Assembly: GCF_000011385.1 (NCBI RefSeq)
Contig: NC_005125.1
Location: 1,674,001 to 1,738,000, forward strand
DNA length: 64,000 nucleotides
Direction of reading: 5' to 3'
DNA from: Gloeobacter violaceus PCC 7421
GTDB lineage: Bacteria; Cyanobacteriota; Cyanobacteriia; Gloeobacterales; Gloeobacteraceae
Of the stretch, positions 1 to 64,000 are shown piece by piece. Each line of letters starts with the position of its first letter. The stretch's first letter is position 1. A model generated the notes under the pieces. It had not been told where the DNA came from, did not search any database, and saw nothing but the letters and a program-made list of their open reading frames with translations. Both the position numbers and the translations under genes were made by a program.

Positions 1-425
1 TCGAGCATGGCGCGCGCCTGGGGAGCATCGGGGGCGTTTGGGGCCAATTCGAGATAGCGGCCGTAATCGTCCACTGCCCGGTTGAACTCTTTGAGATCGT
101 TGTAGACGACGGCCCGGTTGAAGTAGGCGTTGGCGTAATCGGCCTTGCGATCGATGGCCAGGCCGAAATCGTCGGCAGCACCGCGCAAATCGCGCATCAA
201 GTAGCGCGTGATGCCACGGTTGACGTAGGCGGCGGGCTCATCGGGGCTGCGCTGGAGCACTTCGTTCCAGATTTTGAGCGCCTTGGTGTAGTTACCCTTG
301 TTCTGTTGGGCGTAAGCGTCCTTGAACAGCTGTTGCAGGTTGGTTTGCGACCCTACCGGACCGGCCGGTCCGCTTATCCATACCAGCGAGGCCAGACCCG
401 CACCAAGCAGCCAGCCATGCTTCAC
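1..425 (-). CDS. TPR-repeat exported protein (C-terminus outside window)
   Basis: The reading frame runs off the left edge, so only about 141 N-terminal codons are visible. The chosen start is GTG at 425, because a GGAGG lies about 9 bases upstream and no in-frame ATG is present. Residues 1 to about 27 form a hydrophobic signal-like segment (KHGWLLGAGLASLVW). After it come TPR-type helices with characteristic residues such as AAYVNRGITRYLMRDLRGA and AYFNRAVVYNDLKEFNRAV. TPR proteins act as protein-interaction scaffolds, and this one is probably exported or membrane-anchored. Its partner is not visible. It is divergent from the subtilase gene, with about 180 bases between them and no obvious promoter. 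Confidence 0.75.
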   Translation of the reverse strand, partial: MKHGWLLGAGLASLVWISGPAGPVGSQTNLQQLFKDAYAQQNKGNYTKALKIWNEVLQRSPDEPAAYVNRGITRYLMRDLRGAADDFGLAIDRKADYANAYFNRAVVYNDLKEFNRAVDDYGRYLELAPNAPDAPQARAML

Positions 426-604
426 CTCAATGGCGCCTCCACCGCAATTCACCAGAGGGCAATCCGCCAGGCAATCCCGCCGCTGGAGCCCGCCGGGTCC
501 GCTGGCCACTTCAGGGTACCGCGATCTGCGTCGATTGGCTCACCCGCCGCCGCCCTAAGCGCGTGTTAAGCTCGGGGCAATCGTTGAGACCTCGGGTGGT
601 GGCG

Positions 605-2338
605 ATGCGCTTGCGCAAATGGTGGACGGCGCTGTTGGGCTGGATGGCACTCGCGCTCGCTGGCACAGCGGCCCTCGCCGAACCGATGACCCTCCCGCAA
701 GAAGCGGTGATCGCTTTTCGTGACCCGGTTTCACAGGCGTTTCTGAAGGCACTGCAGGCACGCCATGGTGTACGCTTCGAGGCCAACAGCCGCTTCTCCG
801 GCGATGGGCGGGTGTTTCGGGTGCGCTACGCGCCGGGCAAGGGCGCCGAGGTAGGCGCGCTGTTGTCGCAGCTGGTGCAAAGCGACGTGGCCGAGTACGC
901 CGAGCCCAACTACGTCTACCGCACCCTCGGTTTTCCGAACGACCCGCTCTATCCAAAGCAGTGGAATCTGCGCGCCATCGGCATCGAGAGCGCTTGGCAA
1001 AAGGCGGACGGTAGCGGGGCTGTGGTCGCAGTCATCGACACCGGCGTGGCCCGCAGGCTGCCGGATATGGCCCAGACCGACTTTGTGCTCGGCTACGACT
1101 TTGTCAACGACGACGACGACGCCACCGACGATCAGGGGCACGGCTCCCACGTCGCGGGCACCATCGCCCAATCGACCGACAACGGCGAAGGGGTGGCGGG
1201 GATCGCCTACCGGGCGCGGATCATGCCCGTCAAGGTGCTCGATCGCTACGGGTCCGGGTCCGCCCTCGACGTGGCCGAGGGCATCAAGTTTGCCGCCGAC
1301 AACGGCGCCAATGTGATCAACCTCAGCCTCGGCGGCCCCGGCGACAGCTCGGTGTTGCGCGAGGCGGTCGATTATGCCCACCGCAAGGGTGTGGTGGTCG
1401 TCTGCGCCGCCGGCAACGAAAGCGCTCCCCAGGCATCCTACCCGGCTCTGTACGCCAACTGCCTGAGTGTCTCGGCCACCGGCCCGGACGGATCGCTGTC
1501 ATTTTTCTCGAACTTCGGGCGCGGCGTGGATCTGAGCGCTCCCGGCGGTGACAAGAGTGCTCTGGGAGCCGACGGCGGCATCTTGCAAAACACCATCGAC
1601 GACCAGGGCAATTCTACCTACGCGAGCTACCAGGGCACCTCGATGGCTGCTCCCCACGTGGCCGGAGTGGCGGCCCTCGTCTATAGTGCCGGGGTGCAGG
1701 ACGCGGCTGAAATTCGCAAGGTGCTGCTCAGTGCCACCCGTCCGGTGGGCCACGACTTTCAAAACCAGCACGGTGCCGGGCAACTGAACGCCCAACTTGC
1801 CCTCGACAGCCTCGAAAACCCTTATTGGTTCTTCCGGGGAGGCTTCTGGTGGTTGGTGCCGCTGGCCACCCTCGCCGTTGGTATTGTGCTGGGGGCGTTG
1901 GTGATGCTGGGCAGCCGCGCTATCGGTTTTAGCGAATTTTTCTACGCCATCGGCTTTGCAGCCACGGGACTCGGCTTCTTTCCGCTGTCGGCCTTCGGCA
2001 CGCTCTGGGGACCGGAAGGGCTACTGGCTCTACTTGCCACGCCGATCCCGAATTGGGATTTGCGCTTTTTTGAAGGCTGGCTCAATCCCGGCCTGCACAC
2101 GGTCCTGGTGCCGGGACTTGTTGCGGCGCTGTTTTCGGGTTCCGGCTGGGGACGCTCGCTGGCCGTAGGGGCGTGCGTCGGCAGCGCAGCCCTCCTGGCT
2201 CTGCAGGGAAGCGTTTTTTATACGCCTTTGACATGGTTTACCGAAGAGTCCTACGCCCGCGGCTTCTTGCTGGTCAACGCCTTACTCAGCCTGCTTTTGG
2301 GCTTTTTCGTCCACCGCAGCGGCGTAGAGAACCCATGA
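605..2338 (+). CDS. S8 family subtilisin-like serine protease with C-terminal membrane domain
   Basis: A 577-residue protein. ATG 605 is preferred over an upstream GTG at 563, because it begins directly with a signal peptide (MRLRKWWTALLGWMALALAG) and follows a GGTGG ribosome site. An inhibitor-I9-like propeptide is followed by the complete subtilase triad: Asp145 in VVAVIDTGV, His179 in GHGSHVAGT and Ser346 in GTSMAAPHVAG. After the catalytic domain (to about residue 415) the last roughly 160 residues hold four to five hydrophobic segments, for example WWLVPLATLAVGIVLGALVM. The mature enzyme therefore looks anchored in the cytoplasmic membrane with the protease domain outside. Most S8 enzymes lack such a tail. 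Its stop overlaps the next gene's start (ATGA), so the two are probably co-translated. Confidence 0.92.
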   Translation: MRLRKWWTALLGWMALALAGTAALAEPMTLPQEAVIAFRDPVSQAFLKALQARHGVRFEANSRFSGDGRVFRVRYAPGKGAEVGALLSQLVQSDVAEYAEPNYVYRTLGFPNDPLYPKQWNLRAIGIESAWQKADGSGAVVAVIDTGVARRLPDMAQTDFVLGYDFVNDDDDATDDQGHGSHVAGTIAQSTDNGEGVAGIAYRARIMPVKVLDRYGSGSALDVAEGIKFAADNGANVINLSLGGPGDSSVLREAVDYAHRKGVVVVCAAGNESAPQASYPALYANCLSVSATGPDGSLSFFSNFGRGVDLSAPGGDKSALGADGGILQNTIDDQGNSTYASYQGTSMAAPHVAGVAALVYSAGVQDAAEIRKVLLSATRPVGHDFQNQHGAGQLNAQLALDSLENPYWFFRGGFWWLVPLATLAVGIVLGALVMLGSRAIGFSEFFYAIGFAATGLGFFPLSAFGTLWGPEGLLALLATPIPNWDLRFFEGWLNPGLHTVLVPGLVAALFSGSGWGRSLAVGACVGSAALLALQGSVFYTPLTWFTEESYARGFLLVNALLSLLLGFFVHRSGVENP

Positions 2339-2649
2339 ATCGGCTCGGGGCATTGGTAGGTCTGGGACTGGCGTTGCCGTTGCTGGTGCCCACAGCCGCC
2401 TGCCAGGCCCAAGTACGCAAGGAGACCAGCATGTTTACAGGGACGTTGCGCTTTATCGACATCGAGACCGGGGTGTGGCAACTGGTCACTCCCCAGGGCA
2501 AGTACCAGCTGCGCTTCAAAAACCGGCCCGCCGATCTGAAGACCCTCGAAGGCAAGACCGTGCAGGTCAGAGGCACCGTCCGCGACGATCTGATGACGAC
2601 CACCATGGCGGGCACAGTCCTCGAAGTCGAATCGCTCGGCGCTTCGTAA
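2335..2649 (+). CDS. Small exported OB-fold-like protein
   Basis: A 104-residue protein whose ATG overlaps the subtilase stop codon (ATGA), implying translational coupling. The N-terminus (MNRLGALVGLGLALPLLVPT) is a signal sequence ending in AACQAQ, which may be a lipobox (Cys24) or a signal-peptidase I site. The remainder alternates short beta-strand-like stretches (FTGTLRFIDIETGVWQLVT, KTVQVRGTVRDD), resembling small OB-fold domains such as DUF5818. Its function is not known. The tight coupling suggests it works with, or is a substrate or chaperone of, the membrane-anchored protease. That role is inference only. Confidence 0.7.
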   Translation: MNRLGALVGLGLALPLLVPTAACQAQVRKETSMFTGTLRFIDIETGVWQLVTPQGKYQLRFKNRPADLKTLEGKTVQVRGTVRDDLMTTTMAGTVLEVESLGAS

Positions 2650-2704
2650 AGCTCACCGCGGGGGGCTGCTGCGGTAACCGGATTTTGCGCGGAGCCTGAA
2701 CGCT

Positions 2705-3055
2705 TCAAGCGAAGCTGCGTCCACCCAGTAGACCAACCGCTGCGTTGGCGACGGCAATGAGGATCGCACCCAACAGCGCCGTCCAGAAGTTCGCGATGGC
2801 GAACCCGGGTACGATGGCCGCAGCCAGCAGCAGCCCGAGGGCGCTGATCACAAACGAGAACAGGCCGAGAGTCAGGATGTTAATTGGCAGGGCAAGCAGA
2901 TTGAGCACCGGCACAATAATCGCGTTGATAATACCCACCACCAGCGCGGCGATAAGTGCCGCCCCGATCGTTGAGACTGTGAAGCCCGGCACAACGTAAG
3001 AAACCAGAACCAAGACTGCGGCCGAAACCAGCCAGCTCAGCAAAAAAGCAACCAT
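2705..3055 (-). CDS. Phage holin family 4 (YvlD/DUF360-like) membrane protein
   Basis: A 116-residue, almost entirely hydrophobic protein with four predicted transmembrane helices (for example FLLSWLVSAAVLVLVSYVVP, IGAALIAALVVGIINAIIV, ILTLGLFSFVISALGLLLAA, WTALLGAILIAVANAAVGLL). The pattern VVPGFxV...NAIIVPVLxLLALPINILTLGLF is typical of pfam04020 proteins, which are widespread and mostly uncharacterised. Despite the family name there is no phage context. It lies 102 bases downstream of nirA on the same strand, so read-through transcription is possible, but a functional link to nitrite reduction is unproven. Confidence 0.85.
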   Translation of the reverse strand: MVAFLLSWLVSAAVLVLVSYVVPGFTVSTIGAALIAALVVGIINAIIVPVLNLLALPINILTLGLFSFVISALGLLLAAAIVPGFAIANFWTALLGAILIAVANAAVGLLGGRSFA

Positions 3056-3157
3056 GTTCAGCTCCAGGGGAACTACCCTATCGTGGCCATTTGCCGGTTG
3101 TTCTGCCTCTATCTGGAGAATTGCATTTTGCGATCCTTTGGCAGAAACCCCCAGCTC

Positions 3158-4678
3158 TCAACTGGCCAGGGCCACCGGCCGCTCCTCGGCACCGAAGTGT
3201 TCGATAAGCAGCCCCTTGAGCACGGCGGCCAATTCGTCGCAAGGCACACCTTCGCGCACCACTTCGCCGAAACGGGCCTCCCGTCCCACCTGACCGCCCA
3301 TCAGAATGTCCACTGCATCGACGCTCTGTCCGGCCACTTTGGTGCGGGTGCCGATCAGGCCGATATCACCGATTTGCGGCTGGCCGCAGGAGTTGGGACA
3401 ACCCGACCAGTGGATACGCACAGGCTGGGGCAGATCCAGTTCGCTTGCAAGGACATGGGCGAGCTTCAGGGCGCGCTCCTTAGTCTCGATGATGGCCAGG
3501 TTGCAAAACTGCGCCCCCGTGCAGGAGACCAGACCGCGCAGCAGCGGATTCGGTTCGGGGGAAAACACTGCCAGCAGGGGCTCGACCAGCAGGGCCTCCA
3601 GCTTCTCCTCGGCGACGTGGGGGATCAAAAAGCTCTGCTCGACGGTAAGGCGCACTTCGCCCTGACCGTAAACCTCGGCGAGGTCGGCCACTTCGAGCGC
3701 CTGGTGCGCCCACAGCCGGCCGATGGGCACATGCAGGCCGACAAAGCAGTAGCCCGCCTGTTTCTGGGGCCAGACACCGACGTGGTCGCGCTTGTCGTAA
3801 TCGATAAATTCTTCGTGGGCGGCAGGCGGGAGCGCAAAGCCCAGGTCGGCTTCGACGGCGGCCCGAAACTTCGAGATCCCCCAGTCTTCGAGCAAGTAGA
3901 TAAGCCGGGCGCGGGTGCGCGCCTCGCGCGGGCCATGGTCGCTGTAGATGCGCAAGACGGCCGCGCACAGCGGCGCCACCTGCTCAGGAAGCACAAACGC
4001 ATCGAGCGGGAGCGCCGGGGTGGCGCGCTGGGAATTGAGCACCCCGCCCACCAGCACGTTGAAGCCGATGCGTTCCTCCCGGCGCGCCGGAATAAAACCG
4101 ATGTCGTTGATTTCGGCGTGGGCCGAGTTCTCGCGGTCGCCGGTGATCGAAATATTGAACTTGCGCGGCAGGTTGCTGAAGGCGAAACTGCCCCGGCCGC
4201 CCTCGGTGATCAGATCTTGCATTTGCTGCACCAACGGGCGCACATCGATGAGTTCGTCAGGATCGATGCCCGCCACCGGGGAGCCCACGATGTTGCGCAC
4301 GTTGTCCATGCCCGATTGCACCGTGGTCAACCCCACCGCCTCAAGGCGCTCCTGGATAGATACGCTGTCCTCGATGCGCAATCCACGCATCTCGAGATTC
4401 TGGCGGGTGGTGATATCCAGTTGCTTGACGTCCGAGAATTCCGCAAGAATCCCCCCAACTACCCGCAACTGCTCGCTGCTCAAGATCCCCCCCGGTACGC
4501 GCAGACGCACCATCCAGCGGCCCGGCGTCTTCTTGCGGAAGAACCAGCCGATCCACTTCAGCCGCTCCAGATCGCCCTTGGAAATCGCCTCCCACCCGAG
4601 ACGGGCAAATTCGATCAGCTCGGCCTTGACGGCAAGACCGGGTTTTTCATCCTTGATTTTTTCGATCGGGTTTGCCAC
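3158..4678 (-). CDS. nirA: Ferredoxin-nitrite reductase
   Basis: A 506-residue protein that catalyses six-electron reduction of nitrite to ammonium with reduced ferredoxin in the cytoplasm. GTG 4678 is chosen, because GGAAGG lies 6 bases upstream and the family usually begins close to this point. An upstream in-frame GTG at 4714 would add 12 unlikely residues. Siroheme/[4Fe-4S] ligands are visible as Cys386 and Cys392 (SCTGAQFC) and Cys427 and Cys431 (SGCPNSC). The ferredoxin-type nitrite/sulfite reductase repeats are complete (TTRQNLEMRG, DNVRNIVGSPVAG). The gene is divergent from ntcB-cnaT. Its upstream region carries the NtcA-like box and palindrome described separately. Confidence 0.97.
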   Translation of the reverse strand: MANPIEKIKDEKPGLAVKAELIEFARLGWEAISKGDLERLKWIGWFFRKKTPGRWMVRLRVPGGILSSEQLRVVGGILAEFSDVKQLDITTRQNLEMRGLRIEDSVSIQERLEAVGLTTVQSGMDNVRNIVGSPVAGIDPDELIDVRPLVQQMQDLITEGGRGSFAFSNLPRKFNISITGDRENSAHAEINDIGFIPARREERIGFNVLVGGVLNSQRATPALPLDAFVLPEQVAPLCAAVLRIYSDHGPREARTRARLIYLLEDWGISKFRAAVEADLGFALPPAAHEEFIDYDKRDHVGVWPQKQAGYCFVGLHVPIGRLWAHQALEVADLAEVYGQGEVRLTVEQSFLIPHVAEEKLEALLVEPLLAVFSPEPNPLLRGLVSCTGAQFCNLAIIETKERALKLAHVLASELDLPQPVRIHWSGCPNSCGQPQIGDIGLIGTRTKVAGQSVDAVDILMGGQVGREARFGEVVREGVPCDELAAVLKGLLIEHFGAEERPVALAS

Positions 4679-4740
4679 AGCACCTTCCAGACAATAACGG
4701 CAGCTCCTTTCCACAGAAGCGGTCCCGGGCGCAACAAAAT

Positions 4741-4754
4741 GTGCCCGTCTCTAC
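4741..4754 (-). promoter_or_regulatory. Degenerate NtcA box (GTA-N8-CAC) upstream of nirA
   Basis: On the minus strand the sequence reads GTAGAGACGGGCAC, which is GTA-N8-CAC, one mismatch from the NtcA consensus GTA-N8-TAC. Exactly 22 bases downstream is the hexamer TTCTGT (plus-strand 4713-4718), which fits the position of a TAN3T -10 box with one mismatch. The same degenerate box with the same spacings occurs before nrtA, which supports function. NtcA is the cyanobacterial CRP-family nitrogen regulator. Binding here is inferred. Confidence 0.6.
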
Positions 4755-4779
4755 AAAAATTGCCAACCGAAAACCAACG

Positions 4780-4796
4780 GTTATTGAGTCAATAAC
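4780..4796. promoter_or_regulatory. 17-bp palindrome, candidate LysR/NtcB operator for nirA (and ntcB)
   Basis: GTTATTGAGTCAATAAC is a perfect inverted repeat around a central base and contains a symmetric T-N11-A LysR-family motif. It lies between divergent nirA and the LysR gene. Its edge is 25 bp from the nirA NtcA-like box and its centre is 110 bp from the nirA start codon. A near-identical GTTAT-N7-ATAAC element lies at 12533-12549 before nrtA with the same distances. The adjacent LysR protein is the obvious candidate ligand. Confidence 0.65.
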
Positions 4797-4845
4797 CTTT
4801 CGAGAGCCAGCGTCCCACGAATGCTTTGAAGGAACTTAACTTTAC

Positions 4846-4887
4846 GTAACCCCAGATACATTCGTGGCCGTGCGGGCCGGATATGGT
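4846..4887 (+). promoter_or_regulatory. NtcA-activated promoter of ntcB-cnaT
   Basis: GTA (4846-4848), 8 bases, TAC (4857-4859), 22 bases, then TATGGT (4882-4887). This matches the complete canonical NtcA-activated promoter structure GTA-N8-TAC-N22-TAN3T with no mismatch in the defined positions. The predicted transcript start is near 4894. Translation of the LysR gene should therefore begin at or after about 4900, which argues against the upstream in-frame GTG at 4864. Confidence 0.8.
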
Positions 4888-4923
4888 CTGATGCACGGAG
4901 TGACTAACGGTTGGGGTTCCGGG

Positions 4924-5871
4924 TTGGATTCAAGGCAGCTGCAGTACTTTTTGGCATTGAATCATTGCGGCAGTTTCAGGCTTGCCGCCGAGCAGTGTGG
5001 CGTTTCCCAGCCAGGGCTCAGCAAGCAGATCATGGCTCTCGAAGGCGAGCTTGGGGGACCGTTGTTCGACCGTACCGGTCGGCGGGCATCCCTCACACCC
5101 TTGGGCGAATGCTTTTTGCCTTACGCCCGCCGCGCCTACAAAGAACTCGAACAGTCCCGTGCCGCCATCGGCGAGTTGTTGAAGCCCGATCGGGGCGAAA
5201 TTTGCATCGCCGGGCTGCACTCGGTCAACGCCTATTTGCTGCCGGCGCTACTGGCGGTTTTTCGGCAGAAGCATCCCGGTACGCAGCTGCGCCTCACCTC
5301 GCTGGGTTCTGAGCGCATCATCAAGGTGCTGCTCGACCGGTTGGTGGATGCGGCCATTTTGATGGGGCCGGTCCATTCGCCGGAACTGGTGAGCACGCCG
5401 CTCTACGAAGAAGAGCTGGTTGTGCTGCTCCCGGCGCACCACCCGCTCGCGCGCCGTCCGAGCGTGCGGCTTGCGGAGGTGGCGATCCTGCCGCAGGTGG
5501 TCTTCCGCGACGGGTACGCCATGCGCACCGCCCTGGTGCAGCACTTTCGCGCCATCGGCGCCACGGTCGATGTGGCTGTCGAACTGAATACCCTCGAAGC
5601 GTTCAAAGAAATGGTCCGTCAGGAAGTGGGGGTGGCGATCCTGCCGCTGTGCGCCGTGCAGCACCTGGGGACGGATTTGGTCATCGCCCGCCTCGAGGAG
5701 CCCTCGATCACCCGGCGCGTCGAACTGGTCTGCCGCAAGGACAACTACCAGGTGCCCGTGGTGGCGGCCTTTACGCGCCTGGTGGCCGAGCACCTGCCCA
5801 CCGCCTTCGCCCGCTGGGTCCACACCGGCCCCGAACCCTGGCTGCGCGAAGCTTCGTACCTGGCGGGCTGA
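4924..5871 (+). CDS. ntcB: LysR-family nitrate-assimilation activator NtcB
   Basis: About 315 residues from TTG 4924, which gives the usual LysR beginning (DSRQLQYFLALNHCGSF). ATG 4891 and GTG 4900 are in-frame alternatives. The predicted NtcA transcript start near 4894 makes the far-upstream GTG 4864 unlikely. The N-terminal winged helix-turn-helix (LAAEQCGVSQPGLSKQI) is followed by a typical effector-binding domain. NtcB is the pathway-specific LysR activator of cyanobacterial nitrate genes. Identification rests on position (divergent from nirA, followed by cnaT) plus family, not on a diagnostic residue. Its TGA overlaps the cnaT ATG. Confidence 0.8.
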   Translation: MDSRQLQYFLALNHCGSFRLAAEQCGVSQPGLSKQIMALEGELGGPLFDRTGRRASLTPLGECFLPYARRAYKELEQSRAAIGELLKPDRGEICIAGLHSVNAYLLPALLAVFRQKHPGTQLRLTSLGSERIIKVLLDRLVDAAILMGPVHSPELVSTPLYEEELVVLLPAHHPLARRPSVRLAEVAILPQVVFRDGYAMRTALVQHFRAIGATVDVAVELNTLEAFKEMVRQEVGVAILPLCAVQHLGTDLVIARLEEPSITRRVELVCRKDNYQVPVVAAFTRLVAEHLPTAFARWVHTGPEPWLREASYLAG

Positions 5872-6908
5872 TGAGCACGGCCTTTCGCGAATTCGTCAAA
5901 AAAATCGGCTCTGGTCGCCTCACCGGCCGCGACCTCACCCGTGAAGAATCCTGCCGGGCGATGGCGATGCTGTTGCACCAGGAAGCCACCCCGACGCAGA
6001 TCGGTGCTTTTTTGATCGCCCACCGCATCAAGCGCCCGACCCCGGAAGAACTGGCGGGCATCCTCGACGCCTTTGATCAAGTGGCAAGACCGCTGACGGT
6101 CCCGGCGGACGCCCCACCGCCGCTGGTGCTGAGCAGCCCCTACGACGGCCAGGACCGCCTCGCCAACGTCACACCGCTTGCAGCCTTGATTGTCAGTGCC
6201 CTGGGCCAGGGGGTGGTGCTGCACGGCAGCACCGACATGCCCCCCAAGCACGGCCTCACCAGCTTCGACCTGCTGGCAGGTCTGGGGGTGGACCTGAAGC
6301 GCGACCGGCAAATCCTCAGCGAGCAGTACCGGGCGACAGGTCTGGGCTGGGTGTACCTGCCCGCCCATTTTCCTGAGGCATTTGCTTTGCAGGCTTTTCG
6401 CGACGAGATCGGCAAGCGTCCGCCGGTGGCCACCGCTGAACTTTTCTGGAACCCGGTCGGCGTGGGTCTGCCGGTGATCGGCTACACCCACCGCGAGACG
6501 ATCACCCTGGCGGTCCAGACCGCGCCGCTTCGGGGTGCGACCGCGATGGTCATGGTGCGGGGTCTGCAGGGCTCGGTCAACTGCACGCTGTTTCATCCCA
6601 ATCTCGGGGTGCGCTGGACGGCGGCGATGGATACCCCCGAACCGTTTCGCATCCTGGCAAGCGACCACGGCCTGGGGGACGACGATCTGTCTCTGGTGGG
6701 CGACGGCCAAGATCTCGAACGCCAGTCCGGTCTGTGCCTGGAGACCCTCCAGGGCAAGGACACCCCCCTGCGTCGGGCGACGATCTTCAACAGCGCCTTT
6801 TTGCTGGTCCAATCCGGCCACAGCGCTTCGCTCGAGACAGCAATTCCGCTTGCCGCCCGGGCGCTCGACGAAGGGCTCGCCTGGCGGCAACTCGAAAAGC
6901 TGCGCTAG
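5871..6908 (+). CDS. cnaT: CnaT: anthranilate phosphoribosyltransferase-like regulator of nitrate genes
   Basis: 345 residues. The ATG shares a base with the ntcB stop (TGATG), so the two are translationally coupled. The fold is glycosyltransferase family 3, as in TrpD: an N-terminal helical domain (EESCRAMAMLLHQEATPTQIGA) and a phosphoribosyl-binding type core (VVLHGSTDMPPKHGLTSFD). The TrpD glycine-rich GTGGD motif is not evident, so anthranilate activity is doubtful. In Anabaena the ntcB-adjacent gene cnaT encodes such a protein and is needed for expression of the nir operon (established knowledge). The ntcB-cnaT order and the shared NtcA promoter here match that case. The biochemical role is unknown. 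Confidence 0.8.
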   Translation: MSTAFREFVKKIGSGRLTGRDLTREESCRAMAMLLHQEATPTQIGAFLIAHRIKRPTPEELAGILDAFDQVARPLTVPADAPPPLVLSSPYDGQDRLANVTPLAALIVSALGQGVVLHGSTDMPPKHGLTSFDLLAGLGVDLKRDRQILSEQYRATGLGWVYLPAHFPEAFALQAFRDEIGKRPPVATAELFWNPVGVGLPVIGYTHRETITLAVQTAPLRGATAMVMVRGLQGSVNCTLFHPNLGVRWTAAMDTPEPFRILASDHGLGDDDLSLVGDGQDLERQSGLCLETLQGKDTPLRRATIFNSAFLLVQSGHSASLETAIPLAARALDEGLAWRQLEKLR

Positions 6909-6954
6909 CTTCCCAACCAGGCTTTAATAGGGACAGACGTCCTGGAAGTTGCCG

Positions 6955-7734
6955 ATGACCACCGACCGGCCGCCGCGGCGCTCACTTCCCACCATGTATG
7001 ATCTTCCCAGTGAAGAGGTGGGTCAGCCCGGATTGCCCGACGAATACCATCTGCGCCAGGCGCAGCTTTTGACCGAGACCTTTCGGCCCACGACCCACCC
7101 GGCCGAGCGGATCTTCACCGCCTGCGACGTCAATTTGTACTACGATCCGCTTCACACCGGCTATTACAAGCGTCCCGACTGGTACGCGGTGGTGGATGTG
7201 CCGTCGCTGTACCTGGGTCAGGATATGCGCAGAAGCTACGTGCTCTGGGACGAGCAGGTGCGTCCGCTGGTGATTGTCGAATTGCTCTCGCCCGGCACCG
7301 AGGATGAAGATCTGGGCCTCCGGCCGCGCAGACCCGGGGAACCCCCCACCAAGTGGGAAGCCTACGCGCAGTACGTGCGGGTGCCCTACTACGTGGTCTT
7401 CGACGGGGCGACCTGTGAATTGCGGGTGTTCCGCCCGCGCGAAGGCACCTTCGTACCCCGGCGCATCAAAGACGAGCGTGTGTGGGTGCGGGAGGTGCAG
7501 TTGTCCCTGGGCATCTGGCGCGGCGAATACTTCGGCTGCCGCCGGGCTTGGCTGCGCTGGCGCGACGGCGAAGGCAACTGGGTTCTCACCCCGGCCGAGC
7601 AAGAACGAGCACGGGCCGAGCAAGAAAAAGCGCGCGCTGAACAAGAAAAAGCGAGGGCCGACCTGGCCGAGCGGCGGGCGGCGGCGATGGCCGAGCGGTT
7701 GCGGGCGTTGGGTGTCGATCCTGACGACCTGTAA
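6955..7734 (+). CDS. Uma2-family (DUF820) protein with charged coiled-coil tail
   Basis: 259 residues. ATG 6955 is preferred over TTG 6949, because GGAAG lies about 6 bases upstream. The Uma2/DUF820 core belongs to the PD-(D/E)XK nuclease-like superfamily. Here the core shows KRPDWYAVVDVP, PLVIVELLSPGTEDED and YYVVFDGATCELRVFR, consistent with the D...E-x(n) active-site pattern. The C-terminus carries repeated EQEKARA heptads and ends AERLRALGVDPDDL, an ending nearly shared with two other Uma2 proteins in this window. Cyanobacteria have large Uma2 expansions of unknown role. It is not overlapped by neighbours and has no evident partner. Confidence 0.85.
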   Translation: MTTDRPPRRSLPTMYDLPSEEVGQPGLPDEYHLRQAQLLTETFRPTTHPAERIFTACDVNLYYDPLHTGYYKRPDWYAVVDVPSLYLGQDMRRSYVLWDEQVRPLVIVELLSPGTEDEDLGLRPRRPGEPPTKWEAYAQYVRVPYYVVFDGATCELRVFRPREGTFVPRRIKDERVWVREVQLSLGIWRGEYFGCRRAWLRWRDGEGNWVLTPAEQERARAEQEKARAEQEKARADLAERRAAAMAERLRALGVDPDDL

Positions 7735-7742
7735 TCGAGCGT

Positions 7743-8315
7743 TTAGCTTTCGAAGCGGACCTCTTCGTAGACTTGGGCCATCGAGACACGCAGATCCAGG
7801 CTGGCAAAGCGGATTTCGTGGTCTTCTTCAGTGTAGGGGTGCAGTTCCCAAATGCCGACGGGGTTGCGCCTGAAGCAATCGACACCCACGCGCTCAGCAT
7901 CGACGAGCACGTATTCGCTCAGGGTTTCGATGCGCCGGTAGCGGCGAAATTTGGTGCCCCGATCGTAGGCTTCGGTGGTTGGTGAAAGCACCTCGATCAC
8001 CAGTGTCGGGAAGTGAATCGCCCGCGCGGCATTCCTGTCGCGCTCGTCGCAGGTGACGACGACATCGGGGTACAAAAACGGTCCTTGCTCCGAGACGCCC
8101 ACTTTGGCGTCCGAACTGAACACGCGGCAGGGTCCGCCCCTCAGGTGCAGTTTCAACGAAAAAGCCAGATTGAGGGTGACAGCGGCGTGGGGAATCGTCC
8201 CTCCGGTCACCTCGAACACCTCGCCGTCGACGTACTCGTGCTTGTACTCCTGGAGCGCTTCCCACTCGAAGTACTCCTGCGGCGTCAGACCCTGCCGCTT
8301 CGGATTGGCGATCAT
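7743..8315 (-). CDS. Uma2-family (DUF820) putative endonuclease-fold protein
   Basis: 190 residues, the standard Uma2 length. The family landmarks are complete: LTPQEYFEWEALQEYKHEYVDGEVF near the N-terminus, the conserved DAKVGV and YPDVVVTC strands, TLVIEVLSPTTEAYDRG with the glutamate of the nuclease-like core, and KFRRYRRIETLSEYVLVD. It lacks the charged tail seen in three other Uma2 proteins of the window. The gene converges on the preceding Uma2 gene with 8 bases between the stops. Biological role unknown. Confidence 0.9.
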   Translation of the reverse strand: MIANPKRQGLTPQEYFEWEALQEYKHEYVDGEVFEVTGGTIPHAAVTLNLAFSLKLHLRGGPCRVFSSDAKVGVSEQGPFLYPDVVVTCDERDRNAARAIHFPTLVIEVLSPTTEAYDRGTKFRRYRRIETLSEYVLVDAERVGVDCFRRNPVGIWELHPYTEEDHEIRFASLDLRVSMAQVYEEVRFES

Positions 8316-8368
8316 TCGGACGGATCTCCTGGAGCGGACCGAAAATGGTTGCTTATATTCTGCCCCGG

Positions 8369-9676
8369 CTAAAAGCTGCTGCCGCTCACAAAATTGAACT
8401 CGGCCACCTTGAGGGCCGGCAGCAGGCTGGGGGGCAGTTCGTTGTCGGCCGCCGCCTCGGGGCGGCTTAAAGCCAGCGTGCTGGAGAGCATGGCCAGCAG
8501 GCTCTGGTTGAAGCGAAGCACCTTCACTCCCCGGGTCAGTTGACCCTTTTCGATCAAAAATGTGCCGTCGCGCGTCAGGCCGGTGACCGTTGTTTCGTCG
8601 GGTTTGACGTCGCGGACGTACCAGACGTGGGTGACGAGCAGCCCCCGCTCGGTGGAGCGAATCAGATCTTCGATGCTTCTGTCCTCGCCCTCCATCACCA
8701 GGCTCCGGGGGGCGGGCACCGGGGGGCGGTTATTTTTTTGGGCGGTGAAGCGGTCCCAGCGCATCTGCTGGAACACACCCCGATCGATCCAAGGCAATTG
8801 CGGTTGGGGCAATCCTTCCTCATCGAAGGGCACCCCCGGCAGACGGGTATTGGCAGGGTCAGTGCGCAGAGTGATATTCGAGCCGACCAGTTGCCGGCCC
8901 ATTTTGCCCGACAGGAACGTCACCCCGTCCAGGGTGTCGCGGGCGTCCATCTGCTCCACCAGGTGAAAGAGCAGCGTGCCCACCGCCGCCGGGGCGAGGA
9001 TGACCGTGTAGCGGCCCGGCTCGACGGCCACGGGATTGACGCCCCGGCGGGCCTGCTCGATGGCGCTTTGGGCGATCCGCTCCGGCGACAGCAGCGCCAT
9101 GCGCGAGGCGACATCGCGCGCCCAGCCGGAACTGTCCGGTCCCTGCAGCGTGCAGCCAATCTGGGCATCGGTGCGCAGGTGGTAGGCAAACAGGCCGCTA
9201 CTTGCCGCCACCACCGAGACGCGCTCAGCGCTTTCGACCGTTCCGGCCGCCCGCAGGCTCGCCCGGCCCGCCGCCCCGGCGATGCGCCCGGCGCGTTTGG
9301 CGCGCTCGACCGGTGTAAGGTTGGCGGTGGCCGGGTCGTAGGCATCCACCGCCAGATACTGCTGCCGGGGCAAAGGCGGCAGATATTCCGGGTCGGGCCG
9401 GGCCACCCGGGCAAGCTCCTCGGCCCGCCGCACCGCCGTGCGGATCGCCTCTTCGCTCAGGCTGCTCACCCGGGCACTGGCGCGGCGGTTCTCGAAGGCG
9501 ACTTCGACTGCCAACTCGGTGCCCGCATCCAGGGTGTTCTGGGTGATGGCGTTGTTGGCAAAGCGGGTGACGGCATTGCGGCGCTCACCCAGGCGCACGA
9601 GCACATCTTTGGCGCTCGCCGCTTTGAGGGCGGTTTCGACCATTTTTTGCGCCCGCTCGGCGTTCAGAAAAGCCAT
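8369..9676 (-). CDS. tldE: TldE/PmbA-type subunit of a TldD/TldE metalloprotease
   Basis: 435 residues of the TldD/PmbA family without a HExxxH zinc site, as expected for the non-catalytic TldE partner. Family signatures include RLGERRNAVTRFANNAITQN near the N-terminus and FLIEKGQLTRGVKVLRFNQS near the C-terminus. TldD and TldE form a heterodimeric metalloprotease that degrades unfolded or modified peptides in other bacteria. The gene starts 2 bases after the tldD stop, so the two should be co-transcribed and produced together. Confidence 0.9.
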   Translation of the reverse strand: MAFLNAERAQKMVETALKAASAKDVLVRLGERRNAVTRFANNAITQNTLDAGTELAVEVAFENRRASARVSSLSEEAIRTAVRRAEELARVARPDPEYLPPLPRQQYLAVDAYDPATANLTPVERAKRAGRIAGAAGRASLRAAGTVESAERVSVVAASSGLFAYHLRTDAQIGCTLQGPDSSGWARDVASRMALLSPERIAQSAIEQARRGVNPVAVEPGRYTVILAPAAVGTLLFHLVEQMDARDTLDGVTFLSGKMGRQLVGSNITLRTDPANTRLPGVPFDEEGLPQPQLPWIDRGVFQQMRWDRFTAQKNNRPPVPAPRSLVMEGEDRSIEDLIRSTERGLLVTHVWYVRDVKPDETTVTGLTRDGTFLIEKGQLTRGVKVLRFNQSLLAMLSSTLALSRPEAAADNELPPSLLPALKVAEFNFVSGSSF

Positions 9677-9678
9677 AG

Positions 9679-11217
9679 CTAAATCTTTCGACCCGAACCG
9701 ACTTCAATCTGCCGGAAGCGGGCCGGGGCGGCGCCGTGGGTCATCCGCCCCGCCTGCCCCGGCTGGCCTTTGCCGCAGTTGATGAGCCCCCAGGGCCGCC
9801 AGTACTCAGGACCGCACACCGCGTCGCAGGCACCCCAGAAGGCGGGGGTCGTGCCCCGGTAGACGACATCTTTGAGCATCTCCGCTTTTTTGCCGCCCCG
9901 GATGCGATAAAAAAGATCGCCGCCAAATTGAAAATTGAGCCGCTTCTGGTCGATCGAGTAGGTGCCGGTGCTCTCGATATAGACGCCGTCTTTGGTATCG
10001 GCAATCAAGTCCTCCGGCGATCCTGCCCCTGGGGCCAGGCCGACATTGGCGATGCGCACGATCGGCATAAATTCCCAGCTCTCGCAGCGGCAGGACCCGT
10101 GGGAGCGCCTGAAACCCACCTGAGGAGCCACCTCCCGGTTGGTGGAGTAGCCCACCAGCCGCCCCTCGCGCACGATATCCCACCGCTGGGCAGCCACCCC
10201 CTCATCGTCGTAGCCCAGCGAGGCGAGCCCCCCCGCAAGCGTATTGTCGGCCACCAGATTGACCTGGGCTGAGCCGTACTGGAGGCGGCCCAACTGATCG
10301 GGAGTGGCAAAAGTCGTCCCGGCGTAGTCGGCCTCATAGCCCAGGGCGCGGTCCAGTTCGGTGGCATGGCCGACGCTCTCGTGAATCGTCAGGTGCAGAT
10401 TCTCTCCGTCGAGAACCAGATCAAAAATCCCCTGGGGCGCCTCGGCGGCGGTCAGTTTTTGTTTGGCCTCCCCAGCGACCCGCTCGGCGTTGGCGAGCAA
10501 ATTTCCCGCCTCGATATGTTCCCAACCCGCCTGCAGCGGATGGATTTCATAAAAGCGCGACTGCTGATCGCCCTCCCCGGCGGCATAGGCCGTGATCCCG
10601 CCGTGGGTGATCAGGCTTTCGATGTGCAGCAGCGCCCCTTCGCTCGACGCAAAGTACTTATCCGTACCCATCAAAAAAATAAAACCCGTCGCCACCTTCA
10701 CCTCGTTCACCCTACGCATCTGCTCCGTGCAGGCCAGCAGCAGATCCACTTTTTTATCCACCGGCACCTCGAAGCTCTCGACGGTGCGCGGCGAGCGGAA
10801 CTGACCGCGGTGGACAGGCTCAGGAGCGAGCTTGATGGGCGTCTGCTGGGCCAGGGCGCTCGCTTTGGCGATCTCCACCGCCCATCGAGCGGTCTGCTTT
10901 GCACTTGCGGGGGTAACAGCGGCGGAACTGGCAAATCCCCAGGCCCCCTTCGCCAGGCAGCGAACCCCAAACCCATACGTCTCCTCATCGCTCAGTTGCG
11001 CCATCCGGTCGTTGCGCGCCACGAGCACCTGCTGCCGCTGCCGGATAAGGCGAATATCGGCATAACTCGCCCCCGCCTGCCGGGCCGCCTTCACCGCTTC
11101 AGCGCACACCTCAGCCACCCCCACCTGGGCAGCCTCCCCCCGCTGCGGCACCATCAGCACCGGCGTAGCGGCCAAAAGCCGGAGCAACTGACGACGGGGC
11201 AACAGACATCGAGACAT
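9679..11217 (-). CDS. tldD: TldD-type metalloprotease subunit with Tat-like leader
   Basis: 512 residues from ATG 11217; an upstream in-frame start at 11253 would add 12 residues ahead of the leader. The catalytic zinc motif HESVGH (HExxxH) and the following TELDRALGYEADYAGTTF block are intact, so this is the active partner of the adjacent TldE. The N-terminus (SRCLLPRRQLLRLLAATPVL, then VPQRGEAAQ) resembles a twin-arginine signal peptide. That is unusual, because TldD is normally cytoplasmic. If real, the mature subunit would be extracytoplasmic while TldE has no such leader, so either the start or the localisation needs checking. Confidence 0.88.
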   Translation of the reverse strand: MSRCLLPRRQLLRLLAATPVLMVPQRGEAAQVGVAEVCAEAVKAARQAGASYADIRLIRQRQQVLVARNDRMAQLSDEETYGFGVRCLAKGAWGFASSAAVTPASAKQTARWAVEIAKASALAQQTPIKLAPEPVHRGQFRSPRTVESFEVPVDKKVDLLLACTEQMRRVNEVKVATGFIFLMGTDKYFASSEGALLHIESLITHGGITAYAAGEGDQQSRFYEIHPLQAGWEHIEAGNLLANAERVAGEAKQKLTAAEAPQGIFDLVLDGENLHLTIHESVGHATELDRALGYEADYAGTTFATPDQLGRLQYGSAQVNLVADNTLAGGLASLGYDDEGVAAQRWDIVREGRLVGYSTNREVAPQVGFRRSHGSCRCESWEFMPIVRIANVGLAPGAGSPEDLIADTKDGVYIESTGTYSIDQKRLNFQFGGDLFYRIRGGKKAEMLKDVVYRGTTPAFWGACDAVCGPEYWRPWGLINCGKGQPGQAGRMTHGAAPARFRQIEVGSGRKI

Positions 11218-11255
11218 CGCACCAAGTCCACGCAGGCGCTTTATTGTAGGCAACT

Positions 11256-11280
11256 CAGGTGTCAGGTGTCAGGTATCAGG
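11256..11280 (+). repeat. Short tandem repeat CAGGTGT / CAGGTAT
   Basis: Three adjacent 7-base units (CAGGTGT, CAGGTGT, CAGGTAT) followed by a partial CAGG lie in the 273-base gap upstream of tldD. They look like slippage repeats. The rest of this gap holds no convincing gene, only a coding-like unassigned frame at about 11281-11454. Confidence 0.6.
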
Positions 11281-11490
11281 GGAAAACCGTCGATCATCTA
11301 CAAATTCGTCATCGTGCTCTTTGCCAACCTGCGCGCCCTGCACGGCTGGCGGTCCTTTCAGCAGCCATGGCACTACGTCGAAGGCTGTCTTATCGCCAAA
11401 GTCGATCTCAAAAGCAGCCACAGGATCCTGCACAAAAAGTTCGGCTGCAAATAAGCTGGAAAGTAGCCGTCTGCCCGTGGAGCCGGTGCG

Positions 11491-11862
11491 ATGAAGAACC
11501 CCGCATCCTATTTTGAAATACCCGTCCTCGACATCGAGCGCGCCGTGCAATTTTACTCCGCTGTGTTTGGTTATCACTTTGTCAAAGAGCAGATCCATGG
11601 CAATGAGATGGCCCTTTTTCCAATCTATGAAGGCCAAGAGGGAATCAGCGGCGCTCTGGCTCAGGGCGAGATTTACGTACCTTCGAAGAATGGCTCATTG
11701 ATTTATCTGAACTCCTCAGATATCGACGACACCTTAAGCAAAGTGCAGTTAAACGGCGGAGCTGTGCTTTTACCCATGACGCCTGTTGGAGAACTTGGTT
11801 TTGTTGCTGAGTTTGAAGATAGCGAAGGCAATAGAATTGCCCTTTTTCAAAACCATGAGTGA
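11491..11862 (+). CDS. VOC-family (glyoxalase/bleomycin-resistance fold) protein
   Basis: 123 residues, the normal single-domain VOC length. It begins SYFEIPVLDIERAVQFYSAV, the hallmark first beta-alpha-beta module, and ends GFVAEFEDSEGNRIALFQNH with the metal-ligand glutamate region typical of the family. VOC proteins include dioxygenases, isomerases and antibiotic-binding proteins, so the substrate cannot be assigned from sequence. Codon usage is less GC-rich than that of neighbours, which may indicate more recent acquisition. It stands alone, with no operon partner. Confidence 0.88.
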   Translation: MKNPASYFEIPVLDIERAVQFYSAVFGYHFVKEQIHGNEMALFPIYEGQEGISGALAQGEIYVPSKNGSLIYLNSSDIDDTLSKVQLNGGAVLLPMTPVGELGFVAEFEDSEGNRIALFQNHE

Positions 11863-11927
11863 TGCTGACCCCTGATCTATCAAAAGAGTTGGGGATAATG
11901 GACTAGAGATTGCCCGTTCACCTACCC

Positions 11928-12398
11928 ATGTACTCAATCGATAATCGGGATTTCATCACCGAGCGCAAGGATCTGCCGCAATCTTCGGTCGGTGCTCCCT
12001 GTCCCGCTGCCATATTTGGTGAGCATTTTCTGCATCTGGCGTACTACCTGGAAGAACGCGAAGAGGGCTGGGACGGCTCGAGCGTTCACATTGCCGATGT
12101 GCATTCGCAAGGGGAACCCTGCGCACTTGTCCTCTTCACCGATGCCATCGCTCATCTGTTCGGCCCGCCAAACGATGAAGCGTTCGCGGGCCACCCTTTG
12201 GCACAACGAGGCCTCGAGCCGTACGCAGTGTTCGAAGTTGAAAATTCATCTTGGATTTGGGCGCTCGAACGAATGCACACGGTTCATCCCAACTATCGGC
12301 CTGAACAATTTGCGAAGTACAAGCATTTCATCTTCGCATTCCACGACAGTACGTTCGAATGTATCGCGCGCCTGGAATGGCAGAGCCGTCTTTCCTGA
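11928..12398 (+). CDS. Hypothetical protein
   Basis: 156 residues from ATG 11928; TTG 11910 is an in-frame alternative. No domain is recognised. It is a soluble, acidic, aromatic-rich protein (FLHLAYYLEEREEGWDG, SWIWALERMHTVHPNYRP) with no signal peptide or membrane segment. The composition resembles small cyanobacterial or proteobacterial hypothetical proteins of immunity type, but that is only an impression. Its stop lies inside the left arm of an 8-bp inverted repeat (12393-12414). Together with the preceding VOC gene it forms a lower-GC patch. Confidence 0.6.
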   Translation: MYSIDNRDFITERKDLPQSSVGAPCPAAIFGEHFLHLAYYLEEREEGWDGSSVHIADVHSQGEPCALVLFTDAIAHLFGPPNDEAFAGHPLAQRGLEPYAVFEVENSSWIWALERMHTVHPNYRPEQFAKYKHFIFAFHDSTFECIARLEWQSRLS

Positions 12399-12414
12399 AG
12401 CGGGCTCTTCAGGA
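12393..12414 (+). terminator. Stem-loop at the end of the hypothetical gene
   Basis: TCCTGAAG (12393-12400) and CTTCAGGA (12407-12414) form a perfect 8-bp stem with a 6-base loop overlapping the stop codon. No T-run follows, so it is either a weak terminator or an mRNA 3'-end stabiliser. Confidence 0.35.
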
Positions 12415-12532
12415 TACAAGCCGGCAGGGCGCGGCCCTTCCCGCTTTTGCGCACTAAAGATTTTCTAGAAGACACATCTTTGTGCCTCCAGCCGCCAAGC
12501 AGGGCCGACATCCCTGACGGGCATTCCATGTG

Positions 12533-12549
12533 GTTATCGGCTTGATAAC
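12533..12549. promoter_or_regulatory. GTTAT-N7-ATAAC palindrome, candidate NtcB operator for nrtA
   Basis: GTTATCGGCTTGATAAC has the same 17-bp length and identical 5-base arms as the nirA palindrome at 4780-4796, and it keeps the symmetric T-N11-A LysR motif. Its centre is 110 bp upstream of the nrtA ATG, and its edge is 25 bp from the NtcA-like box. Both distances equal those at nirA. Confidence 0.65.
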
Positions 12550-12574
12550 AAATGTTGCGATCCTGGGATTTTGT

Positions 12575-12616
12575 GTATCAGAAAACACGATTAGGCCGCG
12601 GTACAGCGTGTTTCCT
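12575..12616 (+). promoter_or_regulatory. Degenerate NtcA-type promoter of the nrt operon
   Basis: GTA (12575-12577), 8 bases, CAC (12586-12588), 22 bases, then TTTCCT (12611-12616) at the -10 position. It has one mismatch to GTA-N8-TAC and one to TAN3T, and both mismatches are the same as at nirA. It is embedded in a GTGT-N8-ACAC dyad. It is likely weaker than the perfect site of ntcB, which would make the co-activator necessary. Confidence 0.6.
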
Positions 12617-12650
12617 GATGTAAACAAAGGCCAGATTGCAGACTTCCGCC

Positions 12651-13934
12651 ATGCCCGAAGATTCCGCCCAGTTCACGCTCACCCGCCGCGGCTTGCTCCA
12701 GGCAGCCGCGGCGGCCACGGTCGGTTCGCTGCTGACCCCCGGTTATGTGGGGGCGGCCGACGCCCCTGAGACCACCAAGGCCCGGCTTGGATTTATTTCG
12801 CTCAGCGACTGCGCGCCGCTGGTGATCGCCAAAGAAAAAGGTCTGTTCGACAAATACGGCATGAAGGACGTCGAGGTCGCCAAGCAGGCGTCGTGGGGGG
12901 TGACCCGCGACAACCTCGAACTGGGTGCCGGGGGCGGCGGTATCGACGGCGCCCACATCCTCACGCCGATGGTGTATCTGATTGCCAACGGCAACATCAC
13001 CAAAGGCAGTAAGAAAGTGCCGATGTTCATCCTGGCCAGGCTCAACGTCAACGGCCAGGGCATCTCGGTGGCCAACAAATATAAGCTCCTCAAGGTGGGC
13101 CTCGACGCCGCGCCGATGAAGGCAGAAGCGCTCAAGGCCAAAGCCAACGGCGATCCGATTACCGTCGCTCAGACTTTCCCGGGGGGCACCCACTGGGCGT
13201 GGCTGCGCTACTGGCTCGCCGCTGGCGGCATCGACCCGGAGACCGACGTCAAGATGATCACCGTGCCGCCCCCGCAGATGGTGGCCAACATGAAGACCGG
13301 CGTCACCGACGCTTTTTGCGTGGGCGAGCCGTGGCACCAGCAGCTCATCAACCAGCAGATCGGCTACACGGCGGTGACCACCGGCCAAATCTGGAACCGC
13401 CACCCGGAAAAATCCTTTGCCCTGCGCGCCGACTACGTCGAGAAATATCCGAAGGCGACAAAAGCGCTGTTGATGGCGGTGCAGGAGGCCCAGATCTGGG
13501 CCGACAAGGCCGAGAACAAGGACGAACTGGCCCAGGTTGTCAGCAAGCGCAGCTGGATAGGCGCCCCGGTCTCCGACATCGTGGCGCGCTACAAGGGCAT
13601 CATCGACTACGGCGACGGTCGGCCGGTGGAGCGCAACAGCCCCCACATCATGCAGTTCTGGAAAGATTTTGCTTCTTACCCTTATCAGAGCCACGATCTG
13701 TGGTTTTTGACCGAGGACATCCGCTGGGGCGTCCTGCCCGCGACCACCGACACCAAAAAGCTGGTGGCGGCGGTCAACCGCGAGGATCTCTGGCGCGAGG
13801 CGGCCAAGGCCCTGGGCCAGCCGGCTCCCAAAGGCACCTCCCGGGGTGTCGAAAAATTCTTCGACGGCGTCGCCTTCGACCCGACCAAGCCGGAAGCGTA
13901 CCTCAAGAGCGTCAAGCTCAAGAAACTGGCCTGA
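12651..13934 (+). CDS. nrtA: Nitrate ABC transporter substrate-binding protein
   Basis: 427 residues from ATG 12651; TTG 12636 is a possible alternative. The protein binds nitrate/nitrite outside the cytoplasmic membrane and delivers it to NrtB. The leader carries a twin-arginine motif (LTRRGLLQAAAAATVG, Arg12-Arg13). The mature part has NrtA/CmpA family blocks: LGFISLSDCAPLVIAKEKGLF, TFPGGTHWAWLRYWLAAGGI, VPPPQMVANMKTGVTDAFCV and GEPWHQQLI. It is the first gene of nrtABCD-narB-globin, 32 bases before nrtB. A bicarbonate (CmpA) role is a possible paralogue function, but narB in the operon makes nitrate far more likely. Confidence 0.95.
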   Translation: MPEDSAQFTLTRRGLLQAAAAATVGSLLTPGYVGAADAPETTKARLGFISLSDCAPLVIAKEKGLFDKYGMKDVEVAKQASWGVTRDNLELGAGGGGIDGAHILTPMVYLIANGNITKGSKKVPMFILARLNVNGQGISVANKYKLLKVGLDAAPMKAEALKAKANGDPITVAQTFPGGTHWAWLRYWLAAGGIDPETDVKMITVPPPQMVANMKTGVTDAFCVGEPWHQQLINQQIGYTAVTTGQIWNRHPEKSFALRADYVEKYPKATKALLMAVQEAQIWADKAENKDELAQVVSKRSWIGAPVSDIVARYKGIIDYGDGRPVERNSPHIMQFWKDFASYPYQSHDLWFLTEDIRWGVLPATTDTKKLVAAVNREDLWREAAKALGQPAPKGTSRGVEKFFDGVAFDPTKPEAYLKSVKLKKLA

Positions 13935-13966
13935 ACGACCGGGCCTCTCACTAGCGGGAAAAATTC

Positions 13967-14812
13967 ATGACGACGACAAACGAGACGGCCATCGCCCCGG
14001 CGCGGGGCGAAGCAGCCGGAACCAGTCCCCAGGTGAAAGCTTTGCTGGAGCGCAGCAGCACCGTAGTACTGCCGCTGATCGCGGTGGCGATATTTTTGGG
14101 CATCTGGCAGGGCCTCAGTGCGGCGGGGCTTACCGGCACGCTGCCGGGGCCGCTGCAGGTGGTCCAGGACGTGCAGCCGCTGATTACGGGCTTTTTTAAC
14201 AACAGCGAGAACGACGTCGGTATTGCCTGGCAACTGGCTGCCTCGCTGCAGCGCGTGGCAATTGGCTACACCCTGGCGGCGGTGGTCGGTGTCTCAGTGG
14301 GCATTTTGATGGGTTCGATGCGGTCCTTCCAGCTGGCCCTCGACCCGATCTTTCAGGTGTTGCGCACGATCCCACCCCTGGCGTGGCTGCCGATTGCCCT
14401 GGCGGCCCTCAGCCAGGCGAACCCGAGCGCGATTTTCGTCATCTTCATCACCGCCGTCTGGCCGATTATCATCAACACCGCCGTCGGCGTGCGCTCAACC
14501 CCCCAGGACTACCGCAACGTCGCTAGCGTCCTGAAGCTTTCAAAACCCACTTACTTCTTTCAGATCTTGCTACCTTCGGCGGCTTCTTATATCTTTACGG
14601 GGCTGCGCATCGCCGTCGGTCTCGCCTGGCTGGCGATTGTCGCCGCCGAGATGCTCACCGGCGGCGTCGGCATCGGCTTTTTTATCTGGGATTCTTATAA
14701 CAGCTCGCGCATGGCCGACATCATCCTGGCGGTGCTGTGCGTCGGGCTGGTGGGCTTTGTCCTGGATCGGATGATCTACTACGCCGGCCGCCTGCTGGTC
14801 GCTTCGGAGTAA
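13967..14812 (+). CDS. nrtB: Nitrate ABC transporter permease
   Basis: 281 residues with about six transmembrane helices (for example VVLPLIAVAIFLGIWQGLSA, VAIGYTLAAVVGVSVGILMG, AIFVIFITAVWPIIINTAVG). The EAA-loop region characteristic of permeases docking to the ATPase is visible around YRNVASVLKLSKPTYFFQIL. It forms the membrane channel for nitrate with the NrtC/NrtD ATPases. It follows nrtA by 32 bases and ends 6 bases before nrtC, consistent with one transcript. Confidence 0.95.
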   Translation: MTTTNETAIAPARGEAAGTSPQVKALLERSSTVVLPLIAVAIFLGIWQGLSAAGLTGTLPGPLQVVQDVQPLITGFFNNSENDVGIAWQLAASLQRVAIGYTLAAVVGVSVGILMGSMRSFQLALDPIFQVLRTIPPLAWLPIALAALSQANPSAIFVIFITAVWPIIINTAVGVRSTPQDYRNVASVLKLSKPTYFFQILLPSAASYIFTGLRIAVGLAWLAIVAAEMLTGGVGIGFFIWDSYNSSRMADIILAVLCVGLVGFVLDRMIYYAGRLLVASE

Positions 14813-14818
14813 ACACAA

Positions 14819-16786
14819 ATGGCCTTTCTTGAAGTTCAGAACGCGGGCAAGACCTTTACCGCTCGGGACGGCTCGCCCTACGAAGCGCTCAAAAACGTCA
14901 ATCTGCAGATCCAGCAGGGCGAATTCGTCTCGATCATCGGCCACTCCGGCTGCGGCAAATCGACGCTGCTGAACCTGATTGCCGGGTTGGGGCTGGTCAC
15001 CGCCGGCCGGGTGGTGGTGGACGGCGTGGCGGTGAGCGGCCCCGGGCCGGACCGGATGGTCGCCTTTCAGAACCATTCGCTGTTGCCGTGGCTCACCGTG
15101 CGCCAGAATATCGCCCTCGCGGTCAAGGCTGTGCACAAACAAATCGACGAAGCCGCCCGCGGGCGGATTGTCGAAGAGCACCTGGAGATGGTGAGCCTGC
15201 GCGCCGCCGCCGACAAAAAGCCCGGCCAGATCTCAGGCGGCATGCGCCAGCGGGTCGGGATCGCCCGGGCGCTTGCCACCCGGCCGAAGGTGCTGCTGCT
15301 CGATGAACCCTTCGGGGCCCTCGACGCGCTGACGCGCGGACGATTGCAGGAGCAGCTGCTCAAGATCTGGGAAGCCCACCGGATCACGGTGGTGATGGTC
15401 ACCCACGACGTCGAAGAAGCGCTCCTGCTCTCCGATCGAATCGTGATGATGAGCAACGGTCCGGCGGCGAAAGTCGCCGAGTTGATGACGGTCGAATTGC
15501 CCCGGCCGCGCACGCGCATGGAGGTGATCAACAACCCCCACTACTACCGCCAGCGCAACGAGCTTCTGTATTTTCTCAACAAGGCCAAAAAAGCCGCCCA
15601 GGGCGCACCCGTCAGAACTCCCGCCACTACATCATCCGGCGGCAATCTGGAAAAGACCGCCCTCGCGGTCGGTTTCGTGCCCCTTTCCGATTGTGCGCCG
15701 CTGGTGATTGCCCAGGAGAAGGGCTTTTTTGCCCACCACGGTCTCGAAGTGAGCCTTTCGCGCGAGCCCAGTTGGAAGGCGGTCCTCGAAGGACTGGTCG
15801 AAGAACGCCTCGATGCCGCCCAGATCGTCGCCCCGATGGCCTTCGCCGGGATGCTGGGCGGCGCCGGTGTGCCCCTGGTGGCTTCGCTGGACCTCACCCG
15901 CAACGGCAACGCCGTCACCCTGCACCGTCGCTACTGGGATCAAGGCGTGCGCGACCGCGAGGGCTTCGCCCGCCTCGTCAAAAGCGGGGGGGACGGGCGG
16001 CGTCCCGTGCTGGGCGTCGTCCACGCCACCTCGATGCACAACTTACTGTTGCGCCACTGGCTTGCGGAAGTGGGCATCGACCCGGACAAGGACGTGGATC
16101 TGATCGTCATCCCACCGCCGCAGATGGTGGCCAATCTGCAGGCGGGCAACATCGACGGCTACTGCACGGGCGAGCCGTGGAATGCCCGCGCCGTCCACGA
16201 GGGGCTCGGTTTTGTGCCCGCCACCAGCCTCGATCTGTGGTCCGGCCACCTCGAAAAAGTGCTGGGCGTGCGCGCAGCCTGGGCCGCGGCTCACCCGAAG
16301 ACGCACCTGGCGCTGGTCAAAGCCCTCATCGAAGCCTGCCGCTACGCGGCGGACCCGGCCCACCGCGAGGAGGTCATCCGCCTGGTCTGCGCTAAAAATT
16401 ACGTCAACGCCGACCCTGCCTACGCCGCGATGGGGCTTTCGGGCAACTACGACCGCGGCTTCGGGGCACCTGAGCGCCTCGAAGGCTTCAACCGCTTCGA
16501 CGGCTGGAGCGCCAATCCCACCGAAAGGCTGTGGATCCTCACCCAGTTGGCCCGCTGGGGACTGCTCACCTCCCTTCCGGTTAACTGGCGCACCGCCATC
16601 GACCGCGTCTGGCGCGACGAGCCCGCCCGCGAAGCTTGCGCCCAACTGGGCATCGCAGCGCCGCCCGAGCCGGTCTACCGGCCCCTGACCCTGCCCGGGG
16701 GCGACACGCTCGAGCCCGACGACCCGACTGCCTATATCGAACGCTTCGCCATTCGCAAGTCCGCCCGCTCGCTCAATGCCGTCTAA
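14819..16786 (+). CDS. nrtC: Nitrate ABC transporter ATPase with NrtA-like C-terminal domain
   Basis: 655 residues. Residues 1 to about 255 are an ABC ATPase: Walker [10 protein letters not shown] (41-49), Q-loop AFQNHSLLPW, signature ISGGMRQRVGIARAL, Walker [13 protein letters not shown]. After a linker, residues from about 280 to the end repeat the NrtA substrate-binding fold (VGFVPLSDCAPLVIAQEKGF, PPPQMVANLQAGNIDGYC). This fusion is standard for cyanobacterial NrtC, where the C-terminal domain mediates inhibition of uptake by ammonium. All ATPase motifs are intact. It is separated from nrtB by 6 bases and from nrtD by 14. Confidence 0.96.
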   Translation: MAFLEVQNAGKTFTARDGSPYEALKNVNLQIQQGEFVSIIGHSGCGKSTLLNLIAGLGLVTAGRVVVDGVAVSGPGPDRMVAFQNHSLLPWLTVRQNIALAVKAVHKQIDEAARGRIVEEHLEMVSLRAAADKKPGQISGGMRQRVGIARALATRPKVLLLDEPFGALDALTRGRLQEQLLKIWEAHRITVVMVTHDVEEALLLSDRIVMMSNGPAAKVAELMTVELPRPRTRMEVINNPHYYRQRNELLYFLNKAKKAAQGAPVRTPATTSSGGNLEKTALAVGFVPLSDCAPLVIAQEKGFFAHHGLEVSLSREPSWKAVLEGLVEERLDAAQIVAPMAFAGMLGGAGVPLVASLDLTRNGNAVTLHRRYWDQGVRDREGFARLVKSGGDGRRPVLGVVHATSMHNLLLRHWLAEVGIDPDKDVDLIVIPPPQMVANLQAGNIDGYCTGEPWNARAVHEGLGFVPATSLDLWSGHLEKVLGVRAAWAAAHPKTHLALVKALIEACRYAADPAHREEVIRLVCAKNYVNADPAYAAMGLSGNYDRGFGAPERLEGFNRFDGWSANPTERLWILTQLARWGLLTSLPVNWRTAIDRVWRDEPAREACAQLGIAAPPEPVYRPLTLPGGDTLEPDDPTAYIERFAIRKSARSLNAV

Positions 16787-16800
16787 CCCTACCCGCCACC

Positions 16801-17598
16801 ATGATTCAGCCCTTTCTCGAATTGAGCTATATCTCGAAGATCTTCCCGACGCCCAAGGGGCCGTTCGTGGCCCTCAAAGACGTCGCCCTCAAAATCCGCA
16901 AAGGCGAATTTATCGCCCTATTGGGCCACTCCGGCTGCGGCAAATCGACTTTGCTCAACATCGTGGCGGGCCTCAGCAAGGCCAGCGCGGGCGGGGTGAT
17001 CCTCGAAGGCAAAGAAACCGACGAACCCGGCCCCGACCGGATGGTCGTCTTTCAGAACTACGCGCTGCTGCCGTGGCTCACCGCCTACGAGAATGTCCAT
17101 CTGGCGGTGCGCTCGACAATGCCCGGCGCGCCCGAAAGCGAAAAGCGTTCGGTGGTCGAGCGCTACCTGGCCCTGGTCGGCCTTGGCGGCAAGGCCGACA
17201 AGCGACCGGGGGAGATTTCGGGCGGCCAGAAGCAGCGCGTCGCCATCGCCCGGGCGCTTGCCACTCGGCCGAAGGTGCTGCTCTTGGATGAACCCTTCGG
17301 TGCCCTCGATGCGCTGACGCGCGAGGAGATGCAGGAGGAAGTGCTCAAGATCTGGGAAGCCGACCGCACCACCGTGCTGATGATCACCCACGAGATCGAC
17401 GAAGCGATCTTGATGGCCGACCGGATCGTGATGATGACCAACGGCCCCGCCGCCACGATCGGCGAAGTTTTCGAAGTTCCCTTCGACAGGCCGCGCTCGC
17501 GCGCCGAGATCCTCGAAGACCCGGCCTACTACACCCTCAGAAACCGCATCCTCGAATTTCTCTACGACCGCTTTGGAGAACCCGTCCTTGCCGACTGA
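16801..17598 (+). CDS. nrtD: Nitrate ABC transporter ATPase
   Basis: 265 residues from ATG 16801, where the conserved family N-terminus begins. Upstream codons in frame belong to the end of nrtC. It is a single ABC ATPase: Walker [10 protein letters not shown] (42-50), signature [15 protein letters not shown], Walker [13 protein letters not shown]. It pairs with NrtC to energise NrtB and lacks the NrtC regulatory extension. Its last 11 bases overlap the narB start, so narB translation is probably coupled. Confidence 0.95.
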
Positions 17599-19666
17599 CA
17601 CCCTGGCCAAAACTCTGTGTCCTTACTGCGGTGTGGGCTGTGGCCTGGAGGTGACCGCGGATGCGCGCGTGCGCGGCGACCGCGCCCATCCCTCCACTCT
17701 GGGCATGGTCTGCGTCAAAGGGGCGACGGTGCTCGAATCGATCGGCAAAGATCGCCTGCTCTACCCGATGGTGCGCGCTCGCCTCGATGAACCTTTCAGG
17801 CAAGCCAGTTGGGAAGAAGCGCTCGCTCTGGTGGTCGGGAGGTTGCGCGCCGCTTCCCCGGAGAGCCTGTGCTTCTACGGCTCCGGGCAGTTTGTCACAG
17901 AAGACTATTACGTCGCCCAGAAGCTCTTCAAAGGCTGCCTGGGAAGCAATCATATCGACGCCAACTCGCGACTTTGCATGTCTTCGGCGGTGTCGGGTTA
18001 CCTACAGAGCCTGGGTAGCGACGGCCCGCCCGCCTGCTACGACGATCTCGATCTGACCGATTGCGCCTTTTTGGTGGGCACCAACACCGCCGAGTGCCAC
18101 CCGGTGCTCTTCAACCGCCTGCTCAAACATCGCAAGCAAGACCTCAATTCCCGGCTGGTGGTGGTCGATCCGCGCGCCACGCCCACCGCCAAGGCGGCGG
18201 ATCTGCACCTGGCCATCCGACCGGGCAGCGACATCGATCTATTCAACGGCATCGCCCACCTGATCTTGCAGTGGGATCGCGCCGACCAGCGCTTTATCGG
18301 CGCCCACACCCAGGGATTCGCGGCAATGGCCGAGGTGGTGCGCCACTACCCGCCCGAGGCGGTCGCCCGCCGCTGCGGGATCACTACCGCGGCCCTGGAA
18401 CTGGCCGCGCGCCTGTGGGTAAATTCGGCGCGCGTCCTTTCGCTCTGGTCGATGGGCATCAATCAGTCGATCGAAGGCACCGCCAAGGTGCGCGCCCTCA
18501 TCAACTTGCACCTGCTCACCGCTCAGATCGGTCGGCCCGGATCGGGACCCTTCTCGCTCACCGGCCAGCCCAACGCCATGGGCGGGCGCGAGGCCGGCGG
18601 ATTGTCGCAATTGCTGCCGGGTTACCGCAGCGTCGCAGACCCCGATCACCGCCGGCAAGTCGAAGAACACTGGCAGTTGCCGTCCGGCAGCATCGCGGCG
18701 CGGCCGGGGCGCACCGCCTGGGAGATGATCGAGGCGCTGGAGGCGGGCGCAGTCGAAGTCTTCTGGATCGCCGCCACCAACCCGGCGGTGAGCCTGCCGG
18801 ATCTGGAGCGCACCAAGGCCGCCCTGCTGCGCTCGCCCTTTACGGTCTACCAGGACTGCTACTATCCGACCGAGACGGCCCGCTACGCCCACGTGTTGCT
18901 GCCTGCCACCCAGTGGAGCGAAAAGACCGGCACGATGACCAATTCCGAGCGCCGCGTCACCCTCTGCCCGGCTTTTCACCCTCCCCCGGGCGAGGCGCGC
19001 GACGACTGGCAAATTTTTGCCGAGGTCGGCCGCCGTCTGGGCTTCGCCGAGCAGTTCGCCTTTGCCGACGCCGCGGCGGTGTTTGCCGAATTTGCCGCCC
19101 TCACCCGGGGGCGCCCCTGCGAGATGACCGGCATCTCCCACGCCCGCCTGGAGCGCGAGGGACCGTTGCAGTGGCCCTGCCCGGCGGGTTCGGCGGGCAC
19201 AGCGCGGCTTTACACCGATTGGCGCTTTGCGACACCCGATGCGCGCGCCCGCTTCGCCGCCTGCCACGCCCGGGGCCTCGCCGAACCCCCCGACCCCGAG
19301 TATCCCTTTGTGCTCATCAACGGCCGTCTCTACGGCCACTGGCACACCCTGACACGCACCGGCCGCATCGAGAAACTGCTCAACCTGTACCCTGAGCCGT
19401 TCATCGAAATCCACCCCCGCGACGCGGGCAAACTCGGTCTCGGCGAAGGCGACTGGGTCGAGGTGCGCTCGCGCCGGGGCGCTATCCGCCTGCCGGCCCG
19501 CCTCACCCTGGCGGTAGCACCGGGCACGGTCTTTGTGCCGATGCACTGGGGGGCGCTCTGGGCGGAGGCGGCCGAGGTCAACGCCCTCACCCACCCCGAA
19601 TCAGATCCGATTTCGGGTCAACCGGAAGTCAAAAGTTGTGCAGTACAGCTTTCGGCGCTGCCTTGA
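17588..19666 (+). CDS. narB: Ferredoxin-nitrate reductase (assimilatory)
   Basis: 692 residues from TTG 17588, chosen because GGAGA lies 8 bases upstream; TTG 17573 is an in-frame alternative. The enzyme reduces nitrate to nitrite in the cytoplasm using ferredoxin, with a bis-MGD molybdenum cofactor. The N-terminal [4Fe-4S] ligands are Cys11, Cys14, Cys18 (CPYCGVGC) and Cys42 (GMVCVKG). The predicted molybdenum-ligand cysteine is Cys130 in ANSRLCMSS. Further MGD-binding blocks include [10 protein letters not shown] and [14 protein letters not shown]. It is slightly shorter than many cyanobacterial NarB proteins but complete. It overlaps nrtD by 11 bases and lies 35 bases before a globin gene. 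Confidence 0.96.
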
Positions 19667-19701
19667 CGAAGTTATGTCGAGTGTTAATGGAGGTAACCGC
19701 G

Positions 19702-20109
19702 ATGGCCTTGCAGGTAAAGCTGTTGGAACAGAGTTTTGAAGGCGTCAAACCGAACGCCCATGCGTTTGCCGCCAGCTTTTACGACAACCTTTTTTCGGAT
19801 TTTCCGCAGACCCAAGCGCTGTTTGCCCACAGCGATATGCAAGCCCAGCAGCAAAAATTGCTCGCCTCGCTGGTTCTGGTGGTCGAAAACCTGCGCCAGC
19901 CCCAGGTGCTGAGCACAGCTTTGCAAGATCTGGGCAACCGCCACGCGGGTTACGGCATCGTTCCTGAGCACTACCCGATGGTGGGCACTTCACTGCTCAA
20001 GACGTTCGAAACTTACCTGGGCGACGCCTGGACCCCCGAGGTCAAACAAGCCTGGGTGGATGCTTACGGTGCCATCACCGGGCTGATGCTCACCGGGGCC
20101 GAAAGCTGA
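19702..20109 (+). CDS. Single-domain bacterial globin (flavohaemoglobin/Vgb-type)
   Basis: 135 residues from ATG 19702, with GGAGGT 7-8 bases upstream; ATG 19687 is in frame but lies on the ribosome site itself. The fold is the FHb/SDgb globin: Tyr27 at the B10 position (SFYDNLF), proximal His81 in NRHAGYGI, and the conserved HYPMVGTSLLKTF block. There is no FAD/NAD reductase domain. Related globins bind O2 and NO, and some convert NO to nitrate. As the last gene behind narB it could remove NO or nitrosative products formed during nitrate/nitrite reduction. That role is inferred from position. Confidence 0.85.
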   Translation: MALQVKLLEQSFEGVKPNAHAFAASFYDNLFSDFPQTQALFAHSDMQAQQQKLLASLVLVVENLRQPQVLSTALQDLGNRHAGYGIVPEHYPMVGTSLLKTFETYLGDAWTPEVKQAWVDAYGAITGLMLTGAES

Positions 20110-20125
20110 GTTGCAAGTACGGTAT

Positions 20126-20542
20126 CTAAAGAATGCGGACGAACGGCTGCTTACGGTAGCGCCGGTAGATATCGAAGTCGCTGTCGAGGCTTGCGACGGC
20201 AGCGATATCCAGTCGCTCAGAGATCGCAACCAGCGACAGGTCGGCAAAATCCCCAGGAAGATCCGCGTACTGGGCATTCAACTCGGCGATGCGAACAAAG
20301 TCTTGGGGAAGCTGAGGAACACACTCGTAGACTTCGCGAGCCAGATCCAGTAAAAACTCGTTCTGGGTTCGCCAGTCGCGGCTGAGCAACCAGTTCACCT
20401 CCGTCACACAGCTGGGGGTAGTTAGCAGCCGACTTGTGCAATTTGCAAAAAACCGCACCACCCGACTGTGGTGAGTATCGGTGTTGCTGTAGAAAGCAAA
20501 CAGTACGCCGCTGTCGACCAGGACGAGTGGGTGGTGGCTCAC
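20126..20542 (-). CDS. PIN-domain ribonuclease toxin
   Basis: 138 residues. PIN-domain acidic residues are visible: LVDSGVLFAFYS at the N-terminus (Asp10), SCVTEVNWLL in the middle (Glu), and FADLSLVAISERLDI with VASLDSDFDIYR towards the end (Asp residues). PIN toxins (VapC type) cleave RNA with a metal-dependent nuclease site. The GTG/ATG start overlaps the upstream small gene's stop by 4 bases, the standard antitoxin-toxin arrangement. It converges on the globin gene with 16 bases between the stops. Confidence 0.88.
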   Translation of the reverse strand: MSHHPLVLVDSGVLFAFYSNTDTHHSRVVRFFANCTSRLLTTPSCVTEVNWLLSRDWRTQNEFLLDLAREVYECVPQLPQDFVRIAELNAQYADLPGDFADLSLVAISERLDIAAVASLDSDFDIYRRYRKQPFVRIL

Positions 20543-20793
20543 CGTTGCCGCTGGCGCAAGTATTCAGAAATTGCTTGCTTGCGGTTTTCGCGCTCCGACA
20601 GATCTGGAGGGGCATCCTGCAATGGATGGCGAGGAAGACCACCACGACGTTCGAGAATGGATTTGCCGGCTTGCAGGCTTAGCCAGCGCTCACGGATCAA
20701 TTGCCGAACCAGTTCGCTTCTGTCGGTCTGTTCGTAGGCGAGGATATCTGCCAGTTGGCGTTCGGTTTCGTCGTCGAGTTGAACGGTAAGCAT
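20539..20793 (-). CDS. Ribbon-helix-helix antitoxin paired with PIN toxin
   Basis: 84 residues. The N-terminus MLTVQLDDETERQLADILAY followed by TDRSELVRQLIRERW is a typical ribbon-helix-helix DNA-binding unit, as in CopG/VapB-like antitoxins. The C-terminal half is charged and probably disordered, suitable for masking the toxin. Its stop overlaps the PIN gene start (ATGA). It is expected to neutralise the toxin and repress the shared promoter. Confidence 0.85.
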   Translation of the reverse strand: MLTVQLDDETERQLADILAYEQTDRSELVRQLIRERWLSLQAGKSILERRGGLPRHPLQDAPPDLSERENRKQAISEYLRQRQR

Positions 20794-20820
20794 GGCTTTT
20801 CAATTTGGGTGCGGTTTCAT

Positions 20821-21099
20821 TCAGAGGTTGGTGGCGCCAGCCGGCACCGTCCAGCTAGTTAAGGTAAATGTATTTAGGTCGTACTTTCCAGGGGTAGCCC
20901 CGAAGCTGGATCCAAAAGTGCTCAAAGGAGCAACGGCACAGACGTCGTAGCCATAAATCAATAGTAAAAACCGCCGAGAATGCCAGCTCGTAAAAGCCTG
21001 AACCAATACCAGGACGACGGCAAGAAAAGCCAACGGATTTCCTTTAAGTAATTCGAGCACCAGAGCGACCTTCCCAGCGTCTTCCCAAAACGACTTCAC
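20821..21099 (-). CDS. Small hypothetical membrane protein
   Basis: 92 residues from GTG 21099, with GAGGA about 7 bases upstream. One strong hydrophobic segment (LAFLAVVLVLVQAFTSW) follows a short amphipathic N-terminus, and the C-terminal half is polar and Ser/Thr/Gly-rich. No family is recognised and no operon partner is evident. It is real on the evidence of a ribosome site and sensible composition, but the call is moderate. Confidence 0.5.
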   Translation of the reverse strand: MKSFWEDAGKVALVLELLKGNPLAFLAVVLVLVQAFTSWHSRRFLLLIYGYDVCAVAPLSTFGSSFGATPGKYDLNTFTLTSWTVPAGATNL

Positions 21100-21175
21100 T
21101 CTTTTGTCCTCTTTTTTCTTCGATTTTAAACTACTGTTGCCTTGGCTCCCGCCCAGATGACGCTCCCATAAATAC

Positions 21176-21871
21176 CTAACGTTCAGCTTCGCCGTCGGCC
21201 AGGTTGGTGTCGGCGGGCAACCGTTGCAGGGCCTGGGCGGCGGCCTCGGCCACTTTAGGGTCGCTGTCCTTGGACAAGTAAGCGAGCGCAGAACGCCCGG
21301 CCGGATCGGCTATCCTGCCCAGGGCGTAGGCCAGACGGCGGCGCACCTCCGCCTGCGGGTGGCCGACAAAGGGGAGCAATCGCTCGACGGCGCTCGGGTT
21401 GCCAAGAGCACCCAGCCCGGTAATGGCGGCGTCGCGGGTCATCTCCACGGGACTTTCCAGCGCGTCGCACAGCACATCGAAAGCCCGCCCATCCCCCAGT
21501 TGCCCCAGGGCGACGACGGCGCTGTAGCGCACGATCCAGTCGGTGTCGGCGCGGTAAGTCCGCTCCAGCACCTCGAAGGCGCGCGTATCGCCCAAAGCCC
21601 CCAGCGAGCCGGCCGCCTCGGCGCGCACCGAGCCCACCTCGTCGCGGGAAATCAGTTCCTCCAGCGCCTCGAAGCAGCCGGGGGCTTTTTGTTTACCCAG
21701 CCCCACCGCCGCGTAGACGCGCACCAGCGAGGAGGGATCCTTGGCGGCCTGCTGCAGCAACGGCACCGCCTCGTCGGGCGGCAAAAAGCGCAAATCGAGG
21801 GCCGCTGCAATCCGCTCGCCGACGACGGCGCTTGCCAGCCGGACACGCAACTGGTCCACCGAATTTTCCAT
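21176..21871 (-). CDS. HEAT-repeat protein, NblB/CpcE-like
   Basis: 231 residues from ATG 21871; GTG 21880 would add three residues. About six HEAT/PBS-lyase repeats fill the sequence, with recurring motifs such as RAEAAGSLGALGDTRAFEVL, VRYSAVVALGQLGDGRAFDV and RDAAITGLGALGNPSAVERL. Cyanobacterial proteins of this form include NblB, which helps dismantle phycobilisomes, and the CpcE/F bilin lyases. The single-subunit length and lack of a partner lyase favour an NblB-like role, but no motif separates the two. It is divergent from a DUF3598 gene that may share its control region. Confidence 0.8.
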   Translation of the reverse strand: MENSVDQLRVRLASAVVGERIAAALDLRFLPPDEAVPLLQQAAKDPSSLVRVYAAVGLGKQKAPGCFEALEELISRDEVGSVRAEAAGSLGALGDTRAFEVLERTYRADTDWIVRYSAVVALGQLGDGRAFDVLCDALESPVEMTRDAAITGLGALGNPSAVERLLPFVGHPQAEVRRRLAYALGRIADPAGRSALAYLSKDSDPKVAEAAAQALQRLPADTNLADGEAER

Positions 21872-21972
21872 GGGCTCCACCCCACCTGGGAGCGCAGTAT
21901 GCGGGCAATGCTACCACGCCCTTACCGGCCGGGATCACGTGGGACAATGGGGACGCCCGGTTGGTTCGACCC

Positions 21973-22803
21973 ATGAGCGATTCGACTTCTCAGTGGGAAC
22001 GTCTGCTGATGAACCTCGGAGCCTGGAAAGGCTCGTTTACGCGCATCGCGCCCACCGGCGAGCAGCTGGAGGATCTGCCGAGCCTGGTGAGCCTGGAGGG
22101 CCTCGATGACAACCTGACCATCCACCAGGTCGTGCGGCTTACCTCGCCCGTCGACGGCTCGGTGGTCAGTGAAAAAGCCTTCCGCTACAGTTCCTTGAGC
22201 CAGAGCATCTTGTTTTTCCCGGACGGTGCTTTTTGCCAGGGCTCGATGCAAATTGCCCCTCTTACCGAATTCGGCGCCGAGTTCGGCTTCATCGCAGGCA
22301 AACGGCGGCTGAGGCTGGTACAGCTTTACGACACCGATCACCAGCTGTCACGGATCACGCTGATCCGCGAGCACCTCGAAGGCCGTCCTGAGGCAGAGTC
22401 ACCGCCGCTTATCGTCGAAGCGCTCTTGGGCGAGTGGAAAGGAGAAGCGTTGAGCCTCTATCCGGACTACCAGCCGCCCACCGTGGCGCAGACGTCCCTT
22501 ACCGTCGAGCGCCGGGGAGACCAGCTGGTGCAACAGTTGCGCTCGGGCGATTTCGACTGGAGTTCCACCGCCCGCATCGAGGGGACGCGCCTGCTGTTTG
22601 ACGAAGGCTTGCAGCCCGTGCAGGTGCTTTTACTGGCGGGTGGCGCTTCCTGCACTGGTCCACTCGTCCACACCTGGGGCAAGCCGGTGTTTCTGGAGGT
22701 GGGCTGGCTGGTGGAGCCGGGACTGCGCCAGCGGATAGTCCGCCGCTTCGGTGCCAAGGGCGAGTGGGTAAGCCTGACCCTGGTCACCGAGCGCCGGATT
22801 TAG
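21973..22803 (+). CDS. DUF3598 family protein (lipocalin-like, phycobiliprotein-lyase-related fold)
   Basis: 276 residues from ATG 21973. The DUF3598 hallmark segment is present (RYSSLSQSILFFPDGAFCQG), and a second beta-rich lipocalin-like half follows (LLGEWKGEALSLYPDYQPPT). The family is essentially cyanobacterial and plant, and is structurally related to CpcS/CpcT bilin lyases. Its function is unproven. It is adjacent and divergent to the HEAT-repeat gene, suggesting a shared photopigment theme. Confidence 0.82.
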   Translation: MSDSTSQWERLLMNLGAWKGSFTRIAPTGEQLEDLPSLVSLEGLDDNLTIHQVVRLTSPVDGSVVSEKAFRYSSLSQSILFFPDGAFCQGSMQIAPLTEFGAEFGFIAGKRRLRLVQLYDTDHQLSRITLIREHLEGRPEAESPPLIVEALLGEWKGEALSLYPDYQPPTVAQTSLTVERRGDQLVQQLRSGDFDWSSTARIEGTRLLFDEGLQPVQVLLLAGGASCTGPLVHTWGKPVFLEVGWLVEPGLRQRIVRRFGAKGEWVSLTLVTERRI

Positions 22804-22818
22804 AAAGTTGAGGTATTT

Positions 22819-23043
22819 GTGAAGCTACCTGATCCGCTGAAACGCGACATCCTCGATTTACAAGGTCGCCTGCTGGATCTTCTCGACGAAGTGACAGTCG
22901 TCGAGCGCAGCCTGCTTATGACCTTTGGAGAAACGGCTGAGACCACCGACAGCTTGACCGACTTGGACAATATCCGCGAGCAGGTTCAAGATGCGTACAG
23001 GCGGTTTTGGATTTTGATGGGCAACATTGCGGTCACTCCATAG
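22819..23043 (+). CDS. Small helical hypothetical protein
   Basis: 74 residues from GTG 22819 with GAGGT just upstream, 15 bases after the DUF3598 gene. The sequence is predicted almost entirely helical (LKRDILDLQGRLLDLLDEVT) with acidic character and no membrane segment. No family recognised. It begins a run of three very small same-strand frames ending at 23384. Confidence 0.55.
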   Translation: MKLPDPLKRDILDLQGRLLDLLDEVTVVERSLLMTFGETAETTDSLTDLDNIREQVQDAYRRFWILMGNIAVTP

Positions 23044-23061
23044 CAGAGAGCGGTTGATAAC

Positions 23062-23160
23062 ATGAGGATGCTGGTATTGAGCCACAACCTCATTGCCGAG
23101 CGTATCGCCGCTTGCGAGCGCAGCATTCAAGAAATCAGAGAAGACTGGAGCCTGTCATGA
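23062..23160 (+). CDS. Very small ORF, 32 residues
   Basis: It starts ATG 23062 and encodes a short amphipathic helix (MLVLSHNLIAERIAACERSI). Its TGA overlaps the ATG of the next small gene (ATGA at 23157-23160), as in coupled genes. It may be a real microprotein or a translational leader for the downstream frame. Evidence is limited to position and overlap. Confidence 0.4.
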   Translation: MRMLVLSHNLIAERIAACERSIQEIREDWSLS

Positions 23161-23384
23161 CCGCGGAACTTACTCCACGTATTCCGGATCCCGAAACTCG
23201 AGCCCGTCATCACGAGACCCTTAGCCACATCGCCGGGCAACTGCGCCAAATTAATGAACAGCTGCAAGCCAACATTGATGACCTCGAACATAAGTACCGT
23301 CAAAGCCCGATAGGGCAGTACCGCGACCGGTACCTGCTCAGGTCACATCCGCCGGAAAGCTTGCCGGGCCAGTCGAAACAGTAG
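23157..23384 (+). CDS. Small hypothetical protein
   Basis: 75 residues from ATG 23157, overlapping the preceding 32-codon frame by 4 bases. The central part is helical and probably coiled-coil (ETLSHIAGQLRQINEQLQAN), and the end is basic and Pro/Ser-rich. No family recognised. Its last 47 bases lie opposite an unassigned coding-like frame on the other strand (23338-23505). Confidence 0.5.
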   Translation: MTAELTPRIPDPETRARHHETLSHIAGQLRQINEQLQANIDDLEHKYRQSPIGQYRDRYLLRSHPPESLPGQSKQ

Positions 23385-23537
23385 GCCATCCCGAGCGCTC
23401 CGCGACAGCCAGAAGCCGGGCGGCCAGGAGGATAGAAAAGGGAATTGCGACCGTTTCGGTATAACCGACAGGCACTTCGGCATCGTAATCGCACCCAAAA
23501 AACACGGTCGATAGATTCTCCAGGCACCCAATCGGTC

Positions 23538-24425
23538 TTAGCGCGGCAACAGCGTCCCCGCGAGCAAACCCAGGGTGAGCAAGGCGCCGCTGACCAGGTG
23601 AAAGCGCGCCGCGAGCGGCAGAGCCCCCACTACCACGGCCGGGTTCGTTGCATTTTCGCGCACGAAGCTTACCAGCGAAACCGCCAGGGGAATGGTCGCC
23701 AGCGCCGCCAGCACCGTCCAGGGCAAAAAGCCGCCAATCACGGCTAGAAGGAGGACAACGTAGGAAGGAGAAATCACCCACCAGAAGCGCTTTGCAGCCA
23801 GTTCCGGTCCCCAGCGCACCACCGGGGTGCGCTTGTCGAATTCCCGGTCGTCCTCGTACTGGTAGAAGTGGTGGGCGTAGAGAATCGTGGCGGTCCAACT
23901 GCCCACGGCGATTCCCGCCAGGAGCGCCCCCAGTTCCCAGCTGCCGGTCTGGGCGCGGGTGGCGGTGAGCACCGCGATTGGTCCAAAGCAACTGCTGCTG
24001 ATCCACTCGCCCAGACCCTTGTAGGCCAGGCGGAAGGGCGGTCCCTGGTAGGCGTACCCCAAAAAGATGCCGAGGCTGCCGAAAGCGAGTAGCCACCAGT
24101 CCTGCAGCGCCCAGAAGCACACGTACCCAATGCTCAAAAAAATATTGCCCACCCAGAGCACCTGGGAGCGGCTGCCGGTGGTGCGCACCAGCGAATTCAG
24201 CTTGTTGCGGTCCACACCGGTGTCCCAGTCGAACACGTCGTTAGTGAGGTTGATCCAGGCGTGTACGAAGACAAGCCCGGCGAGGGTTAAAGCAAAGCGC
24301 TGCAGGTCGAACACGCCCCCCTGCCACCAGGCGAAGGCCGTGCCCACCAGAATCGGGATGACCGAGGCGGTATAAATCAGCGGATTGAAACTGTTCAGCC
24401 AGGGCCTGAGGGGGCTGCCGGACAC
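23538..24425 (-). CDS. menA: 1,4-dihydroxy-2-naphthoate prenyl/phytyltransferase
   Basis: 295 residues of the UbiA superfamily with about eight transmembrane helices. It attaches the prenyl chain to dihydroxynaphthoate in phylloquinone/menaquinone synthesis at the membrane. Both Asp-rich Mg-prenyl-diphosphate sites are present: NDVFDWDTGVDRNK and QYEDDREFDKRTPVVR. The order SFNPLIYTASVIPILVG, then VHAWINLTNDVFD, matches cyanobacterial MenA. The remainder of the quinone pathway is not in the window. Confidence 0.93.
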   Translation of the reverse strand: MSGSPLRPWLNSFNPLIYTASVIPILVGTAFAWWQGGVFDLQRFALTLAGLVFVHAWINLTNDVFDWDTGVDRNKLNSLVRTTGSRSQVLWVGNIFLSIGYVCFWALQDWWLLAFGSLGIFLGYAYQGPPFRLAYKGLGEWISSSCFGPIAVLTATRAQTGSWELGALLAGIAVGSWTATILYAHHFYQYEDDREFDKRTPVVRWGPELAAKRFWWVISPSYVVLLLAVIGGFLPWTVLAALATIPLAVSLVSFVRENATNPAVVVGALPLAARFHLVSGALLTLGLLAGTLLPR

Positions 24426-24471
24426 GGGTGGTTCTCCATCTTTTCCCTGGTCATTGTGGCACCAAAACCGC

Positions 24472-25014
24472 TCAAGGCCGCACGGCGCAACTGCCGCACA
24501 TCCCCCAGCGCACCAGTTCGCCGCGCGGCGCCCCCATCCGGCAGCGCGGACACTCGGGCAATTGCTCGCCCCGCCAGCGCGCCAGTGTCCTCAGCCGCTC
24601 CAGCCTGTCCTGGAGCGTGGGCGGCCCCGCGCCCGGTGCCGGGGCGGGGTGTCCCGCCAACGGCACGATGAGCGGATGCTCGGGAGCCAGGGGAACCCGG
24701 CCCGTTTTCTCACGGGCGTACCAGCCGGTGGTCTCGAAGCGGATGTCGCGCAGCGGCTCGGCAGCACCCCAGATTTCGGCAATTTTGCCCATCAGCAAGC
24801 GGCGCTGATAGCCCAGGTTCTGCGCCCAGACCGCCCCGGAGACCGCCACGGTGAGCACGGCGTCCTGGAGCTTCAGCGGGCGGCAGTGGGCCGCCACTGC
24901 CTCGCCCACGACTTTTGCCCACTGTTTCTGCAGCTGGACGAGCCGCTGGTTGCGCGCCATCTGGGGATTGCGCACGAGATCGCCAAGCAAACTTGATAGA
25001 GAAACCGGCTTCAT
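24472..25014 (-). CDS. DciA-like (DUF721) protein with C-terminal zinc motif
   Basis: 180 residues. The DUF721 domain occupies about residues 1-100 (QLQKQWAKVVGEAVAAHCRP, LTVAVSGAVWAQNLGYQRR). DciA proteins load or recruit the replicative helicase DnaB in bacteria lacking DnaC. After a Pro-rich linker the C-terminus holds two CxxC pairs (CPRC, CGSC), forming a probable zinc ribbon that many DciA proteins lack. It lies downstream of folE on the same strand, 63 bases away. Confidence 0.82.
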   Translation of the reverse strand: MKPVSLSSLLGDLVRNPQMARNQRLVQLQKQWAKVVGEAVAAHCRPLKLQDAVLTVAVSGAVWAQNLGYQRRLLMGKIAEIWGAAEPLRDIRFETTGWYAREKTGRVPLAPEHPLIVPLAGHPAPAPGAGPPTLQDRLERLRTLARWRGEQLPECPRCRMGAPRGELVRWGMCGSCAVRP

Positions 25015-25077
25015 CCACCGCCAGGGTCGCTGTTCGCTGCCAGTATCTCCCGCGGGACGCTCTATGTCACCGGGCGA

Positions 25078-25722
25078 TTAAAACGTCGCCTTGTGGTGGA
25101 TCAGGTCCAGAAATTCCTGGCGGGTGGACTGGCTCTCTTTGAAGACCCCCACCATCGAACTGGTCACCGTCCAGGAATTGGGCTTCTGCACGCCGCGCAT
25201 CACCATGCACATGTGCGAGGCTTCGATCACCACCGCCACACCCCGCGGCTGCAACACCTCCTGCAGCGCCTCGGCGATCTGGCGGGTGAGGCGCTCCTGC
25301 ACCTGCAGGCGACGGGCGTACATCTCGACGATGCGGGCAAGTTTTGACAGGCCCACCACCTTCTGGTCGGGGATATAACCGACGTGGGCTCGGCCGATAA
25401 ACGGCAGCATGTGGTGCTCACACATGCTGAATAGATCGATATCGCGCACCAGCACCAACTCGTCGTGCCCGAGGTCGAAGATGGCGCCGTTGAGCAGTTC
25501 TTCGAGCGACTGACCATAGCCTTTGGTGAGAAACTTCAGCGCCTCCGCCACTCGCTTGGGTGTGCGCTCCAGGCCATTGCGCTCGGGATCCTCGCCCACC
25601 CCGACTAAAAGCGTGCGGACCGCGTCCATCATCGGGTCGAGGCCGTTGCGGCTTGCGGCTTCTGAAGCGGAGTCGTCTTCGTGCCAGTCGGAAGGCAGAA
25701 AATCCTTGTGGGCAATCGTCAT
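25078..25722 (-). CDS. folE: GTP cyclohydrolase I
   Basis: 214 residues. It converts GTP to dihydroneopterin triphosphate, the first step of folate/pterin synthesis. The zinc and active-site segments are complete: [20 protein letters not shown], the [20 protein letters not shown] helix, and [20 protein letters not shown] with the second Cys/His elements. The N-terminal 30 residues are a poorly conserved acidic extension. Neighbours are an SDR upstream (23 bases) and dciA downstream. Confidence 0.96.
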
Positions 25723-25745
25723 GTTTCGGTTTCCTTGTAAATGAT

Positions 25746-26477
25746 TTAGAAAGTGCCCCGGCCGGGCATCAAAATCGCTGCTTCGAGCACAGCGTCGGGA
25801 GGAAGATTCACCGTGTAGAGCACCAACCCCGCGACGGTCTCAGCCGAAAGCATCGCCCCGCGCTCGAAGTCGGCCGCGACCGCTTCGCTGTCCCAGAGGG
25901 CCGTATCCACCGCCCCCGGGCAGAGGGCCGTCACCCGGATGCCCTCGGAGCGGACCTCCTCGGCGAGCACGCGCGTCATGGCGAGCAGGCCGGCTTTGCT
26001 GGCGCAGTAAGCTCCCCAGCCCGCAAAGGCGCGCTCGCCCGCGATGGAGACAAGGTTCACCACCAGACCGCTCCGCCGCGCGCGCATACCGGGCAATACA
26101 GCGCGGGTCATTGCAAAGGGTGCGGTCAGGTTGAGAGCCAGAACGCGCTCCCAATCCGCAACCGGCGTGCCCTCAAGCGTATTGGTGTAGGCCATTCCGG
26201 CACTGTTGACGAGCACGTCGATAGGACCGAGCTTGGTCTGGACGGCAGCCACCACACCGTCCGCGGCCCCAAAATCGGTGAGATCTTGCGCCAGGGCAAC
26301 CGTTTTGGCCGGGGCCAGTTCCGATTGCAACTGCTCCAGGCGCTCGCGGCTGCGGGCCACCAACGCCACCCCGAAGCCCTGCTCCGCCAGACGCCTCGCC
26401 ACAGCGCGACCGATGCCACTGCTTGCTCCGGTGATGAGGGCTACCCCCCGTATCCTGTCAGTTTGCGCTGATTCCAA
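25746..26477 (-). CDS. Short-chain dehydrogenase/reductase (SDR)
   Basis: 243 residues. The classical SDR pattern is intact: cofactor loop TGASSGIG near residue 17, [13 protein letters not shown], the catalytic Ser ([13 protein letters not shown]) and YCASKAGLL with the YxxxK pair. The family normally oxidises or reduces an alcohol/carbonyl with NAD(P); the substrate is unknown. Its stop is 23 bases before folE, so it may be co-transcribed. A minus-strand TATAAT at 26526-26531 suits its promoter. Confidence 0.9.
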
Positions 26478-26525
26478 GGCGGCTCTCAGGCAGATAAAAG
26501 CGTAGTGGTTTATACACCGTTATCC

Positions 26526-26531
26526 ATTATA
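26526..26531 (-). promoter_or_regulatory. Candidate -10 box for the SDR-folE-dciA unit
   Basis: The minus strand reads TATAAT, about 50 bases upstream of the SDR start. No clear -35 element is visible at the expected distance. It lies in an AT-rich patch that stands out from the GC-rich surroundings. Confidence 0.4.
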
Positions 26532-26553
26532 GAACGATAAGACCGGTCGCACT

Positions 26554-27090
26554 TCACTGGCCCTGGCGCCGTTGCCACAGTTGCTCGCGCAGCGCGAGCA
26601 CCTCCTCGCGCAGGCGCAGGTTCTCTTCGCGCAGACGCAGATTTTCCGCCTGCAAGTCCGAGCTTGGCGGCTCGCCCCCCATGCGCATCGCCATATTGCC
26701 CATCTGCATCTCCATGGGTTTCATCGGCGGCACGGGGGCCATCGGCCGCATAGTCGGCTCGGCAGGCCGGGTGCGGGGGGGGCCGGAAACCGCGCGGCTG
26801 GGCACCGGCAGGGCGTCCTGGGGCGGCGGCGAACCGGCGCCGATTTGCCCGTGGCCAATCTGGAGCCAGAAGCTGCCCCGCTGCGACTGGATGCGCAGAT
26901 GGACCGTCCCGTGGGACTGCCAGGCCTGGGGCTCAACCAGCCAGGCTCCAGTGGGAAAACCCGATTGCTGGCTTTGCTGCTGACCCACCGAGCCGCTCTG
27001 CAGGGACAAAAGCGTTTGCTCGCCCTGAAGGCTCACCGCCAACATCTGGCCGGGGCCGAGGTCGAAGACGTACTGCTGGGCGCGAAGCAT
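26554..27090 (-). CDS. Hypothetical protein with C-terminal leucine-zipper coiled coil
   Basis: 178 residues. The N-terminal 75 residues look like a small beta-domain rich in Gln, Ser and Gly. The middle is Pro/Met-rich and probably unstructured (MAPVPPMKPMEMQMGNMAMR). The C-terminus has regular leucine heptads (LQAENLRLREENLRLREEV), predicting a dimeric coiled coil. No family recognised and no signal peptide. It is 39 bases downstream of the lipoprotein gene on the same strand, and may belong to the ndhA-lipoprotein transcript. Confidence 0.65.
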   Translation of the reverse strand: MLRAQQYVFDLGPGQMLAVSLQGEQTLLSLQSGSVGQQQSQQSGFPTGAWLVEPQAWQSHGTVHLRIQSQRGSFWLQIGHGQIGAGSPPPQDALPVPSRAVSGPPRTRPAEPTMRPMAPVPPMKPMEMQMGNMAMRMGGEPPSSDLQAENLRLREENLRLREEVLALREQLWQRRQGQ

Positions 27091-27129
27091 CGAGGGAACC
27101 TCACTACGACACTCAGGTCTCGATCCTAC

Positions 27130-27552
27130 CTACTTGCTGCGCGATTCCATCTGATCGAGTTCAGCGTCGGGCTTGCGGGATTTGGGCCTGGAGTACAGCA
27201 GCATCGCCACGGCCGCCGCCTGGGCAAGCCGCTCTTCGCGGCGCACGGGCTCTTCGGCGAAGTATTCGTTGAGCTGGGAGCAAAAGCTCTCGGGGGTGAT
27301 GTTGCCGATGCTGGGGCTCACCGAGAAACTTTGCACTCCCGAAGTCTTGTAGGCCTTGACCGAACTGACACAGTAGGCAAGCTGGTTGGCGGGGGAGGCG
27401 GCCAGAAAATCGGCTCCGACTTTATTGCTGCCGAGGCCGCCCGCCACGGGCCGCTCCTCGGCGGTCCTGGCGGTCGAGGGGGTGCTCGCCTGGCAACCGG
27501 CCAGAAGGGCCGCTGCGAGTACCAGTGAGAGGGCAATGGGGTGATACATCAT
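27130..27552 (-). CDS. Predicted lipoprotein downstream of ndhA
   Basis: 140 residues. The lipoprotein signal is clear: [18 protein letters not shown] with lipobox LLAGC (Cys20). The mature part contains two further cysteines ([22 protein letters not shown]) that could form a disulfide, and a basic C-terminus. No known domain. Its start overlaps the ndhA stop by 4 bases (ATGA), so it is translationally coupled to an NDH-1 membrane subunit. A role in NDH-1 assembly is possible but speculative. Confidence 0.75.
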
Positions 27553-28772
27553 GCTCTTGCGGCGGTCGGTTTGGCGGCGGGCCGCTTCTGCAGCGACATC
27601 GCCACGAAGACGAGCCCCACAAAGATTATCAGCGGCAGATACAAAGGCAGCGTCGTCTTGAGCGTGTTGGAGAGCAACACCAGGGCGGCGGTCAACAACA
27701 AGTTAAAAAGCGACACCGGCAGCAGAAATTTCCAGCCCAGATCCAATAGTTGGTCGATGCGCACCCTGGGCAGGGTCCAACGCGCCAGGATAGCGAGGAA
27801 CACGAAGAACGTCGCCTTCAAGATCGTCACACTGATACCGACCAGGGCATTGACCACCTGGAAGATCGGGTTGGAAGCCTCGATGCCGAAGAGCGCCGCC
27901 AGCGGTTCCAGCGGCACGATGAAGCTCCAACCGCCCAAAAACAGCACCGAGGCGATGAGCGAGGCGAGGATCAAATTGGCGTACTCGGAGAGATAGAACA
28001 GGGCAAACTTCATACCCGTGTACTCGGTGTGGTGGCCCGCCACCAGTTCCGACTCCGCCTCCGGCAGATCGAACGGGGCGCGCTCGGTCTCAGCCAACGC
28101 CGAAATCAAGAAAATCACAAAACCGATCGGTTGGCGCCAGATGTTCCAGGAGAAAAACGAAAACAGTCCGAGCGTCTCCTGCTGCTCGACGATGTCGACG
28201 GTCGAAAGCGAACTCGACATCATCACGATGGCGAGCACCGAGAGTGCCAGCGGAATTTCGTAGGAGATCGATTGGGCCGCCGCCCGCAGACCCCCCAGAA
28301 GGGCGTACTTGTTGTTGGAGGCGTAACCCGCCATCAGCGCGCCGATGGGCGAAATGCTCGCCACGGCGATGATGAAGAAAATGCCGATGGTGATATCCGA
28401 GAGCACCAGTCCCTGACCAAACGGAATGACCAGGTAGGAGAAAAACACCGGGATAATCACGATGGCCGGCCCGAGGGTAAATAGCCACGGATCGGCTTTG
28501 ACCGGGATGATGTCCTCTTTGACCAGCAGCTTCACCCCGTCCGCCGCACCCTGGATCGAGCCGCCCAGACCGATAATCGTCGGACCCATGCGCTGCTGCA
28601 TCATGCCCGACCACTTGCGCTCACCCCAGACGGCGGCGATCACCCCGACGGTGACGGTGAGCAAAATGACGATCATCGGCAGGGGCAACCACAGGGCGCG
28701 GGCGACGTCCGCCGGTACTCCCAAGCCACTCAAGCTTTGGGCAAACGCATTGCCCAAATCGATTCCTTCCAT
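27549..28772 (-). CDS. ndhA: NAD(P)H-quinone oxidoreductase (NDH-1) subunit 1
   Basis: 407 residues with eight or more transmembrane helices. NdhA (NuoH) forms part of the quinone-binding chamber of the NDH-1 complex. Family segments are intact: [20 protein letters not shown] near the N-terminus, the acidic quinone loop [19 protein letters not shown], and [19 protein letters not shown]. The C-terminus has an extra Lys/Ala-rich tail. In most cyanobacteria ndhA is followed by ndhI-ndhG-ndhE. Here it is followed by a lipoprotein gene instead. Confidence 0.97.
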
Positions 28773-28786
28773 CTAAACGTGCCTAC

Positions 28787-29248
28787 CTACTCGGTTTCCA
28801 GGGCCTGGACAAGCTGCTGGCGCTGCTTGGCGTTGAGGTTGCGCAGCCAGAAGACGTAATAGTCGATGTTGCGCCTGCCGAGGCCGCGCTCGACCGCACA
28901 GACGCTGCAGGTGTTGCCGGGCTCGGTGCGCAACTTGGCGGGCAGCTGTTCTTTTTTGGACAGAATCAGCGAGCCGAAGTCGCTGTGGCCGAAGCCAATG
29001 ATGTCTTCGACGATTTTCTCGGCTTTTGGCCCGCGGATGGCGGCCAGGCGGTACTCCATCGGAATGCCGTTGTAGACCGGGGCACGGGAGACAAACGGAA
29101 GCTTGGTGCGGATCTCGGCGGCGGCAGCGTCGACTCCGACAGGTGCCGTCCCCTCGGCGGGCGGGGTGGCCGACTGGGCAGAGACAGAAAGGCTGCCCAG
29201 CACAGTCAGGCAAACACCGAGTGTAAAAACGGGAAGTGCACTTTTCAT
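28787..29248 (-). CDS. Exported hypothetical protein with CxxC motif
   Basis: 153 residues. A signal peptide (SALPVFTLGVCLTVLGSLSV followed by SAQSA) precedes a soluble domain containing GNTCSVCAVERGLG, whose CxxC could be redox-active or metal-binding. The C-terminus is helical (NIDYYVFWLRNLNAKQRQQL). No family recognised. It lies 14 bases upstream of ndhA on the same strand and is likely in the same transcript. Confidence 0.65.
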   Translation of the reverse strand: MKSALPVFTLGVCLTVLGSLSVSAQSATPPAEGTAPVGVDAAAAEIRTKLPFVSRAPVYNGIPMEYRLAAIRGPKAEKIVEDIIGFGHSDFGSLILSKKEQLPAKLRTEPGNTCSVCAVERGLGRRNIDYYVFWLRNLNAKQRQQLVQALETE

Positions 29249-29403
29249 CGAATGGCTCGGGCTGGTTGAAGAATCATTTCTACTTGTAACATAGCGCTAT
29301 TGCGGTGAGGAGATCCCCACCCGAGCAGGTAGGAAAACCGGCCGCCGAACCTGTCGACGCAGCGTTACAGTAGCGATAATCGGGACATTCATGCGATTTC
29401 CCA

Positions 29404-30639
29404 ATGGAAACCCTCGGGCTTGCACCAAGGTTGCGTTCGCTGAGCCAGGCCTTGGCCGCCGGTCCCCCCTTCGCCGAGCAACTGCAGGCGGCGGGCAGCC
29501 GCACCTGGTCGATGGCCGTCGCTGCCCTCGCGGGCTTTCTAGGAGAGCATCCGGCGCGGGTGATCCTCTTTGCGGGCGGCAAATTCGATCTGGCCGCTTT
29601 GAGCGCTGTGGGCACGGTGGCACCGAAGCTTTGGCAGTTCCAGACGCTGCTGGCCCACAAACCCCAGGGCGAGGTGGTTGTCCCTTTGAGCGCGGGCGAT
29701 CCGCTGGCCGATGAGAACTTTCTGGTGGTGATCGCCCACGACTTTTGCCTGGTGCTGTGCCACCGCAGCCCGACGCTGCAGTTTTCTTTTGAAACGGCGG
29801 TGGTGCGCCGCGCCTGTACCGTGCTGCGCCAGCGGCTGGTGATCACCCGTCCCGACCGGTTGGCCGCTTTCGATCGCGCCCTCAGCCACCCGCCGCTGGC
29901 GAGCGTGCGGCTGTTGTCGCGCTTCAGCCGGGCCCTGCTGGCGGAAGGCTCGCGCGCCCAGGAGTCGATCGACGGCAGCGAACTTGATTTTCTCGAATTG
30001 CTCGCCCACGAAGTGCGCACACCGCTGACCACGATTCGCACGCTCACCCGACTGGTGCTGCGCAAAGGCGGGCTCACGGAGTCCGCGCGCACCCATCTGG
30101 AGGCGATCGACCGCGAGTGCGCGCTGCAGATCGAGCGCTTTGAGCTGTTGGCCCTCGCCATGGACCACGAGCAGGGCGAGTTGGCCCTCAGGCCCCAGGC
30201 GGTGGCCGTCGACGAACTGCTTATGGGCTGTCTGGAGCGCTGGCGCGAGCAAGCCGATCTGCGCGGTCTGGCCCTCGATGTCGATCCGCCCGCCGAACTG
30301 CCCCGCGTGCACGCCGATCAGCTGCTTCTAGAACGGGTCCTGGGCGGTCTTGTGGACCGGCTGGTGCGCAGCCTGCCCTTCGGTAGCCACATCCAACTGA
30401 AAGCCGAGCGGGCCGGTTTCTGGCTCAGGGTGCGCATCGATATCACCGGCGGTTCGGTCGAGAATCCGTCGGCGGAGGACGCCAATCCCTTTCGAGTCGA
30501 TTCCCAGGCCGGGGCGGTCACCCTCCGGCTGCCGGCGGCCCAGGGATTGGTGGCGGCGATGGGCGGCAAACTCACCCTGCGCCTGCGCCCCGAGGGCGAA
30601 AGCAGTACGCTGACGTTGTACCTTCCCATTCAAAGTTGA
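29404..30639 (+). CDS. Histidine kinase-like protein with degenerate ATPase domain
   Basis: 411 residues. The first 190 or so form an unassigned sensory-like domain without membrane helices. A HisKA dimerisation domain follows, with phospho-acceptor His202 in LLAHEVRTPLTTIRTLTRL. The C-terminal ATPase-like region has lost key features: the N-box asparagines are replaced (RVLGGLVDRLVRSLP) and the DxGxG G1 motif is not recognisable (IDITGGSVENPS). It may therefore accept a phosphate but not bind ATP itself. The next gene, one base away, encodes a complete kinase core without a sensor, suggesting that the two act together. Confidence 0.8.
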   Translation: METLGLAPRLRSLSQALAAGPPFAEQLQAAGSRTWSMAVAALAGFLGEHPARVILFAGGKFDLAALSAVGTVAPKLWQFQTLLAHKPQGEVVVPLSAGDPLADENFLVVIAHDFCLVLCHRSPTLQFSFETAVVRRACTVLRQRLVITRPDRLAAFDRALSHPPLASVRLLSRFSRALLAEGSRAQESIDGSELDFLELLAHEVRTPLTTIRTLTRLVLRKGGLTESARTHLEAIDRECALQIERFELLALAMDHEQGELALRPQAVAVDELLMGCLERWREQADLRGLALDVDPPAELPRVHADQLLLERVLGGLVDRLVRSLPFGSHIQLKAERAGFWLRVRIDITGGSVENPSAEDANPFRVDSQAGAVTLRLPAAQGLVAAMGGKLTLRLRPEGESSTLTLYLPIQS

Positions 30640-30640
30640 C

Positions 30641-31279
30641 GTGGATTTCGACCGCCTCGCCCACCAGTTGCGCAACCCCGTGATGGTGATTCGCACCCTC
30701 GCGCGTCTTGTGGGCAAGCGCCTCGGGCCGGACGATCCCAACCAGGTGCTGCTCGAGCAAATCGCCCGCGAGTGCCGCCGCCTCGACGCGCTCCTGGAGG
30801 ACAAACTGGAGGTGCACGCGCCGGGTCCGGTGCCCTTGGAGCCGCTGGTGGCCGAGGTGGAGCGGGCGGCAAACGCCCTGGCGCGCGAACGGCAGATCCG
30901 CTTCGAGCGGGAAGGCCAGGCGTCCTGTCAGGTCAAAGCCGACGGACGCGCCCTCTACGAAGTGCTGATGAACCTGCTCGACAACGCCTTCAAGTACACC
31001 CCGCCCGGGGGGCAGGTGCGCCTGGAGGTGCGGCCCGGCCAGAATGCCTGCACCATCGACATCGCCGACACCGGCAGCGGCATCGAGGCAGTCGATCTCG
31101 AACGCATCTTCGACGCCTACTACCGCGGCAGCCGCAACGGCGATCGGCCCGGCCGGGGGTTGGGGCTCGCCATCGCCCGAGACCTGATCGAGCAAATGGG
31201 GGGTTCTATCGACGCGCGCAACGGCGAAGGCGGCGGCAGCCGCTTTTGTGTAACCTTACCCACCGCCCAGGAGGACTGA
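30641..31279 (+). CDS. Sensor-less histidine kinase core
   Basis: 212 residues from GTG 30641, one base after the preceding stop. The phospho-acceptor His8 (LAHQLRNPVMVIRTLARL) is only seven residues from the start, so the protein is just HisKA plus HATPase. The ATPase is intact: N-box NLLDNAFKYTPPGG, G1 DTGSGIE, G2 GRGLGLAIA. With no input domain it probably obtains its signal by heterodimerising with the upstream kinase-like protein. It is followed at once by a response regulator gene. Confidence 0.85.
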   Translation: MDFDRLAHQLRNPVMVIRTLARLVGKRLGPDDPNQVLLEQIARECRRLDALLEDKLEVHAPGPVPLEPLVAEVERAANALARERQIRFEREGQASCQVKADGRALYEVLMNLLDNAFKYTPPGGQVRLEVRPGQNACTIDIADTGSGIEAVDLERIFDAYYRGSRNGDRPGRGLGLAIARDLIEQMGGSIDARNGEGGGSRFCVTLPTAQED

Positions 31280-31280
31280 C

Positions 31281-31943
31281 ATGGCCGCTCACCTGTTACT
31301 GGTCGACGACGATCCCGGTATTCGCCTGGCGCTGCAGGCCTATCTGGAGGACGAGGGCTTCGGCGTCACTACCGCCCGCAATGCCATCGAAGGGCTGGAA
31401 CTGGCCGAAAAACACCAGCCGGATCTGGTGATCACCGACATCATGATGCCCCAGGTGGACGGCTACCGGTTCTTGCAGAAATTGCGCGCCCTGCCGCGCT
31501 TTCGCTATACGCCGGTGGTGTTCCTGACCGCCAAGGGCCAGACCGCCGATCGCATCCAGGGCTACCGCCACGGCTGCGACGCCTACATGCCCAAGCCCGG
31601 CGACCCGGAGGAACTGGTGGCCATCGTGCGCAACCTGCTCGATCGCTCTCGCCAGGTCCAATCGGAGATCGTCAGTTTGGTGAGCGAACTGAACCATCGC
31701 CCGGCCCCGGTCGCTATCGAAGCGATCGACCTGGATCTCACCCCCCGCGAGCAGGAGGTGCTGCTGCTGGTCTACGCGGGTCTGATGAACAAAGAAATCG
31801 CCGGCCGCCTGGAGCGCTCCACCCGCAACGTCGAGAAGTATGTCAGCCGCCTGCTCGCCAAGACCGGCACCAGCAGCCGCACCGAGCTGGTGCGCTTCGC
31901 CCTCGAACACGGCCTGGTCAGCCCCGGCAGCGCTGCGGGTTAA
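31281..31943 (+). CDS. NarL/LuxR-type response regulator, Rre1/Ycf29-like
   Basis: 220 residues. Receiver domain (1 to about 125): acidic pocket Asp9-Asp10, phospho-acceptor Asp53 (LVITDIMMPQ), Thr in VVFLTAKG, Lys in YMPKPG. C-terminal LuxR helix-turn-helix: LTPREQEVLLLVYAGLMNKE and RNVEKYVSRLLAKTG. The arrangement and linker resemble cyanobacterial Rre1 (Ycf29), a stress-response regulator. It is located 1 base after the kinase core gene, so it is the likely partner of the split kinase pair. Confidence 0.88.
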   Translation: MAAHLLLVDDDPGIRLALQAYLEDEGFGVTTARNAIEGLELAEKHQPDLVITDIMMPQVDGYRFLQKLRALPRFRYTPVVFLTAKGQTADRIQGYRHGCDAYMPKPGDPEELVAIVRNLLDRSRQVQSEIVSLVSELNHRPAPVAIEAIDLDLTPREQEVLLLVYAGLMNKEIAGRLERSTRNVEKYVSRLLAKTGTSSRTELVRFALEHGLVSPGSAAG

Positions 31944-32025
31944 CACGCCCATCACCTGGCCATGAACTCGGCTTAATGCTTTGCTGGCACAATGGCTGCC
32001 GGTCTGCATGTCCTGGAGTTGTCTG

Positions 32026-34134
32026 ATGCGATACTTTTATTCTGCAGCGCTCGCGGCGACGCTGGCGCTCGCGGCCGTGCCCGCGGCCTGGGCGGCGCCC
32101 AAGGTGGTTTTGATCTCCCTCGACGGCGCCAACGCCTCGATCGCCGACGAGTACTTCAAATCCGGGGTACTCAATGCCAAAACCGGCCTAGGTCTGTTGC
32201 GGCGCACCGGCGCTTTTGCCCGTCAGAACGTGACGATCACCCCGTCGGTGACCGCGCCCGGCCACATCGCGATTGCGACCGGTTCGACGGCGGCCAAAAA
32301 CGACATCAACGCCAACAGCTTTCACCTGATCAAGAGCAACTTCACCCAAAACACCAGCGGCTTCGGCGCTCCCATCGGCGGCTACGACGTCTCCGGCCCG
32401 ACGGTGAGCGAGGAGCCCACCGCCACACCGCTGTGGGTGACCCTGCGCGCGGCGGGCAAGCAGGTGGCCACCGCCACCTGGCCGGGGGGCGACGGCGTCG
32501 ATGTGCTGGAGCCCACCTCCACCAACCTCATTCAGCCTGCTTCGGTGCGCACGGTCGATTACACCGTGCCCTTCGGCTCCTTCGCAGGGGTCGGCGCCAA
32601 AGGCTTCGTGCTCGGCGCGGCGGACTTTGCCGACGGGACGGCGGCCCTGGCAAGCCAGCTTGCGGCGGCAGGTTACGTCTCCTATAGCCCCGTCAAGCAA
32701 AAAACCAGCCTGCTTGAGACTTTCACCGTGGGCGACGTCACCTACAACATTCTGGTGGCGGCTCTGGACGGTACCAACGACCAGGTCGTCAACTACGACA
32801 CGCTGGTGTTCTACGACGAAGCCCAGGGTATCAAGCCCGGTCCCTTCAGCCTGCCTTCCACCGGACCCGCCTACGAGCGCGTGGACGGCAACTCGAGCAA
32901 GTTCTACCTCGAAGGCAGCAGCAACAAAGCCGGTACAGCGTTCTACGTAAGCTTTTTGGCCGGGGATCTTTCGACGGTGCGCTTCGCGCGCTACGCGACC
33001 AACTTTATTCCCCGCAACGCGCCGATTATCGCCTCGGTGGACGACATCAACAACAACGTCGGCTTCTGGGCGCCCCAGCCGGATTTTCGCATTCCGGAGC
33101 GCATCAGCCCCGGCTTTGAGACCTTCCCGGATCTCGAACTCGAAGGCATGTACGCAGATCAGGTGCGCTCGTTCGTCTCCTACCAGACCGACATTGGGTT
33201 ACGGGCCATCTCCCAGAACCCGAACGCCGATCTGGTGATGATCTATATCGAGCAACCGGACGGCTCGGGCCACCAGTTCACCCTCACCGATCCGCGCCAG
33301 CCCACCGACTTCAAAAACCCCAACAGCATCGGCAGCGGTCAAGATCCGGAGAAAAAAGCCCGCTACGCAAGCTACCTCAAGACCGCTTACCAGACAGCCA
33401 GCGACGCTGTGCAGCGCATCATCCAGGCGGTGGGCACCGAGCGCGACGGCACCCCCAAAAGCGATGTGCTCGTCGTCTCCGACCACGGCATGGCCCCTTT
33501 TCACACCGCCGTGAGCATCTTCAACCTGCTCAGCAACAACGGCATCGACACCACCAAGGTGCGGGCAGTGACCACCGGCCCCGCCGCCAACCTCTACATC
33601 AGCCTGCAGGGGCGTGAGGCCGACGGTGTCGTCAGCGAGAGCGAGTATCTAGAGTTGCAAAAGAAAATTGTCGAGGTTCTGCGGGGCGCCGCCGACCCCA
33701 ACCCGACCTACAACTACTCGCTGCCCGGGGGCAAACTGTTCCGGTTCGTCACGCCGCGCCCGACGCCCGAGGGCAAACCGGTGGGCTTCGCCACCAGCGA
33801 CGCCATCGGCCAGGATGCGGGTGATGTCGTGGCGATTCTCAATCCCGGCTACAACTTCGACGGCACCCAGTCGCCGGTGGTCTATCGCCAGGGCGACGAC
33901 ACGACCGTGACCACCCCGGTGCTCTCCCTTGCCAACTTCTACGGCGCCCACGGCTACGATTCGCGTCTCCCCGAAATGAGCGCCATCTTCTACGCCGCGG
34001 GACCGAATATCCGCAAGGGCACTTTCCAGGCGGTGCGCAACATCGACGTGGCTCCGACCATCCTCCAGATTCTGGGAGTGGCCCCAGCCTCCACCGTCCA
34101 GGGCAACGCCCTGAACCGGTTGCTCAAAAAGTAA
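32026..34134 (+). CDS. Exported alkaline phosphatase-superfamily phosphodiesterase/nucleotide pyrophosphatase
   Basis: 702 residues from ATG 32026 with GGAG 8 bases upstream. The signal peptide ends near AAWAAPK. The core matches the type-I phosphodiesterase/nucleotide-pyrophosphatase fold: metal Asp in VVLISLDGANAS, nucleophile region TPSVTAPGHIAIATG, and metal-binding VVSDHGMAPFH late in the protein. A beta-rich insertion (about residues 180-350) sets it apart from the shortest members. It probably hydrolyses phosphodiesters outside the cytoplasm for phosphate scavenging; the exact substrate is unknown. A strong terminator follows. Confidence 0.88.
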   Translation: MRYFYSAALAATLALAAVPAAWAAPKVVLISLDGANASIADEYFKSGVLNAKTGLGLLRRTGAFARQNVTITPSVTAPGHIAIATGSTAAKNDINANSFHLIKSNFTQNTSGFGAPIGGYDVSGPTVSEEPTATPLWVTLRAAGKQVATATWPGGDGVDVLEPTSTNLIQPASVRTVDYTVPFGSFAGVGAKGFVLGAADFADGTAALASQLAAAGYVSYSPVKQKTSLLETFTVGDVTYNILVAALDGTNDQVVNYDTLVFYDEAQGIKPGPFSLPSTGPAYERVDGNSSKFYLEGSSNKAGTAFYVSFLAGDLSTVRFARYATNFIPRNAPIIASVDDINNNVGFWAPQPDFRIPERISPGFETFPDLELEGMYADQVRSFVSYQTDIGLRAISQNPNADLVMIYIEQPDGSGHQFTLTDPRQPTDFKNPNSIGSGQDPEKKARYASYLKTAYQTASDAVQRIIQAVGTERDGTPKSDVLVVSDHGMAPFHTAVSIFNLLSNNGIDTTKVRAVTTGPAANLYISLQGREADGVVSESEYLELQKKIVEVLRGAADPNPTYNYSLPGGKLFRFVTPRPTPEGKPVGFATSDAIGQDAGDVVAILNPGYNFDGTQSPVVYRQGDDTTVTTPVLSLANFYGAHGYDSRLPEMSAIFYAAGPNIRKGTFQAVRNIDVAPTILQILGVAPASTVQGNALNRLLKK

Positions 34135-34156
34135 AGCAATTTTAACGGTGACACGG

Positions 34157-34191
34157 CCGGCGGAGGTGCAGCGCCCCCGCCGGTTTTTTTT
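34157..34191 (+). terminator. Rho-independent terminator after the phosphodiesterase gene
   Basis: CCGGCGG (34157-34163) pairs with CCGCCGG (34177-34183) around a 13-base loop, followed by eight T residues (34184-34191). It separates the phosphodiesterase from the exported-repeat-protein cluster. Confidence 0.9.
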
Positions 34192-34359
34192 GTGTGGCTG
34201 CGCGCATTGTATCCGTCCTGTTGCAGAGGAGCGGCTGCGGCGAGGCGCAAAGATTGTTACCGGCCGCAACCCCCATCGGTGCGCCTGCGCCCGTTTAGAA
34301 AGCAGCCCCCGGCCGGGCACATTGATAGCCATCGTTACTTTGCACAGGAGTCCAGACAC

Positions 34360-34701
34360 ATGAACAGCAAAGTGTTTCAGGCGTCGGCACTGGCGTTGAT
34401 TCTGGGAGTCGCGTTTTCCGGAGCGGCCAGCGCCGATGTCACCCAGACGGCCGTGGGCATCCAGCAGAGCTACCAGTCGCAGTACCTGGAGGGCCGGGGC
34501 AACCAGACGGGCGTCAGTGTGAGCAACCTGGGCCAGTTCCAGATGGGTAGGCCGTCCTACCGGGGCGAAAACATCCAGCAGACCGCCGCCGGGGTGCAGA
34601 TGACCGAGCAGGCCCAGCAGGGCTTCGGTCGCGTCAACCAGACGATGGTGGACGTGCGCGAGATGCGCCAGCGCCAGTTCAACCGCCTGCCGCGCCGTTA
34701 G
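34360..34701 (+). CDS. Exported Gln-rich repeat protein A (curlin-like)
   Basis: 113 residues from ATG 34360 with AGGAG about 10 bases upstream. The signal peptide is SALALILGVAFSGAASA. The mature part consists of four 14-residue units of the form xQTxVxVxxxxQxQ: TQTAVGIQQSYQSQ, NQTGVSVSNLGQFQ, QQTAAGVQMTEQAQ, NQTMVDVREMRQRQ. Evenly spaced Gln/Asn and alternating small/hydrophobic residues suggest a beta-solenoid or amyloid-like fibre subunit. The formal curlin repeat is not matched exactly. It is first of four adjacent exported-protein genes, 10 bases before the second. Confidence 0.8.
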   Translation: MNSKVFQASALALILGVAFSGAASADVTQTAVGIQQSYQSQYLEGRGNQTGVSVSNLGQFQMGRPSYRGENIQQTAAGVQMTEQAQQGFGRVNQTMVDVREMRQRQFNRLPRR

Positions 34702-34711
34702 GAGTGAAACA

Positions 34712-35062
34712 ATGAGACCTCTTACCTGGTTTATGGTCCTGGCATTGGCGGTTGCCCTACCGGGGGCGGCCTGGGCGGGCACGATCGAAGTCGATCCGAG
34801 TGTGCAGACGGCCGTGGGCGTCCAGAACGCCCAGCAGGTCCAGCTCGGCTTCGGGGTGCGCGAGCAGACGGGCACCATCGTTCAGCAGCAGCCCCAGTAC
34901 CAGTTCACTTCCCGGCCCCGCCGCGGTCCCACCCGCTACAACTACCCCGGAAGCGACGATATCCGCGTCGCTCCTGGAGTCCAGACGGCCGTAGGGGTCC
35001 AGAATGCCCAGCAGGTCCAGTTGGGCCTGCCCGGCTTCGGCCGCTACCGCGACCGCAACTGA
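34712..35062 (+). CDS. Exported Gln-rich repeat protein B (curlin-like)
   Basis: 116 residues with a signal peptide (LTWFMVLALAVALPGAAWAG). It carries three copies of the 14-residue unit seen in protein A: VQTAVGVQNAQQVQ twice, almost identical at DNA level (near 34804 and 34980), and EQTGTIVQQQPQYQ between them. A basic, aromatic linker (TSRPRRGPTRYNYP) separates the copies. The arrangement suggests internal duplication and a structural or nucleating role beside protein A. Ten bases separate it from protein A. Confidence 0.8.
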   Translation: MRPLTWFMVLALAVALPGAAWAGTIEVDPSVQTAVGVQNAQQVQLGFGVREQTGTIVQQQPQYQFTSRPRRGPTRYNYPGSDDIRVAPGVQTAVGVQNAQQVQLGLPGFGRYRDRN

Positions 35063-35155
35063 CGCTCTGTCGCGTTTCCCTCTACGTGTTCGCCGGGGGC
35101 GGTGTTTCAGGGGGCACCCTCCCCGGCCTGCAGCCCATTTCTTTGGAGAACACCG

Positions 35156-35608
35156 ATGCTACGAACCCTCTGCCCGGTACTCTCGGCGGGCCTGCTGCTG
35201 GTGGCCGTCGCCCCCGCCGCCCAGGCCGACCGGATTATCATTCCGGTTTTTCAAAGCCAGACGTCGATCATCCGCGGCACCCAGGCCCAGGGCGCCGGGG
35301 GCGGCTACGGCGGTACGAGCCAGTCGGGTGCGCTCAATCAGGCGAGCGGCCAGTCCCAGACGGTGAACGTCTACGTGCCGGAGGACTTCGACGGCAACGT
35401 GACCACCGTCGATCTGGGGGATCGCAACCGCCGGTTTGGCCGCGACGACCGCTTCGGCCGCGACGATCGCTTTGAGCGCGAGCCGGGCGACTGGCGCGAG
35501 CGCTTCGAGCGCACCAAGCGCTTCGGCCGCGAGCGCGACGACCTCGAACGCCCCGAACTGCACCGCCGCGAAGGCCCGAACAACCGCCGGGGTGATCGCG
35601 ATGGCTAG
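35156..35608 (+). CDS. Exported protein C with Arg/Asp-rich low-complexity tail
   Basis: 150 residues from ATG 35156 with GGAG 8 bases upstream. The signal peptide is LRTLCPVLSAGLLLVAVAPA followed by AQADR. A Gly/Ser/Gln-rich middle (GTSQSGALNQASGQSQTVNV) precedes a highly charged tail built on repeated RFGRDDRF and RERFERTKRFGRE units. No enzyme motif is present. It may be a charged accessory or matrix component of the repeat-protein cluster. It overlaps the next gene by 8 bases. Confidence 0.75.
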   Translation: MLRTLCPVLSAGLLLVAVAPAAQADRIIIPVFQSQTSIIRGTQAQGAGGGYGGTSQSGALNQASGQSQTVNVYVPEDFDGNVTTVDLGDRNRRFGRDDRFGRDDRFEREPGDWRERFERTKRFGRERDDLERPELHRREGPNNRRGDRDG

Positions 35609-36167
35609 AAGTACCTGGCTCCTCAGTCTGCTAGCCGGCAGCTTCCTGGGGGGCGCCGGGGCCGCCGCCCAGGTCTCGGTGCAGGTGAACGGCACCGATG
35701 TCCAGGTCCAGACGGGCACCGGTGCGGTCTCAGTGAACGGCGGCCGGGTCAGTACCAACGGCTACGGCACCTCAGGCACGACCTACCAGCGCAGCTATCA
35801 ATACCAGGATTCCGACGGCTACAGTGAGTGGAGTCTCACGGGCGGCGGTTCCGGCCGCTACTACCTGGTGGTGCAGCCGCCGCCGGGGCGGCTCCTCAGG
35901 GGCCGGGTGCGCCTGAACGGCCGGACGCTCGCCAACCTGAACAACCGCAGCAGTCTGGTATTGCCCCTGGCGGGCTGGTTGCGCCCCGGCCCCAACCGCC
36001 TGGATCTCGATCTGGGCGTACCGGGCGCTTCGGTGGGCCTTGCGGGCAACACCGACAGCCGATCGCCCTACTTTCGCGGGGGCAGACTCTACGGCTCCCA
36101 GCGCACCTGGCTGCAGCAGAGCGGCGGCGGCCGCTACCGGACGATCGTGCTCACGCTGGACGATTAG
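35601..36167 (+). CDS. Exported beta-rich protein D
   Basis: 188 residues from ATG 35601, overlapping protein C by 8 bases. The signal peptide is ARSTWLLSLLAGSFLGGAGA. The mature protein starts with alternating Val/Gln/Thr strands (AQVSVQVNGTDVQVQTGTGA) and a Gly/Ser/Tyr-rich segment, then a folded beta-domain (YYLVVQPPPGRLLRGRVRLN, PGPNRLDLDLGVPGASVGLA). No known family. Translational coupling to C makes it part of the same functional set. Confidence 0.75.
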   Translation: MARSTWLLSLLAGSFLGGAGAAAQVSVQVNGTDVQVQTGTGAVSVNGGRVSTNGYGTSGTTYQRSYQYQDSDGYSEWSLTGGGSGRYYLVVQPPPGRLLRGRVRLNGRTLANLNNRSSLVLPLAGWLRPGPNRLDLDLGVPGASVGLAGNTDSRSPYFRGGRLYGSQRTWLQQSGGGRYRTIVLTLDD

Positions 36168-36202
36168 CTAGACTGGGGGGCAACCTGGATTGGGCCGCGA
36201 AT

Positions 36203-36949
36203 ATGACTTTTGTGCTGCCCTCCGTCACCTACCCGAGCAGCGACGGAGAACCCGTGGCCGAGACGTTCGATCACCTCTACGCCATCCTGGTGACGCTGGA
36301 GGTGCTCAGGCAATACTTGAGCGGCCAGCAAGCCACGGTGCTTGCCAACCAGTTTCTCTACTACGCCCAGGGATTTCCCCGGCTGCGGGTGGCCCCGGAC
36401 GTGATGGTGATTTTCAGCGTCGCACCCGGCGGACGGGATAATTACAAAATCTGGGAGGAGGGCCAGGTTCCGGCGGCGATCTTCGAAATGACCTCGGCGG
36501 GCACCCAGCAAAACGACACGGTCGAGAAGAAGCACCTCTACGAGCGTTTGGGTGTGCGGGAGTACTGGCTATTCGATCCGAGGGGCGAATGGGTCGAAGG
36601 CCGACTGCAGGGATATCGTCTGCAACCGGTAGAAGTGATGGGCGAAGTGGTTGAGGTGTACCTGCCGATCACCGACGGTCGCAGCGCAGTTCTGGGCTTG
36701 CGCCTGCAGGTAGAAGACCGGTTGCCGGCGTTTTACCGGGAGGACAGCGGCGAGAAGTTGCTTATCCCGGCGGAACTGGCGGAGGAATTGCACCGTACCG
36801 CAGCGCTCCTGGAGCAGGAGCGCCGGGCGAGGGAGCAAGAGCGCCAGGGCAGGGAACAAGAACGTCGGGCCAGAGAACAGGCCGAAAGACGGGCGGCGGC
36901 ACTGGCTGAGCGCCTGCGGGAACTGGGAGTGGATCCGGACACGGTTTAG
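36203..36949 (+). CDS. Uma2-family (DUF820) protein with charged coiled-coil tail
   Basis: 248 residues from ATG 36203. The Uma2 core shows RLRVAPDVMVIFSVAP, AIFEMTSAGTQQNDTVEKKH and LGVREYWLFDPRGEW, matching the nuclease-like D...E-xK region (FEMTSAGT in place of the common LEVLSPST). The C-terminal 50 residues are RAREQERQGREQERRAREQ heptads ending RLRELGVDPDTV. That tail also occurs in Uma2 proteins at 6955 and 49402. It is unrelated to the exported cluster just upstream. Confidence 0.87.
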   Translation: MTFVLPSVTYPSSDGEPVAETFDHLYAILVTLEVLRQYLSGQQATVLANQFLYYAQGFPRLRVAPDVMVIFSVAPGGRDNYKIWEEGQVPAAIFEMTSAGTQQNDTVEKKHLYERLGVREYWLFDPRGEWVEGRLQGYRLQPVEVMGEVVEVYLPITDGRSAVLGLRLQVEDRLPAFYREDSGEKLLIPAELAEELHRTAALLEQERRAREQERQGREQERRAREQAERRAAALAERLRELGVDPDTV

Positions 36950-37061
36950 AGCACGTGTCAGGGTAAAACCGTTGCCCATCGAGGTTTGCGGCAGCCTGCC
37001 GTTGTCTGGGCAACCTGAAACCCCGCTCCAGTCCGGCTGGCGGTCGGGCCTTACCAGCGCT

Positions 37062-37067
37062 TATAAT
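37062..37067 (+). promoter_or_regulatory. -10 box of the tRNA-Ser promoter
   Basis: A perfect TATAAT lies about 48 bases upstream of the tRNA gene, giving a predicted start near 37074. A consensus -35 is not evident at 16-18 bp spacing. Confidence 0.5.
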
Positions 37068-37114
37068 GTCTTTCGCCGCAGCGGCACGGGTGGAATACCC
37101 CGCGAGTGGTTCCT

Positions 37115-37201
37115 GGAGAGATGGCCGAGTGGTCGAAGGCGCAGCACTGGAAATGCTGTATAGGGGCAACTCTATCGAGGGTTCGAATCCCTCTCTCTCC
37201 G
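37115..37201 (+). tRNA. trnS-GGA: tRNA-Ser (anticodon GGA)
   Basis: Acceptor stem GGAGAGA (37115-37121) pairs with TCTCTCC (37194-37200), and G37201 is the discriminator. The D-arm is GCCGAGTGGTCGAAGGC and the anticodon stem-loop is CAGCA CTGGAAA TGCTG, giving GGA. A long variable arm (TATAGGGGCAACTCTATC) and the T-arm GAGGG TTCGAAT CCCTC complete a class II tRNA-Ser. The 3' CCA is not encoded. It decodes UCC/UCU. Confidence 0.97.
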
Positions 37202-37222
37202 TTTTTTGTGGAAGCTTGTGCC

Positions 37223-39085
37223 TCAGCTCAGAATCACCATGCCGCAGGGGGGCAGGTCGATGCGCACCGTGGCGCGACCGTGGCCATACTCGACAGGCAC
37301 GGTCTGAGCCGACGGCGGCTGACGCAGCTGGTCGTCGCTCCATTCGCTGTGGTACAGGACGGCCATCGACGAACCTTCCGGGTGCAGCGAGGTCTCGACG
37401 GTCACCTCGGCACCTCGATTCTCCAGGCCGTGGGTGTTGAGGACCATCAGCGCCTCCGTCTCGAACAGAATTTGCGACCAGGCCACCAGCTCGCCGGCCC
37501 CCGGGAGGACAAAGGGTCGGTGGACAAACGAGGTCTCCCGCAGGTAGTGATGCCCCCGGCGCAGGGTTTTGCCGACGGCGTCCAGACGGTTGCGCAGGCG
37601 GGCGATGGCGGCGATGCGCAGATAGGTAGGGTGATCCGGGTTGAAAAAGTGGCAACCCTCGGTGCGAAAGGCACCAAAGGCACCCCCGAACATCGCTTCG
37701 CGCACGTAGCGATCGACATATTCGTGCGACCCATCGATGCCGTAGTCGTGGTTGCTCTCGGAGCCGTCCAGGGCCTGTTCGGTGCCGTAGTAAATCGAAG
37801 GAATACCGGGCATCGTCAGTTGCACGCCGACCGCGTGGGCCACCTGCCGGTAAAGGTTGGGCACCCCTTCGCCGTGGGCGGCAAAGCGCGATTTGTAGCT
37901 GCGCGAGGACATGTCGTGATCGTCGAGGACCGAGACATGATAAAGCCCGCTCTGGCGGTAGGCGCCCGCCAGGGTGTTCTCGTCGTAAAGACCGAAGAAG
38001 GCGCCCGGGTGAGCAAGGCCCTTGGCTGCGGCGGTCAGCTGAATCGGCGCGCTGACGATGTCGAGGGCCGCATCCAGGTTGCGCCCGACGATGTCGAGGT
38101 AGGCAAGCAGCATGCGGTCGTCGGTGAGTTCACCGGTGAGCAAAAAATTGTCCTTGCCGATCGACTGGGCATACTCGTTGATGGCCGCGCAGAACTTGCG
38201 CGATTCGACAGGGGAGACGTGCTTGACCGCATCGACACGAAATCCGTCGCAGTCACTGAGGGCAATCCAGTACTGGTAGACGCGGGCCAAACCGGCGATG
38301 GTGGCGGGATTGGCCAGGTTGAAGTCTTTGAGATCAAAAAAATCGCCCCGGCGAAATTCGACCTGGGGGCTCAGATAATCCTCCCAGGCCGCTTCGCTCC
38401 AGTTGATGATCCGCCCGGCGCGGGTGTACCAGTCAAAGTTTTGAAACTCCTCGGGCCAGACGCCGTCGTCGAGAGAAACAATCTCACCCACGCTGCGCCC
38501 GTCGCCGGAGCGCCAACCGTGCACCGGATAGCCGGGCGCATAGCGGTAGGGGCGCATCGATTGCGGGCTGCCGTCCCATTCGTCTCGGTAGAACCAGTTG
38601 TTGCCGCTGTGGTTATAGATCACATCGAGGATGACGTACAGGCCCCGTGCGTGGGCGGCATCGACCAAGTCGCGCAGATCCTGGCGGGTCCCGAAGCGCG
38701 GATCGATGTCGAAAAAGTTCTGAATACCGTAGCCGTGATAAGTCTCCAGATCCGCTCGCTGCTTCCAGGGTGGGTTGAGCCACAGCGTCGTCACCCCGAG
38801 CCCCTGCAGATAGTCGAGCTTGCTGATGACGCCTTTGAGGGTTCCACCTACGAATCGCTTCCCCGCCGCCATCCAGGCTCCTCTGTCTTTGACCTGGAAT
38901 CGGGCCGGATCGGCCGGGTCAAAAAGCGGCCGATCCGCCTCGCGGCCGTCGCTGAAGCGGTCCGGCAACAGCTGGTAGAGAAACTGATCGCGCCAGCTTG
39001 CCGGGCTCGGATGCACTTGGCCGCGCGGCCGCAGATCCGCTTCGCTGAGCTTGCGGGGAGCTTTCTCTTCGATGGTGATTGCCAT
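37223..39085 (-). CDS. GH13 alpha-amylase family glycosidase
   Basis: 620 residues from ATG 39085. The (beta/alpha)8 GH13 core is intact: DVIYNHSG, nucleophile Asp in GFRVDAVKHV, general acid Glu in LLTGELTDD, and VLDDHDMSSR with the transition-state Asp. The N-terminus is cytoplasmic (no signal peptide), so it likely acts on glycogen or maltodextrins rather than external starch. Substrate specificity cannot be fixed. It lies 16 bases downstream of gpmA, and tal-gpmA-amylase form one carbon-metabolism unit. It converges on the tRNA-Ser gene. Confidence 0.92.
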   Translation of the reverse strand: MAITIEEKAPRKLSEADLRPRGQVHPSPASWRDQFLYQLLPDRFSDGREADRPLFDPADPARFQVKDRGAWMAAGKRFVGGTLKGVISKLDYLQGLGVTTLWLNPPWKQRADLETYHGYGIQNFFDIDPRFGTRQDLRDLVDAAHARGLYVILDVIYNHSGNNWFYRDEWDGSPQSMRPYRYAPGYPVHGWRSGDGRSVGEIVSLDDGVWPEEFQNFDWYTRAGRIINWSEAAWEDYLSPQVEFRRGDFFDLKDFNLANPATIAGLARVYQYWIALSDCDGFRVDAVKHVSPVESRKFCAAINEYAQSIGKDNFLLTGELTDDRMLLAYLDIVGRNLDAALDIVSAPIQLTAAAKGLAHPGAFFGLYDENTLAGAYRQSGLYHVSVLDDHDMSSRSYKSRFAAHGEGVPNLYRQVAHAVGVQLTMPGIPSIYYGTEQALDGSESNHDYGIDGSHEYVDRYVREAMFGGAFGAFRTEGCHFFNPDHPTYLRIAAIARLRNRLDAVGKTLRRGHHYLRETSFVHRPFVLPGAGELVAWSQILFETEALMVLNTHGLENRGAEVTVETSLHPEGSSMAVLYHSEWSDDQLRQPPSAQTVPVEYGHGRATVRIDLPPCGMVILS

Positions 39086-39101
39086 GGTGGGTGGTGGGGG
39101 G

Positions 39102-39800
39102 TCAGTTGGTGAGCACGGCCTTGCTGAGCATGTGGGCCGCTTTGTCGAGTTCGTAGACGATCGGCACCCCGGTGGCCAGCTCCACCTTGGGCACTTCTTC
39201 CTCGCTGAGGGTTTCAAGAATCATGATGATCGAGCGCAGGGAGTTGCCGTGGGCAGCCACCAGCACGTTGTCCCCCTGCTTGATATGGCCCAGGATACGG
39301 TTGGTGAAATAGGGGTAGACGCGCTTGCGCGTGTCCTCCAGGCTCTCGCCGCCGGGGGGGCGCACCGAGTAGGAGCGCCGCCAGATCTGGACTTGCTCCT
39401 TGCCGTACTTCGCGGTCGTCTCGGCTTTGTCGAGGCCTTGCAGATCGCCGTAGTAGCGCTCGTCCAGGGTCGCGGTGGGATAGATGGGCAACTCCGCCGC
39501 CGGGTCGCCGTCGTAGTTGTCCCAGCCGTGCCAGTTCTCGTCGTCGGCTTCGTGTTTGATGATTGGGATTTTGCCGCCGCAGATATCGTCGCACTCGGTC
39601 AGGGTAATCACCGCTGTTTCGATGGCGCGCATCAGCATGCTGGTGAAGCAGACGTTCACCCGATAATCCCGAAGTTTGCAAGAAGCGATCGTCGCCTCCG
39701 CCCGGCCGCGCTCACTCAAGGGAACGTCCACCCAACCGGTAAATTTGTTGGCGGCGTTCCAAAGACTCTGGCCGTGCCGGATAAGGATGAGGTGAGCCAT
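39102..39800 (-). CDS. gpmA: 2,3-bisphosphoglycerate-dependent phosphoglycerate mutase
   Basis: 232 residues. It interconverts 3- and 2-phosphoglycerate in glycolysis/gluconeogenesis. The phosphohistidine motif LILIRHGQSLWN places the catalytic histidine at residue 9, and the second active-site block is VLVAAHGNSLRSII. Substrate-loop residues (SERGRAEA, ERYYGDLQGLDK, RRSYSVRPPGGESLEDT) match the dPGM class. It lies 56 bases downstream of tal and 16 upstream of the amylase gene. Confidence 0.95.
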   Translation of the reverse strand: MAHLILIRHGQSLWNAANKFTGWVDVPLSERGRAEATIASCKLRDYRVNVCFTSMLMRAIETAVITLTECDDICGGKIPIIKHEADDENWHGWDNYDGDPAAELPIYPTATLDERYYGDLQGLDKAETTAKYGKEQVQIWRRSYSVRPPGGESLEDTRKRVYPYFTNRILGHIKQGDNVLVAAHGNSLRSIIMILETLSEEEVPKVELATGVPIVYELDKAAHMLSKAVLTN

Positions 39801-39856
39801 GGAAAGACCCTCGCTCCGTGGTGGCTATCACAGTCGGACTGCTTTGGAGACATCAC

Positions 39857-41026
39857 CTACGCCAGTTTCGAGACGGCCCCGATCCCGGCCCCCAATTCCT
39901 CCGCTGTGATCTTGCCGTCATGGTTGAGGTCGATGGCATCAAAAACCGCGTCGGTGCCCATCCACTCCTCGCGGGTGATAAACCCGTCGCCGTCGAGATC
40001 AAAAGTGCGGAAGATGCTTTCGAAGGCCTGGTTGAGGGCCACTTCACCCTCCAGCCGCGCCAGACGGTCGGCGAGCAGCTTCTCCAGGGCCACCAGGGCG
40101 TTGGTGAAGCCCTTGATGCCCTCGTCGAGCTTCTCAGAAGCCATGCGGTCTTCGGCGTGCCTCTTCTCGAAGGTCGCCTGGTCCATGTCGATCTTTTCGA
40201 TCTCCAGGCCAGCGGCTTGGTCCGGATCCAGCTTGCGGACGAGTTCTGCGTCGGTCGCCTGCAGTTGTTCGAGAAGCTTTGGAGAGATCGTGAGCAAATC
40301 GCAGCCGGCCAGTTCGACGATTTCGCCGATGTTGCGGAAGCTCGCCCCCATCACCTGGGTTTGGTAGCCGAACTTTTTGTAGTAGTTGTAAATGGTCGTC
40401 ACCGAGACCACGCCCGGATCTTCGTGGGGCTCGTAATCGCGGCCGGTTTCTTTTTTGTACCAGTCGAGGATGCGACCGACGAAAGGTGAGATGAGGGTCA
40501 CCCCCGCCTCGGCGCAGGCGATCGCCTGGTGCACACCGAACAGCAACGTCAGGTTGCAGTGGATGCCTTCGTCCTCAAGAATTTCGGCGGCGCGGATACC
40601 CTCCCAGGTCGAAGCGATCTTGATGAGCACCCGCTCGCGGGAAATGCCCGCCGCTTCGTACTGGGCGATCAGTGAGCGCCCCTTTTCGATCGTCGCCTCG
40701 GTGTCGTAGGACAGGCGCGCGTCGACTTCGGTCGAGACCCGCCCGGGGACGATGGCCAGGATCTTGAGGCCAAAGGCCACCGCCAGCCGGTCGAAGGCGA
40801 GGGTGGCGACCGCCGCGGCCTTCGCCTCGGGACCCAGCTCCGCGCGCGCCTGCTTGAGGGTGTCGTCTACGATTTGCTGATACTGCGGCATCTGGGCGGC
40901 GGCGGTGATCAGCGAAGGATTGGTGGTGGCGTCGCGCGGTGTGAACTGCTCAATGGCCTGGATGTCGCCGGTGTCGGCGACGACGATGGTCATCTGCCGC
41001 AGTTGGTCAAGTAGGCTTCCGGTCAT
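39857..41026 (-). CDS. tal: Transaldolase with C-terminal EF-hand pair
   Basis: 389 residues from ATG 41026, with AAGGAG 7 bases upstream; longer in-frame starts lack such a site. The transaldolase barrel shows the substrate loop [13 protein letters not shown] and the Schiff-base Lys in [13 protein letters not shown]. Transaldolase transfers a dihydroxyacetone unit in the oxidative pentose phosphate pathway. The last 60 residues hold two calcium-binding loops, [12 protein letters not shown] and [12 protein letters not shown], an extension typical of cyanobacterial transaldolases. Calcium control of activity is plausible but unproven. Confidence 0.95.
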
Positions 41027-41245
41027 GCCCGTCTCCTTCAATTTAAGGGTTTGCTCTGAACTCAAGCTTTCCCTGGACCAAGACTCTTGCCGGAGGACAG
41101 CCCTAACAAAATACCAGCCCCCCTCCGGCTGGACAAGGACGCTGCGATACCCCGAAATCCTGGTGTCTCGCGCTTTACAAATTCTTAGAGACAACCCGCC
41201 CAACGACGGCGGCGGCGTCACGCAAGATCGGCGGCGCTTCGGGGA

Positions 41246-41430
41246 TCATCACTGCACCGGAACGTACAGGATTTTTGCAACGCCGCGGGCATCAAGATTC
41301 TCTCTCCGCGCTACACGGCGTTGCGCGACGGCAACCACAGCACGATCTCGGAGGACTACCTGCCCAAGGGTTACACCGCCCCCGGCTTCAAAATTGCGAC
41401 CGACGGCAATCTGCTCAGCGACCAAAGCCA
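41246..41430 (+). pseudogene. Fragment of an MscS-type mechanosensitive channel gene
   Basis: Plus-strand reading from about 41246 gives SLHRNVQDFCNAAGIKILSP, then RYTALRDGN and EDYLPKGYTAPGFKI. These resemble the C-terminal cytoplasmic domain of MscS-family channels (the NIQDxFNEAGIEIMSPHY region). There is no start codon context, no membrane segment and no upstream coding. After about 41430 the frame continues only as antisense of the DUF1269 gene. It is a decayed remnant and the only recognisable content of the 427-base gap between tal and the DUF1269 gene. An intact MscS paralogue is at 56442-57341. Confidence 0.6.
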
Positions 41431-41453
41431 GGAAGGCGGGGGGGGTAAGCCGT

Positions 41454-42008
41454 TTACTCGCCAGCGGCGGTGGAGCCTGGAGCGGGAGTGGTGCCCAGAA
41501 CGGTGGTAGAGGCGGGAGTCAGCCCGCGGTTGGTAAGCACCTCCTGCAGCGCCCGTTCGTCCTCTTTGCTGAGGGAAGAACGCAGCACCCGGCCGCCGTA
41601 CTTGCTCACTTCGGCGAGCACCTTGTCCGGGGTTACCTTGCGCACCAGCACGAACAACGCTGAACTACTCGGGGGCAGAATTTCCGACAACTCGCGCATA
41701 AAGTTGTCGTCGACGCCCACGTCCGAGAGCGCCCCGGCAAGTGCCCCAGAGGCGGCGCCTACTGCTACCCCCAACAAGGGGTTGAGAAAGAGCGCCCCGA
41801 TGAGCAATCCCCAGAAGCCGCCGCTCAGGGCTCCGGTAGCGGGCAGGTTGACCGCCTGCTTGAGCTTGATTTTCCCTTCGCTGTCCTTGACTACGACCGC
41901 TGCATCGGCAAGGTCGATCAGATATTCCTGTTGCAGCTTGGCAAGCGCCAACCGTACTTCCTCCGCCCGGTGCTCGTCGTCGTAACCCACCACGATCAAG
42001 TCCGCCAT
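41454..42008 (-). CDS. DUF1269 family membrane protein
   Basis: 184 residues from ATG 42008; an upstream GTG at 42026 is less likely. It starts ADLIVVGYDDEHRAEEVRLA, the DUF1269 hallmark, and has a central Gly/Ala-rich hydrophobic hairpin (GGFWGLLIGALFLNPLLGVA, GAASGALAGALSDVG) typical of the family. The function of DUF1269 proteins is unknown; they are often stress-associated. It is divergent from the ribosomal protein operon, with which it shares a 184-base control region. Confidence 0.85.
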   Translation of the reverse strand: MADLIVVGYDDEHRAEEVRLALAKLQQEYLIDLADAAVVVKDSEGKIKLKQAVNLPATGALSGGFWGLLIGALFLNPLLGVAVGAASGALAGALSDVGVDDNFMRELSEILPPSSSALFVLVRKVTPDKVLAEVSKYGGRVLRSSLSKEDERALQEVLTNRGLTPASTTVLGTTPAPGSTAAGE

Positions 42009-42192
42009 TTCACCGTTCCCCCACATGAGCGTGCGGTGTCAAGATACCGTATCGCCCCCCGGGCGGCAACGGCCGCGCGTGGGACGCGAAGCGCGAAGCA
42101 AAAAACTGGTCCTTGCCGAATACAGGCCCGATGGGTAACAATACAAGACTGTGCCTTCGCGCAGGCGCGCATCTCCATTTCGACGCACCACC

Positions 42193-42618
42193 ATGGCCAA
42201 GAAAGTCTCAGCAAAGATCAAGCTGGCTTTGCCCGCCGGCAAGGCGAACCCTGCTCCTCCCGTCGGCCCGGCCCTCGGTCAGCACGGCGTGAACATCATG
42301 ATGTTCTGCAAAGAATACAACGCCCGCACCGCCGATCAGGTGGGCATGGTGATCCCGGTCGAAATCACGGTCTTTGAAGATCGCAGCTTCACCTTCGTGC
42401 TCAAGACCCCACCGGCGTCGGTGCTGCTCACCAAGGCGGCGGGCGTCGAGAAGGGCTCGGGCAAGCCCAACAAAGAAAAAGCAGGTACGATCACCGGCGC
42501 CCAACTGCGCCAGATTGCCGAGCAGAAGCTGCCCGACCTCAACGCCAACGACGTCGAGGCGGCGATGAAGATCATCGCCGGCACCGCCCGCAACATGGGC
42601 ATCGTCATCGCCGACTAG
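42193..42618 (+). CDS. rplK: 50S ribosomal protein L11
   Basis: 141 residues. It forms the GTPase-associated stalk base with 23S rRNA. The family signature is complete ([20 protein letters not shown], then [17 protein letters not shown]). ATG 42193 gives the standard N-terminus AKKVSAK; the longer in-frame start at 42151 lacks support. It heads the rplK-rplA-rplJ-rplL cluster. Unusually, no secE/nusG precede it. Immediately upstream is the divergent DUF1269 gene. Confidence 0.98.
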
Positions 42619-42670
42619 TCTCTTATCGGGGCAGGGAATGCTTTCCCGCTACGACCCCACGGAGGAAACC

Positions 42671-43387
42671 ATGGTCCAGTTGTCCAAGCGCCTCAAGGCC
42701 TTGCGCGAGCAGGTCGACCGCCAGACTATCTACGCGCCCCAGAAGGCCCTCGAACTGCTCAAGCAGACCGCCAACGCCAAATTTGACGAGACCGCCGAGA
42801 CCCACATCCGACTTGGCATCAACCCCAAGTACGCCGACCAGCAGGTGCGCTCGACGGTGGTTCTGCCCCGGGGCACCGGCAAAGCCATCCGCATCGCCGT
42901 CTTGGCCAAGGGCGAGAAGGTGCGCGAAGCCGAGAAGGCCGGGGCGGACATCGCGGGATCCGAAGAGCTCATCGAGCGCATCCAGGGCGGCTTCATGGAA
43001 TTCGACCTGATGATCGCCACCCCGGACATCATGCCCCAGGTGGCCCGCCTCGGAAAATTGCTCGGTCCGCGCGGCCTGATGCCCTCTCCCAAGGGCGGCA
43101 CGGTGACGATGGACCTGGTGGGCGCCATCCGCGAATTCAAAGCGGGCAAACTCGAATTTCGCGCCGACCGCACCGGTATCGTCCACATCCCCTTCGGCAA
43201 GGTAAGTTTCACCCCCGAAGCGCTGATGGACAATCTCAAGTCGGTCCAAGATGCGATCGACCGCGCCAAGCCGTCGGGGGCCAAGGGCCGCTACTGGCGC
43301 ACTTTTCATATCAAGTCGACCATGGGGCCTTCGATCGAAATCGACATCAACGCCCTGCGCGACCTCAAGCTGGAGGGCGCCGCCTAG
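42671..43387 (+). CDS. rplA: 50S ribosomal protein L1
   Basis: 238 residues from ATG 42671 with GGAGGAAACC just upstream. It binds 23S rRNA at the L1 stalk and in other bacteria represses its own operon. Signature blocks are intact: [40 protein letters not shown] and PFGKVSF. It lies 52 bases after rplK. The 170-base region before rplJ holds a separate L10 leader, so rplKA and rplJL may be controlled independently. Confidence 0.98.
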
Positions 43388-43408
43388 GGCCCAGTTTTTC
43401 AACCGAAT

Positions 43409-43460
43409 CCGCGACCGAAGACAGCAGGGGCCTTGACGCTTAATCAGCCTGCCGAGGTTG
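43409..43460 (+). promoter_or_regulatory. Ribosomal protein L10 leader (rplJL autoregulation)
   Basis: The segment contains the signature strings ACCGAAGACAGCAGG, CTTAAT and CCTGCCGAGGT in order. GCAGG (43424-43428) pairs with CCTGC (43448-43452), reproducing the kink-turn-like binding site that L10(L12)4 recognises in mRNA leaders of many bacteria. A further GGGC-to-GCCC hairpin enclosing a T-run (about 43520-43535) precedes the ribosome site and could act in attenuation. Confidence 0.75.
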
Positions 43461-43557
43461 GCACATGGGAAGTACGCCTCCAGGCTTTTTCCCTTTGCGC
43501 CTCGCTTCGAATATCGGCGGGGCGATTTTTTTGCCCAACCCAAGGAGGTGAGAACCA

Positions 43558-44136
43558 GTGGGAAAAAGACCAGTCAAAGAAGCGCTCGTAGGCGATCTCC
43601 AGAAACTTCTGGAGAAAAGCTCGGTGGTGATGGTGATCGACTATCGCGGTCTGAGCGTCGCCGAAATCACCGGCCTGCGCCGCCGCATGCGCGAGCACGG
43701 CGGCACCTGCGTGGTGGCCAAGAACACCCTGATGGGGGTCGCTACCCGCGAGACGGCCTGGCGGAACATCGATCCGCTGCTGGCGGGTCCTTCGGCCTTT
43801 CTTTTCGGCAACGAAAAGCTCAAGGAGATGCTCAAGACCTACGAGGACTTCGCGCGCGAGACCAAAAAAACCGAGTTTCGCGGCGCGGTCGTCGACGGTA
43901 CCCTCGTCACCCTCGACGGCCTCAAGGCGATTGCCGACCTGCCGCCCAAGGAGGTGCTTCTGGCCCAGTTTGCCGGTGCCCTCAAGGTGCTGCCGACCAA
44001 GATCGCCGTGGGCATCAACCAGGTGCCGACGAAGGTGGCCGTGGGCATCAACGAAGTGCCCGCCGGCCTGGCCCGGGTCCTCGAAGCGCTCAGAAAACAA
44101 AAAGAAGAACAGCAGCAGCCGCAAGCTGCCGCTTGA
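43558..44136 (+). CDS. rplJ: 50S ribosomal protein L10
   Basis: 192 residues from GTG 43558 with a very strong AAGGAGGTGAG ribosome site. It anchors L7/L12 dimers to the large subunit. Family blocks: KEALVGDLQKLLEKSSVVMV, GLSVAEITGLRRRMREHGG, AKNTLMGVATRETAW. The C-terminal region has an internal repeat (VGINQVPTKVAVGINEVPAG) within the L12-binding helix area. It is preceded by the L10 leader and followed 31 bases later by rplL. Confidence 0.97.
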   Translation: MGKRPVKEALVGDLQKLLEKSSVVMVIDYRGLSVAEITGLRRRMREHGGTCVVAKNTLMGVATRETAWRNIDPLLAGPSAFLFGNEKLKEMLKTYEDFARETKKTEFRGAVVDGTLVTLDGLKAIADLPPKEVLLAQFAGALKVLPTKIAVGINQVPTKVAVGINEVPAGLARVLEALRKQKEEQQQPQAAA

Positions 44137-44167
44137 AGCAACCATCGACTTACAGGAGAGATAGACC

Positions 44168-44581
44168 ATGGCAAGCGAACGCGTCGAGAAAATTCTCGAA
44201 GATCTGAAGGCCCTCAGCCTGCTGGAGGCGGCCGAACTGGTCAAAGGCATCGAAGAAGTCTTTGGCGTCAAGGCCGAGGCGCCCGCCGGGGGCGGCATGA
44301 TGGTGATGCCCGGCGTGATGCCCGGCGCCCCCGCCGCCGCCGCCCCGGCCGAGCCGGTCGAGGAGCAGACCGAGTTCACCGTCATGCTCGAAGAAGTGCC
44401 CGCCGACAAGAAGATCGCCATCCTCAAGGTGGCCCGCGAGATCACCGGCCTCGGCCTCAAAGAAGCCAAGGATCTGGTCGAAGCGGCCCCCAAGGCGGTC
44501 AAAGAAGGCGTCAACAAAGACGACGCCGCGACTATCAAGAAGAAACTCGAAGAAGCCGGCGCCAAAGCCAGCATCAAGTAG
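44168..44581 (+). CDS. rplL: 50S ribosomal protein L7/L12
   Basis: 137 residues. It recruits translational GTPases as dimers on L10. N-terminal dimerisation helix ([20 protein letters not shown]), a Gly/Met/Pro/Ala hinge, and the C-terminal factor-binding domain ([37 protein letters not shown]). The hinge is enriched in Met and Gly ([15 protein letters not shown]). It is the last gene of the unit, and a hairpin terminator begins 19 bases after the stop. Confidence 0.98.
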
Positions 44582-44599
44582 TTTCAATTCCCCGGTGAT

Positions 44600-44632
44600 C
44601 CCCTCCCGGTCCTGTCGGCCTGGAGGGGTTTT
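44600..44632 (+). terminator. Rho-independent terminator after rplL
   Basis: CCCCTCC (44600-44606) pairs with GGAGGGG (44622-44628), followed by TTTT. The loop contains a smaller GC-rich pairing. It closes the ribosomal protein unit before guaB3. Confidence 0.85.
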
Positions 44633-44694
44633 GGGATCGCGAACGATTCTTGCTATGGTTGGGAAATAGGTGCTGCCGGGCGGGAGACGAGGCT

Positions 44695-45852
44695 GTGGAT
44701 ATACAAATTGGACGGAGCAAGACCGTTCGCCGCGCATATGGTATCGATGAAATTGCCCTGGTGCCGGGGCGGCGCACCCTCGATCCCGATCTGGCCGATA
44801 CCGGCTGGACCATCGGCAACGTCACCCGCGAGATCCCGATCATCGCCTCGGCCATGGACGGCGTGGTCGATGTGAAGATGGCCGTCGAGCTCTCCAGGCT
44901 CGGCGCCCTGGGCGTCATCAACCTCCAGGGGGTGCAGACGCGCTACGAGAATCCGACCGAAGTGCTTGCGCGCATCGCCTCGGTGGGCAAAGAAGCGTTC
45001 GTCGGCCTGATGCAGGAACTGTACGCCGAGCCGGTAAAGCCGGAACTGATCCGCCGTCGCATCGAAGAAATCAAAGCGCAAGGGGGCATCGCCTGCGCCT
45101 CCGCCACGCCGCAGGTGGCCGGGCAGTACGGTCCCATCGCCGCCGAGGCGGGTTGCGATCTCTTTTTTGTGCAGGCGACGGTGGTCTCCACCGCCCACCT
45201 GTCGAGCCACGAAACGCTCGATCTGGCCGAATTTTGCGCTGCGATGCCCATTCCGGTGGTGCTGGGCAACGTCGTCACCTACGAAGTCGCCCTCGATTTG
45301 ATGCAGGCCGGGGCGGCGGCGGTGCTGGTGGGGATCGGCCCGGGGGCCGCCTGCACCAGCCGCGGCGTGCTGGGTGTCGGCATTCCCCAGGCGACGGCGG
45401 TTAGCGATTGTGCCGCGGCCCGCGACGATTATTTTGCCCAGACCGGCCGCTACGTGCCGGTGATTGCCGACGGCGGCCTGGTCACCGGCGGCGACATCTG
45501 CAAGTGCATCGCCTGCGGTGCCGACGGCGTGATGATCGGCTCGCCCTTCGCCCGGGCGGCCGAGGCTCCCGGCAACGGCTTCCACTGGGGCATGGCCACC
45601 CCAAGCCCGGTGCTGCCCCGCGGCACGCGCATCAAAGTGGGCACCACCGGCACCCTCGCCGAGATCCTGCGCGGACCGGCGCGCCTCGACGACGGCACCC
45701 ACAACCTGCTGGGATCGCTCAAGACTTCGATGGGCACCCTCGGGGCCAAAGATCTCAAGGAGATGCAGCAAGTCGAGGTCGTCGTCGCCCCTTCGCTTTT
45801 GACCGAGGGCAAGGTTTATCAGAAAGCCCAGCAATTGGGCATGGGCAAGTAG
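44695..45852 (+). CDS. guaB3: GuaB3 family IMP dehydrogenase-related protein
   Basis: 385 residues from GTG 44695, the conserved [15 protein letters not shown] start; a longer frame from 44650 lacks support. The IMPDH-type barrel contains the catalytic cysteine loop [15 protein letters not shown] and [15 protein letters not shown], but no CBS domains, which defines the GuaB3 subfamily of cyanobacteria and actinobacteria. It is expected to act in guanine nucleotide synthesis alongside canonical GuaB. The length fits the family. The neighbouring LOG-type gene is 54 bases downstream on the same strand. Confidence 0.93.
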
Positions 45853-45906
45853 CAGCGATCCCCGGCCACCAAATCGGCGGGCCGATGGGGCTGGATTTCC
45901 CATAAC

Positions 45907-47001
45907 ATGGTAGTCATGGATACCCTACGTCCCACTGCCTTATCCCGCGAACTCGATACCCTTCTTAAACGGCTTGCGGACCATCCCCACGGCGAGCTGA
46001 TTGCCCGGACCTTGCAGCAGATTGTGCAGATCAGCAACGCTCCGGAGCGCACCCGCCTCGACTGGAAGATTATCAACAACGCCCTGCAGGACATGGAGCA
46101 GGCGTTTCGGATCTTTGCACCCTACGCCAACCGCCGCAAAGTGGCGATCTTCGGCTCCTCGCGCACCGGCCCCGGCACCGCCATCTTCGAGCACGCCCGC
46201 GCCTTTGCCCACCGGGTGGTGGAGCGCGGTTTCATGGTGGTGACCGGCGCCGGGGGCGGTGTGATGGAAGCGGGCAACGCCGGGGCTTCCACCGAAGAAT
46301 CGTTTGGCCTCAACATCAGTCTGCCCTTCGAGCAGGGAGCCAACCCCCACATCGACGGCGACGCCAAGCTGATTCACTTTAAGTACTTCTTCACCCGCAA
46401 GCTGTTTTTTGTGCGGGAGACGGACGGGTTTGCCCTGTTTCCGGGGGGTCTGGGTACCCAGGACGAGTGCTTCGAGGTGCTGACGCTGTTGCAGACGGGC
46501 AAGGCGGCGATGCTGCCCCTGGTGATGGTCGACCTGCCCGGGGGCGACTACTGGCAAAGTTGGGACGCCTATTTGCGCACGCAGCTGTTGGGCCGCGGCC
46601 TTATCTCGCCCGCCGACGTCAATCTCTACCGGATCACCGACGACATCGACATTGCCTGCGACCACATCTGTCAATTTTATCGCGTCTACCATTCCAGCCG
46701 TTACGTGGGCTCGCAGCTGGTCATTCGCTTGCAGCAGGAATTGTCCGACGGGTTTGTCGAATCGCTCAACGACCACTTTTACGACATCCTCGACCAAGGG
46801 CGGATCGCCAAAAGCCCGGCGCTCGCGCGCGAAGAAAACGACAAGGCCCACCCGCTCCCCAGGCTGGTGCTCCACTTCGACCGGGCGAGCTTCGGACGCC
46901 TGCGCATGCTCATCGACGCCATCAACAATTACGAACCGTCGCGGGATCTGCACACCGACCCGGCGGTGCGGCTCGGAGGCGGCTGCGGTACAAATCTGTA
47001 A
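45907..47001 (+). CDS. LOG family protein (lysine decarboxylase-like fold)
   Basis: 364 residues; ATG 45916 is a near alternative to 45907. The core has the nucleotide-binding elements of LOG enzymes: VAIFGSSRTGPG, GFMVVTGAGGGVMEAGNAGA and the PGGxGTxxE motif in GFALFPGGLGTQDECFE. LOG proteins hydrolyse nucleoside 5'-monophosphate ribosides such as cytokinin precursors. The extra N-terminal helix region and the C-terminal 120 residues make this a long-form member whose substrate is uncertain. It lies between guaB3 and accD. Confidence 0.88.
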   Translation: MVVMDTLRPTALSRELDTLLKRLADHPHGELIARTLQQIVQISNAPERTRLDWKIINNALQDMEQAFRIFAPYANRRKVAIFGSSRTGPGTAIFEHARAFAHRVVERGFMVVTGAGGGVMEAGNAGASTEESFGLNISLPFEQGANPHIDGDAKLIHFKYFFTRKLFFVRETDGFALFPGGLGTQDECFEVLTLLQTGKAAMLPLVMVDLPGGDYWQSWDAYLRTQLLGRGLISPADVNLYRITDDIDIACDHICQFYRVYHSSRYVGSQLVIRLQQELSDGFVESLNDHFYDILDQGRIAKSPALAREENDKAHPLPRLVLHFDRASFGRLRMLIDAINNYEPSRDLHTDPAVRLGGGCGTNL

Positions 47002-47040
47002 AACCACCGTTGACAAACCGGACGCCATTGCAAAAGTAGG

Positions 47041-47046
47041 TATAAT
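47041..47046 (+). promoter_or_regulatory. -10 box upstream of accD
   Basis: A perfect TATAAT 48 bases before the accD start. A TTGACA at 47010-47015 lies 25 bp upstream, too far for a standard -35, so the promoter is either -10-driven or activator-dependent. Confidence 0.5.
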
Positions 47047-47093
47047 GACGCGGTACGGCTTTCACACTGGCGCCCGGTTTTGGAGAGCACTCT

Positions 47094-48008
47094 ATGGATC
47101 TGATCGAATGGTTTAAGGACCGGCGCAAGAATGGCCGGCTCAGCAAAGAAGAGCGCCAGCGCGAGATCGCCGACGGTCTTTGGACCAAGTGCGTTTCGTG
47201 CGCTGCGCTGCACTACACCAAAGATTTTCAGCTCAATTTGTGCGTCTGCCCGGCCTGCGGTCACCATGAGCGGGTGGGTGCTCCCGAGCGTATCCCCCAA
47301 CTGGTGGACCCCGACAGTTGGGTTTCCACCGATGATCATCTGCTCGCCAACGATCCGCTTGGCTTCAACGACATCAAGAGCTACCCCGAGCGCCTCGCCC
47401 AGGCGCGCGAGAAGACTGGGCTTTCCGACGCCATCGTCACGGGGCTTGCCACCCTCGAAGGTCGGCCGATCGCCCTTGGAGTGATGGATTTTCGGTTCAT
47501 GGGCGGCAGCATGGGCTCGGTGGTGGGTGAGCGGATCACCCGGCTGGTCGAGCGGGCCACCGCCGAGCGGCGGGCGGCGATTCTGGTGTGCGCCTCGGGT
47601 GGGGCGCGCATGCAGGAAGGCGTGCTCTCGCTGGTACAGATGGCCCGCACCAGTGCGGCACTGCAGAACCACCGCTCCGACCGGCAGCTGTTCGTCTCAG
47701 TGCTCACCAACCCAACTACCGGCGGCGTGACGGCAAGTTTTGCGATGCTGGGCGACATTATCCTGGCGGAGCCCAAGGCCACGATCGGTTTTGCCGGTCG
47801 CCGCGTTATCGAGCAGACTCTGCGCCAGAAATTGCCCGAAGGGTTTCAGACTGCGGAGTTTTTGCTCAAACACGGATTTGTCGATCGCATCGTCGAGCGC
47901 GCCCAGTTGCGCCCGACGCTTGCCAGGATTCTGCGCCTGCACGGGGTGGGGCAGGTGCAGGCCTACCGCCCGTCGCCCCAGGCTTCGCTTGCCCAGGAGC
48001 AACAGTAG
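47094..48008 (+). CDS. accD: Acetyl-CoA carboxylase carboxyltransferase subunit beta
   Basis: 304 residues. With AccA it transfers the carboxyl group to acetyl-CoA, giving malonyl-CoA for fatty acid synthesis. The N-terminal zinc ribbon ligands are Cys33, Cys36, Cys52 and Cys55. The carboxyltransferase blocks are intact ([59 protein letters not shown]). The length is typical for cyanobacteria. A short DUF3067 gene follows 69 bases downstream. Confidence 0.97.
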
Positions 48009-48077
48009 TCACAGGCGGGATATAGCTCCCAGAGCGCAAGGCGGCTATCGTTGAGGTTGGCCACGGTTGATGCAGCG

Positions 48078-48365
48078 ATGACAGGCACGCAACTGCGGGA
48101 TTTTCTGCAGCGCAAGTGGGGAAGACCCTACGACGTTCGACTATTTCGCCGCGGCGATCGCCTGTATTTGCAGGTGATGTGGCGCTACCTGGGGCAGGGA
48201 ACCTTTGCCCTGAGCGAAGCCCAGTACGACGCACACCTCGAGCGCATTGGCCGGCAGTTGCGCGAACTGGGTGTCGAGGAGCAGGTGATCGCCTTTTTGG
48301 AGCGCACCCGCGAGAAGCCGCGCATCGGCCGGGCGGTGTCGCTGCCTTTACAGCTGCCTGAATAA
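48078..48365 (+). CDS. DUF3067 family protein
   Basis: 95 residues from ATG 48078; TTG 48051 is a longer alternative. The family pattern is clear: TGTQLRDFLQRKWGRPYDVR, LYLQVMWRYLGQGTFALSEA and the following YDAHLERIGRQLRELGV. DUF3067 is conserved in cyanobacteria and plastids, and no biochemical function is established. It is soluble with no signal peptide. It may be read through from accD. Confidence 0.85.
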   Translation: MTGTQLRDFLQRKWGRPYDVRLFRRGDRLYLQVMWRYLGQGTFALSEAQYDAHLERIGRQLRELGVEEQVIAFLERTREKPRIGRAVSLPLQLPE

Positions 48366-48474
48366 CCTCTCATCTGCTTTTCATATCGGGCTTAGGGCGC
48401 TTTGCGACGGTTGAAGTGGGCTTGCGGAGCGACTTCGCTTCAGCCCTACCTTTCAGCTCGGTAAGGATGATCCC

Positions 48475-48963
48475 ATGCAAAAAAAGCTGGCCCTGGCCCT
48501 GGGGATGTGTTTGCTGTTGCAATGGCCTTTGTTGGCGGAGACCCGTCCCAAATATGCCGTTGATCTGGGCGGCGGTCGGATGGGGATGGCCCATCTGCGC
48601 GAAGGTGGACGGCTTTTGGATCTTTACGGCGCCAACAGCCGCTATGTGAGCACTTTCAGGCTTCAGCGCGCCGAGCACCATTTTCAGGATGCGAGCGGTT
48701 CCTTTGCCTGGTACGCCGCCAATGAAAAGGGCAATGTGATTCTTTTTCGCGACGGCAGACCGGGGCTAGTGCAGCTTGAAGGCCAGGCAGGCGGTGCTGC
48801 GCTTCTGGCCCAGGGTTTATTTTTTTTGGAGCGCGGCATCGCGACGCAGGAGGCAACCCGGATGCTGCGCCAGGCGGCGGAGCGCTTCGAAGCCGAAGGG
48901 GATGCGGCCGGAGCCGAGCAAGCCCGCGCAGCCCTCGCTCGGCTCGAAGGCACCGGCGGTTAG
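48475..48963 (+). CDS. Exported hypothetical protein
   Basis: 162 residues with a signal peptide (QKKLALALGMCLLLQWPLLA). The mature region begins with a small beta-domain (YAVDLGGGRMGMAHLREGGR) and ends in a TPR-like helical segment (EATRMLRQAAERFEAEGDAA, GAEQARAALARLEG). No family recognised. It is probably periplasmic or surface-located. A long hairpin-bearing gap follows. Confidence 0.65.
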   Translation: MQKKLALALGMCLLLQWPLLAETRPKYAVDLGGGRMGMAHLREGGRLLDLYGANSRYVSTFRLQRAEHHFQDASGSFAWYAANEKGNVILFRDGRPGLVQLEGQAGGAALLAQGLFFLERGIATQEATRMLRQAAERFEAEGDAAGAEQARAALARLEGTGG

Positions 48964-49071
48964 GGCGGTTTTTTTCGTTGCCCGGGCAACGACGGCAAGT
49001 TGTCTGGAAACCTTGATGGTCGAGGGTTTTTGCCATGACACCCGGCGGTTGGTGTGGCACGACAGTCTGTG

Positions 49072-49113
49072 GAGCGAGAGGCGGAACCCCCTTCGGGTTC
49101 CCCTCTCGCGCTC
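49072..49113. repeat. Long imperfect inverted repeat in the 48964-49401 gap (REP-like)
   Basis: GAGCGAGAGG, then GGAACCC, pair across a CCTTC loop with GGGTTCC, then CCTCTCGC-GCTC, giving a stem of about 18 bp with two small bulges. It is followed by further C-rich/G-rich complementary tracts up to about 49160. It resembles a palindromic intergenic repeat unit. The remaining 438-base gap shows no convincing gene or promoter. Confidence 0.6.
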
Positions 49114-49401
49114 TCCAACCTCCCCGCGTCGAGGGGGTGCCACCCCCCCGACACCCCCCGGACTTAGCGGCATGGTTGGGAACGAGGCTTGGTGGGTGGG
49201 ATCGGTTTATTCTTCCAGGGCCTGCACGACGCGTGTCGACTGCGGCGATGGGGCTGGCTGGTCGTTGGGCTGCAAGTGTATCGGAGAGTGAGGCAGTTTA
49301 AATGCCGTGCATAATCTGATGGGTAGTGTCCGGCGGCGGGCGGGTTGGTGGACAAATGCACGCAGCCCCATAAGATGAAAGCAAGCGCGCGACCAAAAGC
49401 C

Positions 49402-50157
49402 ATGTGGTACTACGATCCCACCCGCCCTCTGCCCTCCTCGGCGGAGCTTCCCGACTCCGACGATGCCCCCGTGGATAACGAACTGCAGGAACTGATTCCC
49501 GTACTGCTGCGCTCGATTCTCGACGAGCTGTGGCAGGAGCGCCGCGACTGGCTGTTTGCCATCGACATGGGCGTCTACTACGACCCCGAGCTGCCCGCTA
49601 TCGTCCCCGACGGCTTCATCAGCCTGGGCGTCGAGCGGGTCATCGATGAGAATTTGCGCCCGAGCTATGTGCTCTGGGAAGAAAACGGCATCGTCCCCTG
49701 CTTCGTGCTGGAGGTGGTCTCCCAGACCTACCGGGGCGAGTACGACAAGAAACTGCAGCAGTACGCGCGCCTGGGCGTGCCCTGCTACGCCGTATACGAC
49801 CCGAGCTTGAGCCCCCGGCGGCGACGGCGGCACGCGCCGCTGGAGGTTTACAGGCTGGTGGATGGGGCTTACCAGTTGCAACCGACTGAGGGGCCAGTCT
49901 GGATACCGCAGTTGCAGCTTGCCCTCGGGCGGGAAGCCGGCACTTTCCGGGCGGTGACGCGCGAGTGGCTCTACTGGTACGACGAGCGGGGAAACCGCTA
50001 CCCCACCCCAGGCGAACTGCTCGAACAATCCCGGCAGCAACTGCGCCTTGAGCAGCAGCGCGCCGAACAGGAGCGACAAAGAGCCGAGCAGGAGCGACAA
50101 AGAGCTGAGGTTCTGGAGCGGCGCCTGCGCGAACTGGGCGTCGATCCTGACGGTTGA
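49402..50157 (+). CDS. Uma2-family (DUF820) protein with charged coiled-coil tail
   Basis: 251 residues from ATG 49402, which gives the start common in related cyanobacterial proteins (WYYDPTRPLPSSAELPDSDD); ATG 49375 is in frame. Uma2 core features: DMGVYYDPELPAIVPDGFIS, CFVLEVVSQTYRGEYDKKLQ and LGVPCYAVYDPS. The tail repeats AEQERQRAEQERQRAE and ends RLRELGVDPDG, like the Uma2 proteins at 6955 and 36203. Its role is unknown. It is 51 bases upstream of dnaX on the same strand. Confidence 0.88.
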   Translation: MWYYDPTRPLPSSAELPDSDDAPVDNELQELIPVLLRSILDELWQERRDWLFAIDMGVYYDPELPAIVPDGFISLGVERVIDENLRPSYVLWEENGIVPCFVLEVVSQTYRGEYDKKLQQYARLGVPCYAVYDPSLSPRRRRRHAPLEVYRLVDGAYQLQPTEGPVWIPQLQLALGREAGTFRAVTREWLYWYDERGNRYPTPGELLEQSRQQLRLEQQRAEQERQRAEQERQRAEVLERRLRELGVDPDG

Positions 50158-50208
50158 AGGGCGGCCCGCCGCCAGTGGTCATAATGGAACTTTCCACCGG
50201 TCCTTGCC

Positions 50209-52107
50209 ATGGCCTACGAGCCCCTGCACCATAAATACCGCCCCCAGCGCTTCGGTGATGTGGTGGGGCAGGGACCGATCGTCACCACCCTCACCAACGC
50301 CCTCAAAGCGGGTCGCATCGCCCATGCGTATTTATTCACCGGCTCGCGGGGCACCGGTAAAACCACTACCGCCCGGTTGATCGCCAAGGCCCTCAACTGC
50401 ATCCACGGTCCCACCCCCGACCCCTGCGGGCGCTGCGAACAGTGCCTGGCCATCGCCACCGGCAGCGCCCTCGATGTCATCGAGATCGACGCCGCCTCGA
50501 ACACCGGCGTCGACAACATCCGCGAACTCATCGAGCGCGCCCAGTTCGCTCCGGTCCAGAGCAGACAAAAAGTATACATACTTGACGAAGTTCATATGCT
50601 CAGCTCTGCAGCGTTCAATTGCCTGCTCAAGACGCTGGAGGAGCCCCCCGCGCATGTAACCTTTGTACTGGCTACTACCGATCCCCAAAAAGTGTTGCCC
50701 ACGGTGATTTCGCGCTGCCAGCGCTTCGATTTTCGGCGTATCCCGCTTACGGACATGGTCAAGCATCTGGAGGAGATCGCCTGGAAAGAGGACATCGACA
50801 TCGAGCACGAAGCGGTCGAACTGGTGGCGCAGATTGCCCAGGGGGGATTGCGCGACGCTGAGAGTCTGCTCGATCAACTCGCTTTGCTCGAAGGGACTAT
50901 CGGGGCAGAACGGATCTGGCAACTGGTGGGGGCGGTTCCCGAGCGGGAGTTGCTCGTCATCGGCGAGTGCATCCAGGCCGGGGACAGCACGCGGCTCATC
51001 GAGCAGGTGCGCCGGTTGCTCGACAGCGGTAAGGAGCCTTTGCAGGTACTGCAGGATCTGCTCGGGTTCTACCGGGATCTGCTCATCGCCCACACCGCCC
51101 CCGATCGGCGGGATCTGGTGGCGGTGACCGCCGCGAGCTGGCAGCAGATGTGCGAGCGGGCTAAGACCCTGAGTATTCCGCAGCTGCTGGCGCTGCAGGA
51201 GCGATTGCGCCAGGCGGAACCGCAGATCAAAACCTCCACCCAACCGAGGCTGTGGCTGGAGGTGGGGTTGCTGGGACTGCTGGCTTCCCCCAGCCAAAAT
51301 CAGCCGGTTGCACTCGCCCCGGCTGCGGCCAGACCCGCCGCTCCAGTCCCGGTCCCGCCGCCGCGCCCGGCTGAGGAGCGGCCGACCCCACCGCCTCCTG
51401 CTGCGCCGCGTGGGGTCGAGGAGCGGCCCAACTCCGTACCGCAACCGCCGGTCGAGCCAACTCCGCCCCAGCGCCCACAAGTTCCACCCCCGTCGATTGA
51501 ACCGGCGGCAGCCATTCACCGGCCGGCCAGACCGTCGGGGTCCACCCCCGACGGCACCGGCCTGCGCGAGCGGTGGCCGGAGTGGATCCGCCTGATTCCC
51601 CAGCCGACCCAGAGCTTGATGTCTTCGAGCTTCTGGCTGGAGGAGACTCCCAAGCGCCTGGTCATCGGCTTTACCACCGAGCCCCTGGTAAAGCGGGCCA
51701 GCGAGCCCCGGCGCCTCAAGCAGATTCAGGAAGTGCTCCAGCAATTTTTGGGCCGGCCGATCGAAGTGCAGTTCCATATCGGCAAAGCCCCTGCTGCCGC
51801 ACCGGCCGTTGCGGTTGCCTCTTCCCAGTCGGCCGCCTACACTCCGCCACCGGTGAGTTTTAGCCCGCCGGCACCTCCTGAAGTAACCCCTGTTTCTCCG
51901 ACGACCGTCGCGCCGCCGAGCGCGGCAAAGCCGCCGCTCAGCGACGAGGAACCGGACGAACTCGACCGCGCCGCCCGCGGCCTCGCCGAATTTTTTAACG
52001 GCGAGGTGATCAGTTTCGACGGCGAAGCGGAGGAGCTGCCGGGTGCCACCCAGCCCGGCGCCGCCGAGGTGAGCGACATCGACGATGACGAAGACATTCC
52101 GTTTTGA
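50209..52107 (+). CDS. dnaX: DNA polymerase III gamma/tau subunit
   Basis: 632 residues. It is the ATPase of the clamp loader that coordinates the replicative polymerase. Walker A GSRGTGKT (45-52), zinc ligands Cys64, Cys73, Cys76, Cys79, Walker B VYILDEVHML, SRC motif (ISRCQRFDF). Residues from about 365 to 450 are a Pro-rich low-complexity linker, followed by a C-terminal domain with TQSLMSSSFWLEETPKRLVI and a long acidic tail. No intein is present, unlike some cyanobacterial dnaX genes. The ORF is uninterrupted, so any short gamma form would need frameshifting not evident here. Confidence 0.96.
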   Translation: MAYEPLHHKYRPQRFGDVVGQGPIVTTLTNALKAGRIAHAYLFTGSRGTGKTTTARLIAKALNCIHGPTPDPCGRCEQCLAIATGSALDVIEIDAASNTGVDNIRELIERAQFAPVQSRQKVYILDEVHMLSSAAFNCLLKTLEEPPAHVTFVLATTDPQKVLPTVISRCQRFDFRRIPLTDMVKHLEEIAWKEDIDIEHEAVELVAQIAQGGLRDAESLLDQLALLEGTIGAERIWQLVGAVPERELLVIGECIQAGDSTRLIEQVRRLLDSGKEPLQVLQDLLGFYRDLLIAHTAPDRRDLVAVTAASWQQMCERAKTLSIPQLLALQERLRQAEPQIKTSTQPRLWLEVGLLGLLASPSQNQPVALAPAAARPAAPVPVPPPRPAEERPTPPPPAAPRGVEERPNSVPQPPVEPTPPQRPQVPPPSIEPAAAIHRPARPSGSTPDGTGLRERWPEWIRLIPQPTQSLMSSSFWLEETPKRLVIGFTTEPLVKRASEPRRLKQIQEVLQQFLGRPIEVQFHIGKAPAAAPAVAVASSQSAAYTPPPVSFSPPAPPEVTPVSPTTVAPPSAAKPPLSDEEPDELDRAARGLAEFFNGEVISFDGEAEELPGATQPGAAEVSDIDDDEDIPF

Positions 52108-52197
52108 GCGTTCCCGGACTGCTTCTCGGCTTGCCGGAGACTTTCACGCATATACTCTTTGAGTGATAATTCCCAGGTCACAGGATCTCGGCATCAG

Positions 52198-54456
52198 GTG
52201 AGCACCGAACGTCACTCCAGAGCGCGCGCCCGTCCGGCTTGGAATTGGCTGCTTTTCGCCATAGCCTACGGTTGGATCCCGGCAGTACCCAGCCTCGCTC
52301 TACCCACCGTCGCGGACCTGCTGCCGGACATGAGCACCCGGGCCGGCGATCTGCTGGTCCAGTCCTCCGGTGATGCTTCGCCCGCCGAGCCCACGAGTCC
52401 CGGCAACGACAGCGATCTGCTGCCTGCGGTCACCGTCACCGCCACGCGCAGAAGCGAGCCCATTCTCGACGTGCCGACGGCGACCACGATTGTCCCTAGC
52501 GCCCAGGCTCAAGAGCGAACCCAGACGGATCTTGCGGATCTGCTGCGCGGCGAGACGGGCGTGTACGTGCGCGCCACCAACCCGAGCGCCGGATCGCCCG
52601 TGATCCGGGGAGCGACCGGCCGGGATGTGCTGTTGTTGGTGGACGGCTTTCGGCTTTCGCCCGCTTTCGCGCGCCCGAACGTTCAGTACCAGAGCCTGGT
52701 CGATCCGTTCTTCATCGATCAAATCGAGATTGTACGCGGACCGGTTTCGACGCTCTACGGTTCGGATGCCATGGGCGGGGCCACCAACGTGATCACTCCG
52801 AGCTTCAAAGCGGGCGAACCCGCCTTTCGCCTGCACACCGACTACAACACCAACCCGGCAGGGAGCAGCACGTACTTTCAGTACCAGGGCGGCAGTGAGC
52901 GTGCGTGGGCGATGATGGGCCTCACTTACCGCAGCTTCGGCGATCTGGCCGTTGGGGCCGCTCCCGACTTGCAGGTGATCTTCCCCAATCCCACGGCGCG
53001 CATCGGCCGCTCGGGCTACGAGTACTACGGCGCCAATTTCAAAGGGGAAGTGCGCCTGGCGGACAACCAGTTTTTGACCCTTACCACCCAGTACAGCCGC
53101 ATCCCGACCGTCCAGCGCCAGGACGGGATCATCCAGGGTTATGGCGAGAACGTCACCTCTGCCCAGCGCGGCTTTTCGCCCCAGGGGCGCACCTTCTTCC
53201 TGGGCGAGTACCGGGCGGTTTTTAATCATTCCTGGCTAGACGAAGTGCGCGTGCGTCTGGGTTATCAGCAGATCCAGGACGATCGCTTCCAGCGCAATTT
53301 TGCCCGGCCCCGGCCGAGCTTTCCCGACTACGGCAGCGGCACCCCGAGCCCCGACATCACCCTGGAGAGCAACTTCTCGGATCTGATCGGCACCTCGGCG
53401 GTGCTCAAGAGCACTTGGGGCAATAACGTTTTCACCTACGGCGCGGAGGCCTACTTCGACCTGGTGGGCAGCACCCGATCGATACGCAACGACACAACCG
53501 GTACCATCCCCGACCCGAACGGTTCGCGCTACGTCGACGGCTCGACATTCAACCAGTACGGTCTATTTGTGCAGGATGAGATCGACTGGAGTACCCAGTT
53601 CAAGACCCTGCTTGGGCTGCGCTATTCGCTAGTGGATGTATCCGTTCCCTTCAGTGCCGTGCGCCCCAACAGTTCCGGCTTCGGCCGCCGCTTCGAGGCG
53701 CTCACCGCCAATGCCGGTTTTCTGTATCGTTTTGAGCGGGAGCTGCAGTTTGTCATGAATCTGGGTACGGGCTTTCGCGCTCCGAACATCAACGACCTGG
53801 GCAACGCCGGGGAGCGGCGCGCCAGCGACATCAACCTCCCCAATTCCAGCCTCAACCCCGAGAAGGTTTTCTCCGTCGACGGCGGTCTGCGCTGGGCAGG
53901 CAGTGACTTTAAAGGCGAAGTGATCGGGTTTTGGAGCCGCTACACCGATCGGATCACCTCGCAGAGCGTGGGTACCGTGGTCAACTCCGACGGCAGCACC
54001 TCTGAGGTTTTCCAGTCGGTCAACCGCGACAACGAGACCATCTGGGGAATCGAGTTGGGCGGGCGCTACCGTCTCGGGGATGTCTGGTCGCTCTTTGCCA
54101 CCGGCACCTTCACCTACGCGGAAGCGCCCCTGGTGGGCGAGACGGTGATCCCGCCCTTTAACGGCGTGCTGGGCGTTCGCTTTGAACCGACGGCGGGAGC
54201 CTACATCGAGCCCTACCTACGCTACGCCACCTACCAGGGACGGCTTTCGGAGAATAACCTCACCGATACGCGCATCAACCCAAACGGCACCCCCGGCTTC
54301 GTCGTTCCCAACCTGCGGGCCGGTTTTCCCCTCAGCGGCGCGACAACGCTGCGGGTGAACGTCAACAATGTGCTCAACACCAATTACCGCGAGCACGGCA
54401 CGACCCTGGACGCCCCCGGCTTCGGCGTCAACGTCGGCATCGACGCGCTGTTTTGA
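52198..54456 (+). CDS. TonB-dependent outer membrane receptor
   Basis: About 752 residues from GTG 52198. TTG 52159 is in frame, but a TATACT -10-like box at 52151-52156 would place the transcript start after it. A signal-like segment (WLLFAIAYGWIPAVPSLA) is followed by a TonB-box-like region (LPAVTVTATRRSE), the plug domain (SPVIRGATGRDVLLLVDGFR, IEIVRGPVSTLYGSDAMGGA) and a 22-strand barrel ending in an aromatic residue (GIDALF). It imports a metal-chelate or other scarce ligand across the outer membrane. No AMIN domain or neighbouring transporter indicates which. Confidence 0.9.
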   Translation: MSTERHSRARARPAWNWLLFAIAYGWIPAVPSLALPTVADLLPDMSTRAGDLLVQSSGDASPAEPTSPGNDSDLLPAVTVTATRRSEPILDVPTATTIVPSAQAQERTQTDLADLLRGETGVYVRATNPSAGSPVIRGATGRDVLLLVDGFRLSPAFARPNVQYQSLVDPFFIDQIEIVRGPVSTLYGSDAMGGATNVITPSFKAGEPAFRLHTDYNTNPAGSSTYFQYQGGSERAWAMMGLTYRSFGDLAVGAAPDLQVIFPNPTARIGRSGYEYYGANFKGEVRLADNQFLTLTTQYSRIPTVQRQDGIIQGYGENVTSAQRGFSPQGRTFFLGEYRAVFNHSWLDEVRVRLGYQQIQDDRFQRNFARPRPSFPDYGSGTPSPDITLESNFSDLIGTSAVLKSTWGNNVFTYGAEAYFDLVGSTRSIRNDTTGTIPDPNGSRYVDGSTFNQYGLFVQDEIDWSTQFKTLLGLRYSLVDVSVPFSAVRPNSSGFGRRFEALTANAGFLYRFERELQFVMNLGTGFRAPNINDLGNAGERRASDINLPNSSLNPEKVFSVDGGLRWAGSDFKGEVIGFWSRYTDRITSQSVGTVVNSDGSTSEVFQSVNRDNETIWGIELGGRYRLGDVWSLFATGTFTYAEAPLVGETVIPPFNGVLGVRFEPTAGAYIEPYLRYATYQGRLSENNLTDTRINPNGTPGFVVPNLRAGFPLSGATTLRVNVNNVLNTNYREHGTTLDAPGFGVNVGIDALF

Positions 54457-54501
54457 TCTTTGTCGTCGAAAATTTCCAAGGTATAGCTGTCGCCATTTAA
54501 G

Positions 54502-54960
54502 TTAGGACGCAGCCTGTTTGAGAACGGCATCCATTGCGTTGCGCAAATGCCCGCAATCACGTAACCGTTTGCGAATCCGACTTTTCAACCACGCCCAGCA
54601 CTTCTCAATGCGGTTCAGGTCGGGGGAATACGGGGGTAAATAGAGTACGTGGGCACCGGCCGCTTCAATCAATGCGGCAATCCGGCCACCATGATCAAAC
54701 GTGGCGTTATCCAGAATCACCCACTCGCCAGGCTGCAACACAGGAATCAAGCAGCTCTCCAGCCAAATTTCAAACACGGTCCGATTGCAAGCCCCTTCGA
54801 CAGTGAACGGGGCGATCAGCTGACCGGCTCGATAGCCCGCAATCATGTTGATGCGACCTTGACGACGACCTGCTTTCAGTCCGTAAAAGCGCTCCCCCAA
54901 CGGCGACCAACCGTATCCGTAATCGTCGCGCTCGTCCATGCCGGACTGATCGACATACAC
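54502..54960 (-). CDS. IS630 transposase, DDE catalytic part (frame B)
   Basis: The catalytic half as an independent open frame of 152 residues. The biologically relevant product begins in the upstream frame through -1 slippage. DDE residues are all visible: Asp in LVYVDQSGMD (the frame is open upstream of 54960), Asp in WVILDNATFDH, and Glu in LPPYSPDLNRIEKCWAWLKS. The C-terminus RKRLRDCGHLRNAMDAVLKQ is typical. Nothing suggests decay. Confidence 0.88.
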   Translation of the reverse strand: MYVDQSGMDERDDYGYGWSPLGERFYGLKAGRRQGRINMIAGYRAGQLIAPFTVEGACNRTVFEIWLESCLIPVLQPGEWVILDNATFDHGGRIAALIEAAGAHVLYLPPYSPDLNRIEKCWAWLKSRIRKRLRDCGHLRNAMDAVLKQAAS

Positions 54961-54992
54961 CAGGTGCGCGGCTTTCGGGTCCGGCAGAAGCT

Positions 54993-55379
54993 CTAGGAAT
55001 GCTGAGCGTTTCGCCTCATCGCGTTCGCGATACCCGTAGGTCTTTTTTTTCGGGTGATGCCAAGCTTGTGCAACGCCCGCGAAATCGTGCGGCTACTGAT
55101 CTGTCCATCCCACAGTTGCGCCATCTCGGCCTGGGTTTTGTCGCCATGTGCTTCTACGAAGGCCCGAAACTTTTCCCAGTCGGTAATTTTCTGACCCTTA
55201 TGGGATGCCGGTCTGGGCTTTGCCTGGACATCTCCGGTTTCTGCCTTGCGCTGAGACCACAAGTTGATGGTGTTGCGACTGATGTCGAACAGCTCGCTGG
55301 CTTCACTTTTCTTGAGACCGTTGAGTTCGATGGCTTGCAGGACTTTTTGGCGGAAGTCGTAACTGTAGGGTTTTGCCAT
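54993..55379 (-). CDS. IS630 transposase, N-terminal DNA-binding part (frame A)
   Basis: 128 residues with two helix-turn-helix regions (LNGLKKSEASELFDISRNTI and ISSRTISRALHKLGITRKK). Near its end lies a run of eight A on the coding strand (plus-strand T 55043-55050). A -1 slip there continues into KTYGYRERDEAKRSAFLELL and the DDE domain, giving a fusion transposase of about 290 residues. Without slippage, a short DNA-binding protein is made, which could act as an inhibitor. Confidence 0.88.
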   Translation of the reverse strand: MAKPYSYDFRQKVLQAIELNGLKKSEASELFDISRNTINLWSQRKAETGDVQAKPRPASHKGQKITDWEKFRAFVEAHGDKTQAEMAQLWDGQISSRTISRALHKLGITRKKRPTGIANAMRRNAQHS

Positions 55380-55454
55380 GGCCGGTCGCCGAGAGACTAC
55401 TGGTAGTTATAGCCTATGTCCTAATAGAGCTGACGACAGCTATACCATCCATCT

Positions 55455-55661
55455 TTATACTTTGGTAGGAATGTAAAAAAGAAGCACATTGGAATCTCTG
55501 CTGCTGCGCCTAACTTCTAACGGAGTGGTAAGGGCTTGTTTCACCAGACATTCTTTATCGAATAAATCGGGATGCTTCTCCAACAGCCTTTGCCAGTAGT
55601 TCTCGGTCATTCTCACAGTGAACCCCAGCGGTGTTGCCACCTGAAACTTCCACGATGTCAT
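55455..55661 (-). pseudogene. Truncated small protein of a cyanobacterial toxin-like family
   Basis: 68 residues (WKFQVATPLGFTVRMTENYW, then RLLEKHPDLFDKECLVKQAL, then EVRRSSRDSNVLLFY). Related cyanobacterial proteins of this pattern normally continue for about 30 more residues with a basic strand and a final helix. Here the frame ends in IPTKV and a stop, 11 bp from the IS630 boundary. Loss of the C-terminus near the insertion suggests a decayed gene. The family name cannot be given with confidence, and it may still be expressed. Confidence 0.5.
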
Positions 55662-55767
55662 CAGGCTTGAGCGGTCACATTGCTTCGGGCTTCCCCATGC
55701 AATTACTATAAATTATGCTTGAGTACAGCAGGGAAGAATCCTGGAGGCTAGATTCCATTTCCCCCGA

Positions 55768-55773
55768 TATAAT
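55768..55773 (+). promoter_or_regulatory. -10 box upstream of the cpcS-like gene
   Basis: A perfect TATAAT lies 33 bases before ATG 55807, in an AT-rich stretch. No good -35 hexamer is found at normal spacing. Confidence 0.45.
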
Positions 55774-55806
55774 GAAAAACGGCGTCAACGGGAAAGTCTT
55801 GAGCTG

Positions 55807-56445
55807 ATGGCCAGAGATGTGATCGATTTTTTTCGCGCCAGCGCCGGACGCTGGTTCTCGCAGCGCAATCGCCTCGACCTGACCGGCCGCCGCAGCGAGG
55901 GGAGTCGCTCCGAAGTCGAAATTGCCTGTCTGGAAGCCGACGATCCGCGCGCGATTGAATTGTGCCGTCTCGGCGGCATCGATCCCGATCGCGCCGCCGG
56001 GGCACTGCTTATCGAGTGGAAGGGTGCACTCGATTTCGATAACAAGACCTACGCCGGCCGCTCGTTGCTGGTGAGCGCTCCCGACACGCCCGGCTCGGGC
56101 GAGGGGGATCTGGTGGCCCAGACCGCCGCGGGCGGTGAGCCGCTGGTCGGACGCTTTCGGATGGGCGAGGATGACGCTCTGACTTTGTTGACCCGCCATG
56201 GCGCCGTCGAAATCAAGGAGCGGTTACTGTTCGCCAGCCCGAACCTGCGCCTGCGCGCGGGCGTGGTCACCGGCCCGGACGGCCTGAGCGTCACGACCTT
56301 CTGTTCGGAGGTGCGCAGGGCAGAAGCCCCCCCCGCCCAGCAACCGCCGCAGACCCAGGCGCGCACCTGGCCCAGCCAAACGAACGAACTGCCGGATTGG
56401 ATCACCGAGGAGATGGCCAACAAGGGCGATAACCCGGAGGTTTAG
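55807..56445 (+). CDS. cpcS: CpcS/CpeS-type phycobiliprotein bilin lyase
   Basis: 212 residues. The lipocalin-like lyase family is recognisable from FFRASAGRWFSQRNRLDLTG, GRFRMGEDDALTLLTRHG and ERLLFASPNLRLRAGVVTGP with FCSEVRR near the end. CpcS-type lyases attach phycocyanobilin to Cys84-equivalent sites of phycobiliproteins. The C-terminus has an extra 40-residue Pro/Gln-rich tail not usual in the family. It may belong to CpcS, CpcU or another subgroup; sequence alone does not fix chromophore or target. It overlaps the convergent MscS gene by 4 bases. Confidence 0.88.
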   Translation: MARDVIDFFRASAGRWFSQRNRLDLTGRRSEGSRSEVEIACLEADDPRAIELCRLGGIDPDRAAGALLIEWKGALDFDNKTYAGRSLLVSAPDTPGSGEGDLVAQTAAGGEPLVGRFRMGEDDALTLLTRHGAVEIKERLLFASPNLRLRAGVVTGPDGLSVTTFCSEVRRAEAPPAQQPPQTQARTWPSQTNELPDWITEEMANKGDNPEV

Positions 56446-57341
56446 CGGGAAGTCTCCTCCGGGCTGCGGCTGCCTGTCGGGGGGATGCTGCCGTTGGTGG
56501 TGCCGTCGATGACGACGCGCACCTCGCGTTGGGGAAAGGGAATCGCAATCCGGTGGGTGCGCAGGGCCGCCTCGACGGCGAAGTTGAGCTGGGATTTGAG
56601 TCTTGGGATCAAATTGGGCGCACTTACCCAGACGAGAAGTTCGAGATTGAGCGACGAATCGCCGAAGCCCGCCAGCCACACCTCCGGCGCCGGCTCGGCC
56701 AGTACTCCTGTTTGTCGGGCTGCCACACCCAGCAATACCTGCCGGGTTCGGTCGAGATCGCTGCCGTAGGCGACGCCGATGGGCAAACGTACCCGCGTCT
56801 GGGGCTTGCCGCGCGTCCAGTTGATGACACGGTTGCTCACAAATTCGGTGTTGGGGACGATGATCATGATGTTGTCGGGGGTGATGATCTCCGTCGAGCG
56901 CAGGCCGATGTGGCTGACATCGCCGATCGTGTCTCCGACGGTCACCCGGTCGCCCACCGAAATCGGCCGCTCCAGCAGAATGATCACTCCTGAAATCAAG
57001 TTGGAGGCGATATTTTGTAAGCCAAAGCCGATGCCCACGCCCAGGGCGCTTGCCAGCACCACCAGACCGCTCACGTCGATTCCTACGAAGCGCAGGGCGA
57101 TGTAAAGTCCGGCGACGATGACCAGCACGTTGACGATCTGATCGAGGGCGTTGGCGAGGGTGGCTTCCAATCGGCCCGCCACCAGCTGCCGCACCAGCCG
57201 CCGCCCCTGGCGCCCGAGCCAGATGGACATCACGGTCAGCACCGCGAAGACCAGCACCGAGGTGGCCGAGACGGCCGTGCCGCTGATCGTAAACAGCGGC
57301 TGGGTAAAAAACCGGCCAAGATATTGCAGTACCTGCTCCAT
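56442..57341 (-). CDS. Small-conductance mechanosensitive channel (MscS family)
   Basis: 299 residues. Three transmembrane segments include the pore helix region LASALGVGIGFGLQNIASNL, with the Gly/Ala packing expected of TM3. The cytoplasmic beta domain follows (GVIILLERPISVGDRVTVGD, IIVPNTEFVSNRVINWT). The channel opens under osmotic downshock. The last 25 residues are a low-complexity Ser/Pro/Glu tail. It lies downstream of the RNase gene on the same strand, 36 bases away. Confidence 0.92.
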   Translation of the reverse strand: MEQVLQYLGRFFTQPLFTISGTAVSATSVLVFAVLTVMSIWLGRQGRRLVRQLVAGRLEATLANALDQIVNVLVIVAGLYIALRFVGIDVSGLVVLASALGVGIGFGLQNIASNLISGVIILLERPISVGDRVTVGDTIGDVSHIGLRSTEIITPDNIMIIVPNTEFVSNRVINWTRGKPQTRVRLPIGVAYGSDLDRTRQVLLGVAARQTGVLAEPAPEVWLAGFGDSSLNLELLVWVSAPNLIPRLKSQLNFAVEAALRTHRIAIPFPQREVRVVIDGTTNGSIPPTGSRSPEETSR

Positions 57342-57377
57342 GGGCTCCAGGCGTCGCTATCTTTCCCAGGGTAACCG

Positions 57378-59369
57378 TCAGTGGGCCTGGCGCACTTCCT
57401 TGAGTACCAGCAGATCCTGGCGCGGGTCCACCTGCACGATCTGTAAATCGACCATCTCACCTTTGGAGACGGGCCGGTCGAGGCGCACCGGCAGCCTGAG
57501 GGCGACGCTCTCGAGCAGCACCAGCGCCCGCTGCGGGTCGCCGCCCAGATAGTCGAGCACCAGACCGGGCTGGACCTGGTGGCGGCGGTGGCGCAGGTAC
57601 TCGTAGATCCAATAGCGCTCCGAGAGCCGCTCGATCTGGGTGACCTCTTGGCCGGCGGCGTCGATCATGGCGAGTAACTCTTTGAGGTGCTCCAGGGTCA
57701 GCGGGAGCGGCTCGTGGCGCAGGTGGGCCTTGATTTGAAAGTGCACCAGCAGGTCGCTGTAGCGGCGGATGGGCGAGGTGGCCTGGGTGTAGGCGTCGAG
57801 GCCCAACCCGGCGTGGCGGGCCGGGTAGACGCTCACCTCGCCGCGCTGCATGCAGCGGCAGACGGCAAATTCGCGTACCGGCCCGGCGGGCAGGCGCAGC
57901 AACTCGTCGGCAGGGGGCAGTTCGGGCGCCGGTTGGGTGCGAAAAGGCACCGGGATGCCCGCCTCGATGGCCAGCCGCGCCGCCAGTTCCCCCGCCAGGA
58001 TCATCATCTCGGAGACCAGCAGCCGGGAAGCCGAATCCCCCAGAATCTCCAGGCGGATTTCGTCATCTTTGACTTTGACCTGCGCTTCGGGCAGGTCGAT
58101 GCTGACCGCCCCGCGCTGGTGGCGGTGGCGGCGGCGGGCCAGGGCGATTTCGTGCAGGCGCGCAAGCACCGGCTCCTCGCCGCTGGCGATAAGCGGGTCG
58201 GCTTCTTCGTAGGTGACCGGGTAGACCGTGCGCACCAGGGCCGGGGTGACCTCGAAGTTCTCGACGGCACCGTCGGGACCGATGATGGCGCCGAAGCTCA
58301 AAGCACAGTTGAGTTGCCCCGGCAGCAGGCTCATCGGACCGGTGGCCAGTTCCGGCGGAAACATCGGGATGGCGCCGGTGGGCAGGTAGACGCTGGTGGC
58401 CCGCCGCCGGGCTTCCGCTTCGAGCGGGTCGCCCGGCTGCACCCAGCGGGTCGGATCCGCGATGTGGATCCACAATTTTTCGCGGCCGTCCTCGAGCATT
58501 TCAAGGCTCAAGCCGTCGTCGATTTCGCGGGTCGATTCGTCGTCGATCGTGTAGATGGCAAGCCGCCCAAAATCGCGGCGCGAGGCCGGATCGGCCGGCG
58601 GATTCTCCAGCAACTTGCGGGCGTATTCGCTTACCGGAGTGCCGAAGTGCACCGGGATGCCCGAGCGGCGCAGGTGAATATTTTCGTGGGGCGACCAGAG
58701 CCTGAGGGCGACCAAAAGGGCAATCGCGTCCTCGCTGCGGGTGGTGTGGCCCAACTGGCTCAGCACGTCCTGGGCGCTCGCGCGGTCGGAAGCTTCGTCT
58801 CCCCACAGCGCGTAGCGTTCGAGGGCATCGAGGCGCAACCGGTCGCTGGGCTCCCATTCGTCTGCGGCCCCACCCAACACCGATTGCACTCTGGCTAGAA
58901 AGCGCGCCTGTTCCTGGGCTTTGCGCTGCTCGACCGCCTGCTGGTGGCGCAACTCCTCGACCTGGGCGGTCGGGCGCGGCTCGTAACCGTCGCCCTTTTG
59001 CTTGAAGTAGAGCCGGTCTTCGCTCAGTAGACAGTGGGCCGCGTAGCAAGCGGCGGGAGCGGCGGTGTCAAACAGCAGCTGGGCGAGATCCTCGGGGCTT
59101 ACCAGCGCGTGGCTCTCGCGAAAAAGCTCCCAGGCCACCTCCAGATCTGCTTGGTCCAGGTAATTTTGCACCTGCGACTCAAAAGCCGGCAGTTCGCTGG
59201 TGCGGTAGGGGCCACCGGCCACCTGGTAGGTGATTTGCCGGGGATGCACGGTCTGGGTGTTGCCCGTCTGGGTCTGGAGGTTGAAATTTTTCTTGCCGTC
59301 CGGGCCGCTGATCACTCCCAAGCGCCGGCCTCCTTGCAGGCGAAATTCCACCAGAGTCCCTCTTTCCAC
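57378..59369 (-). CDS. RNase II/R (RNB) family exoribonuclease
   Basis: 663 residues. The RNB catalytic domain is visible around residues 260-560: AIYTIDDESTREIDDGLSLE with the acidic metal ligands, then HIADPTRWVQPGDPLEAEAR, and TQATSPIRRYSDLLVHFQIK. A degenerate S1-like end (LPVRLDRPVSKGEMVDLQIV) follows. It degrades RNA 3' to 5'. The cyanobacterial homologue Zam has this organisation, with an extended N-terminal region and weak S1 domain. Role in acetazolamide resistance is reported for Zam but not shown here. Confidence 0.92.
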   Translation of the reverse strand: MERGTLVEFRLQGGRRLGVISGPDGKKNFNLQTQTGNTQTVHPRQITYQVAGGPYRTSELPAFESQVQNYLDQADLEVAWELFRESHALVSPEDLAQLLFDTAAPAACYAAHCLLSEDRLYFKQKGDGYEPRPTAQVEELRHQQAVEQRKAQEQARFLARVQSVLGGAADEWEPSDRLRLDALERYALWGDEASDRASAQDVLSQLGHTTRSEDAIALLVALRLWSPHENIHLRRSGIPVHFGTPVSEYARKLLENPPADPASRRDFGRLAIYTIDDESTREIDDGLSLEMLEDGREKLWIHIADPTRWVQPGDPLEAEARRRATSVYLPTGAIPMFPPELATGPMSLLPGQLNCALSFGAIIGPDGAVENFEVTPALVRTVYPVTYEEADPLIASGEEPVLARLHEIALARRRHRHQRGAVSIDLPEAQVKVKDDEIRLEILGDSASRLLVSEMMILAGELAARLAIEAGIPVPFRTQPAPELPPADELLRLPAGPVREFAVCRCMQRGEVSVYPARHAGLGLDAYTQATSPIRRYSDLLVHFQIKAHLRHEPLPLTLEHLKELLAMIDAAGQEVTQIERLSERYWIYEYLRHRRHQVQPGLVLDYLGGDPQRALVLLESVALRLPVRLDRPVSKGEMVDLQIVQVDPRQDLLVLKEVRQAH

Positions 59370-59568
59370 AAACGTCCAGCCAGTGCGCAGTACCTGACTA
59401 CTTTATCCGCAGGCCCGCGCCGCTCGGAAGCGATTGACGCAATTCTCTGCAATGGCGCAAGTCTGTAGGGTAGAGCTTTTATCGGTACCGACAGGCCGTC
59501 GAGCCCAAAGCGAACGCATCATAGTGGAGCAAAACAGATTTTGCGAAGCGGTTCGCTCCAGGCTGGCT

Positions 59569-59747
59569 GTGAACTACACTGTTGAGCTCGAACAAGAAAT
59601 CGACGGGCGGTGGCTGGCTGAGATTACCGAACTTCCCGGTGTTGTTGCCTATAGGAAACAAGGGAACGGGCAATGGCTGTCGTTCAGGCTCTTGCGCTGC
59701 ATGTGCTCGCAGACAGACTTGAGCACAAGTCTGTCAACTTTGAGTAG
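59569..59747 (+). pseudogene. HicB-like antitoxin gene with one-base frameshift
   Basis: From GTG 59569 the frame reads NYTVELEQEIDGRWLAEITE, then LPGVVAYR, a typical HicB start. It then goes out of frame near 59656. In the next frame the sequence continues AMAVVQALALHVLADRLEHK and ends with TAG at 59745-59747. Adding one G after AGG at about 59656 restores a continuous HicB-type protein of about 60 residues (AYRETRERAMAVVQ at the junction). No hicA lies next to it. Its end overlaps the aldo/keto reductase gene on the other strand. Confidence 0.7.
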
Positions 59748-60678
59748 CCAGGATTGCCTCGATTTCGGCCAGATCTGCCTCCCCGAGGTGAAATCCCGAA
59801 GCTTCGACGTTCTCTCTGACTTGATCCGGCCGGCGGGCGCCCACGATCGCGGAAGTGACAGCCGTATCGCGCAGCACCCAGGCGATGGCCAACTGTCCGA
59901 CGCTCTTGCCGTAGCGCGCGGCGATCGGCCGCAGGTGCTCGACGAGGGCCAAATTGCGATCGAGATTTTCGGGCGCGAACCAGGCGGCCCGCCGTCGCCA
60001 GTCGTCGGGGGCAAGGCGGTCGGGATCGAACTTGCCGGTGAGCAAACCCGCCTGCATGGGGCTGTAGACGACGATGCCGATGCCGTGCTCGCGGCAAAAC
60101 GGCACCAGTTCCGCCTCGATGCCGCGCTTGATGAGGCTGTAGGGTGGCTGCAGCGAGGTGACCGGATGGATGGGCAGAATTTTTTCAAGCAGCGGCACAT
60201 CGAAATTGGACACGCCGGCATAGCGCACTTTGCCCGCTTCGACCAATTCCACCATCGCGCCCCAGGAGTCCTCGACCGGCGTATTCACATCCGGCCAGTG
60301 GAACTGGTAGAGGTCGATGTGATCCACCCCCAGACGCCGCAGGCTCGCATCGGCCTCGGCTGTGATCGACTTGGGCCTCAGCGAGCGCACGGGGCTTTTG
60401 GTCTCCCCTCCGAGCAAGCCGCACTTGGTGGCGATGAACACCTCGTCGCGGCGGCCTTTGACCGCCTCACCCACGATCTTCTCCGAGTGGCCGAAGCCAT
60501 AGACCGCGGCGGTATCGATCCAGTTGACCCCGGCGTCGAGGGCGGCGCGAATTGCTGCTGCCGATTCGCGGTCGTCCACCGGTCCCCAACCGAACTGCCA
60601 GGGTCCGTCGACGGCCCAGGCCCCGAAGCCGATTGTGGTGATGTGCGGGCCGTTGGTACCAAGCCGGCGCGTTTCCAT
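59734..60678 (-). CDS. Aldo/keto reductase
   Basis: 314 residues from ATG 60678, the usual family start (ETRRLGTNGPHITTIGFGAW). Catalytic tetrad regions are present: Asp and Tyr in WIDTAAVYGFGHSE, Lys in VFIATKCGLLGG and His in LYQFHWPDVNTP. It reduces aldehydes or ketones with NADPH; the physiological substrate is unknown. It belongs to the YajO/Tas-like group rather than the voltage-channel beta type, judging by length and the C-terminal VTSAIVGARRPDQVRENVEA block. Confidence 0.92.
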   Translation of the reverse strand: METRRLGTNGPHITTIGFGAWAVDGPWQFGWGPVDDRESAAAIRAALDAGVNWIDTAAVYGFGHSEKIVGEAVKGRRDEVFIATKCGLLGGETKSPVRSLRPKSITAEADASLRRLGVDHIDLYQFHWPDVNTPVEDSWGAMVELVEAGKVRYAGVSNFDVPLLEKILPIHPVTSLQPPYSLIKRGIEAELVPFCREHGIGIVVYSPMQAGLLTGKFDPDRLAPDDWRRRAAWFAPENLDRNLALVEHLRPIAARYGKSVGQLAIAWVLRDTAVTSAIVGARRPDQVRENVEASGFHLGEADLAEIEAILATQS

Positions 60679-60742
60679 CGTTTCGTTGTCCCAAGCGCTG
60701 TCATCAGTGTCGCCCTTGGGAGACCCAAAGCCAACGCCGCCT

Positions 60743-61132
60743 TCAGCACCCGCTTCCGGAGACCTGGGCACCCGGAGAGGCGAACAGCATCAGCCAGTCG
60801 ATGTAACGCATGGCGTAGGCTTGGGCCAGATCGGGGGTTGCAAAACACAGCAACGGCTCGCCGAAGGGTTTGCCCTGCGGATTGAGCAGGTCGGCCACAT
60901 AGCCGCGAATTAGCCAGCGCGTCGAGATGCGCCAGTTGCGGTAGGTCCGCTGCGTGCAAAGGTGGGCGTCGCTTTTTTGAAAGCGGTGCTCGCGCCTGCG
61001 GGCCTCGCGCTGAAAAAGGCGGCGGCGCAGCGCTGCAAGCCGGGTTGAATGTTTACGGAGCGAAGAGCGCGGATCTTCGCATTTTGCGCGTCTGGATAGG
61101 GTGATCGTACTGGAGGGGTGGCTGTTGGGCAT
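60743..61132 (-). CDS. Hypothetical basic protein
   Basis: 129 residues from ATG 61132. The N-terminal half is strongly basic (RRRLFQREARRREHRFQKSD) and may bind nucleic acid. The C-terminal half is more hydrophobic and aromatic (NWRISTRWLIRGYVADLLNP, DLAQAYAMRYIDWLMLFASP). No family recognised. It lies 64 bases upstream of the aldo/keto reductase on the same strand. The 258-base gap on its other side, to 61390, holds a TGTA-N7-TACA dyad at 61244-61258 and nothing else clear. Confidence 0.5.
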   Translation of the reverse strand: MPNSHPSSTITLSRRAKCEDPRSSLRKHSTRLAALRRRLFQREARRREHRFQKSDAHLCTQRTYRNWRISTRWLIRGYVADLLNPQGKPFGEPLLCFATPDLAQAYAMRYIDWLMLFASPGAQVSGSGC

Positions 61133-61390
61133 CGTGCAACCGCGGAATGACGGCAACAACACATGGGCGAGAATACTCGGGGGAAGGACGCATAGGCTAT
61201 GGGTCGGTTATAGCAAGTTCCCCGAAAAACGCAGGTAATCCAGTGTACAAAATTTACATTACCGACTGGTGCAATCCCGGTTGCAGTTCACCTTTTTGTG
61301 GGTAAAAAGTCGGTATGACTGCAAATCTCCGGATGGTGTTTTGCCGATCGACCTTGGAATATGTAGCAGCTTTCTTTACGGCAATGCCGC

Positions 61391-62302
61391 TCAGGCGCGG
61401 CGATAAACCTCGGCGGCGGCCCGGTGCAGCAGGGCGTGCCGCGCCACCAGCGCGTCGAGATTGTTGTCGTAGCCGCCGCCGATGACGGCTGCCACCGGTA
61501 TGCCTCGCTTCAGACAGAGGCCCAGCACCGCGCGGTCGCGCTCGAACAATCCCCGGTCGGTGAGGGCGAGCTTGCCCAGTTTGTCGCTGCGGTGGGGATC
61601 GACCCCGGCGTCGTAGAGCACCAGGTCGGGGCGGACGGTCTCGATGAGCCCCGGCAGGTGCTCGTTCAGGACGCGCAGGTAAGTATCGTCGTCCAACCCG
61701 ATGGGCAGCGGAACGTCCAGGTCGCTGCGCTGCTTGCGGCCGGGAAAATTTTGTTCGCAGTGCATCGAGAAGGTGAACACCCCGGGTTCGTCCGCGAAAA
61801 TCCAGGCGGTGCCGTCGCCCTGGTGCACATCAAGATCGACGATGAGCACGCGGCGCACCTGTCCCTCGGCCAACAGCACCCGGGCGCTCACCGCCAGGTC
61901 GTTGAAGATGCAAAAGCCGGAACCGAAGTCCGGAAAGGCGTGGTGGGTGCCGCCGCAGGTGTTGCAGGCGAGACCGTGCCTGAGGGCGAGCCGGGCGGTC
62001 AAGATCGTGCCGCCCACGGCGGTGCAGGTGCGCTCGACTAGAGCCGGACTCCAAGGTAGGCCAATGCGCCGAAATTCCTGAGCGCTTAAGATCCCTGCGC
62101 AAAAATCCGCGACATAGCGCGGCGCGTGCACCAGTGTCAGCCACTCCCAACCGGCCCGCTCCGGCTCCCAAAATTGCTCCGGCCGGGCGACGCCCTGGTT
62201 GAGCAAATAGTGGTGGAGGCGGCTGAATTTGCCCATTGGAAAGCGGTGGGCGGGGGGCAGGTTCGCCTCGTAGCGGGGGCTGTAAACGAAGGGCAGTTCC
62301 AC
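61391..62302 (-). CDS. Histone deacetylase-superfamily (acetoin utilisation/HDAC-like) hydrolase
   Basis: 303 residues. The zinc-dependent deacetylase fold is complete: NTCGGTHHAFPDFGSGFCIF with the catalytic His pair, VLIVDLDVHQGDGTAWIFAD with the metal-binding Asp and His, and VLYDAGVDPHRSDKLGKL with the second Asp. Bacterial members remove acetyl groups from small molecules or proteins; the substrate here is unknown. It lies 10 bases downstream of rpoZ on the same strand, so gmk-rpoZ-HDAC may form one unit. Confidence 0.92.
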   Translation of the reverse strand: MELPFVYSPRYEANLPPAHRFPMGKFSRLHHYLLNQGVARPEQFWEPERAGWEWLTLVHAPRYVADFCAGILSAQEFRRIGLPWSPALVERTCTAVGGTILTARLALRHGLACNTCGGTHHAFPDFGSGFCIFNDLAVSARVLLAEGQVRRVLIVDLDVHQGDGTAWIFADEPGVFTFSMHCEQNFPGRKQRSDLDVPLPIGLDDDTYLRVLNEHLPGLIETVRPDLVLYDAGVDPHRSDKLGKLALTDRGLFERDRAVLGLCLKRGIPVAAVIGGGYDNNLDALVARHALLHRAAAEVYRRA

Positions 62303-62312
62303 GCCGAACGGC

Positions 62313-62534
62313 TCAATCGCCGATGATTTCAGGCTCGTTCATTTCGTCGGACATCTCGAAGATGGCCCGCAGCACCGGTTTGAAGTTGCCGTCGTCGTCG
62401 TTGAGATCTTCGTAGCGGCGGCGCTTGGCGCGGTTGGCCACCTGGACGGTGATGCGATAGCGGTTGGCGGCGGCGTCGACCAGTTGCTCGACGCGGCGCA
62501 TCAACTCTGCGGTTTCAACCACCGGCTGGTTCAT
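62313..62534 (-). CDS. rpoZ: RNA polymerase omega subunit
   Basis: 73 residues from ATG 62534 with GAGGAA about 8 bases upstream; a TTG 15 bases further up is unlikely. Cyanobacterial omega features: [40 protein letters not shown] and [18 protein letters not shown]. It stabilises the beta-prime subunit in core polymerase. Its start lies inside the end of gmk (20-base overlap), a gene pairing common in bacteria. Confidence 0.93.
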
Positions 62535-63132
62535 CGGGTATTTCCTCAAACAACAGACGTTCTACTGCTTCGACGGCCGCCGCCAGTTTGTCGTTGACCA
62601 CCTGGTGATCGAAGCGGTCGGCTAGGGCCAGTTCTTCACGGGCGCGCGCCAGACGGCGCTCGATCGCCTCGGGCGCATCGGTGCCGCGGGAGCGCAGGCG
62701 CTCCGCCAGCACCTCCAGCGAAGGCGGGCGAATGAATACCAGCATAGCCGCCGGAAAGTTGTTTTTGACCTGCAGCGCCCCTTGCACGTCGATTTCGAGG
62801 ACCACCGGCTCGCCCACTGCCAGCCGTTCGAGCACCGGAGTCTTGGGAGTGCCGTAGTAATTGCCGACGTAGCAGGCCCACTCCAACAGATCATCCGTGG
62901 CGATCCATTCTTCAAATTCGGCGGCGCTCAAAAAGCGATAGTCCCTGCCGTCGACCTCGCCGGGGCGCGGCGGGCGGGTGGTGGCCGACACCGAGACATA
63001 GAGCCCCGGGTGACGCTCGCGCACTTCCCGCAAGATCGTGTCTTTGCCGACGCCGCTCGGGCCGCTGAGCACCAGCAACCTACTCAAGGGATGCCCTGCA
63101 GGCGATCCGGCGGATCGCCGATAAAATGGCAT
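62515..63132 (-). CDS. gmk: Guanylate kinase
   Basis: 205 residues from ATG 63132; upstream in-frame codons to 63267 run into the divergent gene's control region. It phosphorylates GMP to GDP. P-loop GPSGVGKDT near residue 24 (Asp replaces the usual Ser/Thr after GK), GMP-binding segment [19 protein letters not shown] and lid region [18 protein letters not shown]. The catalytic motifs are otherwise intact. It overlaps rpoZ downstream and is divergent from the NFACT gene, with 133 bases between the starts. Confidence 0.94.
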
Positions 63133-63265
63133 GGCCTGATGCGCAGCGTTCCAATCCAATGGGCCGGACGTCCATAAAAGCAGGTACAGCATTTCCCGTA
63201 TCTCATCGTAACGCGCCCCCCGGCGGTGGGTGCGGCGGGCCGGGCACAAAGGAGTCGGGCTGAGC

Positions 63266-64000
63266 ATGCAAGCGGTCGATTTTACAGCGCTGAGCGCAGC
63301 GCGCGCCGAAATCCAATCCGCCTGGATTCCGGCGCGCGTCGAGCAGATTCGCCAGGACGATTACCAGACCATCAAACTGCAGCTGAAGACCTTTGCTGCC
63401 CAGCGCTGGCTGGTGGCCAGTTGCCACCCTCAGGCGGCCCGGCTGCACATGGGCGAAGCGAGCCGGGGCAAGGGGGCGCGCTTCTCCTTTGCTTCGACCC
63501 TGCATCAGTACCTGGGGGGCCGGGTGCTGGTGCACTGTGTACAGCCGCAATGGGAGCGGATCGTGCGGCTGGGTTTCGCCCGTCGCCCCGAGCAGGAGCC
63601 GGAGGTGGAACTGCATGTCGAGGTGATGGGCAAGTACAGCAACATCGTTCTCACCGATCCGAGCGGCCAGATCCTGGCCCTGGCCCACTCGGTCTCGGCC
63701 GCCCAGTCGCGGGTGCGGCCTTTGCTGTTGGGAGAAATCTACCAGTCGCCGCCGCCCTTGAGCGGCCCCATCCCCAACCCCGACGAACCCTTTGCAAGCT
63801 GGTGCGCCCGGCTTTCGGTGGTGCCCGGTCCTTTTGCCCCCACTTTGTTTAAAGCTTACCGCGGGGTCAGCCAGACCCTTGCCCAGCAGATGCTCGCCGA
63901 GGCGCATCTGCCCACAAAAGTGCATATTGCCGAACTTGCAGAAATCGACTGGCGGAGGCTCTGGGAACTCTGGCGGCAGTGGCTCGCCTGCCTAGGCGAG
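63266..64000 (+). CDS. NFACT-family protein (Rqc2/RqcH/FbpA-like), C-terminus outside window
   Basis: 245 N-terminal codons are visible from ATG 63266, with AAAGGAG about 11 bases upstream; the frame is open to the window edge. The NFACT-N domain begins QAVDFTALSAARAEIQSAWI and shows the conserved IPARVEQIRQDDYQTIKLQL and EVMGKYSNIVLTDPSGQILA blocks. RqcH-type members add alanine tails to stalled nascent chains on free 50S subunits, and FbpA members were first described as fibronectin-binding. The ribosome quality-control role is more likely for cyanobacteria. Confidence 0.9.
   Translation, partial: MQAVDFTALSAARAEIQSAWIPARVEQIRQDDYQTIKLQLKTFAAQRWLVASCHPQAARLHMGEASRGKGARFSFASTLHQYLGGRVLVHCVQPQWERIVRLGFARRPEQEPEVELHVEVMGKYSNIVLTDPSGQILALAHSVSAAQSRVRPLLLGEIYQSPPPLSGPIPNPDEPFASWCARLSVVPGPFAPTLFKAYRGVSQTLAQQMLAEAHLPTKVHIAELAEIDWRRLWELWRQWLACLGE

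Follow-up and report, generated by a model that had tools for sequence, protein, structure and literature searches.

The nitrite reductase gene nirA and the nrtABCD-narB operon of Gloeobacter violaceus PCC 7421 are preceded by the same palindrome, GTTAT-N7-ATAAC, at the same distance from an NtcA box, and this palindrome is probably (about three chances in four for the explanation as a whole) a Gloeobacterales variant of the NtcB operator, rather than another kind of site, from which NtcB would activate both units together with NtcA as an AND gate. Co-activation by NtcB and NtcA is already known, while the operator variant, its common register, its covariation with residue 30 of NtcB and a conserved -10 sequence that departs from TAN3T provisionally appear, older key papers aside, to be new details. 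All positions given below refer to the window, the whole 64-kb stretch of the genome that was analysed.

Re-reading of the two promoters confirmed the coordinates that the first-pass annotation had given for the palindromes, the GTA-N8-CAC boxes and the TTN3T hexamers (Table 1), as well as its statement that the spacings are identical: at both nirA and nrtA the palindrome is followed after 25 bp by GTA-N8-CAC and after 22 bp more by TTN3T. When the whole 4,659,019-bp single-contig genome was searched, exactly two copies of GTTAT-N7-ATAAC were found, one in each of these upstream regions; the expected number per genome is about 0.76, and an independent-base model gives a probability of about 2e-9 that each of the two 300-bp upstream regions contains one. 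The composite of palindrome and NtcA box, sought genome-wide with up to three mismatches, gave two sites above background, nirA and nrtA only; the remaining matches all carry three mismatches, as in a reversed control, and no random copies with the matching spacing were found. Elsewhere in the window (26502-26535), a symmetric NtcA-like box, GTAGTGGTTTATAC, lies beside GTTATCCATTATAGAAC, which matches the palindrome with one mismatch; both are placed between minus-strand genes, namely a short-chain dehydrogenase-like ORF and another ORF.

Table 1. Genes and promoter features of the nitrate-assimilation loci, in window positions.
Feature	Position	Strand	Remarks
nirA	3158-4678	-	ferredoxin-nitrite reductase; NCBIfam PRK09566 above cut-off
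nirA -10 position, TTCTGT	4713-4718	-	not TAN3T; predicted transcript start ~4706
nirA NtcA box, GTAGAGACGGGCAC	4741-4754	-	TGT-N10-ACA kept
nirA palindrome, GTTATTGACTCAATAAC	4780-4796	-	inner half-sites 2 and 3; putative NtcB operator
ntcB canonical NtcA box, GTAACCCCAGATAC	4846-4859	+	conserved in G001, G002, G003, G006 and G007
ntcB canonical -10, TATGGT (TAN3T)	4882-4887	+	22 bp past the NtcA box; predicted start ~4894
ntcB	4921-5871	+	LysR-type regulator, HTH_1 and LysR_substrate; recognition helix SQPGLSKQ; putative TTG start at 4921
cnaT-like gene	5871-6908	+	Glycos_trans_3N and Glycos_transf_3; directly 3' of ntcB as in most cyanobacteria
nrtA weak half-site 1, ATTCC	12523-12527	+	AT at -51/-50 conserved in the order
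nrtA palindrome, GTTATCGGCTTGATAAC	12533-12549	+	inner half-sites 2 and 3; putative NtcB operator
nrtA NtcA box, GTATCAGAAAACAC	12575-12588	+	
nrtA conserved element over the -10 position, CGTGTTTCCTG	12607-12617	+	hexamer TTTCCT at 12611-12616; predicted transcript start ~12623
nrtA	12651-13934	+	nitrate ABC transporter substrate-binding protein; first gene of nrtABCD-narB
nrtB	13967-14812	+	permease, from operon position and translation
nrtC	14819-16786	+	NCBIfam ntrCD above cut-off
nrtD ORF	16636-17598	+	true start inside the ORF
narB	17573-19666	+	assimilatory nitrate reductase; NasC/NasA model matches; true start maybe further in

The predicted nirA transcript start was placed by the -41.5 rule for class II NtcA-activated promoters, in which the box is centred at that distance from the transcript start (PMC3898017). 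One gene in the genome scores above the cut-off for NtcA. A globin-domain gene (Pfam PF00042; 19699-20109, plus strand) directly follows narB and has a possible link to nitric oxide handling.

The LysR-type gene beside nirA is the NtcB ortholog as judged by an identity gap, a tree and the adjacency of cnaT, which gives a name to the adjacent LysR protein of the first-pass annotation. Most cyanobacteria have one counterpart per genome at 39-47% identity, while paralogs reach at most 34%; in the picocyanobacterial family f4 the same identity comparison found no counterpart. In a tree of 69 proteins, the copies of Gloeobacterales and of other cyanobacteria form sister clades, and their joint clade stands apart from the paralogs with support of 99/96. 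The protein contains both domains of the family (HTH_1 and LysR_substrate), cnaT adjoins ntcB in 46/48 loci, and the Gloeobacter neighbourhood matches what is expected of NtcB, with cnaT 3' of ntcB and nirA divergent or near. In Anabaena, ntcB and cnaT lie side by side, and nir expression requires both.

The search for this arrangement in relatives covered six genomes in the family and nine in the order, among them Aphanocapsa lilacina HA4352-LM1 (G002), ES-bin-313 (G005) and Candidatus Cyanaurora vandensis (G007); a single contig scan gave three Gloeobacterales and three remote loci only. The spacing between palindrome and NtcA box is conserved across Gloeobacterales: counted from the first base of the palindrome to the TGT in the box, it measures 41 bp for nirA and nrtA of G000-G003, G006 and G007, and 42 bp for nirA of G008. 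The distal triplet of the box is CAC in 7/12 and TAC in 5/12 distinct promoters of the order. The first-pass annotation had also counted as part of the layout the 110 bp from the palindrome centre to the start codon, at nirA (GTG 4678) and at nrtA (ATG 12651) alike; in the relatives this distance is mostly about 102-120 bp and reaches 244 bp at nirA of G008, and therefore the agreement seen in G. violaceus is not part of what is conserved. The palindrome of G005 is incomplete (ATGCA...CGTAT...ATGCG). In G004, nirA lacks the palindrome and has a canonical NtcA promoter, and orthologs of ntcB and cnaT were looked for in this genome and not found; the G004 assembly, a fragmented MAG with 93% completeness and 8% contamination, is the single case of NtcB absence in the order.

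In other cyanobacteria, a search for GTTAT-N7-ATAAC near NtcA boxes gave no common spacing, and the search was consequently moved to the ATGC array. Repeats of the ATGCA-N5-TGCAT type are presumably the known NtcB site, on which the original papers are reportedly Maeda 1998 and Aichi 2001. An initial class-wide alignment, selected on the NtcA box and TAN3T, was circular for both, and the nirA upstream regions were instead selected on ATGC/GCAT half-sites alone, at offsets 0, 11, 22 and 33, with a score of at least 12 of 16. A four-half-site array was found in 83/93 of the other nirA upstream regions, against 6/505 shuffles and 0/8 genomes without NtcB, and a perfect GTA-N8-TAC stands exactly at +51 in 67/83 of the array regions, although the box played no part in their selection. 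The half-sites thus lie at -51, -40, -29 and -18 relative to the NtcA box, and on this scale the Gloeobacter palindrome corresponds to half-sites 2 and 3 (-40 and -29). Its reading as a variant NtcB operator follows from this occupation of the two inner positions of a common 11-bp register. The earlier claim that the palindrome differs from the known NtcB motif therefore holds for its letters (TTAT/ATAA instead of GCAT/ATGC) but not for its place. ATGC is kept by G005 and in half-site 1 of several relatives.

The palindrome could also be a single NtcB dimer site shifted by one helical turn (T-N11-A centred at -33 from the NtcA box), instead of the inner pair left from an ancestral array of four half-sites. 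A shifted dimer site is possible, if rather doubtful: TTAT-N7-ATAA holds a T-N11-A of its own, and half-site 4 (-18), sought in the Gloeobacter promoters, was not recognisable, but most promoters of the order retain the AT of half-site 1 (-51/-50; A in 9/12, T in 10/12), ATGCA stands at half-site 1 in G005, G006 and G008, and three f18 genomes have intermediate operators, in which GTTAT takes the place of half-site 2 while the rest of the ATGC array is normal.

With kinship ignored, TAN3T at 21-24 bp from the NtcA box is present in 0/16 Gloeobacterales nirA/nrtA promoters of genomes with NtcB versus 72/83 elsewhere, and a perfect GTA-N8-TAC in 3/16 versus 68/83; the nirA and nrtA boxes in the window both have CAC as distal triplet and so do not belong to the perfect kind. 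The proposal that box and -10 are weakened alike is thus borne out for the -10, non-canonical in all 16 NtcB-linked copies, but only in part for the box, perfect in three of them. Nor is the -10 simply weakened as had been supposed: the replacing sequence is itself conserved, CGTGTTTCCTG being present in most copies at 33-43 from the box, at nirA and nrtA and in several genera, and mere weakening does not explain this. The strong conservation of a non-consensus sequence at a fixed place could mean that CGTGTTTCCTG is a dedicated core promoter element, read by an alternative sigma factor or a third regulator, instead of a weakened sigma-70 -10; this is unlikely, given that it lies exactly at the TAN3T position of other nirA promoters, and that GCGTGTTTYYTG has only two genomic copies outside nrtA, of which one falls within the very beginning of a coding region and neither has a suitably placed NtcA box. 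Because of the same scarcity, the idea that the -10 element is a promoter motif of general use in Gloeobacter was rejected. Only tentatively can it be suggested that CGTGTTTCCTG would be a conserved non-TATA core element, dedicated to the Gloeobacterales nitrate promoters and opened by NtcB and NtcA solely in combination, with the operator and NtcB residues 30-31 having coevolved across cyanobacteria. Over the nrtA -10 and predicted start (12610-12627, plus strand), an imperfect inverted repeat, TGTTTCCTGATGTAAACA, is present in the Gloeobacter genus only.

The promoter of ntcB itself (4846-4887, plus strand), to which the first-pass annotation of these upstream regions made no reference, is of the canonical form, with GTA-N8-TAC-N22-TAN3T in 6/8 genomes of the order. 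Taken together, the non-TAN3T -10 and the canonical promoters of ntcB and of G004 nirA fit promoters that may have been made dependent on a second activator.

The recognition helix of NtcB varies along with the operator. In BenM and CbnR, it is the residue at position 30 that makes contact with the T-N11-A thymine (PMC12609908). NtcB proteins with Ser30 go with ATGC half-sites (base 3 is G in 107 and A in 3, counts of the listed commonest half-sites), while with Pro30 outside Gloeobacterales base 3 is A in 32 and G in 16; the half-sites counted are not independent of one another, kinship is ignored, and some rows of this covariation table were transcribed by hand. Pro30 is accompanied by ATAC in two families and in a single genome from another, and by ATAA in Gloeobacterales, which carry Gly31 too. 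Short of binding, this covariation is the best evidence that NtcB would read the palindrome. It is very improbable that the palindrome instead serves a different regulator, or that it is a terminator or has a structural role with no connection to NtcB: its letters are unlike ATGC/GCAT and NtcB binding is argued from sequence comparison, but it sits in the NtcB array register, covaries with NtcB residue 30, and is missing from G004, as ntcB is. The palindrome is not followed by a T-run, and its position upstream of the predicted starts was the ground for rejecting it as a terminator or hairpin.

In the mechanism favoured here, that of an NtcB operator acting with NtcA, nitrogen limitation would most likely lead NtcA to activate ntcB through its canonical NtcA-only promoter. 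NtcB, a LysR-type activator thought to respond to nitrite, would then bind the half-site array in its 11-bp register, of which the inner pair TTAT-N7-ATAA may have become the strong part in Gloeobacter, with NtcA on the adjacent box at -41.5; the two proteins would jointly recruit RNA polymerase and open a promoter in which the TA of TAN3T is absent from the -10. The AND gate, a coherent feed-forward arrangement in which NtcA would first raise NtcB and both would then be needed at nirA and nrtABCD-narB, is suggested because ntcB has a canonical NtcA-only promoter. NtcB is required for nir expression in Anabaena (PMC3898017, PMC7699953) and is nitrite-responsive in Synechocystis (PMC5318462), and the title of Frias 2000, as cited in PMC3898017, states that Anabaena nir expression requires both NtcA and NtcB. 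For the co-dependent NtcA/NtcB promoter pair of the first-pass annotation, the pair is unique in the genome and conserved in relatives, and its co-dependence we infer. The part of NtcB is supported by G004, where nirA without the palindrome has a canonical promoter in a genome without ntcB and cnaT. What counts against this explanation is that the -10 is more conserved than weakening alone predicts, that the G005 palindrome is incomplete, that half-site 4 is unrecognisable in Gloeobacter and that G004 is a single MAG.

The nirA (nir) promoters of Anabaena PCC 7120, Synechococcus PCC 7942 and Synechocystis PCC 6803 have, as in Gloeobacter, an orthologous LysR co-activator, an NtcA box at the class II position with the operator directly upstream in matching register, and an ntcB gene under NtcA (PMC3898017, PMC7699953, PMC5318462). 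They differ in that the Gloeobacter half-sites are TTAT/ATAA, not GCAT/ATGC, with the inner pair dominant, that TAN3T is absent and the NtcA box usually imperfect, and that nirA and nrtABCD-narB form two units, each with its own promoter. Compared with the canonical class II NtcA promoter, the Gloeobacter nirA and nrtA promoters share GTA-N8-(T/C)AC about 22 bp before a -10 hexamer, but their -10 has no TA and they carry a second operator, whereas ntcB of the same genome is of the canonical kind. Across cyanobacteria, operator letters, recognition-helix residues of NtcB and -10 strength vary in step at an unchanged spacing, a natural series in which LysR DNA specificity and the origin of two-activator dependence would be directly testable in the earliest-branching cyanobacteria.

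Follow-up and report, generated by a model that had tools for sequence, protein, structure and literature searches.

Four adjoining genes of Gloeobacter violaceus PCC 7421, here called A to D, are probably, with somewhat more confidence than doubt on our part, the form taken in Gloeobacter by a secreted cyanobacterial cluster, apparently undescribed, that functions in the manner of curli and yields a cross-beta fibre or surface matrix. Support is strong for A to D as a conserved system and moderate for the system as a fibre. The genes lie in a stretch of 64,000 nucleotides (NC_005125.1, positions 1,674,001 to 1,738,000), referred to below as the window, in whose numbering the features are given (Table 1).

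Gene set in the window and its conservation in Gloeobacterales

Coordinates, order and spacing of the genes were as the initial annotation had given them, with 10 bases between A and B and an overlap of C and D, which measures 8 bases; the gap between B and C is 93 bases. The signal peptides claimed for all four products were also recovered by eye, each protein having a hydrophobic N terminus followed by a signal-peptidase-I-like site (ASA/D, AWA/G, AQA/D and AAAQ in A, B, C and D, respectively). The hairpin upstream of A had a folding energy of -24.5 kcal/mol (z -3.1), and a terminator consensus scan missed it. Because this terminator-like structure stands between the phosphodiesterase gene and A, the four genes probably start their own transcript. 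Upstream of the cluster, the window also holds genes for a histidine kinase, a LuxR-type response regulator and a secreted type I phosphodiesterase (30641-34134), which are conserved in close relatives. Downstream of D lie a putative endonuclease of the Uma2 type with a coiled-coil-like tail (36203-36949) and tRNA-Ser(GGA) (37114-37202).

Table 1 Cluster genes and the adjoining hairpin, in window positions
Feature	Position	Strand	Description	Basis
Gene A	34360..34701	+	Exported protein of 113 aa; four Q-strand units in two repeats of 45 residues; main repeat subunit (putative)	Conserved in seven relatives; scores above shuffled control against the profile of typical cyanobacterial A
Gene B	34712..35062	+	Exported 116-aa protein with a 59-residue duplication; A paralogue; putative second subunit or nucleator	
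Gene C	35156..35608	+	Exported 150-aa protein with one repeat module, conserved VNVYVPE motif and lineage-specific Arg/Asp tail	
Gene D	35601..36167	+	Exported 188-aa protein with N-terminal V-x-V strand repeats and a C-terminal beta-sandwich; marker conserved across cyanobacteria	
Hairpin then eight T	34157..34191	+	Probable terminator of the phosphodiesterase gene that lies upstream	Read by eye

In a single-protein search, A was found in six other Gloeobacterales genomes and in one distant cyanobacterium (G027); relatives of the window genome include Aphanocapsa lilacina HA4352-LM1 and Gloeobacterales ES-bin-141. The order A-B-C-D was kept in the Gloeobacterales relatives and in G027, and by reading in G419, a second distant cyanobacterium. 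The contig of G006 stops after C, and no convincing cluster member was seen in the Gloeobacterales genomes G007 and G008. The upstream neighbour is a secreted phosphodiesterase gene in G000 to G004 and an ABC1-type kinase gene in G005, so that upstream genes are shared in close relatives only and A to D are the unit. Values of dN/dS lay between 0.08 and 0.46 in 11 of 12 gene comparisons, a mark of purifying selection; the twelfth, 0.77 for A, rested on very few substitutions. A to D are four real conserved genes, and the support for this is strong.

Searches of Pfam, NCBIfam and PDB sequences with A to D and with wider profiles returned no credible match; weak matches of the D profile to RNA polymerase and of B to L11 methyltransferase were judged to be chance. 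Phylum scans with the C and A profiles gave no convincing match in any sampled genome other than the window genome. A match from these scans in G365 had no secreted repeat gene on inspection. A match at 4152680 in the window genome was a chance frame. There was no match in viral contigs or in a plasmid search with A, nor in 377 genomes queried with a G027 subunit paralogue, a search run without a positive control. In the open-access literature, to which the search extended, we found no description of this A-D cluster; its novelty is provisional, and we regard it as an apparently undescribed cyanobacterial secreted system.

Repeat design and predicted structure

Autocorrelation gave a 45-residue duplication as the strongest period of A (z 7.8) and a 59-residue duplication as that of B (z 7.5), with 0/500 shuffles in each case. 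The element Q-T-x-V-x-V-x4-Q-x-Q occurred in A in four copies, at 29, 49, 74 and 94, under a relaxed pattern (the strict pattern fits two), and in B as two exact copies and a degenerate one; the Gln content of the mature A and B proteins was 17 to 19 percent. The 14-residue unit described initially, with four copies in A and three in B, is thus present, the third B copy being degenerate, but given the 45- and 59-residue periods it is better taken as one strand-like element inside a larger repeat. The Arg/Asp repeat tail described in C was likewise present (6-residue period, P 0.006) but is conserved in close relatives only.

Mature regions were compared as profiles by hhalign against column-shuffled controls (0/60 for each pair). 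Scores were 37.2 for A-B, 31.6 for A-C and 25.4 for B-C, against shuffled-column maxima of 17.7, 13.9 and 22.5, respectively, and the A profile matched B directly (E 6.8e-6). By these profile comparisons A, B and C are paralogues; D was without clear kinship to them. A sub-threshold match to RHIM, an amyloid core motif, was seen in B residues 96-105 near VQNAQQVQLG (13.2 bits with the Pfam model, below its cut-off of 20) and likewise in the B protein of G027, and is likely chance.

The AlphaFold model of A contained four long strands (27-44, 49-62, 72-89 and 94-107), at a confidence too low to interpret (pLDDT 48, pTM 0.20, shallow alignment). For D, a C-terminal beta-sandwich was predicted with pLDDT near 88 over residues 91-140, and the N-terminal strand repeats with low confidence; with its signal-peptide-like N terminus, D fits the earlier description of a beta-rich secreted protein. 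Compared with the PDB by Foldseek and VIA-align, the sandwich most resembled generic Ig-like and glycosidase jelly-roll sandwich domains (best Z 5.5), and no nameable structural relative emerged. The D protein of G004 (L026:9062-9370) is missing the middle portion of the sandwich and keeps the N-terminal strand repeats and the last strand.

Wider cyanobacterial cluster traced through D

The D profile was extended with the D protein of a second G027 cluster and used to scan 387 genomes of the class. Relatives at E<=1e-4 were found in 41 of these genomes, about a tenth, from 11 families; five are Gloeobacter relatives. Short exported Q/N-repeat genes adjoined D on the same strand in 18 of the 20 loci read, and a C-position gene lay directly upstream of D in 17 (16 by model, one by eye). 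The usual order was A (often two), sometimes a gene X, then C and D, followed in seven loci by a coiled-coil protein E. D stood by itself at L097, and the sequence of L094 begins too late to show A. The profile-profile value for D, 3.5e-32, is inflated because both alignments share members. With a D profile freed of Gloeobacter-type members, all six Gloeobacter-type D proteins ranked above every shuffled decoy (weakest 0.004 vs best decoy 0.021; window D 3.5e-4). On this profile evidence the homology of D across cyanobacteria is robust. D and the neighbouring Q/N-repeat genes are conserved together across 11 cyanobacterial families. The separate X gene of other cyanobacteria aligned over 23 columns with the N-terminal end of Gloeobacter D (23.8 vs shuffled maximum 12.0), which suggests a possible gene fusion with X.

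A typical A protein contains two modules bearing G-x-x-N-x3-Q-x3-Q, and the pattern G..N...Q...Q occurred 23 times in 14 typical subunits, against 0.2 in shuffles. The minimal curli repeat X6QXGX2NX10 also occurred 23 times (3.6 +/- 1.9 in shuffles) across 35 proteins, some of them C proteins, and was concentrated in L084, L085 and L093 with three or four copies per A protein. The most curlin-like subunits scored 22.8 against CsgA/B, vs 10.7 +/- 1.8 for shuffles (maximum 14.9, 0/60), at an hhalign probability of only 7 percent; Gloeobacter A itself had no relation to CsgA/B by profile. The likeness to curlin in Gln/Asn spacing, remarked on initially, has therefore grown stronger, because cyanobacterial relatives carry literal curli-type repeats. 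Compared profile to profile with typical A, Gloeobacter A scored 28.2 (shuffled maximum 17.3). When typical A proteins served as the query of a plain profile search, Gloeobacter A was not separated from composition-matched shuffled decoys, so gene order carries much of the link, and it is on profile-profile comparison plus gene order that we take Gloeobacter A as the putative counterpart of typical cyanobacterial A. Gloeobacter C corresponds to the other cyanobacterial C proteins by position only.

Plasmid pP880101 of Rippkaea orientalis PCC 8801 carries three tandem subunit-gene copies together with X, C and D, and a larger multi-module protein is encoded there across the start of the record; plasmid pSTA7437.02 of Stanieria PCC 7437 carries C, D and E; in both, all cluster genes are annotated as hypothetical. 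The Rippkaea tandem copies (L114:2854-3885; NC_011721.1 49853-50884) encode an identical protein with a 369-base period, and successive coding copies differ by one or two bases.

Several neighbours recurred or stood out. In the second G027 cluster (L043:5687-10832, contig C18), genes for a LuxR-type regulator and for A-like, B-like and D-like proteins are followed by one for a TolC-type outer-membrane efflux protein, a possible export partner that we treat as a lead only. E proteins (L086:3028-3594, L085:8015-8509, L092:2366-2863 and others) have an N-terminal Q/N strand motif, a conserved NTENDFG...QPGR block and a C-terminal coiled coil; they adjoin D and are possible anchors. A CHASE2-domain gene, possibly a sensor module, and a small exported protein adjoin the cluster in two unrelated genomes (L029:3893-7462 and L082:9605-11918, the latter assigned by sequence resemblance only), and the L029 neighbourhood also holds a LuxR-type response regulator. 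LuxR-type regulators lie near three of the loci. One type of Ser/Thr-kinase gene adjoins the cluster beyond the A genes in L084, L085 and L093 (Pfam-tested in L085 only).

Proposed assembly, rival readings and known systems

We propose that the A-D proteins are taken across the inner membrane by Sec export, which their signal peptides make likely, and would then leave the cell by some outer-membrane route. Outside the cell, the Q/N-rich strand-turn-strand modules would stack to give a cross-beta, amyloid-like fibre or a matrix at the surface, as suggested by the repeat design and by the known role of Gln/Asn, which are conserved in the stacked repeats of curli CsgA and of FapC (PMC3521004, PMC12392863). 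The main subunit would be A. B would serve as a second subunit or as the nucleator, the single-module C as a cap or linker, and the beta-sandwich protein D in an accessory part, as chaperone, anchor or tip; the fibre may have an adhesive or matrix function. Of the new surface-fibre or matrix system put forward initially, the coherent exported multi-gene system is strongly supported, whereas its fibre or amyloid function is something we infer, the model of A having a pLDDT of 48. More tentatively, and with rather more doubt than belief, we suggest that cyanobacteria may own a functional amyloid parallel to curli, in Gloeobacterales and ten other families, exported without CsgG or a consistently adjoining channel gene and perhaps by way of a shared channel of the TolC type, to which one G027 locus points.

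No outer-membrane exporter gene consistently adjoined the cluster. This lack of a linked exporter favours another reading, in which A to D make up a folded beta-rich envelope component (a periplasmic or outer-membrane-attached coat, sheath or S-layer-associated component) instead of a polymerising amyloid-like fibre, and the repeats form a small beta-roll or a surface that binds polysaccharide or peptidoglycan. A small member with a single module, such as C, has no need to polymerise, and the resemblance of the D sandwich to Ig-like and glycosidase jelly-roll domains, although low in Z, points the same way. However, the cluster has features typical of polymerising subunits, namely Q/N ladders that turn at Gly-x-x-Asn, subunit genes in tandem and several repeat proteins that are paralogues within one cluster, and we consider an envelope component unlikely, if worth keeping in view. 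A small secreted effector, a bacteriocin-like or a signalling system in which the repeats would act as motifs for recognition seems highly improbable. The matches that speak for it, to cyanobacterial bacteriocin-like models and of B to the RHIM amyloid-signalling motif, are very weak and sub-threshold, all short and far below curated cut-offs, and the Sec-type signal peptides come with no double-glycine leader and no immunity or modification genes that we could see.

Curli proper, as a divergent csg system whose CsgG is encoded away from the cluster, would fit the literal curli repeats of some relatives, the LuxR-type regulators near three loci (compare CsgD) and the beta-sandwich protein at the operon end (compare CsgC). 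CsgG, however, was found in none of ten Gloeobacter-type and related genomes, the E. coli control being positive. It stood neither beside the cluster, as had been noted at the outset, nor elsewhere in the window genome, and no CsgE or CsgF gene was recognised next to the clusters. In other genomes it occurred in 5/35 with the cluster and 5/28 without, showing no association. The curlin Pfam model PF07012 gave no match above cut-off in A to D, in the relatives scanned or in the ten genomes searched, and the D profile showed no sequence relation to CsgC (probability 0.5 percent). The missing CsgG largely refutes a true csg system, to which we give scarcely any credence. Taken together, these results place the likeness to curli in the layout of parts, and the best reading is that the cluster is analogous to curli, not demonstrably homologous.

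In the libraries searched, no cluster component has a name and all stand as hypothetical proteins, though they are conserved across cyanobacteria, and this conservation reaches the earliest-branching, thylakoid-less cyanobacterial line. If fibres are built, mats, biofilms and surface attachment would have a matrix system that spans the phylum. Curli-type assembly would then have been solved a second time, and the cluster would offer a test case of how amyloid subunits exit a Gram-negative cell without CsgG.

Like curli (csgBAC-csgDEFG), the cluster encodes short exported proteins built from repeated Q/N/G modules of the strand-turn-strand kind. Two paralogous subunits adjoin each other, a small beta-sandwich protein follows downstream, some loci have LuxR-type regulators nearby, and some cyanobacterial members carry the literal X6QXGX2NX10 repeat. 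The cluster differs from curli in that the Gloeobacter A and B modules are without QxGxxN, no CsgG and no curlin-model match were found, and D is unrelated to CsgC by sequence. In the Fap amyloid of Pseudomonas (FapB/FapC/FapF), too, the secreted subunits are paralogous, their repeats are imperfect and their Gln/Asn residues are conserved (PMC12392863). By description it is set apart, since the cluster proteins are much shorter and without long linkers, and no FapF-type gene was recognised beside the window cluster. EbfG1-4 of Synechococcus elongatus, the nearest system in the literature searched, have leaders of the double-glycine type, whereas A to D carry Sec-like signals. The EbfG hotspot motif AxNI[GS] (PMC9981879) was absent from window A to D as read from the sequences. 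As with A to D, EbfG1-4 are encoded in an operon of four small secreted cyanobacterial proteins, of which EbfG1-3 assemble into amyloid with a role in the biofilm matrix (PMC9981879).
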